From a virus, in IMG/VR virus record IMGVR_UViG_3300003690_000118, positions 1 to 25,825 of that record: DNA of 25,825 nucleotides; one strand, written 5' to 3'. Positions 1 through 25,825 of this stretch are shown here, piece after piece (the stretch's first letter is position 1; the number at the start of each line of letters is the position of its first letter). The notes under the pieces are model-generated. The model saw nothing but the letters and a program-made list of their open reading frames with translations, had not been told where the DNA came from and did no database searches. Both the position numbers and the translations under genes were made by a program.

Positions 1-133
1 ATACAGTTGCCGTAGCATGAATAGCCACTATACGAGTCGTCGTACCATCAGCACCTACTGTAGCTCCTGTATCTACCCTTTTAAGTGGGCCGCTTCCAAC
101 TGTTGCCATTGCAACTGTAAGATTTGAAGCCAT
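1..133 (-). CDS. Partial gene, unknown small protein at window edge
   Basis: The reading frame opens with ATG at 133-131, preceded on the minus strand by AGGAGA about 6 bases upstream, and stays open to the window edge, giving 44 residues. The visible part (MASNLTVAMATVGSGPLKRV at the start) is rich in Thr, Ala, Gly and Val, as in beta-rich virion proteins, but I recognise no family. It is the sixth gene downstream of the major capsid gene in the same leftward unit, so a virion or head-completion role is possible by position only. Unlike its five upstream neighbours its N-terminus is not basic, and its C-terminus, where the shared tag would be, is outside the window. Confidence 0.6.
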   Translation of the reverse strand, partial: MASNLTVAMATVGSGPLKRVDTGATVGADGTTTRIVAIHATATV

Positions 134-149
134 ATTATTCTCCTTTTAT

Positions 150-668
150 TTAAACTTTACCACCGGCTTTGTAGCCAATCATTATTTTACCACCACGTTT
201 ACGAGAGACAGAACTACCACGTTTACGTTTTACACTTCCACCACGTTTACGTTTTACACTTCCACCCTTTTTTATACTTTGTGCAACTATTTTTAATGCT
301 GAATCTTTTGATCCAGAAGATAGATCCCTTGGTCTATTTTTTCTAAGTATATCTCCCGGTTTTAGTTGTGGAGTTACTCCTAAATATTCTTGGGCATATT
401 CTCGTTTAAATCTTGGATCTTCTCTTTTTCCTTTTAATAATCCTCTTTTATATAATAACTCATTTATACTCTTAAGTTTACTATGTATATATTTTTGACG
501 TTCTTTTTTTGTAGGTAATTTGCTAGCTTCTTTTTCAACTTGTTTTACCATTACTTGATGCTCAACATCTCCTAAATCTTCAGCAGCTATTCGACCCCAA
601 GATTTATCATAATCAGACTTTCTACCAAGAATTTGATCAGGATGAATTTTTTTTGAACGACCAGCCAT
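150..668 (-). CDS. Basic protein with shared C-terminal GGK tag (tag protein 1)
   Basis: A 172-residue, Lys/Arg-rich protein of unknown function. The first 120 residues look helical and charged. The last 40 are a low-complexity tail made of repeated GG-S-V-K-R-K-R units followed by the ending RKRGGKIMIGYKAGGKV, which is nearly identical in the next four genes upstream. The start is ATG at 668 with GGAGATTA upstream; the stop codon of the preceding gene overlaps that ribosome-binding site. The strongly basic composition and position after the capsid gene suggest a protein that contacts DNA or is carried inside the head; this is inference. Two exact 24-base units in the tail (217-264) show recent local duplication. 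Confidence 0.8.
   Translation of the reverse strand: MAGRSKKIHPDQILGRKSDYDKSWGRIAAEDLGDVEHQVMVKQVEKEASKLPTKKERQKYIHSKLKSINELLYKRGLLKGKREDPRFKREYAQEYLGVTPQLKPGDILRKNRPRDLSSGSKDSALKIVAQSIKKGGSVKRKRGGSVKRKRGSSVSRKRGGKIMIGYKAGGKV
217..264 (-). repeat. Two exact tandem 24-bp repeats inside tag protein 1
   Basis: Bases 217-240 and 241-264 are identical. They encode two copies of an 8-residue GGSVKRKR-type unit just before the shared C-terminal tag. Exact identity of neighbouring copies indicates a recent slippage or unequal recombination event that changed the length of the basic tail in frame. Confidence 0.85.
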
Positions 669-679
669 AGTTAATCTCC

Positions 680-889
680 TTAAACTTTACCACCAGCTTT
701 GTAGCCTTGTATTATTTTACCACCACGTTTACGAGATACTAATCCACCTTTACGTTTTTTCTTACCAATATTTTTCATAGCTTTTAAACTTTGATCTATA
801 GATTCCTGAGCTTTTTTAGCTTCAGGAGTTTCTAGTACTTCTAATTGTTTCTGTAATTTCTTAAGAAATTTACTTAAAGTTTCAGCCAT
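680..889 (-). CDS. Small basic protein with shared C-terminal GGK tag (tag protein 2)
   Basis: A 69-residue protein, the shortest of the five tagged proteins. Residues 2-45 form a predicted amphipathic helix rich in Lys, Glu, Leu and Gln (SKFLKKLQKQLEVLE near the start); the remainder is the basic tail with LVSRKRGGKIIQGYKAGGKV at the end. The start is ATG at 889 with GGAGATTA upstream that overlaps the stop codon of the preceding gene, so translation is probably coupled. With almost nothing but one helix plus the tag, it shows that the tag is separable from the variable N-terminal part. Function unknown; a head-associated or DNA-binding role is suggested only by charge and position. Confidence 0.8.
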   Translation of the reverse strand: MAETLSKFLKKLQKQLEVLETPEAKKAQESIDQSLKAMKNIGKKKRKGGLVSRKRGGKIIQGYKAGGKV

Positions 890-900
890 ACTTAATCTCC

Positions 901-1581
901 TTATACTTTACCACCAGCTTTATAGCCTTGCATTATCTTACCACCAGATCTACGAGATACTGTTCCACCTTTACGATTTTTACCAGTTATACTTTTTCTA
1001 ATAATACCATATGGGTCCATATGCTCTTTACCAGTACGATCTGTTGCTGTTCTAGCTTCCTTACGGGCCTTTGCTCCTTGAGCTTTACCTCGTTTTATAG
1101 CTTCTTTATAAGTAGTATCACCCATCACTCCTTGTAGTGCTAATGCACCTCGTGCTATCTTTCCACGAAGACCACCAGTTTCTGATATTGTTTTGGCAAT
1201 ACGACTATATTTTTCACCACGTTTTACATCTTTTGTAACACCCTTTTCAACATCTGCTATTTTCTGAGCAGATCTACGACCTTTCATTCGTTTAACATCT
1301 TTAGGAGTTACTCCCATTGCAGGACTTTTCTTTCGTGGCATTCGTATTCGTTTAACATCTTTAGAAGTTACTCCCATTGCAGGAGTTCGTTTACGTCTAC
1401 GAGCAGAAGCCTTCACATCTTTTTTAGTTGCTCCAATACCTCCACCAGTTTTACGAGATATAGTTCCACCACTACGTTTTCCTTTACGAAGTTCTTTTAG
1501 CAGATGTTCCATCTCTGGTAATGAAGGTACTTTCCCGGGACTTAATTTTTTCATCCTTCCAAGTAGTTGTAGATTCTTCAA
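901..1581 (-). CDS. Basic repeat protein with shared C-terminal GGK tag (tag protein 3), start disrupted by frame problem
   Basis: The open frame ends with RRSGGKIMQGYKAGGKV and carries four copies of a GVTxKDVKR motif between residues about 45 and 125, two of them in an almost exact 60-bp tandem repeat. An inner GGTISRKTGGG copy of the tag-like motif lies near residue 40. The frame can begin at TTG 1581 or ATG 1554, neither with a well-spaced ribosome-binding site. The conserved GGAGATTAG site and ATG used by every neighbour sit at 1615 but in another frame, which joins this one if a single base is removed near the A6 run at about 1548-1553. The true protein is therefore probably about 237 residues from 1615, with a frameshift, sequencing error, or decayed start. 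Confidence 0.7.
   Translation of the reverse strand: MKNLQLLGRMKKLSPGKVPSLPEMEHLLKELRKGKRSGGTISRKTGGGIGATKKDVKASARRRKRTPAMGVTSKDVKRIRMPRKKSPAMGVTPKDVKRMKGRRSAQKIADVEKGVTKDVKRGEKYSRIAKTISETGGLRGKIARGALALQGVMGDTTYKEAIKRGKAQGAKARKEARTATDRTGKEHMDPYGIIRKSITGKNRKGGTVSRRSGGKIMQGYKAGGKV
1288..1384 (-). repeat. Near-exact 60-bp tandem repeat inside tag protein 3
   Basis: Bases 1288-1324 and 1348-1384 match with one difference over 37 bases, at a period of exactly 60 bases (20 codons). They encode two consecutive PAMGVTxKDVKR units, and further diverged KDVK units flank them on both sides. In-frame repeat expansion matches the behaviour of the 24-bp repeats in tag protein 1. Confidence 0.8.
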
Positions 1582-1615
1582 TCTCTTTTACTGGCTTTTT
1601 AGAACTAGTTCTCAT
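1484..1615 (-). pseudogene. 43-codon frame at the conserved start of tag protein 3, out of frame with its body
   Basis: ATG at 1615-1613 has the same upstream GGAGATTAGAT as the other tag genes and opens a frame beginning MRTSSKKPVKEIEE that stops at 1486-1484. The body of tag protein 3 continues one base out of phase. Dropping one A from the A6 run near 1548-1553 would read straight from this start through WKDEKLSPGK into the body. I read this as the detached N-terminus of tag protein 3 rather than as a separate gene. Alternatives are a real short upstream frame or a programmed frameshift. Confidence 0.55.
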
Positions 1616-1626
1616 ATCTAATCTCC

Positions 1627-2136
1627 CTAAACTTTACCACCGGCTTTATAGCCTTGCATTATTTTACCACCAGCTTTACGTTTAACAGTTCCACCACGTT
1701 TTCTACTTGGTGTTTCTCCCTTTCTGGGTAAGTACATTCCTTTTTGACCACTAGGAGCTTTTACAGGTTTAGCTGCTTTTGTAGCTTCTCCTATACTTTT
1801 TTCAAGATTTGCTAAACTTTGACCTGCTGCTTTTCGTTGCTTTGGAGTTAAGTTCCACCATGCTCTCTTTTGTTTACTTGCATAATCTGTACCTGCTCTT
1901 ATATGCTCACCATGTACTTTTTGTATATCCTTTTTTTTAGCAGCAGCTTTCCGAGTAGCTTCTCTAGTACTAGCTAGATGTTCTTTTCTCTTTTGAGCAT
2001 AAGGTTTTTTTGGTTTAACTATACTTCCCCATCCTTCTTTTACTGCTTTATCAGCCTGTTTTTTAGTAAGATGTTGAATACCTTTTCCCATAATTCTTAC
2101 TGCTATTAACCCTGCTGGTATTAATGGAAGTCCCAT
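1627..2136 (-). CDS. Basic protein with shared C-terminal GGK tag (tag protein 4)
   Basis: A 169-residue Lys/Arg/Ala-rich protein. It begins with a short hydrophobic stretch (GLPLIPAGLIAVRIMG) followed by a highly charged helical region with Lys and Arg runs (residues 40-85), a WWNLTPKQRKAAG segment near residue 100, and then the shared basic tail KRGGTVKRKAGGKIMQGYKAGGKV split over residues 146-169. The start is ATG at 2136 with GGAGATTA upstream overlapping the preceding stop codon. The hydrophobic N-terminus is peculiar to this member and could insert in a membrane or pack against another virion protein. No family recognised; a head-associated role is inferred from the neighbourhood. Confidence 0.8.
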   Translation of the reverse strand: MGLPLIPAGLIAVRIMGKGIQHLTKKQADKAVKEGWGSIVKPKKPYAQKRKEHLASTREATRKAAAKKKDIQKVHGEHIRAGTDYASKQKRAWWNLTPKQRKAAGQSLANLEKSIGEATKAAKPVKAPSGQKGMYLPRKGETPSRKRGGTVKRKAGGKIMQGYKAGGKV

Positions 2137-2147
2137 ATCTAATCTCC

Positions 2148-2582
2148 TTATACTTTACCACCGGCCTTATAACCTTGCATAATCTTTCCACCAGTTTTAC
2201 GAGAGACAGTACTACCCTTCTTACGACGTACAGAACCACCCTTCTTTGCCATAGTTCTGGCACCAGAATAAGCTCCACGACCAAGAGCACGTTCCTCACC
2301 TTCACTCTCAGCAGCACGACGGGCAAGATTTCCTCTAACAGTAGGATGACGAGCAGCTAAAGATTCACGAAGTCGAGCACCATAACCCTGTGTAAGACCA
2401 CCAGCATGTTTCTTTGCAGTGCCACCAGCTTTACGTTTAATAGTTCCACCTTTTCTATTTGTAGTATGTTTCTTTCCACCTGCTATATCTTTAAGAGCCT
2501 TATCTGATAGATCTTCTGCCCAAGCAGTACCTTTCACTTTTAAAGTTTTTGCAGCTGCTTTTGCTAATTTTCGTCCACTCAT
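2148..2582 (-). CDS. Basic protein with shared C-terminal GGK tag (tag protein 5)
   Basis: A 144-residue basic protein, the first of the tagged series after the capsid gene. It starts at ATG 2582 behind GGAGATTAG. Residues 1-30 look helical, residues 38-70 contain two extra GG-T-x-K-R-K-A/H type repeats of the tag motif, the middle (75-110) is Arg-rich, and the protein ends in VSRKTGGKIMQGYKAGGKV. The internal motif copies show that the tag has multiplied within as well as between genes. The capsid gene lies 68 bases upstream with a hairpin between, so this group may be expressed at a level different from the capsid protein. Function unknown. Confidence 0.8.
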   Translation of the reverse strand: MSGRKLAKAAAKTLKVKGTAWAEDLSDKALKDIAGGKKHTTNRKGGTIKRKAGGTAKKHAGGLTQGYGARLRESLAARHPTVRGNLARRAAESEGEERALGRGAYSGARTMAKKGGSVRRKKGSTVSRKTGGKIMQGYKAGGKV

Positions 2583-2609
2583 ATCTAATCTCCTTTTTTA
2601 TAAATATAA

Positions 2610-2635
2610 GGGGAGCAGCTAACGCATTACTCCCC
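2610..2635 (-). terminator. Hairpin between capsid gene and tag genes
   Basis: GGGGAG at 2610-2615 is complementary to CTCCCC at 2630-2635, and inner bases TAA and TTA extend the stem past a bulge. It lies in the only gap (2583-2650) between the capsid gene and the tag genes. No clean T run follows on the minus strand, so it is more likely a leaky terminator, attenuator or mRNA-end stabiliser than a full stop. Confidence 0.45.
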
Positions 2636-2650
2636 CTATATCAGTTGCCT

Positions 2651-3550
2651 TTAGCTTCCTTGATTCCCATACCAGCCTCTCCAATCGGAGACACCAAAGC
2701 TGTAACGCTCTCGTGCCTTAAATCGAAGGTTGCCAGTATCAAAATCTGGCTCCATCTTTGTCTGAAGTGGAGTACGTGTAAACATCTTTGTACCATTAGG
2801 AACATCGGTCTTTACAAACCAATCATCCGTTCCAGTGAACCGTCGATTGACATAGAATCCATTCGGAATCATGCCCATATGACGGGTAGCATTGATATCA
2901 TTATTAGCACTGGCCGGAAGACCGGGAGTGTTCAGAATGGTATCAGCAGTATTCCATAAATCAACAGGAATATGCAAAGATGTGGCACTTGCTCCTACGA
3001 GGATACCACGGTCATCCTTAATCTTTTGGACTTGTGTGATTGCACTCTCAAGAGTTCCGATAGCTAACGCACCGGCAGTTGCTGTATTAGTCTGAGTACC
3101 GTCAGAAATGGTTGGATGAGTAGAAGCAAAAAATGCAACACCATCCCCAATCGTATCGGTAAAGCCATTGGTAAACAGATTGGCAGCTTTGACCTCTTTA
3201 GTATTTGCCATTGCACGGGCCAAACCTCTGGCACGTAACTTAGCAAACGTATCATAAAGATTGTCTTCCATTGCTTCTTCTGTAATTGCAAAGGCTAGAG
3301 CAACAGTCTCTGCCGTGTAACGGGCAGTGTAACTCTCTTGTGCATCGTCGTAGGAAACAGCAGCCCCTTCAGATTTAACTGGAGCCGTACCGAAACCTGT
3401 AAACAGAACTTCTTCTTCAAAGGCCCGATCAGAGTTTTCGACTTCATAAAGTGATTTATGTTCGTCGTTAACCTGACCATATTCCAGCCCGAAAACAGCA
3501 TTTAAGCCGGGAAGAAGTTCTTTGGCAATACTCGCTCGATTAATAGTCAT
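2651..3550 (-). CDS. Major capsid protein
   Basis: A 299-residue protein that should form the icosahedral shell. The sequence resembles capsid proteins of the Mu gpT-like type within the HK97-fold group: an N-terminal helix region (MTINRASIAKELLPGLNAVF), a charged segment matching the E-loop position, a long helical stretch AFAITEEAMEDNLYD with ARGLARAMANTKEVKAANLF (residues about 85-125) typical of the spine helix, then FxASTHPT, and a C-terminal beta-rich part ending in SFGVSDWRGWYGNQGS. Length fits the family. It follows the scaffold gene by two genes, as expected. Start is ATG 3550 behind AGGAAGGAG. Family assignment is from memory of sequence patterns, but the role is well supported by context. 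Confidence 0.85.
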   Translation of the reverse strand: MTINRASIAKELLPGLNAVFGLEYGQVNDEHKSLYEVENSDRAFEEEVLFTGFGTAPVKSEGAAVSYDDAQESYTARYTAETVALAFAITEEAMEDNLYDTFAKLRARGLARAMANTKEVKAANLFTNGFTDTIGDGVAFFASTHPTISDGTQTNTATAGALAIGTLESAITQVQKIKDDRGILVGASATSLHIPVDLWNTADTILNTPGLPASANNDINATRHMGMIPNGFYVNRRFTGTDDWFVKTDVPNGTKMFTRTPLQTKMEPDFDTGNLRFKARERYSFGVSDWRGWYGNQGS

Positions 3551-3568
3551 TGCTTTGCTCCTTCCTAG

Positions 3569-4186
3569 TTATGCTGTTGATACTGTAGTGGTTGCAAACC
3601 GATCCCTGTGTGTGGGTAACCAAACTTCAAGCATTGGATATTGGTCAAGTCCGTCTGTACCTTCATTCGGATCTTGCATTCGTCCAATAACTCGTACATT
3701 ACCTACAATAGTTTCTACACCAGCAGCGGATGTTTCTACAAAGAATGCAGATTGACCTGTTTTAGTACTACCGGCAGAGGCCGTCGAAACGGTTGCCGTA
3801 TAGTTAAGAACTTTACAGATCTCACCATTACTGCATGTTGCATTACCTTGAATGTAATACGTCTGATCAGGATCAGTTATGACATGGAACTGAATACATG
3901 TTGCAGCAGAAATAGCCTCTCCCGGCCAATACCGTGAGAACTTTTGACTACCATCAGTGTCAACATAATTACAACCCATAAATACACCCGAAGGCTTCAG
4001 AGTTGCAGTTATACTTTCAGCAATGGTGCCACCTGCATCAATAAGTATTAAGTCACCAGTATACAGTTTCTTAGGAGCACGAGTTATAGTCGTGGGGGAA
4101 ATTAAAGTAGTTGACCCACCAGTATTATAATTCATACCCTTTTTCCGAGCAGGAAGGAAGCCACGTAACGCTCGTGTACTTGACAT
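3569..4186 (-). CDS. Putative head decoration or capsid-associated protein
   Basis: A 205-residue protein with low charge and much Thr, Ser, Gly and Ala, and the alternating pattern expected for beta structure (for example TLISPTTITRAPKKLYTGDLI near residues 27-48 and GNATCSNGEICKVLN near 118-132). No motif identifies it. It lies directly upstream of the major capsid gene and downstream of the scaffold in the same operon, the usual place for decoration or head-stabilising proteins. It has three Cys residues in the middle. Start is ATG 4186 behind GGAGAATTAT. The function is inferred from position and composition only. Confidence 0.55.
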   Translation of the reverse strand: MSSTRALRGFLPARKKGMNYNTGGSTTLISPTTITRAPKKLYTGDLILIDAGGTIAESITATLKPSGVFMGCNYVDTDGSQKFSRYWPGEAISAATCIQFHVITDPDQTYYIQGNATCSNGEICKVLNYTATVSTASAGSTKTGQSAFFVETSAAGVETIVGNVRVIGRMQDPNEGTDGLDQYPMLEVWLPTHRDRFATTTVSTA

Positions 4187-4213
4187 AATAATTCTCCTTC
4201 CAGTATTTTAGGA

Positions 4214-4708
4214 CTACTCCTGAAATGATGGAGCACGTCCTTTAAATGTTCTCGATTTGCTATTATTGGTAATCGGCATCCGAGAATTAGAGTGTCTCAT
4301 CAATTGTGAATTAACAGCTTCCAACATCTCATTTGCTTTATTCCGATAATGCTTTTGTTTGGCCTCTAGCTTAACAGTAGGAATTTTTCCTAATGCTATG
4401 TCTCCACGACTGACAACTCCAGCATAGCGGCCTTCCTCTCTCACGACAGAAGTTGCTCCCATTTCAGGAACTTCATCAGGTTCTACAAATTCCCATCCTT
4501 GTTGTTGTTTCTTACCAATTTCTTGATAATCATCCTGACCATTAAGAAGGATTCTTAACCAGCCCAAAGACATGTTCTGTTGTTTGAATCTTTCTTCAAC
4601 TGCACGAGGTATGTGAGTTGCATTTGGCTCTTCAAAGACGTACTCTGTTTCTTCTCTGGTTTCATTTTCCCTTGATTGAGAATTACGTGATTCTTCAATA
4701 CGTGTCAT
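4214..4708 (-). CDS. Unknown protein of the capsid assembly operon
   Basis: A 164-residue hydrophilic protein. The first 35 residues are Arg/Glu/Asn-rich and probably disordered; residues 45-75 contain MSLGWLRILLNGQDDYQEIGKKQQQGWEFV split around a Gln run; the C-terminal part is basic and helical (residues 110-145) and ends in a Ser/Arg-rich tail. I recognise no domain. It is sandwiched between scaffold and the putative decoration gene, with ribosome-binding site GGAGAAATT upstream of ATG 4708. Proteins of this place in marine podovirus-like genomes are usually unnamed. It could be a minor head protein or assembly factor. Confidence 0.6.
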   Translation of the reverse strand: MTRIEESRNSQSRENETREETEYVFEEPNATHIPRAVEERFKQQNMSLGWLRILLNGQDDYQEIGKKQQQGWEFVEPDEVPEMGATSVVREEGRYAGVVSRGDIALGKIPTVKLEAKQKHYRNKANEMLEAVNSQLMRHSNSRMPITNNSKSRTFKGRAPSFQE

Positions 4709-4723
4709 AATTTCTCCTCCACG

Positions 4724-5671
4724 TTACAGTTTAATTGCTGTGTACTCACCATCGGCATCTTGTACCTTTAGCTTTTCAGCAGCATATTGTTCAAGAGGTA
4801 TACCCCAATTTTGAGCAAGCCGTACATCTTCTTTCGTCAGCTTTACTTTACCGGGATTTGGAGTGGAACGTGACGCTCCAGCTACCACCTGAGCAGGTTT
4901 AGACGGTTGTTCCTGCACCGAGTTTTGATTGACAGGATTGTTAAATTTTTGTGGAAATGCTTCCTTAATCCTGTTATTAATTTCATTATAAAATTCTGGA
5001 TCATTTGGATTAAACCCTTCTTCTTTTAATTCTGCATCCACAGCTAGTGCAGCAGCGGTCATTACTCTATCTTTACCGAACCAATCATTACTTTGTGACC
5101 ATTCAACGGCCCGTGGATCTGCAATATTTTGCTGTTGCTGTTGTGGAGCAACTTGTTGAGGTTGAGCTACTTGAGTATTATCCAGTTCAACTTTAGCTAC
5201 ACTAAGAGATTTTATATCGGTCTGGGCATCATTTAAAAATTCTTGAGCCTGTAATAGTTTCCCTGCATCTCCGTCTTCATGTGCAGACTTATAAGCTGCT
5301 CTTGCTAATTCCAACTTATCATTAAGTTGTTTTTCATTTGCATCCAAATGCATCTTACTAATATTAGTAAATTCCTGTTCTCTATTAGTTAGTTTTCCAA
5401 CCAGTTCTTCATTCTTATGAACTAATTGTTGAATATGCTCATCACGATCTTTTCTTTGTTTTATTAATTGTCGGATTCGTTTCTGAGCACCTTTTGTTTC
5501 AATACCTTCTAATTCTTTTGGCTTCTCTTCTTCCTTTACTTCTTTAGTATCGGGAGGAGCTTCAGCCTTAACCTCTTCTTTTTCTTCTTCTTCTATCTCA
5601 AATTCTACTTTACTATCTTTATTCTCTGAAGCCACAGTTTCAACTTCAGTCCATTTTTCTTTGTCAGCCAT
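4724..5671 (-). CDS. Capsid assembly scaffolding protein
   Basis: A 315-residue, highly charged protein matching the usual make-up of phage scaffolds. Residues 1-60 are strongly acidic (runs of Glu around 25-50). Residues 60-165 are heptad-like and Lys/Glu/Gln-rich, predicted coiled coil (KRIRQLIKQRKDRDEHIQQL at about 84-103). A Gln/Pro-rich linker with QQQQQ is near residue 175. The C-terminal part contains a basic region (VKLTKEDVRLAQNWG) where scaffolds contact the capsid protein. It is encoded just ahead of the head genes and immediately downstream of a good minus-strand promoter at 5722-5750, consistent with high late expression. No internal protease motif is visible. Confidence 0.75.
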   Translation of the reverse strand: MADKEKWTEVETVASENKDSKVEFEIEEEEKEEVKAEAPPDTKEVKEEEKPKELEGIETKGAQKRIRQLIKQRKDRDEHIQQLVHKNEELVGKLTNREQEFTNISKMHLDANEKQLNDKLELARAAYKSAHEDGDAGKLLQAQEFLNDAQTDIKSLSVAKVELDNTQVAQPQQVAPQQQQQNIADPRAVEWSQSNDWFGKDRVMTAAALAVDAELKEEGFNPNDPEFYNEINNRIKEAFPQKFNNPVNQNSVQEQPSKPAQVVAGASRSTPNPGKVKLTKEDVRLAQNWGIPLEQYAAEKLKVQDADGEYTAIKL

Positions 5672-5721
5672 TTTAATTCCTTTCGCTGCTCACGAAGCAT
5701 ACGGTTTTACGTAAGTACTTT

Positions 5722-5750
5722 ATTATACTATAAATTATACAGATATGCAA
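5722..5750 (-). promoter_or_regulatory. Minus-strand sigma70-type promoter before scaffold
   Basis: Reading the minus strand, TTGCAT (5750-5745) and a perfect TATAAT (5727-5722) are separated by exactly 17 bases. It lies in the 82-base gap between the GroES-like and scaffold genes, and transcription would begin near 5715. The same TTGCAT-17-TATAAT combination occurs before the portal gene, and both continue as TATAATAAAG. Confidence 0.7.
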
Positions 5751-5753
5751 GTA

Positions 5754-6176
5754 TTATGATCCAGATGTCAAATTAAATGTAGGATCTAGATCTTTTGGAT
5801 GTTCCACTCTACATATTACCTGATCATCAAATAACAATATTAATCGTACCGATTTATAGAATAATTTCTGACCAGCATGTTTAGCATAACAAACAAAGTC
5901 TCCTTCTCTACACCATGTTCCATTGGGGAATTTTACCTCGTCCTGATAAGCTAAATCTCCAATTGATATAACCTTTCCTACTGTGGTAAGATAGGCCATA
6001 TCATCTCTGGTAGAATCTGGAAGTACAATACCTCCCTTTGTTACACCCTTTATACTTACTGGTCTTACCAGAATATGATATCCCGGTAACTCTGGTAAAG
6101 GACTCGGATCTTTGATCTCGTCCTCTGTAATCCACATATCATTCTTCATTGCTTTTCCTAGTTGTACTTGTTGCAT
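5754..6176 (-). CDS. GroES-like co-chaperonin (Cpn10)
   Basis: A 140-residue homologue of GroES, the lid of the GroEL folding chamber. Residues 32-120 match the Cpn10 fold: PGYHILVRPV at the start of the barrel, the mobile loop with GVTKGGIVLPDS (the hydrophobic IVL triplet that binds GroEL at 50-52), VGKVISIGDLAY, and a closing KLFYKSVRLILLFDDQVICRV. It is longer than bacterial GroES (about 95 residues) because of a 30-residue N-terminal extension and a short C-terminal tail. Lying directly before scaffold and capsid genes, it probably adapts host GroEL for capsid folding, as T4 gp31 does. Start ATG 6176 immediately follows the preceding stop. Confidence 0.85.
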   Translation of the reverse strand: MQQVQLGKAMKNDMWITEDEIKDPSPLPELPGYHILVRPVSIKGVTKGGIVLPDSTRDDMAYLTTVGKVISIGDLAYQDEVKFPNGTWCREGDFVCYAKHAGQKLFYKSVRLILLFDDQVICRVEHPKDLDPTFNLTSGS

Positions 6177-6368
6177 TTACTCCTCTTCGTCATACATTCG
6201 TTTTTTTAAAGTAGTTGTAAAAACCTCACGGCTCCATTCAATACCTTGAATGTGACCTACAAGCTCCCTGTAATGTGAATAACTTTCAGCATTACCGTTA
6301 GCTACAATATTTTTTAATCGTAGTAATTCAGTATTATATTCCTTTACTACTTCATCCCATATTTCCAT
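6177..6368 (-). CDS. Small helical protein, unknown
   Basis: A 63-residue acidic protein, predicted mostly helical, with the pattern YSHYRELVGHIQGIEWSREV in its middle. Short proteins with a comparable Y-x-x-L-x-G-x-I-x-G motif are common near phage head genes, but I cannot attach a function. Its ATG at 6368 shares a base with the TAA stop of the preceding membrane peptide (TAATG), and its own stop is followed at once by the ATG of the GroES-like gene, so three to four genes here are translated as a coupled chain. Confidence 0.65.
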   Translation of the reverse strand: MEIWDEVVKEYNTELLRLKNIVANGNAESYSHYRELVGHIQGIEWSREVFTTTLKKRMYDEEE

Positions 6369-6466
6369 TAAGTTATTACCAGTACTAGTATAGCAATACT
6401 AATAGCACTAAGGGCAATCCAAGATGGCACATCCATCTTATTATAAATCTTATTTAGAAATTTCAT
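6368..6466 (-). CDS. 32-residue single-helix membrane peptide
   Basis: A very short frame, MKFLNKIYNKMD followed by VPSWIALSAISIAILVLVIT, that is one continuous hydrophobic helix of about 18 residues behind a short basic N-terminus. The ATG overlaps the TGA stop of the PqqA-like gene (ATGA), and its TAA overlaps the next ATG (TAATG), which supports its being translated by coupling. It could be a small inner-membrane peptide of unknown role; holin function is possible but nothing supports it over other roles. Too short to assign to a family. Confidence 0.6.
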   Translation of the reverse strand: MKFLNKIYNKMDVPSWIALSAISIAILVLVIT

Positions 6467-6537
6467 AGTTCTGCACATGCATAACAATTAATTTCAAGAC
6501 CTACGGAAATTTCACGTATAATTGGTTTTGACCACAT
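6463..6537 (-). CDS. pqqA: PqqA-like peptide (PQQ precursor homologue)
   Basis: A 24-residue peptide beginning MWSKPIIREIS. PqqA is the ribosomally made peptide whose Glu and Tyr side chains are cross-linked by PqqE and cut out to form the redox cofactor pyrroloquinoline quinone. Bacterial PqqA is 23-29 residues, starts MW-x-K-P or similar, and has Gly-x-Glu-x-x-x-Tyr with Glu15 and Tyr19. Here GLEINCY places Gly13, Leu14, Glu15 and Tyr19 at exactly those positions, and the ending ACAEL recalls alphaproteobacterial forms. ATG 6537 has AAGGAGAA 8 bases upstream, and the stop overlaps the next start. No pqqB-E genes are in the window, so any maturation would need host enzymes. The match is from memory of PqqA sequences. 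Confidence 0.75.
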   Translation of the reverse strand: MWSKPIIREISVGLEINCYACAEL

Positions 6538-6551
6538 AATTAATATTCTCC

Positions 6552-6809
6552 TTATGTTCTAACTGGTTTGGGATATTTCCATCCAGAATCTGGACGTTCA
6601 TTCAGAACACCTTTACGTGCTCGTGCTCCAGTTCCACCATCATCAATGGAACGATTGGTAAAGTTACCATACAGATCTTTAACTTTACCGGAAACATGTT
6701 CTGGATAACCATTCGTAATACCACGATCATCATTAGGCACATGAGTTGGATATCCATTTGTCTTACCCTTTATATCATTAGGATAGTGTACTCCTCCATA
6801 TTTAGGCAT
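6552..6809 (-). CDS. Unknown 85-residue protein with tandem NGYP repeats
   Basis: A hydrophilic, Gly/Pro/Asn-rich protein. Residues 8-38 hold two tandem copies of a 15-residue unit of the form x-P-N-D-x-x-G-x-T-N-G-Y-P-x-H, and the rest is Gly/Arg-rich with RSIDDGGTGARARKG. No transmembrane segment and little predicted helix. Its start at 6809 overlaps the end of the coiled-coil gene by 8 bases, and its stop overlaps the ribosome-binding site of the PqqA-like gene. Position between portal and scaffold suggests a minor virion protein, but nothing in the sequence proves this. Confidence 0.6.
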   Translation of the reverse strand: MPKYGGVHYPNDIKGKTNGYPTHVPNDDRGITNGYPEHVSGKVKDLYGNFTNRSIDDGGTGARARKGVLNERPDSGWKYPKPVRT

Positions 6810-7191
6810 TGTTATCTCCTTGTTTATTTGATAGTTGCATCTGTGTCATTAATTCAGCTAATTTAATATCTTTTTCTTTTTCGATATCAGCGGCCTTTTC
6901 AAGCATTCGTCCTTTTAAATTCTTTTCAGCTATTTGTGTTTTTTGTTCTTCCACTGACAACTTAGCTAATACTTCAAGTGATTTTAATGTTTCTTTACTT
7001 ACTCTATCAAGTTCAGACTTTTCTTTTTTCATAAGAGCAGATTGCCCTTCAGCAGCCGCTTCCTTGAGAAGCTTAACCTGTTCTAATTTCAGTTTCTGTG
7101 CATCCAAGGCAGCTTCTGCTGTATTACTGGCAGCATCCAATTGTAATTTCTGCTGTTGAAGTTCAACCTTTTTCTGTTCAAGAATTTGCAT
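6802..7191 (-). CDS. Coiled-coil protein downstream of portal
   Basis: A 129-residue protein composed almost wholly of Lys, Glu, Gln, Leu and Ala with heptad spacing over residues 1-115 (LEQKKVELQQQKLQLDAASN near the start), predicted to be one long coiled coil. It ends in a short polar tail. Its start lies 14 bases inside the end of the portal gene and its end overlaps the next start, so it is translationally coupled on both sides. In phages a coiled-coil protein directly after portal may be an assembly helper or an internal head or neck component; sequence alone does not tell. Confidence 0.65.
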   Translation of the reverse strand: MQILEQKKVELQQQKLQLDAASNTAEAALDAQKLKLEQVKLLKEAAAEGQSALMKKEKSELDRVSKETLKSLEVLAKLSVEEQKTQIAEKNLKGRMLEKAADIEKEKDIKLAELMTQMQLSNKQGDNNA

Positions 7192-9298
7192 TCAGTACCT
7201 GTTGTGCAGCTTCGGCCATTATTGCTTCTGCAATCTGTGGATTCTGTGGTCCAACTTGCTCCATCCCTGTTTTTGTAAGTCCATTAATTTGTTCCTGATA
7301 TTTTAGAATCATATGTTCCTGAACATTTGCTTCCAGTACAGGTTTAATTCTTTGCATAATCGGATTTGCTCCATTTAAAGGATCTTGAAGAAATGCCATC
7401 TTAACCTGAACATGAGCATCATGATTCTGACCGGGGAAAGCTCCAATAGGCATTCCTTTTGTTGCAGCCATTATATCCGATACAGGATCAAGAGGTTGTG
7501 GTTTTTGTTTTGGTGGAAGTATCTCTTCCAAATTAGGCATGTTTGCTGCATTAAGAATGGTTCTACTCAATGCTTCTAAATTAAACATGCCGGGAGGAGA
7601 TTGCTGGGCCATTTGCATAGCCATTTGTGCAATCATAAGACGGTGAGCATTGGATGGAATATTTGGATCACTGACGGGAATCACGTCCACTCTTCCATCA
7701 AAATCGGATTTATAGATGCTCCGACTTTCGTATGGCACATCATACGGATATTCACTTGGGAGATAATCATAGTCGATTCTTGCCAAAATCCTAAATTCAT
7801 CTCTTTGAGATTTATGTAATCTCTTATGAATTGCAGAGAAGAATTTACTGGAGGCTTCCAGTAGTGCCATCGTTGTACCTACAGGACCATAAGAAGATGC
7901 TTCCGATACCATTGATTCTGTACTGTCGGCAAACTTCTGTCCTGCCTGAGTTATAAAACCCAACATCTGGAACAAGGTTTGAGAAGGCTCTTTATAAGGA
8001 AGAGGAACGATAGCCTTTGCCAAGTCCATGCCTGTAGATTCAACTTCTTTAAACTCACCGGGGCTAATAGGATCATTGTCTCCAACCATCCTGACACCTT
8101 TTGCCTTAAATCCTCCCGGCAGATTTGCAAATTGACCTGCATCAATGAGACTTCTCATTGCTGCTGTTGCACTCATAGTTAGATTTCCTAGGAAGTGCAT
8201 CAGGCCAAGACCGTAGAAACCAAACCCCGGTACGAATCTATAATGGACAAAGTGACTTATCTTTTCTTTATTCGGATCATCAGGTTTATAGTTTCTACGG
8301 ATACATAAAACATTTTTGGATTGTTCTTCTATTGTTACAATATAGGGAAGTGCAATTCCCTCTTCTGCATTAGGTTCGTCTATCTCTAAATAACAATGCT
8401 GTTCCAATAGAACATATTGTGGATCAGTATCCTGTGTTGGAGAGAACCCTAATATTGTATCCATCTTGGATGCAAATGCAGTGGGTTGTGGATTTGTTGC
8501 CGTTGGTAATTCCGTATTGGCATATATACCAGAACGAATATCTTTTGCCAGATCAATCGGACTACGATAAATTACATGAGTATACCTATCAGCTTTACGT
8601 AAGTTGCTGGCATAGTAAGATACATAAAATTGATCAATAGGTACAAATTCTGCTACAGGTCGTTTCAGATTTGCATCGTAATATAATTTCTTGAATGCAG
8701 AACCTATCAATGGTAGATGAAAGAGCATCTTTTCAAATTCGTCAAAGTACTCTGGCATCTGCTCCGTAAGCTGATAGTTCATAAAGTTCTTGACACGGTT
8801 GGCTTGCATCTCACGTTCCTGTGTAGACTTACCAAGTATCTGTGTCTTTACCGGACCTGCTGATGGGAAAAGTTCCTGTGATGCTTTACTCTGGAATTTA
8901 ACTGCTGATTCTACCAGAAGGGGATGGACTGCACTACATGCACCTTCAAATGGTTCGGATGATTCCTGTATCTTTAATCCAAGTAAATCGAATCCACGTT
9001 CAAACATGGACTCCCATTCCTGTCGGGAGTTCTTATCTGCATCATAACTATTATATACAGTTGAAGATATCTCCCCTAATGTTTCATCATCCAATGCTTC
9101 AGCTAAATTAACATACCATTCTTTTACAGGAGCTTCTGCTTCCATTACAACCGTACTGGCAAAATCAACTATTACACCACCATCAGGCTCTACTTCAAAT
9201 GTTGCTTCCCGTTCCTCATCTACTGGAACAGGATTCATTGGGACTACATTTGTAATTTCCTGTGGTATTTGTTCAAATGGATTTCGTTCTGTTGCCAT
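7178..9298 (-). CDS. Portal protein (head-tail connector)
   Basis: A 706-residue protein following the terminase gene, with the size and sequence character of the large portal proteins of P22-like and related podoviral phages; it would form the dodecameric DNA gate at one capsid vertex. Recognisable segments are SSEPFEGACSAVHPLLVESA (about 105-125) and KFQSKASQELFPSAGPVKTQ right after it, the stretch FEKMLFHLPLIGSAFKKLYYD (about 190-210), VPIDQFYVSY near residue 222, and FGFYGLGLMHFLGNL near residue 360. A Gln/Met-rich helical C-terminal region resembles a portal barrel. Start is ATG 9298 with GGGAAAA upstream, and a promoter lies at 9339-9367. The assignment is from pattern and gene order. 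Confidence 0.8.
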   Translation of the reverse strand: MATERNPFEQIPQEITNVVPMNPVPVDEEREATFEVEPDGGVIVDFASTVVMEAEAPVKEWYVNLAEALDDETLGEISSTVYNSYDADKNSRQEWESMFERGFDLLGLKIQESSEPFEGACSAVHPLLVESAVKFQSKASQELFPSAGPVKTQILGKSTQEREMQANRVKNFMNYQLTEQMPEYFDEFEKMLFHLPLIGSAFKKLYYDANLKRPVAEFVPIDQFYVSYYASNLRKADRYTHVIYRSPIDLAKDIRSGIYANTELPTATNPQPTAFASKMDTILGFSPTQDTDPQYVLLEQHCYLEIDEPNAEEGIALPYIVTIEEQSKNVLCIRRNYKPDDPNKEKISHFVHYRFVPGFGFYGLGLMHFLGNLTMSATAAMRSLIDAGQFANLPGGFKAKGVRMVGDNDPISPGEFKEVESTGMDLAKAIVPLPYKEPSQTLFQMLGFITQAGQKFADSTESMVSEASSYGPVGTTMALLEASSKFFSAIHKRLHKSQRDEFRILARIDYDYLPSEYPYDVPYESRSIYKSDFDGRVDVIPVSDPNIPSNAHRLMIAQMAMQMAQQSPPGMFNLEALSRTILNAANMPNLEEILPPKQKPQPLDPVSDIMAATKGMPIGAFPGQNHDAHVQVKMAFLQDPLNGANPIMQRIKPVLEANVQEHMILKYQEQINGLTKTGMEQVGPQNPQIAEAIMAEAAQQVLNANS

Positions 9299-9338
9299 AT
9301 TTATTTTCCCGTTTTATTAATAGTTCCTCGTTGTCTTT

Positions 9339-9367
9339 ATTATACACCTAAGATCTCCAGTATGCAA
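9339..9367 (-). promoter_or_regulatory. Minus-strand sigma70-type promoter before portal
   Basis: On the minus strand TTGCAT (9367-9362) and TATAAT (9344-9339) are separated by 17 bases; the -35 element lies within the last codons of the terminase gene. Transcription would start near 9332, leaving a ~34-base leader before the portal ATG. The hexamers are identical to those before scaffold (5722-5750). Confidence 0.65.
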
Positions 9368-10889
9368 CCCTTTTTGTTTTACGTTTTTCATCTTCCCATT
9401 CTGGATCTTCAGGATGTGTGATATGCCATGACTCTCTCATGTAATGTACGGCCATAGTAAGAGCATCTACCTGATCATCATGAGCTGCATTGGGAAACTG
9501 TAATAGTTCCTCTACGAGTTCATCCGTCCACTTCTTATATTTAGGTATCCATACTCTTCCCGATTCAATTAATGGAGAAGCAGCATATACTCTGCTGACT
9601 TTATCTCTGTCAGGTAAGTATTCTCTTACGGGTAACCCACCTCTTCTCATATCCTGTATAAGAGACTGTCCACTGGCCTTTTTTTCTATGATACATATAT
9701 CTGGTCTAAACCGACGAAAGAGTAATTGTGACATCCTACGTAATTCGGGATATTCAAACCTTCCTCGTATATTACCTAGGAGTATCAGATTGGAAACTAT
9801 ACTTTCAATTCCATATTCATCTTCATGTGGTAAGGAAAAGATGCCCCATGTCTGTATAACACTAAAATCAGCCGTGGTATTTGTGGAGAATGCCGTATCA
9901 TATGTTTGTAATATAAAATCACATGTGGGTGGGTCTTCATATTCCCACCATCTTAGCCATTTCTTCTTGATCAGCCCTCCCTCTTCTGGAGTAGGATTCT
10001 GCATATACAATGCATTCCAGTATCGTGCTCCATTTGAGGCTTTTATTTCATTCTCATCAATCTGTAGTATATGCTTTGGCTTCCATTCGGGGAAATAGGA
10101 GCTACCTACTGGTAAATCCAGTAATTCTGCTGCTTCAGCATCCAACCATGCAGGAATACGTATTACCTCCCACGGAATAACCTCATATTGACTCATATCT
10201 TCCTGTTGTTTCAGGAGCCAGCCACATAAATCATCATAATGGTAACGAGTATTAATGATAAGTATGGCTCCATTGGGCATAATACGAGTTCTTAACCCGG
10301 CAGGATACCATTCCTTTACATATCTACGTCCAGCTTCCGAATATGAGTCCTCTTCAGACATCACATCGTCCAATATGGCTATATGTGCCCCTCTTCCTGC
10401 AATCTGGCTACGGACTCCGGCTGCATAGTACGTGCCATTCTGTGTTGTCTTCCACTTTCCTGCCGCTCGTACGTCCGTTCGGAGTGAAACACCCTTAAAT
10501 ATCTCCTGAAACTGTTCAGCGTTAACAATGTCACGAACAGAACGGCCAAAATCACTAGAAAGTTGATCACTGTGAGAAACAGTAAGAATTTCATGCTCTG
10601 GATTTCTCCCTATATACCATGCTGGAAACAATTTAGAACAGAGAACAGACTTGGAACTACGTGGTGGGAGAAAGACCATTAGTCTTTTTATCTCACCAGA
10701 TTCCAATTGACTTAATTTGTTTGAAATTAGCTCAATGTGTTGTCCCATTTTCCAATCGGAAACAAGAGTAGGAGCCATTAGACGAACAAACGTGAGAAAA
10801 TCAGTTTTCGTTTCTTGGAGTACGTTTAGTCTAAGTAGACTATTCAGGTTTATAAAGGGATTTAGTATATTTTCTTGTTCTAATTCCAT
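9348..10889 (-). CDS. terL: Terminase large subunit (DNA packaging ATPase-nuclease)
   Basis: A 513-residue protein that should drive DNA into the prohead and cut the concatemer. The ATPase half has a Walker A of the form LPPRSSKS (residues 74-81), a Walker B AILDDV with Asp174 and Asp175, and a coupling-type motif INTRYH near 212-217. The nuclease half shows the three acidic sites: Asp331 in QTYDTAFS, Glu402 in IIEKKASGQS and Asp471/472 in HDDQVDALTMA. Length is typical. ATG 10889 follows AAGGAT and a T-rich leader; a minus-strand promoter lies at 10984-11012. No small terminase subunit is recognisable next to it. Confidence 0.93.
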   Translation of the reverse strand: MELEQENILNPFINLNSLLRLNVLQETKTDFLTFVRLMAPTLVSDWKMGQHIELISNKLSQLESGEIKRLMVFLPPRSSKSVLCSKLFPAWYIGRNPEHEILTVSHSDQLSSDFGRSVRDIVNAEQFQEIFKGVSLRTDVRAAGKWKTTQNGTYYAAGVRSQIAGRGAHIAILDDVMSEEDSYSEAGRRYVKEWYPAGLRTRIMPNGAILIINTRYHYDDLCGWLLKQQEDMSQYEVIPWEVIRIPAWLDAEAAELLDLPVGSSYFPEWKPKHILQIDENEIKASNGARYWNALYMQNPTPEEGGLIKKKWLRWWEYEDPPTCDFILQTYDTAFSTNTTADFSVIQTWGIFSLPHEDEYGIESIVSNLILLGNIRGRFEYPELRRMSQLLFRRFRPDICIIEKKASGQSLIQDMRRGGLPVREYLPDRDKVSRVYAASPLIESGRVWIPKYKKWTDELVEELLQFPNAAHDDQVDALTMAVHYMRESWHITHPEDPEWEDEKRKTKRVAYWRS

Positions 10890-10905
10890 TTAAATCCTTA
10901 TGAAA

Positions 10906-10947
10906 GAAAAAAAATAATAATAAAAAAATAATAAAAATAATAAAATA
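10906..10947. repeat. A/T-only low-complexity tract (AATAAT/A-run)
   Basis: About 42 bases consist only of A and T on the plus strand, mainly AAT triplets with A runs. In the terminase mRNA this is a U-rich leader just upstream of the ribosome-binding site. It could help melting, bend DNA, or offer a binding site for ribosomal protein S1; it may simply be slippage-prone sequence. Confidence 0.6.
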
Positions 10948-10956
10948 GCTTAAAGT

Positions 10957-10985
10957 TTGTGATATCATCATATACTATATATAAT
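10957..10985 (+). promoter_or_regulatory. Rightward promoter candidate for the early arm
   Basis: TTGTGA (10957-10962) and a perfect TATAAT (10980-10985) are separated by 17 bases. Transcription would begin near 10992 and run through the structured leader to the gene at 11457, giving a ~465-base untranslated region. Its -10 element overlaps the -10 of the oppositely directed promoter at 10984-11012. Confidence 0.55.
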
Positions 10986-11012
10986 TATACACTAAAATCT
11001 TGGAAGATCCAA
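10984..11012 (-). promoter_or_regulatory. Leftward promoter candidate for terminase operon
   Basis: On the minus strand TTGGAT (11012-11007) and TATAAT (10989-10984) are 17 bases apart, the same arrangement as the portal and scaffold promoters (TTGCAT-17-TATAAT). Transcription would start near 10977, about 88 bases before the terminase ATG. It overlaps and faces the rightward promoter, so RNA polymerase could occupy only one of them at a time. Confidence 0.6.
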
Positions 11013-11109
11013 ATTATTTTTTAAGATAGCTCGTAAATTTAAGGTAAATATGTCACACCCCCTTCTTATATATATTCTCCCTCTAGTGTATTTCTTCCCT
11101 ACCCCTCTA

Positions 11110-11456
11110 GACTGTATATGTAATACTCGATAGAGCTGTAGAAACAGATACCTTGATGATAGTACTGTGTAGTATCATCGAATACGAGAGTCTTCGGGTG
11201 ATACTCGACCGATATGCCTGGGTTTTAGCCTTACCCGAGGTGTTTGTAAGGATGAACCGGATGCATAAAACAGGGGCTGTTGATGACTCCTTCCATACAT
11301 GTTATTGTTATTTTGATACGACTTGCCCTAAGATATATTGGGACAAACAATCGTCGTCGACCTCACAAGCTCGGCACTCCTAGATTGTACGATAGTTTGT
11401 ACATAGGGCAAGCCAGCTTGTTGTAACAATAACATATATGGAAGGAGCCACTAATA
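11110..11456 (+). promoter_or_regulatory. Structured leader RNA upstream of the first rightward gene
   Basis: This 350-base stretch contains no convincing gene but many hairpins. TTGATGATA (11153-11161) pairs with TATCATCGA (11173-11181). CGAG 11185-11188 pairs with CTCG 11204-11207 around a C-UUCG-G tetraloop at 11192-11197. ACCCGAGG 11233-11240 can pair with CTTCGGGT 11192-11199, or its ACCC with GGGT 11220-11223, or CCTTAC 11229-11234 with GTAAGG 11246-11251; these helices exclude one another. A large inverted repeat follows (11284-11450) and hides the ribosome-binding site. Such alternatives are typical of attenuators and riboswitches, but it matches no class I know. Confidence 0.55.
11284..11450 (+). 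repeat. Long inverted repeat that sequesters the 11457 gene's ribosome-binding site
   Basis: Bases 11287-11310 are complementary to 11424-11447 at 23 of 24 positions; the single mismatch is C11298 against A11436. The right arm ends in GGAAGGAG (11440-11447), the Shine-Dalgarno sequence of the gene starting at 11457, and the left arm begins with its exact complement CTCCTTCC (11287-11294). Inside, ACTTGCCCTA-like and ACAAACxATCG-like segments (about 11321-11330 and 11343-11353) match their mirror partners at 11405-11412 and 11389-11402, so the whole region is one imperfect palindrome with a ~35-base loop. Confidence 0.85.
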
Positions 11457-11828
11457 ATGGCCCAAATTTATAAGAATCCGGTTCAAGCTTACATTATGCC
11501 TCGGAAACAAGCTTTGAATGTGGAGCCGCACGTCGTTGGGCAGCCGAAGATTGATACATCTGATGGTCATACACTTCTGCTCGATATGCTGAAGATGTGT
11601 GAGGCTCGTGGAATTGAGCTTAAAGCTTGGATTCCAGACCTGTTGGTCGAATTAGCAGCCGATGAACGTCCGAAGCAATGGGCTGCATCTGCTGTTAGGG
11701 AGCTTATAGAGGCAAACCCTGACAAGAATTATGGCATCGTGGTATTTGCCAGTGCTTTTGGACCGACCTTAGCTGTCTTAGCTGATAATGGTATCTCTGC
11801 TAAGACTGAGGTCGTTAGTCTGAGCTAG
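11457..11828 (+). CDS. First rightward gene, unknown 123-residue protein
   Basis: A soluble, balanced protein of 123 residues (MAQIYKNPVQAYIMPRKQAL at the start) with a predicted helical middle (LLLDMLKMCEARGIELKAWI; KQWAASAVRELIEANPD) and a hydrophobic beta-like segment YGIVVFASAFGPTLAVLAD near residue 95. I recognise no family. The gene is clearly GC-richer than its neighbours and stands alone: GGAAGGAG with 9-base spacing to ATG 11457, a structured leader that can cover that site, and a strong intrinsic terminator 12 bases after the stop. This is the layout of a separately controlled, abundantly made product, perhaps an early host-takeover protein; that is inference. Confidence 0.8.
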   Translation: MAQIYKNPVQAYIMPRKQALNVEPHVVGQPKIDTSDGHTLLLDMLKMCEARGIELKAWIPDLLVELAADERPKQWAASAVRELIEANPDKNYGIVVFASAFGPTLAVLADNGISAKTEVVSLS

Positions 11829-11840
11829 TTTGTTGCAGCA

Positions 11841-11886
11841 GGGAGGGGGATGGATGTTCCGTCCTCCTCCTAACTTCTTTTTTTTA
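11841..11886 (+). terminator. Intrinsic terminator after the 11457 gene
   Basis: GGGAGGGGGA (11841-11850) can pair with TCCTCCTCC (11862-11870) around a ~11-base loop, followed by a T-rich run CTTCTTTTTTTTATTT (11874-11889). Purine-rich left arm and pyrimidine-rich right arm are shared with the hairpins at 12173, 15810 and 24729. Confidence 0.8.
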
Positions 11887-11895
11887 TTTCGGTCT

Positions 11896-11925
11896 ATCTT
11901 CCTTCATTCGTCTCTCACGACTGTT
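11896..11925 (+). promoter_or_regulatory. Single copy of the operator-type sequence found at 13004-13028
   Basis: ATCTTCCTTCATTC followed by CTCACGACTGTT matches ATCTTCCTTATTC followed by CTCACGACTGTT at 13004-13028, apart from a one-base and a four-base insertion. It lies upstream of the gene at 11974, as the 13017 array lies upstream of the 13212 genes, so both may bind the same factor. Confidence 0.5.
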
Positions 11926-11973
11926 CTTAACCCGAAGGTTTTAGACTAAAGATCACAAACTCACGAGGGTTAT

Positions 11974-12162
11974 ATGGCAGAGGAAAGGATATATTGGTTA
12001 GATAAGTTTGAGGGTAAAGCTAAAGGTGGATTCTATTATCGTAGTGAAATAGCTGTAGATCTCAAGAGAGTTACAGATGAACACGGCTTTAATGTTGTTG
12101 GTATAAAAGTATCCATCGATGGTGATAGGACTATTGAATTTATCATCGAAGATACAGAATAG
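11974..12162 (+). CDS. Unknown 62-residue protein
   Basis: A small acidic protein starting at ATG 11974 behind GAGGG. Its alternating sequence (GGFYYRSEIAVDLKRV; FNVVGIKVSIDGDRTIEFII) suggests a small beta-sheet fold of about five strands. No family recognised. It is flanked upstream by a copy of the putative operator and downstream by a hairpin terminator 10 bases after its stop, so it may also be a single-gene transcript. Confidence 0.65.
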   Translation: MAEERIYWLDKFEGKAKGGFYYRSEIAVDLKRVTDEHGFNVVGIKVSIDGDRTIEFIIEDTE

Positions 12163-12172
12163 GTTCCTCCCT

Positions 12173-12219
12173 GGAGAGAGAGTAGATATCCTCCCTGTCT
12201 ATTCTCTCTCCTCCTTTTT
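12173..12219 (+). terminator. Intrinsic terminator with 14-bp GA/CT-rich stem
   Basis: The arm 12173-12186 (GGAGAGAGAGTAGA) pairs with 12198-12211 at all 14 positions, one being a G-U pair, and is followed by CTCCTTTTTA. It ends transcription after the 11974 gene. Confidence 0.8.
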
Positions 12220-12232
12220 ATGGAGTAAAAAT

Positions 12233-12412
12233 ATGAAATGTCTTGCACTATTAACCGTGTTATCAGCATTAGTTGCTTCGTTATGTATAGGATTTTTTAC
12301 TGTTTTCCCTACTGTTTTTCCCAGCTCAACTCTAATTCTAATATGTTCAAGTTCTTCTATATTTATATTACTGATGATAGCTATGATAGTTGAATGGTCT
12401 GCAAGACCTTAA
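12233..12412 (+). CDS. Small membrane protein, two helices
   Basis: A 59-residue hydrophobic protein from ATG 12233, chosen because ATGGAG lies 8 bases upstream and because an earlier in-frame start would run through the terminator. Residues 3-26 (LALLTVLSALVASLCIGFF inside) and 34-54 (LILICSSSSIFILLMIAMIV) are two transmembrane helices, joined by a short FPTVFPSS turn. There is no lipobox of normal form near Cys17. It could be a membrane peptide acting on the host envelope; no family recognised. Confidence 0.6.
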   Translation: MKCLALLTVLSALVASLCIGFFTVFPTVFPSSTLILICSSSSIFILLMIAMIVEWSARP

Positions 12413-12427
12413 CGATAGGAGTTAATA

Positions 12428-12628
12428 ATGCTGCCAGAATATCAGTATATGGGGTATAGATATACCCCTTGGGAAGACAAAGATATTGATGTTATTAAGA
12501 TCTGGCATTATATAAAGATACCAGTAGATGGAAAAGAAATTCAGGGACCGTGGAGTCCATATGTGACTCCTACTCTTGAACAGTTTCAAGAATTTATCTT
12601 GGAATGGGAATATGGAAAGGTTGATTGA
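12428..12628 (+). CDS. Unknown 66-residue aromatic-rich protein
   Basis: Starts at ATG 12428 behind ATAGGAG. It is rich in Tyr, Trp and Pro (YQYMGYRYTPWEDKDIDVIK at the N-terminus) with an acidic C-terminal helix (TLEQFQEFILEWEYGK). No recognised domain. The stop TGA lies two bases before the ATG of the next gene, so the two are likely co-translated. Confidence 0.65.
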   Translation: MLPEYQYMGYRYTPWEDKDIDVIKIWHYIKIPVDGKEIQGPWSPYVTPTLEQFQEFILEWEYGKVD

Positions 12629-12630
12629 TA

Positions 12631-12936
12631 ATGGCCTCTTATGGTGATGGTCTTATCCACATTACAAATGTAGATATGTGGAAAGATAAGCTTCGAATAA
12701 CTGTACTCGATACTGTTGAGGAGTCAGAGATGTGTATCTTAATGACTCATGATAAAGCTCATGAGTTAGCGATTGATCTCATGAACTTTGCAATGGGATT
12801 AATTACAAAGGAGTTGATAAATAAAATCAATAGTCTCCCATTGGAAGATAAAATTAATAATATCTCGATATCTAATCAAAAGGATATCGAAAATGACTCT
12901 AAAATTGTATTTATCGATTCCTTTAGAAAGGGGTGA
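12631..12936 (+). CDS. Unknown 101-residue protein whose stop overlaps tRNA-Trp
   Basis: ATG 12631 is preferred over an upstream in-frame TTG because of GGAAAGG upstream. The protein has a beta-like first half (GDGLIHITNVDMWKDKLRIT), a helix DKAHELAIDLMNFAMGLITK, and a polar, Asn/Ser/Lys-rich end. No family recognised. Its stop codon TGA (12934-12936) is also bases 6-8 of the tRNA gene, so processing of the tRNA from a joint transcript would cut this mRNA at its stop. Confidence 0.65.
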   Translation: MASYGDGLIHITNVDMWKDKLRITVLDTVEESEMCILMTHDKAHELAIDLMNFAMGLITKELINKINSLPLEDKINNISISNQKDIENDSKIVFIDSFRKG

Positions 12937-13003
12937 AGTGTTAATGGCTGCACATCAGACTCCAAATCTGAGAGATAAGGTTCGATCCCTTACACCCCTG
13001 CCA
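12929..13003 (+). tRNA. tRNA-Trp (anticodon CCA)
   Basis: All four arms can be drawn over 75 bases. The acceptor stem is AGGGGTG (12929-12935) with CACCCCT, 7 perfect pairs, then G73 and an encoded CCA (13001-13003). The D stem is GTGT/GCAC with one G-U pair. The anticodon stem TCAGA/TCTGA encloses the loop CTCCAAA, so the anticodon is CCA and reads UGG. The T arm is TAAGG/CCTTA around TTCGATC. Pair A1-U72 and discriminator G73 are the known recognition features of bacterial tRNA-Trp. Base 8 is A rather than the usual U. A phage tRNA-Trp supplements the host for UGG-rich phage genes; it is not a suppressor. Confidence 0.92.
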
Positions 13004-13016
13004 ATCTTCCTTATTC

Positions 13017-13130
13017 CTCACGACTGTTATCACGATTGTTCTATACTATTCTCATGATTGTTATCACGATTGTTCTATGCTATTCTCATGACTGTTATCA
13101 CGATTGTTCTTGACAATAGCACGATTGTTA
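13017..13130 (+). repeat. 34-bp tandem repeat array (three copies plus a half), operator or origin iterons
   Basis: Copies start at 13017, 13051 and 13085, each containing two units of the form CA(C/T)GA(C/T)TGTT. A seventh unit stands alone at 13120. Unit starts are 13019, 13031, 13053, 13065, 13087, 13099 and 13120, giving alternating steps of 12 and 22 bases, close to one and two helical turns, so a protein bound at each unit would sit on one face of the DNA. The last unit lies between the -35 and -10 of the promoter at 13110. This fits a cooperative repressor or activator array; iterons of a replication origin are the alternative. Confidence 0.8.
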
Positions 13131-13138
13131 TTTATATA
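13110..13138 (+). promoter_or_regulatory. Strong rightward sigma70 promoter within the repeat array
   Basis: A perfect TTGACA (13110-13115), 17-base spacer and TATATA (13133-13138). The -35 abuts the third 34-bp repeat and the spacer carries the seventh repeat unit. Transcription would start near 13145, reading the AT-only hairpin and then the 13212 gene cluster. Confidence 0.75.
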
Positions 13139-13148
13139 TTAAATAATC

Positions 13149-13194
13149 TTTTTAAAATTTTTAAAGTAACAAGTGACTTTAAAAATTTAAAAAA
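13149..13194 (+). repeat. AT-only hairpin with AACAAGTG loop, copy 1
   Basis: The left arm 13149-13167 pairs with 13176-13194 at 18 of 19 positions (one A-A mismatch), around the 8-base loop AACAAGTG (13168-13175). A second element with the same loop and a different but equally paired stem lies at 14353-14398. Both are preceded by TATA-rich sequence with AATCTTTT and followed within about 20-40 bases by CTATAGGAG and a start codon. Confidence 0.8.
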
Positions 13195-13211
13195 CTATAG
13201 GAGCCAGATAG

Positions 13212-13445
13212 ATGGGGCCAGAGCTGACATTAATGGATGTTGTTGATTGTCGTGTAACTTTACGGATACACGATGGGTTTGAAGTAATTGAAATATTAAT
13301 TGGAAGTAAGGATCATGTACATAAGGAGTTAGGAGACACACCTATCATGAATAAAATACTTCTTCATTCCTCTACTGAGGGAAAAGGATTTTCAAAGGAA
13401 GTTCGTGCTTGTTTTAATGCAACTGTTACGGATCTAAGAGAATGA
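13212..13445 (+). CDS. Unknown 77-residue protein
   Basis: Starts at ATG 13212 behind ATAGGAG with an 8-base spacer. The first half alternates hydrophobic residues (MDVVDCRVTLRIHDGFEVIE then ILIG), a probable beta hairpin; the second half is charged. It is the first gene after the repeat-array promoter and the AT-only hairpin, and its end overlaps the next start (ATGA). No family recognised; an early-gene role is inferred from position. Confidence 0.65.
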   Translation: MGPELTLMDVVDCRVTLRIHDGFEVIEILIGSKDHVHKELGDTPIMNKILLHSSTEGKGFSKEVRACFNATVTDLRE

Positions 13446-13738
13446 AATTAATAGCCGGGATTAAAGTGCATCCCAATGCCTTGGCAGTATCGAAAGATAA
13501 GCCTTTAAATATCTCTGATGTCAAGGATTGGTTGGAGTACAATGATAATATGAGAAAGAAATACTCCACACTAGCTCGTAAAAAAGAGAAAGGTGCTTTG
13601 GCTAGAAGCCTTATACATGAAGGATATATTAGAGAGATAAGGCATTATCTCAGGAATGGGGATTGGATATCTGATTTCTTTGGAAGAGATCAGGAATTTA
13701 TGACACCCAAGAGGGTTCTTGTAGAAAGGGGATACTAA
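13442..13738 (+). CDS. Unknown 98-residue basic protein
   Basis: ATG 13442 overlaps the stop of the preceding gene (ATGA). The protein begins MKLIAGIKVHPNALAVSKDK and has a strongly basic helical centre (NDNMRKKYSTLARKKEKGAL) followed by HYLRNGDWISDFFGRDQEF. The repeated Arg/Lys helices would suit nucleic-acid contact, but no known DNA-binding motif is evident. Its TAA shares a base with the ATG of the next gene. Confidence 0.65.
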   Translation: MKLIAGIKVHPNALAVSKDKPLNISDVKDWLEYNDNMRKKYSTLARKKEKGALARSLIHEGYIREIRHYLRNGDWISDFFGRDQEFMTPKRVLVERGY

Positions 13739-14145
13739 TGTTCTTTGTAACTTGTGGTGATATGCAAGCTGGATTCCAGATAACACTCGATAATGGATGG
13801 ATAGTCTCTATTATGTTTGGTTCCTTTGCTTATAGTAGTAATCATATGGGATGGAAGCCCGATTGTTTTAATTGGAATAATGAATGTAAGAGTGCTGAAG
13901 CACGAGCAACATCGGCAGAAGTATGGGCCTTTCATAATGAATATGATAGGGACAAAGAGCATCTTTTACCTACAGAAAAAGATAGCAAGAATTATTATCT
14001 GGCTAATCATTATCCAGAAAATCCTCTAGGATATCAGAATACAACAGAGGTCTTTAACTTTATTAAGCATGTATCAAACTTACCATTACCTAGTCTAAGA
14101 ATCATGGGGCTTGAAGCTAGAAAGAAGGAAGAAACAGATGGCTAA
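13738..14145 (+). CDS. Unknown 135-residue protein
   Basis: ATG 13738 follows directly on the previous stop (TAATG). The first 45 residues form a beta-like region around ITLDNGWIVSIMFGSFAYSS, followed by two Cys (DCFNWNNECKSAEARATSAE), a Trp, and a polar C-terminal half ending in a charged helix. Proteins with a similar start, in which a strand pair ends in an aromatic-glycine turn and is followed by a Cys/Asn segment and an Ala/Glu stretch, are frequent in phages but are unnamed. It overlaps the next gene by 8 bases. Confidence 0.65.
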   Translation: MFFVTCGDMQAGFQITLDNGWIVSIMFGSFAYSSNHMGWKPDCFNWNNECKSAEARATSAEVWAFHNEYDRDKEHLLPTEKDSKNYYLANHYPENPLGYQNTTEVFNFIKHVSNLPLPSLRIMGLEARKKEETDG

Positions 14146-14341
14146 TGCAACCTATAAACATCCATCTCTTGATAATGCAATTAAAGATATCTTTGGGATA
14201 GATCGAATCGGATCTGTATCTAAGGATGTATGTGTTTCCTGTAAGAAAAAGGCACAAGAGTTTAAAGATGATCTTTCAAGGAAAGAATATACTATCTCAG
14301 GACTGTGTCAGACTTGTCAGGATCAAGTCTTTAGTTTATAA
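14138..14341 (+). CDS. Small zinc-ribbon-like protein
   Basis: A 67-residue protein. ATG 14138 is chosen over an upstream in-frame TTG because of AAGGAAG just before it. Two CxxC pairs, CVSC and CQTC, separated by about 25 residues (KKKAQEFKDDLSRKEYTISG between them) look like a four-cysteine zinc site. The Asp-Ile-Phe-Gly-Ile-Asp stretch before the first pair and the SRKEYTISG stretch recur, as I recall, in an unnamed family of small phage proteins. Zinc binding is inferred; a role in nucleic-acid or protein contact is likely but unproven. The second AT-only hairpin follows its stop by 11 bases. Confidence 0.65.
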   Translation: MANATYKHPSLDNAIKDIFGIDRIGSVSKDVCVSCKKKAQEFKDDLSRKEYTISGLCQTCQDQVFSL

Positions 14342-14352
14342 TTTATATAATC

Positions 14353-14398
14353 TTTTAAAAATTTTAAAGATAACAAGTGATCTTTAAAATTTTAAAAG
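14353..14398 (+). repeat. AT-only hairpin with AACAAGTG loop, copy 2
   Basis: Left arm 14354-14371 pairs with 14380-14397 at 17 of 18 positions, again with a single A-A mismatch in a similar place, around the identical loop AACAAGTG (14372-14379). The stem next to the loop reads GAT/ATC here and AGT/ACT in copy 1, so paired bases changed together. It lies in the 90-base gap before the 14432 gene. Confidence 0.8.
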
Positions 14399-14431
14399 TT
14401 ATTGTTGGCCGAGCCTATAGGAGAGAGAATA

Positions 14432-14665
14432 ATGGCTATTAAACATTGGGAAATTACTCAGCGATTATATGATAAGAAATGGTTACGTTGGGAATTAATG
14501 GACTCTCGTAAGATAGGAGAGACTGCAACATGGACCCGATTCAAATGGGTCGTAACAGATATCTGGGATGAGGAACCTGAAACATTAATGCATAATAATC
14601 AACTTAATTTAAAAGAGATAGAAGAAAATTTAGATGGCAAACGTACTTATGTGTATGAATCATAA
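14432..14665 (+). CDS. Unknown 77-residue protein
   Basis: ATG 14432 is preceded by TAGGAGAGAG; an upstream in-frame start would extend into the hairpin gap and is rejected. The protein is Trp-rich (eight of 77 residues, including KKWLRWELMD and ATWTRFKWVVTDIWDEEPE), with an acidic, helical C-terminal half. Trp content on this scale fits with the nearby phage tRNA-Trp. No family recognised. Confidence 0.65.
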   Translation: MAIKHWEITQRLYDKKWLRWELMDSRKIGETATWTRFKWVVTDIWDEEPETLMHNNQLNLKEIEENLDGKRTYVYES

Positions 14666-14677
14666 GGAGAAAGGACT

Positions 14678-14890
14678 ATGTCACAGCCACCAGCAGAAAG
14701 GAAATATAATTATAAAGATCATAGAGATATCGAATCTGAAATGATAGATTATTTACTCTCAGTTGCTGATGTCTCTAATATATATTCTCTTGACCTGGAA
14801 GAAATTAATGATTATCTAAATGGTTTAGAGCAGTATTGTGATGAACAATATGTACAACATCAAGAAAACAGGAGCATTAATTATGTTTGA
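14678..14890 (+). CDS. Unknown 70-residue acidic protein
   Basis: Starts at ATG 14678 behind AAGGAGAAAGG. It is Tyr- and Asp/Glu-rich and probably helical over residues 20-62 (IESEMIDYLLSVADVSNIYS). Its end overlaps the start of the DUF932 gene by 8 bases, and a candidate promoter for that gene lies within it. Function unknown. Confidence 0.65.
   Translation: MSQPPAERKYNYKDHRDIESEMIDYLLSVADVSNIYSLDLEEINDYLNGLEQYCDEQYVQHQENRSINYV
14790..14818 (+). promoter_or_regulatory. Possible internal promoter for the DUF932 gene
   Basis: TTGACC (14790-14795), a 17-base spacer and TATCTA (14813-14818) lie inside the preceding small gene, about 60 bases before the DUF932 start. The DUF932 gene is GC-richer than its neighbours and is followed by a hairpin, which suggests separate, high expression. 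The -10 is weak. Confidence 0.35.
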
Positions 14891-15797
14891 TCATTCATTA
14901 ATAGACTTTAACGTGGAAAAATTCCATCTTAATACAGAAGAGGGCTATCCAATATCACCTGAAGTTGGTATGGGTCTTAGACGTATTGATAATAAGGCTC
15001 CCCTTGCCATAGTCTCTGAAGCATATGAACCTGTTCAGTATTTAGATATAGTGAGGGGTGTCGAGGAAGCACTTGATATATCTGGTCTTGATATGACCGA
15101 TGCTGAGTTTGAAACTAATGTCTATGGCAATGGGGCCAAACTGGAGTTACGTGCAAAGTTTCCTGCACATATTATGCATTTTGAAACACGAGGATATGAA
15201 GATACAGATTCAGTAATTCCAGAGTTCTGCTTTCGTACATCTCACAATAGGACATGGGCTAATAATGGTATGATGGGTTTGTGGAGAAGTAAGTGCTGGA
15301 ATACGTTAGTGTCTGGTGACAAATTGGCCTATGTCTATGGTAGACATACCAAGAACTTTAATGTTCCTGCTTTTGCAGCAAAGATTAAAAATGCTGGTAA
15401 ATATATAGCCGGTGGTGGTATCTCTCAGATGAGGGATTGGTATCATAAAGAAATATCTCGTGATGCTACTGTTAATCTGTTTACCAAGACACTTGCAAAG
15501 AGAACAGATAATGTAACTCGTAAACCTGTAGCTAATAAGGTTATGCTATCTAATCTTATGAAGATCTTTGATGAGGAGAATCGTCACATACACGGTCGTG
15601 GTGCTTATGAGAAATATGCTACTCGAAATGAAGGAACATTATGGACTGCTTATCAAGCTGCTACTCATTGGTCGAGTCATGATCAACAATCTAGTTTCAG
15701 AGTAAGGCAACGGCCAGCACATACTGTAATAGGCAACAGAGAAGATCGTGTAAGAAAGATGTTACACTCTGATGAATGGCTTGCCTTGGCTGCATAA
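14883..15797 (+). CDS. DUF932 family protein
   Basis: A 304-residue protein of the DUF932 (phage/plasmid-like TIGR03299) type, frequent in phages and plasmids and of unknown biochemical function. Supporting stretches are LAIVSEAYEPVQYLDIVRGV (about 40-60), a region with FRTSHNRTWAN and MMGLWRSKCWNTLVSGDK (about 119-150), and the helical second half with WTAYQAATHWSSHD near residue 260. ATG 14883 follows CAGGAGC; an earlier in-frame ATG lies inside the preceding gene and has no site. Codon use is GC-richer than the adjoining small genes. A perfect 9-bp hairpin 12 bases after the stop probably ends or protects its mRNA. Confidence 0.75.
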   Translation: MFDHSLIDFNVEKFHLNTEEGYPISPEVGMGLRRIDNKAPLAIVSEAYEPVQYLDIVRGVEEALDISGLDMTDAEFETNVYGNGAKLELRAKFPAHIMHFETRGYEDTDSVIPEFCFRTSHNRTWANNGMMGLWRSKCWNTLVSGDKLAYVYGRHTKNFNVPAFAAKIKNAGKYIAGGGISQMRDWYHKEISRDATVNLFTKTLAKRTDNVTRKPVANKVMLSNLMKIFDEENRHIHGRGAYEKYATRNEGTLWTAYQAATHWSSHDQQSSFRVRQRPAHTVIGNREDRVRKMLHSDEWLALAA

Positions 15798-15809
15798 CTA
15801 ACTGAAATA

Positions 15810-15833
15810 AGGGAGAGATTAGTTTCTCTCCCT
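15810..15833 (+). terminator. Hairpin after DUF932 gene
   Basis: AGGGAGAGA (15810-15818) pairs perfectly with TCTCTCCCT (15825-15833) around TTAGTT. The following ACTTTC is only weakly T-rich, so termination may be partial; the hairpin could instead protect the 3' end. The same GGGAGAGA-type stem recurs after the SSB gene. Confidence 0.6.
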
Positions 15834-15855
15834 ACTTTCACAAGGAGTATATACT

Positions 15856-16242
15856 ATGTCACTAATAGGATCACAATTTTTAGTACGAGTTAAAAAGAAT
15901 AAACTTGCTATAGGTTTGTTCTATGCAGATCTACCAGAAGAGTTAGCTGATATGATAGATGAATTTTGTAACTATGATGGATTAGAATATAAAGAATTAG
16001 ACCAGCCTATAAACTTTTTGTTTGGTGACTTTACTATACCTACTCCCAAGTGGATAAAAGAAGCAGAGTGTAAAGGAGATGAGGATACATGGACAGATAA
16101 AGAGAAAGAAGAAATTTTTGAGAAACGTAAATTTGTAGTTAGTGAATCTTATTATGAGGAAATAGATCCAGTAGAGGACGAAGGATGGGAAGATGTACCT
16201 ACCACTGATACATTTATGAGCAGACTATATAATAAGGAATAA
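15856..16242 (+). CDS. Unknown 128-residue acidic protein
   Basis: Starts at ATG 15856 behind AAGGAG. The N-terminal 50 residues (SLIGSQFLVRVKKNKLAIGL, then FYADLPEELADMI) may form a small mixed fold. The rest is very acidic, especially residues 70-120, with many Glu and Asp and likely disorder. Acidic phage proteins of this kind can mimic DNA or bind basic proteins, but there is no evidence beyond charge. No family recognised. Confidence 0.65.
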   Translation: MSLIGSQFLVRVKKNKLAIGLFYADLPEELADMIDEFCNYDGLEYKELDQPINFLFGDFTIPTPKWIKEAECKGDEDTWTDKEKEEIFEKRKFVVSESYYEEIDPVEDEGWEDVPTTDTFMSRLYNKE

Positions 16243-16246
16243 CAAT

Positions 16247-16873
16247 ATGAAATCACCTATTCATATCTCTACTTTAACAGGTAAGTTAGAAGATTTCCAT
16301 GCCATATCTGTTAATACATTAACTAATAAATTTTGTATAAAGATGCACAAATCAAAAAGAAAGGATCATATATGCCCCAAGTGTTATAGCTTTAGTTTGC
16401 TACAAGGATTTCGTAAGAATGTAGCTCCACCATTGGAACGTAACTCAAGATTATTAAGTGGTCATCTGATGTGTAATGCCGAACTACCCGTTATTAATGA
16501 TACCTACTTTAGATTTGATGCTCATGGTGAGTTGATTAATCTTACACACTTGGTTAATTATGTAAGCATTGCTCGTAAAAATAAGGGATGTACCTTTGCC
16601 TTATGGACTAAGAGAAAGGATCTAATAAATAAATATCATGAGAGATGGGGAGGTATAATCCCTGATAATTTAATCTTGATATATTCCAATCCTCGTATCA
16701 GTAATATTATGGACACACCACCTAAGTATTTTGATAGGACATTCAATAATGTATTGGAACATGAAGAAGTGGAACGACAGAATTGCACTGGTCAAAAGTG
16801 TAAAGATTGTTTGAAGTGTTACATACCTAATAACGGAGTAACAACTATTGTTGAGAAAGTTAAGAGGTATTAG
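16247..16873 (+). CDS. Cysteine-rich GP88-like phage protein
   Basis: A 208-residue protein with nine Cys. CPKC at 43-46 is followed by a Tyr, and the C-terminal cluster has Cys180, 185, 188 and 191. The segment YFRFDAHGELINLTHLVNYV (88-107) followed by CTFALWTKRKDLI resembles the conserved core of the phage GP88-like family, in which a CP-x-C-x-x-C-Y site precedes an R-x-x-x-x-G-E/D stretch and a later W/Y-T-K/R. The cysteines are positioned as for a metal or iron-sulfur site. Function of that family is unknown. ATG 16247 has a weak site (AAGGAATAA) overlapping the end of the preceding gene. Confidence 0.55.
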   Translation: MKSPIHISTLTGKLEDFHAISVNTLTNKFCIKMHKSKRKDHICPKCYSFSLLQGFRKNVAPPLERNSRLLSGHLMCNAELPVINDTYFRFDAHGELINLTHLVNYVSIARKNKGCTFALWTKRKDLINKYHERWGGIIPDNLILIYSNPRISNIMDTPPKYFDRTFNNVLEHEEVERQNCTGQKCKDCLKCYIPNNGVTTIVEKVKRY

Positions 16874-16875
16874 TT

Positions 16876-17049
16876 GTGATCATTGAATCCTGGAAAGGAA
16901 ACTGGTATATAATAGATGGTCCTCATCCAATCGAATTTAAATTAGGGAAACCCCCGACAATTGAATTTAAAATGGGACCATTCTTGACATTCTTAGATGC
17001 TTACATTATGTTAAGCAAACTTAACTTAAATCGAAAGGAAATACCATGA
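16876..17049 (+). CDS. Unknown 57-residue protein, GTG start
   Basis: GTG 16876 lies two bases after the preceding stop with AAGAGG about 9 bases upstream. The frame encodes 57 residues with two similar short stretches (HPIEFKLGKPP and TIEFKMGPF), suggesting a small duplicated beta motif, and ends with a TGA overlapping the next ATG (ATGA). This overlap and the intact frame support translation. Function unknown. Confidence 0.5.
   Translation: MIIESWKGNWYIIDGPHPIEFKLGKPPTIEFKMGPFLTFLDAYIMLSKLNLNRKEIP
16984..17012 (+). promoter_or_regulatory. Candidate promoter inside the 16876 frame
   Basis: A perfect TTGACA (16984-16989), 17-base spacer and TATGTT (17007-17012). It would start transcription near 17019, just before the run of very small genes beginning at 17046. 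The -10 matches the consensus at four of six positions. Confidence 0.45.
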
Positions 17050-17219
17050 ATTTTGTACTCCGTTTACGTAAAGAAAAAAGTATACCTCGTAGCTCTACAA
17101 AAACAGATAACGGTACCAGGTATGATTGGGGTAAATGGTATCTGCATCTGGCTAAGGCTCCTCATTTCTGGAATATAAAAGGAATCGTGGATATACGTGG
17201 TCGTACTTTTGTGGTATAA
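17046..17219 (+). CDS. Unknown 57-residue basic protein
   Basis: ATG 17046 overlaps the previous stop, with AAAGGAAAT upstream. The product is basic (MNFVLRLRKEKSIPRSSTKT at the start), followed by a Trp/Tyr-rich centre (YDWGKWYLHLAKAPHFWN) and two strands at the end. It has the look of a small nucleic-acid or protein-contacting peptide but matches nothing I know. An extended -10 promoter overlaps its last codons. Confidence 0.55.
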   Translation: MNFVLRLRKEKSIPRSSTKTDNGTRYDWGKWYLHLAKAPHFWNIKGIVDIRGRTFVV

Positions 17220-17254
17220 TTAGGAACAGGAAAATGGGGGTGAAATTCCCCCAT
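17212..17254 (+). promoter_or_regulatory. Extended -10 promoter with leader hairpin
   Basis: TGGTATAAT (17212-17220) is a perfect extended -10 element (TG-N-TATAAT); no good -35 is visible. About 14 bases downstream ATGGGGG (17234-17240) pairs perfectly with CCCCCAT (17248-17254) around TGAAATT, which would be close to the RNA 5' end. No T run follows, so it is not a normal terminator; a 5' stabilising hairpin is possible. Confidence 0.45.
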
Positions 17255-17274
17255 GATCCTTACAGGAGAGAAAG

Positions 17275-17454
17275 ATGGGTAAGTATAGGAAAAGAAAAGT
17301 TATCACCATAAAGAATCCTGACTGTAAAGATCCCGATATAATGCTACAAAATTATACTGGATTGTGGCAAACATTACGAGTAAGGGCTGCTTTAAAACAG
17401 AACTATGGATTTATGATTAAGATGGGAAGTAGTTTATATAAACTAGAGACTTAA
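17275..17454 (+). CDS. Unknown 59-residue basic protein
   Basis: ATG 17275 is preceded by CAGGAGAG with good spacing. The product is basic, starting MGKYRKRKVITIKNPDCKDP, with a helical centre (NYTGLWQTLRVRAALKQNYG). No family recognised. It sits in a chain of very small genes with strong ribosome-binding sites that would be missed by a 60-codon length limit. Confidence 0.6.
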   Translation: MGKYRKRKVITIKNPDCKDPDIMLQNYTGLWQTLRVRAALKQNYGFMIKMGSSLYKLET

Positions 17455-17458
17455 GCTA

Positions 17459-17608
17459 ATGAAAAAGATTATAAAAAAACAAAGGAAAACTAATCCTATT
17501 GCTAAACAACTTTCTAATCCTATGTGGAAACAAAGGATTGTAAGAAATAAAATAATGTATACTAGAAAATTAAAATATAAAGAGGAAGAATCGAATGAGA
17601 ATAAGTGA
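17459..17608 (+). CDS. Small basic protein of common phage type
   Basis: A 49-residue, Lys/Arg-rich product from ATG 17459. The stretch NPIAKQLSNPMWKQRIVRNK recalls an unnamed family of tiny phage proteins in which NP-x-A-K begins a segment ending in basic residues. The next gene's ATG lies inside its end in another frame. No good Shine-Dalgarno sequence is visible, but the gap from the previous stop is only 4 bases, so coupled translation is likely. Confidence 0.5.
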   Translation: MKKIIKKQRKTNPIAKQLSNPMWKQRIVRNKIMYTRKLKYKEEESNENK

Positions 17609-17696
17609 ACTGTTGGTCTTTTGTTTTGTTATTAGTTTAGTTACATTTGCTCTTGGTTATTATATATCCTACGAAATAGGGCCTGTATGTTTATAA
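17595..17696 (+). CDS. 33-residue single-helix membrane peptide
   Basis: ATG 17595 behind GAGGAAG opens a frame encoding one hydrophobic helix (LLVFCFVISLVTFALGYYIS, residues 6-25) with short polar ends. It overlaps both its neighbours by a few bases. Comparable to the small membrane peptide at 6368-6466 but unrelated in sequence. Role unknown. Confidence 0.5.
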   Translation: MRISELLVFCFVISLVTFALGYYISYEIGPVCL

Positions 17697-17878
17697 TAAC
17701 AAAGACAGAAATTGATGAGCTGATGTTTGAAATCATGAGTGAAGACGATGGTGAACCTATGATATTTAAAACAAAGATAGCAGCTCTACGATATATTGAA
17801 TCTCTTTGTGAGGGTTTTAATATACCATCTGAAATGTATATGATAAACGATGGTATAGAAATTTCCAGAGTGCATTAA
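17687..17878 (+). CDS. Unknown 63-residue protein
   Basis: ATG 17687 lies inside the end of the membrane peptide gene. The product is acidic (MFIITKTEIDELMFEIMSED at the start) with alternating strands and a helix (KTKIAALRYIESLCEGF); the pattern of two strands, a helix and a final strand suggests a compact alpha/beta fold. No family recognised, and the ribosome-binding site (a GGG just upstream) is weak. Confidence 0.6.
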   Translation: MFIITKTEIDELMFEIMSEDDGEPMIFKTKIAALRYIESLCEGFNIPSEMYMINDGIEISRVH

Positions 17879-17896
17879 TAAATAGTGGAGACTAGT

Positions 17897-18133
17897 ATGA
17901 ATATTGAAAAAGAACTAAGACGAAATGTAAAAGAATTACAAACCCAATTACAAAGAGCTTATGAAAGAATAAAAGTTTTACAAGAGGAAATACATACACA
18001 AAATAAAAGAGAATTTTACAAGGATTATTTTTCAAAATCTAAATCAGGAACATCTGGTTGGGCTATGATGGATGATCCTCCAGAATATGTAAAAAAATTA
18101 GTAGATGAATTAGGACAGCCTGAAGATGACTAA
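17897..18133 (+). CDS. Coiled-coil small protein, unknown
   Basis: A 78-residue product. ATG 17897 is chosen over the GTG at 17885 because GTGGAG at 17885-17890 then serves as the ribosome-binding site. Residues 1-40 form a strong heptad coiled coil (ELRRNVKELQTQLQRAYERI) and the end contains WAMMDDPPEYVKKLVDEL. It overlaps the next gene by 8 bases. Function unknown. Confidence 0.65.
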   Translation: MNIEKELRRNVKELQTQLQRAYERIKVLQEEIHTQNKREFYKDYFSKSKSGTSGWAMMDDPPEYVKKLVDELGQPEDD

Positions 18134-18476
18134 TAGAGTTTATCTTTTCGATGAGCTTATGCATGAAGATGTTTTATTATTAGGACGCTATGAATTTTTA
18201 AATAAATATGGTAAAGAAAAAGAACCATGTTATGATAAAATAACTGGAGAATATATACGACAAATTACAAGGGAAAGCCTACGTAATATAACAATGAAAA
18301 GAGAGGAAGACCTCATGAGTAGAGTAAAAGATTGGCTAATCGAAATGGAAGAAGATGCAGGACATTTATCTTTAACTGATTGGGTTGCCATACATGGTGT
18401 CGGACACCAAGAAATATGGGATAGAATTAATTCTGATTCTGATAGATATCAATTGGACTTAGGATTTAATGACTAA
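18126..18476 (+). CDS. Unknown 116-residue acidic protein
   Basis: ATG 18126 overlaps the preceding stop region, with GAAGATG upstream. The protein is charged, with two probable helices (MSRVKDWLIEMEEDAGHLSL around residue 60-80) and HGVGHQEIWDRINSD toward the end. No catalytic motif noticed. It overlaps the next gene by 8 bases, continuing the tightly coupled chain from 17459 to 18982. Confidence 0.6.
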   Translation: MTNRVYLFDELMHEDVLLLGRYEFLNKYGKEKEPCYDKITGEYIRQITRESLRNITMKREEDLMSRVKDWLIEMEEDAGHLSLTDWVAIHGVGHQEIWDRINSDSDRYQLDLGFND

Positions 18477-18660
18477 AAATTTCTTACAAAAGGAGAGACA
18501 AAGGGTCTTTAGAAAGCTAACTAAACAGTATCAAGAAGAAGGATATGATACAAAGGAATCAAAACGATTGGCCCGAAGAGATACGGATGATATCATGTCT
18601 GATAAGGAAGCATTTGTAGCTAACTTTATGCAGGATACATGGGGAGAACTGGATGAATAG
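18469..18660 (+). CDS. Unknown 63-residue helical protein
   Basis: ATG 18469 lies inside the end of the previous gene. The first 35 residues are very basic and helical (KNFLQKERQRVFRKLTKQYQ), followed by an acidic C-terminal helix. The charge asymmetry suggests binding to nucleic acid or self-assembly, without further evidence. No family recognised; its stop overlaps the next start by 8 bases. Confidence 0.6.
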   Translation: MTKNFLQKERQRVFRKLTKQYQEEGYDTKESKRLARRDTDDIMSDKEAFVANFMQDTWGELDE

Positions 18661-18982
18661 TAAAATAGTTTGTGTTGAATGGATTGATTCAGCAGAATAT
18701 GAAGATGCTGCTTGGAAATCAGAAGAAGAAGTTAAAGAATTAAAACCCATGATTGTTAAATCTGCTGGTATATTAGTTAATGAAGACAATATTTATATAA
18801 CTTTAGCTTCATCAATTAATAATGCTGATAATAAAGTTGAAGCACAATATGGTGGATTGATTTCCATACCAAAGTCTGCTATACAAAGACGTTGTTCTAT
18901 TCCAATAAGTTTTACAAATGAAACTATGAGCCAACAAATGAAGGAGATATATGATGAAGTTTGGCCGGGACCGGGGGTATGA
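18653..18982 (+). CDS. Unknown 109-residue phage protein
   Basis: Begins at ATG 18653 (MNSKIVCVEWIDSAEYEDAA). The sequence V-x-W-x-D near the start, W-x-S-x-E-E-E and the central SAGILVNEDNIYITLASSIN, then GGLISIPKSAIQ, match a pattern I have seen in unnamed small phage proteins, probably a short beta barrel. It overlaps the methyltransferase-like gene by four bases (ATGA). Function unknown. Confidence 0.6.
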   Translation: MNSKIVCVEWIDSAEYEDAAWKSEEEVKELKPMIVKSAGILVNEDNIYITLASSINNADNKVEAQYGGLISIPKSAIQRRCSIPISFTNETMSQQMKEIYDEVWPGPGV

Positions 18983-19593
18983 AAATTTTAATAGCTTGTG
19001 AATATTCTGGTATTGTACGAGATGCTTTTACCATACAGGGACATGATGCCTGGAGTTGTGATATCCTACCAACAGAATCAAAAGGTAATCATATTCAAGA
19101 TAATATATTTAATCATCTAAATAAAGATTGGGACATGATGATAGCACACCCACCGTGTACATATTTATCTAATGCTGGCAATCGGTGGTTTGATGAAGAA
19201 AAATATGGAGAACAAGCAAGAGAAAGAAAACAATTAAGATTAGAATCAATGGAGTTTGTAAAAAAATTATATAATAATAATGTTCCAAGAATTTGTATTG
19301 AAAATCCTGTTGGTTTTCTGAGTAGCAATTGGAAAAAACCAGATCAAATAATCCATCCCTATCATTTTGGAGATACTGAAAGTAAAAGAACTTGTCTTTG
19401 GTTAAAGAATTTACAACTATTAAAATATACAAATGTAGTTAAACCTAAGATCTATGGCTATCATAAGAAAGGTAAACATAAAGGTCAGCCTATTTACTTT
19501 CATGAATATCAGCTTCCTTCAAAAGATAGAGCAAAAATTAGATCAAAGTTTTGGAAAGGAATTGCAAGTGCTATGGCAGAACAGTGGGGATAA
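18979..19593 (+). CDS. Cytosine-C5 methyltransferase-like protein
   Basis: A 204-residue protein. ATG 18979 is used because it overlaps the previous stop (ATGA) with a G-rich site upstream. It shows the marks of the C5-methyltransferase group: a motif I-like start ILIACEYSGIVRDAF, the catalytic HPPCTYLSNAG with Cys60, ENPVGFL (108-114) in the place of motif VI, KRTCLWL (136-142) and a final GIASAMAEQWG like motif X. It is much shorter than host enzymes (over 320 residues) and has little room for a target recognition domain, so it may act on a free nucleotide, have relaxed specificity, or be inactive. It could mark phage DNA against host nucleases. Confidence 0.65.
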   Translation: MKILIACEYSGIVRDAFTIQGHDAWSCDILPTESKGNHIQDNIFNHLNKDWDMMIAHPPCTYLSNAGNRWFDEEKYGEQARERKQLRLESMEFVKKLYNNNVPRICIENPVGFLSSNWKKPDQIIHPYHFGDTESKRTCLWLKNLQLLKYTNVVKPKIYGYHKKGKHKGQPIYFHEYQLPSKDRAKIRSKFWKGIASAMAEQWG

Positions 19594-19813
19594 GAAAATA
19601 TTATTCAGATGGGTTGCATTAGTTCTTGTTCTGATTGCAACCTTATTGCTTACTTCTGGTGATGTGAATTTACAGTGGATAGGTTGGGTAGTAGGAGCAA
19701 TTGCATCTGGAGTATGGGCATACTTTGCTAGATTAGATAAGGATATTCCAAGGATGTTGATGGAGTTATTTTATTTTCTAATCAGTTTATGGGGAGTTTA
19801 TAATTGGATATAA
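19568..19813 (+). CDS. Three-helix membrane protein, GTG start
   Basis: GTG 19568 is proposed as start because GGAAAGGA (19553-19560) lies 7 bases upstream; the longer frame upstream overlaps the methyltransferase gene without a site. The 81-residue product has three transmembrane helices (residues about 13-30 with WVALVLVLIATLLL, 36-54 with IGWVVGAIASGVWAYF, and 65-80 with FYFLISLWGVYNW). The YFxxSLWGxYNW ending is reminiscent of small transporter-like membrane proteins found in phages, but I cannot name a substrate. It overlaps the preceding gene by 26 bases. Confidence 0.55.
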   Translation: MLWQNSGDKKILFRWVALVLVLIATLLLTSGDVNLQWIGWVVGAIASGVWAYFARLDKDIPRMLMELFYFLISLWGVYNWI

Positions 19814-19830
19814 AGAAAAGGAAATAATAT

Positions 19831-21438
19831 ATGCAACAAAGTAAATGGTTAGACAGAGGGGCATGTCCCTCTTGTGGATCAAGTGATGCTAACGTAAGAC
19901 ATGAGGCAGGATATTCTTGGTGCTTCTCATGTGAAACTAGGTTTGATGACAATGTAGTAACAATATCTAAAACAAAGGTAAAATCTATGGCTACAGTTGG
20001 AGAATGGAAAGAGATACCTGAGCGTAAAATATCTTTGGAGACTGCCAAGAAATTTAATACTAAAGTTAAACGAAATGGAAACATAACTACCCATCATTTG
20101 TATGGTTACTATAATGATAAAGGAGAACACATAGGAAATAAAATAAGACAGACAAAAGATAAACGTATGTGGGTAGAAGGAGAATTATCTGAAGCTGTAT
20201 TATTTGGACAAAGTATATTCACACAGAAGGCAAAGTACATTACAATTTGTGAGGGTGAAGTAGATGCCATGTCAGCTTACGAATTAATGGGATCGAAGTG
20301 GCCCAGTGTAAGTATAAAGACAGGATCAGCAGGAGCAGTAAGAGATTGCAAGGAAGCCTTTGATTATCTAGATGGTTATGATACTGTTGTTATTTGTTTT
20401 GATATGGACAAGCAAGGGCAGGAAGCTGCTGAAAAAGTAGCTCAACTATTTGCTCCTAATAAATGTAAGATCATGAGGATGGTTCATAAAGATGCTAACG
20501 AGTATCTTAAAATGGGACAACGTGAAGCCTTTACACAAGATTGGTGGGGTGCTAAACCATACACACCAGCAGGAATTATTAACTTAAAAGATTTAGGTGA
20601 CTCCCTTTTTGAAGAAGAGTACTGTGAGACTTGTTTATATCCTTGGCCCAAGATGAATGAAAAGACCTATGGAATGAGAACCGGAGAATTAATTTGTTTT
20701 TGTAGCGGGGCTGGAATGGGAAAAAGTTCCATAACTAGAGAGCTTATGCATCATATTCTACGTAATACAAAAGATAACATTGGTATCCTTGCATTGGAAG
20801 AGGGCATCAAACATACAGCATGGAATATCATGTCAGTAGAAGCGAGTGCTCGTTTATATATTAAAGAAGTTAGAGAAGGTTATGACACTAAGCAATTAAA
20901 AGAATGGCAAGGAGCTACAATAGGTAGCGGAAGACTCTTTGCCTTTGATCATTTTGGTTCAATAAATAACGACGAGATACTTGCCAGGATTAGATACATG
21001 GCACAAGCCCTTGATACTAAATGGATATTTTTAGATCATTTATCAATCCTAGTTTCGGGACAGGAAGATACAGACGAAAGAAAAAGTATAGATATATTAA
21101 TGACCAAGCTAAGATCATTAGTAGAACAAACAGGAATATGTTTATTACTTGTATCTCATCTACGTAGACCTGCTGGTGATAGAGGACATGAAGACGGAAA
21201 AGAAATATCTTTAAGTCACTTGAGAGGATCAGCCTCAATAGGTCATCTAAGTGATTCCGTTATTGCCTTGGAAAGAAATCAACAAAACGATGACCCCATA
21301 TTATCTAATACAACAACCATTCGTATACTAAAGAATAGGTATACAGGAGAAACAGGAGTATCTACATACTTATTTTATAATAAAAATACTGGTAGAATGA
21401 CAGAAATTAACAACCCTTTTGATGCAGGAGATGATTGA
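19831..21438 (+). CDS. T7 gp4-like primase-helicase
   Basis: A 535-residue bifunctional replication protein. The N-terminal zinc site is CPSC (12-15) with CFSC (31-34), which reads the priming site. The Toprim domain shows EGEVDAMSAY (141-150) and the acidic pair in CFDMDKQGQEAA (189-200), the catalytic core for primer synthesis. The RecA-like helicase half has Walker A SGAGMGKSS (292-300), a Glu-rich ALEEG (321-325), Walker B FLDHLS with Asp402, and VSHLRRP with His443. Length is close to T7 gp4 (566). The start at 19831 follows AAAGGAAATA. It works with the polymerase and SSB encoded downstream at the replication fork. Confidence 0.92.
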   Translation: MQQSKWLDRGACPSCGSSDANVRHEAGYSWCFSCETRFDDNVVTISKTKVKSMATVGEWKEIPERKISLETAKKFNTKVKRNGNITTHHLYGYYNDKGEHIGNKIRQTKDKRMWVEGELSEAVLFGQSIFTQKAKYITICEGEVDAMSAYELMGSKWPSVSIKTGSAGAVRDCKEAFDYLDGYDTVVICFDMDKQGQEAAEKVAQLFAPNKCKIMRMVHKDANEYLKMGQREAFTQDWWGAKPYTPAGIINLKDLGDSLFEEEYCETCLYPWPKMNEKTYGMRTGELICFCSGAGMGKSSITRELMHHILRNTKDNIGILALEEGIKHTAWNIMSVEASARLYIKEVREGYDTKQLKEWQGATIGSGRLFAFDHFGSINNDEILARIRYMAQALDTKWIFLDHLSILVSGQEDTDERKSIDILMTKLRSLVEQTGICLLLVSHLRRPAGDRGHEDGKEISLSHLRGSASIGHLSDSVIALERNQQNDDPILSNTTTIRILKNRYTGETGVSTYLFYNKNTGRMTEINNPFDAGDD

Positions 21439-21953
21439 TGGGAACTAAAAAGTTTGACAAAGAACTTTATGAACGTGCTGATCCATTAACAAATGGTATT
21501 ATGATGAGATGGTTAGAAAGAAATGACTATGAATTTATAAATCCAGAAGAGACTTATGGAGTTGACATTAGCTGTAGTAAAGATGGTATACCAGCTTTTT
21601 TTGAAACAGAAATAGCATACATTTGGAAAGACGAATGGCCTAATGCTTGGATGTTTATCCATATCCCTTATCGAAAGAAAAAGATAGTAGATAAATGGGT
21701 AAGGAATGGGTCACAAGGTACTTTAACATTTGTTCAATTTAAAAAGAATTGTAAGCAAGCATGGTTTATAGATGGTCAAGTTGTGAGAGATGCTCCTATT
21801 AAAATAATTGATACTAAATATACAACAAATGAAAAGTTTTTTAATATAGATATTAATGATGCTCATATGGTTACTATGAAAGAATCAGATATAAAAGAAA
21901 GTAGAAGTGATCAAATCACAAATGAATTTATTAATGTAAGATATCCTACGTAG
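21438..21953 (+). CDS. Unknown 171-residue protein between helicase and polymerase
   Basis: ATG 21438 shares a base with the primase-helicase stop (TGATG). The segment ETYGVDISCSKDGIPAFFETE (residues about 37-57) followed by IHIPYRKKK has the order of acidic residues, hydrophobic strands and basic cluster seen in some PD-(D/E)XK nucleases, but the motif is imperfect and I do not assign it. In T7-like genomes nucleases often lie here. It is rich in Trp, Lys and Ile, with a polar C-terminal tail. Confidence 0.6.
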   Translation: MGTKKFDKELYERADPLTNGIMMRWLERNDYEFINPEETYGVDISCSKDGIPAFFETEIAYIWKDEWPNAWMFIHIPYRKKKIVDKWVRNGSQGTLTFVQFKKNCKQAWFIDGQVVRDAPIKIIDTKYTTNEKFFNIDINDAHMVTMKESDIKESRSDQITNEFINVRYPT

Positions 21954-21962
21954 GAGATTGCA

Positions 21963-22280
21963 ATGATAAGTATTACCGAAGAAGCTAATAAGCATCTCTC
22001 ACATATAGTTAAAGTGCAAGAAGTTAATGGGATAGAACTTGGTGTAAAGGGTGGTGGTTGTGCTGGGTTTACTTACGAATGGGACTTGGTAAAAGATATC
22101 CCTGAAAAGTATGATATAGTACCATTGCTTAATGGTAATTTATATGTTAGACCAGAGGCTATGATGTTTCTAATGAATGTAACTATAGATTATACAACTG
22201 GAATTAATGGTTCCTATATAGTATTTAAAAATCCTAATGCCACATCTCAGTGTGGATGTGGAGAAAGTTTTGGAGTATGA
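21963..22280 (+). CDS. IscA/HesB-like iron-sulfur carrier
   Basis: A 105-residue A-type iron-sulfur carrier protein. The three diagnostic cysteines are all present: Cys33 in VKGGGCAGFTYEW and Cys97 and Cys99 in SQCGCGESFGV, with 63 residues between the first and second as in the family. The fold-typical start ISITEEANKHL and the YTTGINGSYIVFKNPNA stretch also match. A-type carriers hand clusters to apo-proteins in the host ISC or SUF pathway. Here the likely clients may be a phage enzyme (the Cys-rich nuclease at 24737 or the GP88-like protein) or host proteins. Start ATG 21963 behind AGGAGATTG. Confidence 0.85.
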   Translation: MISITEEANKHLSHIVKVQEVNGIELGVKGGGCAGFTYEWDLVKDIPEKYDIVPLLNGNLYVRPEAMMFLMNVTIDYTTGINGSYIVFKNPNATSQCGCGESFGV

Positions 22281-22531
22281 AACAGAAAAGAAAATATATT
22301 AGAAGACATTGGAAACATAAACATCATTGTTATAATGATGATGGTGAAGGATGGATGGTGAATGATAAGTGGCAATTCAGTAAAATGTTAAAAGTTAAAA
22401 TAGGAGAGGCTTGTAAATTTTGTGGTGCTACTGAAGAAGAAGATTTTAAAGAGATGAAAGATGTAAAAGAACTCATAGAATTTACTGAGTCTCAAATAGA
22501 TGGAGATGATTATATAGGATTCAGAGGGTAG
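22277..22531 (+). CDS. Small basic protein with CxxC motif
   Basis: ATG 22277 overlaps the stop of the IscA-like gene (ATGA). The 84-residue product starts with a very basic, His-rich stretch (MKQKRKYIRRHWKHKHHCYN), has CKFCG near residue 49, and ends acidic. The upstream single Cys and His residues with CxxC could form a metal site. Coupling to the iron-sulfur carrier gene is notable but its meaning is unknown. No family recognised. Confidence 0.6.
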   Translation: MKQKRKYIRRHWKHKHHCYNDDGEGWMVNDKWQFSKMLKVKIGEACKFCGATEEEDFKEMKDVKELIEFTESQIDGDDYIGFRG

Positions 22532-22534
22532 ACA

Positions 22535-24169
22535 ATGAAAGTAGTACTTGATATCGAAACAGATTCTTTGGATGCACAGAAGATCCATTGTATAGTAGCA
22601 AAAGATCTTTCAACATCTCAAATACATGTATGGGATCATACTAACTTAGATAAATTTAAACCTTGGTCTAATACAGTTGACAACTTTATAATGCACAATG
22701 GGATATCATTTGATGCCCCTATATTAAATAGATTATTAAATACAAATATTAAATTAGAACAAGTAATAGATACTCTTGTTTTATCACAACTTTTTAATCC
22801 TATTAGAGATGGTGGACATAGCTTAGAATCATGGGGAAGGAGACTTGGACATCCTAAATGGGAACAAGAAAACTTTGAAATATATTCTAATGAAATGTTA
22901 GAGTATTGTAAGAATGATGTTAATCTTACTGAAGTTCTTTATAAACAATTATGTGTAGAGAAAAATAAATTTTCTTCCTATTCTATAAATCTTGAACATA
23001 AGATTAGAGCAATTATAGATCAACAGGAAAAAAATGGATTCACCCTTAATATTCAAAAGACAATTGGATTACTTGCTAGATTATCTGATGAAGCTTATAA
23101 GTTAGAACAATGGGCAAAGAAAGAATTTCCACCTACTGTTGTTGAACTTAAAACTAAAACAAAATACATACCATTTAATATAGGATCACGGTATCAGATA
23201 GCAGATAGATTAATTGAAAGAGGATGGAAACCAAATAAATTTACAGACAAAGGAAATGTAATAGTAAGTGAAGAGATATTAAATAAAATTAATATGGATG
23301 AAGCAAAGAAATTTTCCAGGTTTCTTTTGTTACAGAAAAGAAAAGCACAAATACAATCTTGGATTAATTGTTTTAACGATAGTACAGGAAAGGTTCATGG
23401 TCGAGTATTAACTCTAAGAACTATTACAGGAAGAATGGCTCACCATAATCCTAACATGGCTCAAGTACCAGCAGTAAGAAGTCCATTTGGTAAAGAGTGC
23501 AGAGATTGTTGGACAGTAAACAATCCTCATACTCACACATTGGTAGGAACAGATGCTGCTGGTCTTGAGCTTCGCTGTCTAGCCCATCTAATGGACGATA
23601 AAGACTATATTAATGAGGTTGTACATGGAGATATTCATACAACTAATATGAAGATGGCTGGGCTAACTGACAGGGATCAGGCAAAGACACTGATATATGC
23701 CTTCATGTACGGAGCAGGTGCTGCCAAGATCGGTAAAATTGTAGATGGTAATAAGGAACATGGGCAAGGACTTATAGATAGGTTTCTATCTAACATCCCT
23801 GCCCTAAAAAGGGTACGTAGTAGCGTTCTAAGAGCTGCTGAGAGAGGTAAGATCAAAGGTATAGATGGACGTACCTTGTTTGTACGAAGCCCTCATAGTA
23901 GTCTTAATACCCTTATACAAGGAGCCGGAGCCAGCATATGTAAGGATTGGCTGGTCAATATGACACAACGAATCAAAGGCACAGGAATAGATGCCAAATT
24001 AGTGGCCTCTATCCATGACGAGTATCAATTTGAAGTTGCAAAAGGAGATGTGAAACGATTTGGAACCATAACAAAAGAGGCCATCAAGGATACAGAACGT
24101 CAACTGAATCTTAGATGTCCTCTGGATAGTACATGGCAAGATGGAGAAACGTGGGCCATGACACATTAG
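22535..24169 (+). CDS. Family A DNA polymerase with 3'-5' exonuclease
   Basis: A 544-residue replicative polymerase, compact compared with T7 gp5 (704). The exonuclease has all expected acids: Asp6 and Glu8 in VLDIETDS, Asp60 in HNGISFDAP, and Asp128 in EYCKNDVN. The polymerase has motif A VGTDAAGLELR with Asp340, motif B RDQAKTLIYAFMYGAG with Arg380, Lys384, Tyr388 and Tyr392, and motif C IHDEYQF with Asp495 and Glu496. Residue Tyr388 is the equivalent of E. coli Phe762; T7 polymerase also has Tyr there. It is clearly AT-rich in the first two thirds and GC-richer over the palm. Start ATG 22535 is 3 bases after the previous stop. Confidence 0.93.
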   Translation: MKVVLDIETDSLDAQKIHCIVAKDLSTSQIHVWDHTNLDKFKPWSNTVDNFIMHNGISFDAPILNRLLNTNIKLEQVIDTLVLSQLFNPIRDGGHSLESWGRRLGHPKWEQENFEIYSNEMLEYCKNDVNLTEVLYKQLCVEKNKFSSYSINLEHKIRAIIDQQEKNGFTLNIQKTIGLLARLSDEAYKLEQWAKKEFPPTVVELKTKTKYIPFNIGSRYQIADRLIERGWKPNKFTDKGNVIVSEEILNKINMDEAKKFSRFLLLQKRKAQIQSWINCFNDSTGKVHGRVLTLRTITGRMAHHNPNMAQVPAVRSPFGKECRDCWTVNNPHTHTLVGTDAAGLELRCLAHLMDDKDYINEVVHGDIHTTNMKMAGLTDRDQAKTLIYAFMYGAGAAKIGKIVDGNKEHGQGLIDRFLSNIPALKRVRSSVLRAAERGKIKGIDGRTLFVRSPHSSLNTLIQGAGASICKDWLVNMTQRIKGTGIDAKLVASIHDEYQFEVAKGDVKRFGTITKEAIKDTERQLNLRCPLDSTWQDGETWAMTH

Positions 24170-24236
24170 TACTTGACAAGTTAAAAAAAATATGAGACAC
24201 TTCATTTTTAAATCCAGATAAAGGAGTTGTAAGAAT

Positions 24237-24710
24237 ATGTCAGTAATTTCAGGAACGGCTTATTGGGCTGCTATCACCAACCCTAATACCACATTCGATT
24301 CGGATGGAGTATGGTCTGTTGATGTATGCAACCTTGATAAGAAAAACTTGGAAATGGTAAAGAAGGACGGACTTCCAATTAAGAATAAAGGTGATGATCG
24401 TGGAGACTTTGTAACGATCAAGCGTCGGGTTCGTCGGAAGGACGGTTCTCTCAACCGTGCTCCTGATCTCGTTGATGGTCAGAAGCGAACCATGACCCAA
24501 ACCCTTATTGGAAATGGCTCAGAAATTAATGTTCATTACACAACCTATGAGTGGGAGTTTAAGGGACGAGCAGGAATAGGAGCTGATTTACGAGCAGTTC
24601 AGGTAACTAATCTTATTCCTTACAATACAGAAGCTGATGAGGCTTTTGATGTAATTGATGGTGGGTTTGTCAGTAATGAAGGGGATGAAGATATCCCCTT
24701 TGCTTCTTAA
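24237..24710 (+). CDS. Single-stranded DNA-binding protein (T7 gp2.5-like)
   Basis: A 157-residue protein starting at ATG 24237 behind AAGGAG. An OB-fold-like body (ISGTAYWAAITNPNTTFDSD; WSVDVCNLDKKNLEMV; then RGDFVTIKRRVRRKDGS) is followed by YEWEFKGRAGIGADLRAVQV and a very acidic tail ending GDEDIPFAS. An acidic tail with a near-terminal aromatic residue is the hallmark of gp2.5-type proteins, where it contacts polymerase and helicase. The gene is GC-richer than its neighbours, as expected for an abundant product. TTGACA occurs 60 bases upstream (24173-24178) but without a good -10. Confidence 0.8.
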   Translation: MSVISGTAYWAAITNPNTTFDSDGVWSVDVCNLDKKNLEMVKKDGLPIKNKGDDRGDFVTIKRRVRRKDGSLNRAPDLVDGQKRTMTQTLIGNGSEINVHYTTYEWEFKGRAGIGADLRAVQVTNLIPYNTEADEAFDVIDGGFVSNEGDEDIPFAS

Positions 24711-24728
24711 CATCTAACTCTTAGAGGA

Positions 24729-24752
24729 GGGGAGGGATGAAAGTCTCTCCCC
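24729..24752 (+). terminator. Hairpin between SSB and nuclease, covering the nuclease start codon
   Basis: GGGGAGGGA (24729-24737) pairs with TCTCTCCCC (24744-24752) at all nine positions, one G-U, around TGAAAG. The stem includes part of the Shine-Dalgarno AGGAGG and the A of the nuclease ATG, so it may both end the SSB message and limit nuclease translation. It is followed by ATTTCTG, a weak T run. Confidence 0.55.
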
Positions 24753-25621
24753 ATTTCTGTATGAAATCTATAGATACATTAGTAAAAGATATCTATAATC
24801 TTTTTAGTTCAGATGAAATATCTATGGATGAAAAAGAAATAGATAAACATATAAATGAATTTGGAGATAATATAAAAGAACATTTAAAATCATCTTTATT
24901 TGAGAAAGAACGGGACAAAAGTAATTTAAGATTATCTGCTATAGGTAGACCTGATAGACAAGTATGGTATGATGTTAATTTAAATAACAAAGCTCAACCT
25001 TTTACATCTCCTACTAAAATTAAGTTTTTATATGGTTATATTCTGGAAGAATTACTTATAGCATTATCTAAAATAGCTGAACATAAAGTTACAGATACTC
25101 AAAAAGAACTTGAAGTTCAAGGAGTTAAAGGACACCAGGATTGTATGATTGATGATGTTCTAGTGGATTGTAAGTCTACTTCTCCCAGAGGATTCGAGAA
25201 ATTTGAAAAGGGAGACTTAACTAAGGATGATCCCTTTGGTTATATAGCACAGATCTCAGCCTATGCCGAAGGAAATAATGTAGATGAAGCTGCTTTCCTA
25301 GCTATCAATAAACAAAGTGGAGAGATATGTTTATCTCCTGTTCATTCTTTGGAAATGATTAATGCAGGAGATAGAGTTAACTATTTGAAATCAATGGTGA
25401 ATAATAAATTCCCACCCAATAGATGTTATAGTGATGTCAAAGAAGGAGCTTCAGGTAATAAAAGATTAGGAACATCCTGTCTGTATTGTAATCATAAACG
25501 AGAATGTTGGAAGGATGTTAATGATGGACATGGCTTACGAGTATTCAACTATGCAAGAGGATATAGATATCTTACAAAGGTTGTAAAGATTCCTGATGTA
25601 CCGGAAGTTGTCAATTGGTAG
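24737..25621 (+). CDS. PD-(D/E)XK exonuclease, RecB/Cas4-like
   Basis: A 294-residue nuclease. ATG 24737 has AGGAGG 6 bases upstream; the in-frame ATG at 24761 has none. The active site is visible as GYILEELLIAL (about 100-110), GHQDCMIDDVLVDCKSTS (132-149) with the Asp and D-x-K pair, and YIAQISAYAEGN (165-176). After it come NRCYSD and TSCLYCNHKRECW, a Cys cluster resembling the iron-sulfur site of Cas4/AddB-type nucleases. It likely degrades DNA ends or processes host DNA, the role of T7 gp6. The preceding hairpin may restrain translation. Confidence 0.75.
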   Translation: MKVSPHFCMKSIDTLVKDIYNLFSSDEISMDEKEIDKHINEFGDNIKEHLKSSLFEKERDKSNLRLSAIGRPDRQVWYDVNLNNKAQPFTSPTKIKFLYGYILEELLIALSKIAEHKVTDTQKELEVQGVKGHQDCMIDDVLVDCKSTSPRGFEKFEKGDLTKDDPFGYIAQISAYAEGNNVDEAAFLAINKQSGEICLSPVHSLEMINAGDRVNYLKSMVNNKFPPNRCYSDVKEGASGNKRLGTSCLYCNHKRECWKDVNDGHGLRVFNYARGYRYLTKVVKIPDVPEVVNW

Positions 25622-25825
25622 ATCATCACTGGCTACAATATAGAAAGGAGGAAGTATTTGTTCCCAATCTTGATAAGTTTGGGTTTGTTTATTTAATAAC
25701 CAATCTTCAGAATGGAAAGGGATATATAGGTTGTAAGCAATACATGCACTACACCCGTCTAAAAGAAACACAATCCAAGTGGAAAACATATATGGGTTCT
25801 TCTAAATGGCTTACAGCAGATATTG
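25615..25825 (+). CDS. GIY-YIG endonuclease, truncated at window edge
   Basis: The open frame contains FGFVYLITNLQNGKGYIGCK, the GIY-YIG core, followed by a Tyr-rich segment and KWKTYMGSSKWLTADI, which matches the YxGS-x-x-x-L-x-x-x-I stretch of this nuclease family. Such genes in phages are usually free-standing homing endonucleases. The start is unclear: the best in-frame choice is TTG 25615 with GGAAG 7 bases upstream, overlapping the nuclease gene by 7 bases. A strong AAAGGAGGAAG at 25643-25653 has no in-frame start codon at the right distance, so a start mutation or a one-base error is possible. The 3' part lies outside the window. Confidence 0.7.
   Translation, partial: MVDHHWLQYRKEEVFVPNLDKFGFVYLITNLQNGKGYIGCKQYMHYTRLKETQSKWKTYMGSSKWLTADI

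Follow-up and report, generated by a model that had tools for sequence, protein, structure and literature searches.

The window, i.e. the whole stretch of DNA analysed here, is a 25.8-kb IMG/VR fragment from a tailed phage with its head module on the minus strand. This module comprises genes for terminase, an SU10-like portal protein, GroES, an acidic scaffold candidate, two conserved head-module proteins and the major capsid protein (MCP). As the preliminary description had stated, the MCP gene is directly followed by five consecutive genes with a common C-terminal tail (tagged genes), after which a cement-like gene begins at the contig end (Table 1). The gene order agrees with that of the HTVC023P/SU10-portal phage group: terminase, SU10-like portal, GroES, scaffold candidate, MCP, cement and SU10-like adaptor, where the order of cement and adaptor is taken from close relatives and the window itself stops inside the cement gene. 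The names cement and scaffold are based on position and on annotation in relatives. The cement-like gene occupies a place comparable to that of the 'cement protein' annotated in phage DSL-LC04, and the scaffold candidate (phrog_28737, unknown function) has an acidic N-terminus with a net charge of -12 over 60 residues. For the 205-aa head-module protein, neither a PHROG nor a Pfam match above the cut-off was obtained. In the plus-strand, replication-side region, tRNA-Trp (CCA) is located at 12929-13003.

The MCP is 49-52% identical to those of HTVC023P, DSL-LC04 and Pag-Yong1. Across the cultured pelagiphages HTVC023P/027P, roseophages CRP-901/902, DSL-LC04, Pag-Yong1/MinM2 and an Alcaligenes phage, identity ranges from 41 to 52%, and it drops to 32% in Caulobacter phages. 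The MCP has partial matches to Mu-like head/protease profiles. A search of the window head genes with Pfam and PHROGs profiles yielded no dedicated prohead protease family, so a T4-type removal of the tag may be lacking. Solved structures useful for the MCP or the tailed proteins were not found.

Table 1. Head module and tagged genes of the window
Feature	Position	Strand	Basis and remarks
Cement-like (head decoration) gene, start only, cut by contig end	1..133	-	MASNLTVAMATVGSG; closes the tagged slot
Tagged protein 1, 172 aa	150..668	-	Helical payload, disordered GGSVKRKR linker, tail GGKIMIGYKAGGKV
Tagged protein 2, 69 aa	680..889	-	Tail GGKIIQGYKAGGKV; singleton payload family
Tagged protein 3, 217 aa from ATG 1554	901..1554	-	Frame broken upstream; tail GGKIMQGYKAGGKV
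Tagged protein 4, 169 aa	1627..2136	-	Tail GGKIMQGYKAGGKV; relatives in L034 (after adaptor gene) and L228
Tagged protein 5, 144 aa	2148..2582	-	Modular body DARLxESLAARHP, ESEGxERALGR; tail GGKIMQGYKAGGKV
Major capsid protein (MCP)	2651..3550	-	Phage_capsid_4 PF25209 7.8e-15; phrog_371 3.5e-20
Conserved head-module protein, 205 aa, function unknown	3569..4186	-	Conserved in relatives
Conserved head-module protein, 164 aa	4214..4708	-	phrog_36003, unknown function
Putative scaffolding protein, 315 aa	4724..5671	-	Inferred from location between GroES and MCP and from charge
GroES-like co-chaperonin	5754..6176	-	PF00166 5.3e-7; phrog_3188
Portal protein, SU10-like	7178..9298	-	PF23899 2.4e-10; phrog_1216
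Terminase large subunit	9348..10889	-	PF17289; phrog_38 6.6e-108

All five tagged proteins end in GGKI(M/I)xGYKAGGKV. A degenerate 27-mer for GYKAGGKV plus stop matches the window five times and none of 100 shuffled versions. High-scoring 14-mer pairs among the five proteins are exclusively C-terminal (10, compared with 0 N-terminal and 0 internal). The tail had been called near-constant, which holds with two reservations: Protein 2 carries KIIQ instead of KIMQ, and the residue preceding GYK can be Q, I, V, Y or H. The Ile in this copy also rules out that translation begins internally, at the otherwise conserved Met of the KIM unit. None of the five proteins has an informative Pfam or PHROGs match. 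Protein 1 has orthologues with 86-95% identity in L030 and L038; in the latter, the linker has shrunk while the tail is intact. Protein 5 belongs to F0, the commonest payload family at this site, and has no relative among cultured phages. The third gene (901-1581 frame) is broken: A ribosome-binding site and an ATG like those of its neighbours are present at 1615 in another frame, and this ATG opens a 43-aa frame, MRTSSKK (1484-1615, minus), out of frame with protein 3. Its relatives in L238 and L247 start with MRTSSK and run in a single frame through to the tail.

To trace the tail in 2.9 million viral contigs, a DNA pattern for the 12-mer KIMxGYKAGGKV was scanned with and without a following stop codon. 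Both scans returned the same 41 stretches with 79 copies, as full listings of the strict pattern, which misses the GGRV and GGSV variants present in relatives. In all 79 copies the tail directly precedes the stop; it is never internal. None of 84,980 prokaryotic genomes contains the 12-mer. To control for composition, the octapeptide was also scanned in reverse (VKGGAKYG); this had no match in the viral collection compared with at least 118 stretches for forward GYKAGGKV, and a general low-complexity GK-rich tail is thereby ruled out for the strict tail. The bare octapeptide also sits in GK-rich repeats in other phages. In other phage families it is often internal or penultimate: 69 of 154 occurrences among the matches listed are exactly C-terminal, 2 are near the C-terminus and 83 are internal. 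A literature search of open-access papers for GYKAGGKV found nothing.

Among distinct tails, GYKAGG is invariant in 47 of 47. Tails of paralogues within one genome differ at near-saturated synonymous sites (pS 0.51) while their residues are kept (pN 0.05), the mark of purifying selection. This near-saturation rules out that the tail was conserved as DNA or homogenised by recent gene conversion. Since all copies precede a stop and synonymous sites have diverged while residues were retained, the tail is, as far as sequence comparison can tell, an old, protein-level and strictly terminal signal. The junctions between the genes are stereotyped, too: The tail is followed by a stop codon overlapping a GGAG ribosome-binding site, 11 bp and an ATG, with the sequence GTAAAGT(T/A)TAAGGAGATTA before the ATG and about 11 bp between genes. 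This near-identical layout would fit a DNA element in which 3' end, Shine-Dalgarno sequence and ATG are maintained as a cassette for recombination or translational coupling and the peptide is a by-product. Such an element is already disfavoured and highly improbable, as synonymous positions vary freely under held residues and tagged genes also occur singly, outside arrays.

When the 56 distinct tagged proteins are grouped by their N-terminal parts, 29 families result that are unrelated to each other (E 1e-4). The description of the proteins as unrelated is thus correct for their bodies; the linker KxGGxVxRKxGG is, however, also common to them. In some cases, the body is pieced together from short modules that recur. 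Searches with 31 payload representatives against Pfam, PHROGs and PADLOC gave nothing informative beyond isolated matches, i.e. phrog_20603 in one member (3e-16) and PADLOC JetB in another (5e-4). AlphaFold2 models, built on shallow alignments of three sequences each, predict helices at residues 23-74 of protein 1 and disorder in its last 80 residues (90-172, pLDDT <50); the mean pLDDT of this model is 50. Protein 4, with a mean of 72, is predicted to have an ordered body (10-120, pLDDT about 77-92) and a disordered end (141-169, the last 29 residues, <50). A fold search with the one reasonably modelled body gave no fold match; the best E values were 0.2 in viral structures and 2.6 in the PDB.

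Basic character, too, had been attributed to the proteins, and this is mostly a property of linker and tail. The last 25 residues have a net charge of about +3 to +13 in all members. The payload bodies range from -9 to +32 and are neutral or acidic in 14 of 56, and one whole protein is net negative; hence, 'unrelated basic proteins' is only partly right. For the same reason, the proposal of DNA-binding cargo is not supported for many members, and an early idea that every tagged protein binds DNA was dropped after the charge count. The charge also bears on the possibility that these are small DNA-condensing head proteins whose tail is itself a DNA- or polyanion-binding element and not a targeting signal. 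The KxGGxVxRKxGGKI repeats and the uniformly basic ends would be expected of such nucleoproteins. DNA binding by charge, however, needs neither an invariant GYKAGG above near-saturated synonymous sites nor an exclusively C-terminal position, and a quarter of the payloads lack the charge. We regard this explanation as quite unlikely.

The interval between MCP and cement gene is a hypervariable slot. The window and relatives whose MCP is 89-97% identical together have 14 distinct intervals of this kind, each with one to five genes, and 17 payload families are represented in them (genes in relatives were called with a simple script). Tagged genes leave no more than about 80-110 bp uncovered in 13 of the 14; the window deviates, its broken third gene having been counted short. 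Where MCP identity is around 75-80%, most relatives have a gene-free interval of about 60-80 bp. A second site of tagged genes lies after the adaptor gene. L034/G001, with more divergent cement and adaptor, has four tagged genes only at this site, one of them related to protein 4 of the window. G001 and G002 are near-complete genomes, and in both the tagged proteins and other strongly basic proteins with tails are encoded in clusters by the MCP and adaptor genes. The slot is flanked by the MCP gene and a cement-like gene, and decoration proteins tend to be dispensable and confined to particular lineages. Both would suit a display on the capsid surface, with the tail docking payloads outside the MCP/cement lattice in the manner of Hoc or Soc. 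By contrast, the strongly basic linker and tail are more typical of interior proteins beside DNA, and tagged genes after the adaptor gene lie away from the cement gene. Surface display is therefore rather unlikely.

The tail does not occur mainly away from head genes. A head-module homologue is present at 79 of 85 octapeptide loci without the strict tail, a sample found by sequence alone and comprising the matches listed. Where such loci include the MCP gene, the motif lies on the same strand downstream of it in 38 of 41 cases among the matches listed. Alternatively, the tagged proteins could be late host-directed or assembly-assisting proteins outside the virion, with a tail that addresses a cellular partner of host or phage, e.g. 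a chaperonin or a protease adaptor. The phage has its own GroES gene, and the small variable payloads look like host-takeover genes. Nevertheless, the octapeptide keeps to the head module even in distant relatives among the matches listed, so the module rather than the host seems to be the shared factor, and no occurrence of the strict tail was found in the 84,980 prokaryotic genomes. A role outside the virion is accordingly judged unlikely.

The same phages contain further C-terminal tails on differing proteins, mostly beside the adaptor gene: GxxxVxxxYD, RGxGxAxRGxGxA and GHNRLY. All classes except GYKAGGKV were drawn by eye and then profile-counted on the same loci and are therefore exploratory. 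Tails are exchanged between bodies. A 172-aa protein encoded after the adaptor gene in L062 ends in GYKAGGKV, and related bodies in L020, L123 and L008 end in GSK(Y/L)VAKLYD; more generally, some bodies carry the GYKAGGKV tail in one phage and GSKYVAKLYD or RGxGxAxRG in a relative. The nearest cultured proteins with comparable tails are HTVC023P gp32, which ends in RGVGAAIRGHKFIGVK, and Pag-Yong1 UMO75986, which ends in RDGCAKRGRTKGRFI.

Several further observations concern these tails. GxxxVxxxYD is found right after the adaptor gene on very different bodies in relatives with 75-80% MCP identity (L131, L138, L147, L148, L152 and others), sometimes in pairs, as in two consecutive genes of L148. 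RGxGxAxRGxGxA is widespread on proteins of 77-668 aa (L184, L192, L194, L195, L197, L203 and others), and a similar C-terminal motif is present in gp32 of the cultured pelagiphage HTVC023P, encoded just after the portal gene. In L048, L054, L068, L078 and L108, runs of small lysine-rich proteins lie between cement and adaptor; several end in (V/T)R(I/V/T)(F/Y), and those of L078 show weak likeness to DUF5754 and DUF5872. GGxIERNPYxYxxRAI or close variants, another possible shared tail, end proteins near portal or tail genes (G001 32082-33322, i.e. L212; G002 43944-44555; L175), one of which has an HExxH metallopeptidase-like motif. The N-terminal module SxAQHxMMxAVANNPKFAKKxGIPQSVG of a small tailed protein in L010 (332-769) recurs in phiKZ gp165.1 and in PHROGs that carry the annotation virion structural protein.

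It is conceivable, though at present doubtful, that this large phage group uses interchangeable, clade-specific C-terminal virion tags, each with a cognate reader in head or connector, which would let one virion sort several cargo classes while payload modules move between tags. The set would include GYKAGGKV, GxxxVxxxYD, RGxGxAxRGxGxA and GHNRLY, and possibly TRIF and ERNPYxYxxRAI.

For GYKAGGKV itself, a sorting or loading signal, as the preliminary description had proposed, is the best-supported reading because the strict tail is never internal and the octapeptide loci keep the head module. With a probability of roughly 0.56, the tail serves as an address tag at the C-terminus by which small late proteins, specific to the clade and rapidly exchanged, are loaded into the virion while the head is assembled. 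In each of them, a flexible linker rich in GG, K and R connects the variable payload, in many cases a small helical domain or several short modules in a row, to the constant KIMxGYKAGGKV. This tail would be bound by a single conserved component of the head that is present at prohead assembly; the likeliest receptors are the MCP/cement lattice and the acidic scaffold candidate. The latter is one possible receptor because the tail is basic and the scaffold N-terminus acidic. Loading by a shared receptor predicts what is observed: The head operon encodes many small, rapidly exchanged proteins that are unrelated to each other and yet have the same terminal signal. From this we infer presence in the virion and, with respect to location, an interior one. 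The payloads may travel within the head and, like the T4 internal proteins, be set free or injected upon infection; their turnover would be accounted for in this way. It counts against loading that a late gene linked to the head module does not necessarily encode a virion protein.

If loading is confirmed, uncultured marine phages have a C-terminal counterpart to the T4 capsid-targeting sequence (CTS). This would provide a simple sequence rule by which virion cargo hidden among the hundreds of small basic phage proteins labelled 'hypothetical' could be recognised; such cargo possibly includes proteins that are injected to counter defence or to take over the host. The tail could also be used as a short fusion tag that brings proteins into phage heads. 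With a near-constant tag and payload turnover, proteins co-injected with DNA would become directly testable outside the T4 model.

The T4 internal proteins have no mutual homology save an N-terminal packaging leader and are encoded in a diversified hotspot; three Ip proteins block different GmrSD nucleases after injection (PMC12373910, PMC3012670). As with the CTS of Ip1-Ip3 and their T-even relatives, a short constant signal is found here on unrelated small late proteins, several per genome, in a variable gene set (29 families among 56 proteins, 17 of them in 14 intervals). In contrast to T4, the signal is C-terminal (no N-terminal 14-mer pair against 10 C-terminal ones), differs in sequence and belongs to a slot next to the MCP gene; neither a dedicated prohead protease nor a processing site was seen in this system. 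In phage P1, a short N-terminal segment of DarB suffices to send a reporter into the capsid (PMC9024508). Unlike the tail studied here, this signal is N-terminal and was described for one large protein, not for a family of differing carriers (PMC9024508). Giant phage SPN3US packages an ejection-protein bolus, many internal head proteins besides the genome; it differs from the window phage in being a giant phage with a prohead protease, and the abstract mentions no common C-terminal tail (PMC5694885). Encapsulin cargo-loading peptides are short, conserved, mostly C-terminal and located on unrelated cargo encoded beside an HK97-fold shell gene (PMC7355545). The tagged proteins resemble such cargo in layout: A short conserved C-terminal peptide marks diverse proteins encoded next to a shell gene. 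Unlike in encapsulins, the shell is a phage MCP accompanied by SU10-like portal, terminase, adaptor and scaffold candidate. By analogy, the tail, which is not a T4 CTS because terminus and sequence differ and not an encapsulin cargo peptide because the shell is that of a phage with portal and terminase, may work like both.

Follow-up and report, generated by a model that had tools for sequence, protein, structure and literature searches.

A phage head operon carries a 24-codon PqqA-like gene that may supply the precursor peptide for host PQQ synthesis

The frame at 6463..6537 (−) of the 25,825-nucleotide stretch of marine phage DNA analysed here (the window) is, as judged from its sequence, a genuine gene for the PqqA precursor peptide, and the phage probably uses it to supply this consumed substrate to the PQQ pathway of its host. 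Methanol dehydrogenase and other alcohol dehydrogenases important to ocean carbon flow use PQQ as their cofactor, and PqqA is the only product of a pathway gene to be consumed, one per PQQ made. Because it is consumed one-for-one, a phage could raise supply by adding the consumed substrate alone. At about 75 bases pqqA is among the smallest metabolic genes known, and its recurrence in about two hundred viral contigs, and in nine or more cultured phages whose hosts grow on methanol, indicates that it probably raises cofactor supply in the infected cell. We lean towards viewing this as a general phage strategy of supplying a consumed precursor peptide, in which the gene passes alone between unrelated phages of PQQ-making bacteria, raises the cofactor without any enzyme and is hidden by gene callers even in cultured phages.

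The frame translates to MWSKPIIREISVGLEINCYACAEL, a 24-aa peptide that exceeded the curated cut-offs of two PqqA models, scoring 34.9 bits against TIGR02107 of NCBIfam (E 9.5e-9; cut-off 20) and 30.3 bits against PF08042 of Pfam (E 4.1e-7; cut-off 21.1). The TIGR02107 score is higher than those of genomic copies from host-type bacteria (20.5-31.9). Translation and both models agree with the original prediction of a PqqA-like peptide, with W2, P5, G13, L14, E15 and Y19 in the positions proposed. Glu15 and Tyr19 lie in a G-x-E-x-x-x-Y core and, by alignment, correspond to the glutamate and tyrosine joined by PqqE, which in M. extorquens are Glu16 and Tyr20 of PqqA (PMC10906245). No PHROG family matched the window peptide, which partly accounts for the gene being overlooked.

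The gene belongs to a run on one strand comprising the terminase, the portal protein, small genes including pqqA, a GroES-like gene and the capsid region, the last assigned by gene order rather than by family match. The portal gene (7178..9298 (−); PHROG match) lies upstream in the same operon, and the immediate upstream neighbour encodes an 85-aa protein (6552..6809 (−)). A Shine-Dalgarno sequence, AAGGAG at 6548..6553 (−), is located 10 bases 5' of the pqqA ATG and overlaps the TAA of the 85-aa gene. On the downstream side, the TGA stop of pqqA overlaps the ATG of a gene for a 32-aa putative membrane peptide, MKFLNKIYNKMDVPSWIALSAISIAILVLVIT (6368..6466 (−)), in an ATGA at 6466-6463; beyond it lie a 63-aa conserved protein (MEIWDEV...; 6177..6368 (−)), which forms the downstream border of the variable slot, and the GroES-like co-chaperonin of the head module (5754..6176 (−); family matches). 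The ribosome-binding site, the coupling to the next gene and the location inside the head operon had all been noted originally and were borne out; the gene lies between the portal gene and the GroES/capsid-side genes. No promoter or terminator was evident at the pqqA slot, with two promoter-like sites against 4.1 expected.

Portal, terminase, GroES and DNA polymerase were all recognised in the window, marking it as a true phage genome, and the nearest named relatives by portal are Pelagibacter phage HTVC027P and Roseobacter phage CRP-902 (40-41% identity). The window is a fragment of 25.8 kb, compared with 52-61 kb in relatives. The earlier statement that no other pqq genes are visible holds for the window record, in which PqqD likewise had no match, and applies to that part of the genome; since the window is only 25.8 kb of a larger genome, further pqq genes may lie elsewhere in it. 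Two other features of the window were recorded. Five consecutive genes at 150-2582 (−) encode different proteins with a near-identical tail, GGKI(M/I)(Q/I)GYKAGGKV, resembling a shared C-terminal tag. A host-like gene at 21963-22280 (+) is of the IscA type for iron-sulfur cluster assembly (PF01521, E 7.7e-14); PqqE is an iron-sulfur enzyme, as are many other enzymes.

Related phages were fetched through the 85-aa neighbour, making their choice independent of the peptide, and 36 viral loci were obtained. A short frame with the G-x-E-x-x-x-Y pattern, anticipated in the same place in related phages, occupied the slot as a PqqA frame in 23 of the 36. In the other 13 loci the 85-aa gene runs into the membrane-peptide gene or, in three cases (L018, L033 and L035), into the 63-aa gene. 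A diverged PqqA hidden in these pqqA-negative contigs was considered and rejected, the junctions having been read and a TIGR02107 search of the records having returned none.

Conservation was counted on the neighbour-fetched loci, replacing a count on loci fetched by peptide pattern that was biased by the patterns. Across 24 copies including the window (14 distinct DNA sequences, 10 peptides), pN was 0.113 and pS 0.351, giving a pN/pS of 0.32, and variable sites at codon positions 1, 2 and 3 numbered 9, 4 and 16, respectively. The VGLEINCY core was invariant in all 24 copies, including Glu15 and Tyr19, the two residues on whose conservation in homologous phage frames the original prediction depended, and the C-terminal ACAEL was likewise conserved in the phage peptides. 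AAGGAG was present in nearly all same-slot relatives, and this ribosome site and the reading frame were kept across divergent phages. The pN/pS ratio, the codon-position pattern and the kept ribosome site together establish that pqqA evolves under selection as a protein. A frame of only 24 residues might by its length be suspected of being a chance look-alike unrelated to PqqA, but scores above two curated cut-offs and position and sequence conserved in 23 of 36 relatives leave that explanation virtually no probability, and we regard it as already refuted by the conservation.

When the presence of pqqA was mapped on a tree built from both flanking genes (438 columns), five changes were required, of which well-supported branches force three or more. 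The closest relative, L001, is the sister of the window with flanks 94% identical and is without pqqA; comparison of the two junctions indicates that the insert is essentially the pqqA gene and its ribosome site. pqqA is therefore a swapped accessory gene, gained and lost as a unit. Patchy presence of this kind, with its forced changes and a close relative without the gene, would also suit a passive passenger, that is, a captured host fragment that brings no benefit and is soon lost. Such a fragment is a very improbable explanation, however, given the pN/pS of 0.32, the ribosome site and frame conserved over divergent phages, and the retention of the same gene in unrelated lineages that share just this gene of about 72 bp.

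A broad DNA pattern recovered at least 120 viral stretches, of which the translated ones were PqqA-like frames, and viral frames of this kind fall into two types, one GLEIN[CS]YACAE-like (alpha type) and a second type. IMG/VR viral contigs were then scanned for replaced reacting residues, with the Glu15 codon changed at its first base and the Tyr19 codon at its second. The intact alpha-type pattern was present in at least 120 viral copies, and among the codons scanned, which left out Glu to Asp, Ala, Gly or Val and Tyr to His, Asn, Asp, Lys, Gln or Glu and required the remaining motif to match, there were no alpha-type copies with Glu15 replaced and none with Tyr19 replaced; the other peptide type likewise gave no copies with Glu replaced and none with Tyr replaced. 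A control with Cys18 replaced in the same pattern recovered 86 viral copies, so the method does detect changes one codon away.

These scans bear on any role other than that of a substrate, because a decoy or a peptide with another function would be expected to occur also in copies lacking the two reacting residues. As a decoy, the peptide would occupy PqqD/PqqE and lower host PQQ, or divert the radical SAM enzyme. Its likeness to the host peptide would be sufficient to compete for PqqD and PqqE, and excess peptide would follow from strong expression. A trap, however, needs docking residues and not both reacting side chains, yet among the codons scanned copies with Glu15 or Tyr19 replaced were absent in both types while the adjacent residue 18 does vary, and a full substrate would end up as PQQ. 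We accordingly consider a decoy very unlikely.

On the host side, an alpha-type scan of bacterial genomes returned 37 loci, all titled alphaproteobacteria and many of them marine, with pqqB (its product recognised by its start) as the next gene downstream in most. The original prediction had named hosts without pqqCDE as a finding that would count against it; bacteria with the same peptide type instead carry PqqE, which scored above cut-off in all 15 genomes checked, and 11 of these 15 also had a PQQ alcohol dehydrogenase above cut-off. Linkage to pqqB-E, usual but not obligatory, is thus found for most bacterial copies of the type and is missing in the phage. PqqE was above cut-off in none of the 52 phage records searched, so the phage peptide would depend on host enzymes. 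The likeness of the window peptide to those of the bacteria (20/24 residues), together with the other phages, suggests that the window phage infects a PQQ-making host of this kind. A second pqqA, away from pqqB and beside a conserved LysR-type regulator gene, was observed in alphaproteobacterial loci L158, L159, L160, L164, L166, L168, L175, L183, L191 and L193, an arrangement suggesting that bacteria likewise tune the amount of the peptide.

The peptide might alternatively have been re-purposed, becoming, after modification by a PqqE-like enzyme, a different small molecule or a signal from which the phage benefits. PqqA is indeed one member of the broader class of peptides that are made on ribosomes and then modified, and conservation in the phages extends to the C-terminal ACAEL; the C-terminal part is, however, equally conserved in bacterial PqqA beside pqqB, most differences between the phage and bacterial versions lie in the N-terminal half, and the 52 records searched contain no phage-encoded PqqE. 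Re-purposing is therefore an unlikely reading.

Among the three roles originally put forward, substrate supply by an auxiliary metabolic gene fits best, and decoy and re-purposing are unneeded and disfavoured. Under substrate supply, the peptide would be made from the head-gene operon, host PqqD would bind its N-terminal part and host PqqE would join Glu15 to Tyr19, after which a host protease, PqqB and PqqC would complete PQQ and host PQQ-dependent dehydrogenases would keep electrons flowing to respiration during infection. We infer the processing of the peptide, the rise in PQQ and the benefit to the phage. If the peptide limits supply, adding PqqA alone would be the cheapest route to more PQQ. 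In Acetobacter pasteurianus, PQQ rose by 29% with plasmid-borne pqqAB and eightfold with the whole cluster (PMC7936290), so the peptide by itself may have a modest effect that depends on the host. Placement among structural genes fits high, stoichiometric supply but is also compatible with a by-product of small-gene insertion sites. Against supply, a structural operon is an unusual site for a metabolic gene and many close relatives manage without pqqA; in its favour, pqqA occurs in at least three unrelated lineages of cultured methylotroph phages.

A total of 246 viral loci were gathered, a few being the same contig twice, and pqqA occurs in about two hundred viral contigs. Their gene neighbourhoods form many unrelated sets, over-counted owing to short contigs. 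Searches of named phages by tblastn with the window peptide and with a related alpha-type peptide gave no match. The second-type peptide matched 12 named-phage records, including nine of Methylophilales/Methylophilaceae phages (Venkman, P19250A, MEP301, MEP401, MEP402 and four Melnitz), of which about 18 are named in the taxonomy, although the searched collection may not contain all of these. The cultured methylophages with pqqA come from three or more unrelated groups (PMC10580990). When MEP402 is compared with the other methylophages, leaving aside its sister MEP401, the sole DNA match in the region is pqqA itself (about 60-95 bases, 79-84% identity). As expected of a peptide below usual gene-calling limits, the frame has no annotated feature in Venkman, P19250A, MEP301, MEP401 and MEP402, and in Melnitz-1 a hypothetical gene is annotated over it on the opposite strand. 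Among the OM43/LD28 phage loci (L194-L198; Venkman, P19250A, MEP301, MEP402 and Melnitz-1), pqqA lies on the strand opposite its immediate flanking genes in Venkman and MEP301. A PqqA-like stretch of 18 residues also matched weakly (78%, E 0.01) in assemblies of Acinetobacter phage MD-2021a (CAKLQF020000010.1 and CAKLQH020000055.1).

pqqA in phages is thus far commoner than the searched literature indicates. No reports of the gene in cultured methylophages were found in that literature, which covers few subscription journals, and PQQ is unmentioned in the main text of one 2024 ocean catalogue paper. If substrate supply is the correct reading, a gene of 24 codons that standard annotation discards would represent a very economical control of a host pathway. 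This reading is testable at once, as cultured methylotroph phages (Venkman, MEP301, MEP401/402, Melnitz and P19250A) carry pqqA, and the case serves as a warning that peptide-sized genes can escape surveys of metabolic genes in phages.

Compared with known systems, the best match to the window peptide is a marine alphaproteobacterial PqqA of the same length, MWKKPEIREVAVGLEINCYACAEL (L162, L170, L181 and L184, titled Rhodospirillaceae), with 20 of 24 residues shared. The two are identical in VGLEINCYACAEL, the differences falling mainly in the N-terminal half, and the bacterial copy stands directly before pqqB whereas the window copy is alone in the head-gene operon. HTVC027P, which has a related portal, also resembles the window in gene order, with a series of small genes separating its portal gene from a GroES gene further downstream; no PqqA was found in the entire records of HTVC027P (host Pelagibacter HTCC1062) or CRP-902 (host Roseobacter FZCC0083). 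Venkman, P19250A, MEP301, MEP401, MEP402 and Melnitz share with the window a PqqA frame of 23-24 aa that is un-annotated or overlapped by a hypothetical gene, and differ from it in peptide type, phage family and gene neighbours. A phage-borne PqqA was proposed as an auxiliary metabolic gene in the Lake Baikal phage population VP_266 (PMC7678222, Microbiome 2020), and a study of reservoir sediments lists pqqA among genes carried by viruses (PMC13188868). VP_266 is a T4-like phage of Methylophilaceae that carries a methanol dehydrogenase, whereas the phage studied here resembles HTVC027P in its portal and we saw no dehydrogenase within the window. Phage PqqA has therefore been known since 2020, and to this the window adds a phage lineage, a peptide type and evidence concerning both selection and the reacting residues, and the gene is shown to be common.

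Follow-up and report, generated by a model that had tools for sequence, protein, structure and literature searches.

A long leader inverted repeat that travels with the first rightward gene of an uncultured phage lineage and is often predicted to bury its ribosome-binding site

The intergenic region described here raises two questions: what a very long inverted repeat does across the start of a phage gene, and how its two arms stay complementary. The window, by which is meant the whole stretch of DNA that was analyzed, is a virus contig of 25,825 nt (IMG/VR record IMGVR_UViG_3300003690_000118, positions 1 to 25,825). Its leftward genes are structural and include those for the terminase (9348-10889), the capsid and a GroES-like protein, and its rightward genes are those of replication, encoding a primase-helicase, a PolA-type polymerase, an SSB-like protein and a Cas4-type exonuclease. 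By terminase, the nearest cultured phages are the pelagiphages HTVC027P and HTVC023P, at approximately 40% identity, and judged by its sequence the lineage is an uncultured one that is distantly related to the marine SAR11 phages. In HTVC027P and HTVC023P, terL lacks the divergent arrangement, and no site comparable to the leader repeat was found there. The GC skew of the window flips sign at about 11000, in the divergent intergenic region. Because gene direction flips there too, the skew alone is no proof of an origin. The features of the region are as follows.

9348-10889, minus strand: terminase large subunit gene (terL), assigned by Pfam Terminase_6C and PHROG 38; the divergent neighbour, and the probe for relatives
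10975-11058, plus strand: conserved intergenic block (TATATATAATTATACACTAAA ... GGTAAATATGTCACA), the presumed promoter region, from an alignment of 14 leaders
11143-11158, plus strand: conserved box AAACAGATACCTTGAT, directly ahead of the variable leader, from the leader alignment
approximately 11180-11960, plus strand: exchangeable cassette of leader hairpin, gene and terminator, its extent placed by the loss and regain of identity between L105 and L116
11235-11330, plus strand: 5' arm, antisense to the ribosome-binding site and gene start, from the repeat alignment and fold
11287-11310, plus strand: core 24-nt block with the Shine-Dalgarno complement, from its pairing with 11424-11447
11404-11504, plus strand: 3' arm, spanning the Shine-Dalgarno, the ATG and about 16 codons, from the repeat alignment and fold
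11440-11447, plus strand: Shine-Dalgarno GGAAGGAG, predicted to be fully paired (unpaired probability 0.00)
11457-11828, plus strand: first rightward gene, 123 aa, fast-evolving, of no known family
11841-11887, plus strand: intrinsic terminator, a hairpin and T run that ends the one-gene unit, from the sequence
12929-13000, within the early region: tRNA, the sole Rfam match

The inverted repeat of the window is real and not a product of chance. A preliminary description of this DNA reported that 23 of 24 bases pair between 11287-11310 (CTCCTTCCATACATGTTATTGTTA) and 11424-11447 (TAACAATAACATATATGGAAGGAG). This was confirmed, the sole exception being a C-A mismatch, as was the exact complement of the Shine-Dalgarno, CTCCTTCC (11287-11294), facing GGAAGGAG, which sits 9 nt ahead of the ATG at 11457. 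The further matched blocks noted at that time are also present and make the arms longer than was first given, 11235-11330 against 11404-11504 in an alignment that did not favour wobble pairs. When the entire window was scanned, this repeat scored 40 and the runner-up 19, against at most 23 in three shuffled windows; it is the window's only strong repeat. The 271-nt stretch folds at -107.8 kcal/mol with a z of -9.4, and no shuffle was equally good; the shuffle-based z values given here were obtained with 30-200 shuffles. When the leader was compared with Rfam, no family scored above its gathering score.

Relatives were collected as 160 loci through searches with the terminase and a DUF932 gene, and more were added by leader DNA patterns. 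Direct homologue searches with the first and second genes of the window gave no matches. Many contigs in the terminase search, long ones included (L013, L045, L052), break off no more than a few hundred bases upstream of terL, as though assemblies tended to fail there. The DNA upstream of the hairpin is similar across the group. Scans of the collection with words from the conserved intergenic block return this group only. Of the 14 closest leaders, 13 have GATACCTT at a distance of 239-281 nt from the terL ATG; the exception is L010, which has Ns in that stretch. The box AAANGATACCTT is the end of this similarity, and the hairpins diverge beyond it.

A scan of 1.32 Mb of related loci found 29 repeats scoring at least 27, and all of those scoring at least 40 lie at this leader, the contig L007 excepted. 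The repeat of L007, the strongest of all, was dropped as chimeric, with two different terL starts or copies inverted in one contig. A hairpin in the same place is present in eight distinct leaders of the window kind, namely those of the window, L004 (L103 is nearly the same), L105, L116, L101, L084, L171 and L107, which owing to kinship among them (L004 with L105, L084 with L171) are not eight independent cases. Several assemblies recover some of these hairpins (L101, L099, L172, L173, L175), which indicates that the leader hairpin is not an assembly artefact. Moreover, every close relative has in its leader either one strong hairpin, which defines the window kind, or several smaller ones; the latter include the further relatives L095, L098, L114, L010, L014, L108, L113 and L168. 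The leaders of all 16 close relatives fold better than their shuffles, with z from -3.5 to -14.3, compared with a mean z of -1.2 (sd 1.5) for 48 control stretches.

The leaders with several hairpins have features of their own. In L095, L098, L114, L010, L014 and L108, tandem hairpins lie approximately 300-750 nt past the terL ATG, and some carry a conserved unpaired 5-nt bulge, ACTTA, on the 5' side of a stem whose sequence changes. The hairpins with this bulge are always oriented with rightward transcription, and they are possible sites for a protein or RNase III. In L015, the stretch 301-540 nt past the terL ATG holds an array of partly palindromic units of about 20 nt (GGCTCAGGCTAGGCCTACC).

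The proposal that an anti-Shine-Dalgarno helix hides the ribosome-binding site holds as a prediction for part of the group. If the leader is transcribed from the conserved upstream region, a long-range helix is predicted to take up almost all of the Shine-Dalgarno in the window, L004, L105 and L116, but this arrangement is not conserved across the eight leaders. Specifically, the Shine-Dalgarno is fully buried in four, lies partly in an internal loop in three (L101, with an unpaired probability of 0.62; L084, with 0.43; and L171, which is arranged alike) and is outside the hairpin in one, L107, where the hairpin stops short of it. Full long-range pairing is nevertheless predicted for 4 of 7 first genes tested, as against 0.8% of the 243 other genes examined in these loci. 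On these predictions, the hairpin is the constant feature and burial of the Shine-Dalgarno a frequent consequence. The preliminary description also held that such a helix needs a trigger to open; the sequence analysis found none.

The expectation that the gene behind the leader is solitary was borne out by the terminator-like hairpin with its T run at 11841-11887, and an intrinsic terminator stands behind all eight first genes. The first protein of the window has no convincing match in Pfam, PHROGs, PADLOC or PDB sequences, and its nearest relatives are 27-31% identical. Across the eight leaders of the window kind, the first proteins share 12-55% identity, compared with an identity of 89-92% to the window's terminase for the terminases that were measured; some of these first proteins can count as relatives only tentatively, and that of L107 is shorter and probably unrelated.

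The loci L105 and L116 show the exchange. Over terL and the promoter-like region, up to a point 325 nt beyond the terL ATG, their DNA is 96% identical, and from the second gene onward identity is back at 93-96%. In between, starting just beyond the promoter box and taking in the leader and first gene, there is no match. Because the unmatched part coincides with the hairpin, the first gene and the terminator, these evidently were exchanged as one cassette, which swaps as a unit between close relatives. When 5' and 3' arms are matched, own pairs score 40-68 and foreign pairs 7-23, the exceptions among the latter being L004 with L105 (32) and L084 with L171 (45-46). The hairpins of different relatives often have no shared sequence, yet each 5' arm pairs best with the 3' arm of its own leader. 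As read from these alignments, the 5' arm of each cassette is antisense to its own leader and mostly reaches its own ribosome-binding site and gene start. Short tandem repeats were also seen at the downstream edge of the cassette, as ACTCACGAGGG...GGCTCATTA just ahead of the second gene in L116 and as AGGCATGATTGTCTTTTAT after the first-gene terminator in L101, L084 and L171.

The mismatches within the arms bear on how they stay complementary. Under a scoring that treated G-T and A-C alike, the leader hairpins of the window kind contain 14 G-U, 31 A-C and 86 transversion-type mismatches. There is no excess of G-U over A-C, contrary to the terminator control: the terminators of the same first genes contain 15 G-U and 0 A-C, and 30 terminators from all loci, chosen by pattern rather than by the hairpin scan and scored without favouring wobble, contain 29 G-U and 3 A-C. 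Additionally, a folding preference for the rightward strand is absent after correction for composition, the other strand being slightly better in 7 of the 8 leaders. Without a preference for G-U or for the rightward strand, the two arms resemble copies made from one another at the level of DNA. This suggests that single pairs are not kept as RNA pairs and that complementarity is maintained as exact copies. A role in RNA would still be compatible with these counts, because so stable a helix loses little per mismatch.

Covariation had been proposed as a check on the pairing. When it was scored position by position on MAFFT alignments, it did not rise clearly above the level of slid controls, and a hand alignment of the leaders gave no clear covariation result. 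Uncompensated changes, which the preliminary description took as grounds for refuting its proposal, were found in part: when L004 and L105 were aligned by their helices, 14 pairs switched between Watson-Crick and mismatch, and 9 were compensated. Double changes are thus seen in such an alignment, which by its design can reveal them only at places where pairing occurs in both leaders. Template switching has been described as a way in which both arms change in concert (PMC8794818).

From the anatomy and exchange that the alignments demonstrate, we infer transcription, blocking and opening of the leader as follows. Tentatively, and with a probability of roughly 0.45, the leader hairpin blocks or delays translation of the first gene until it is cut or bypassed, and its arms are kept complementary by DNA copying and joint travel. 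Transcripts from the upstream region would fold into the very stable leader hairpin, and in the window this would block ribosome entry. The gene product would then be made only after the hairpin is cut, or from a bypassing transcript started inside it. Given a stem this long and almost entirely Watson-Crick, host RNase III would be the likeliest enzyme to cut it. The arms would be copied from each other by template switching during DNA replication and would travel together, with no selection on single RNA pairs. Against cutting, one cleavage halfway along the stem would not obviously release the Shine-Dalgarno, because the outer helices would still be in place.

The main rival, though rather unlikely, places the role of the repeat in the DNA, as a cruciform or single-strand hairpin that might serve, for example, as a site of replication start, processing or cassette exchange, with burial of the Shine-Dalgarno a by-product. 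An integron-like exchange site is a conceivable variant. It would fit the Watson-Crick pairing without wobble or strand signature, as well as the position of the repeat between divergent gene blocks, at the sign change in GC skew and adjoining the cassette breakpoint. However, gene direction also explains the change in skew, a hairpin of -100 kcal/mol need not show pair-by-pair selection for wobble, and the 3' arm or the hairpin lies close to the first-gene start codon in all eight leaders; moreover, no initiator, recombinase or origin was identified. It is improbable that the repeat has no regulatory role, with inverted duplications arising repeatedly by template switching at a hypervariable spot and then drifting. 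The site is an exchange hot spot, and the types of mismatch (86 transversion-type, 31 A-C and 14 G-U) do look random. In contrast, nowhere else in 1.3 Mb of genuine sequence are there repeats so strong, every member of the window kind has one, other relatives have tandem hairpins in the same leader, several with the conserved 5-nt bulge, and a useless burden that buries a start site should be lost.

Two further readings turn on events within the leader itself. A change of promoter as in T4 gene e, in which the long transcripts made early are silent and an unstructured mRNA is made later from a promoter within the hairpin, would match the geometry of T4 e, soc, 49 and I-TevI (PMC3014915). It is very improbable here. 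No conserved promoter-like word was found between the arms, and a simple sigma-70 scan between them gave nothing above chance, although the phage's promoters may be of another kind. Attenuation by a leader peptide, in which translation of an ORF through the 5' arm opens the hairpin, is mostly refuted and was rejected as hardly credible because the ORF is not conserved. An ORF of 75 aa in the window (11156-11383) does traverse the 5' arm, but L004 and L105 have ACG in place of this ATG, and in other leaders the ORF is variable in length or stops before the arm.

Good translation of genes 0.3 and 1.2 of phage T7 needs RNase III processing. As in T7, a fast-evolving first early gene here stands behind a hairpin, and the long double-stranded stem would be a plausible substrate for RNase III. 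The T7 sites, in contrast, are short, conserved hairpins with internal loops, whereas here the stems are long, those of different relatives often have unrelated sequences, and the cleavage is a proposal. In T4, hairpins conceal the ribosome-binding site of genes e, soc, 49 and I-TevI (PMC3014915), the Shine-Dalgarno and/or AUG being held in a helix with the upstream leader of a lytic phage mRNA. Such a helix is predicted here in the window, L004, L105 and L116 and in part in L101 and L084, and is absent from L107. Unlike those of T4, the helix is far longer, with arms of about 100 nt, is located at the first rightward gene and is swapped with it; furthermore, no internal late promoter was found, and the repression is a prediction.

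The promoter-early stem-loop (PeSL) cassettes of T4-like phages, as described in the passages of PMC4503421 that cite Arbiol 2010 and Comeau 2014, are similar in that early genes are shuffled between relatives with an adjoining promoter, here presumed, and a stem-loop. Compared with that description, there is a single cassette site here, and the stem-loop is itself part of what is exchanged; it is complementary to the gene start, and its sequence is not conserved. A conserved promoter/stem-loop motif recurring at many genome sites, as that account has it for PeSL, was not found in the window, where the GATACCTT box and the strong hairpin each occur once. Lastly, the RNA hairpins attributed to template switching also show concerted multi-base Watson-Crick changes in both arms (PMC8794818). 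Those hairpins are mainly from rRNA genes and have a G-U signal, whereas here there is no G-U signal and whole cassettes are replaced in addition.

The mechanism favored here, a translational block whose arms are maintained by DNA copying, might extend further, although this extension is a long shot. DNA copying would rewrite the upstream arm as the exact antisense of each replaced or changed first-gene start, and a 5' arm, once released, could also act on a sibling in the same cell, silencing its copy of the gene if it is the same one but leaving that of a different sibling alone. If so, a hypervariable early gene would always bring its own matching lock. In phages, a first gene that is rapidly exchanged often serves host takeover or anti-defence. 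A cassette site flagged by so large a self-complementary leader may therefore help in finding genes of this type and in testing how a concealed start site is opened. It may also allow a natural test of whether selection on RNA or the copying of DNA preserves long hairpins.
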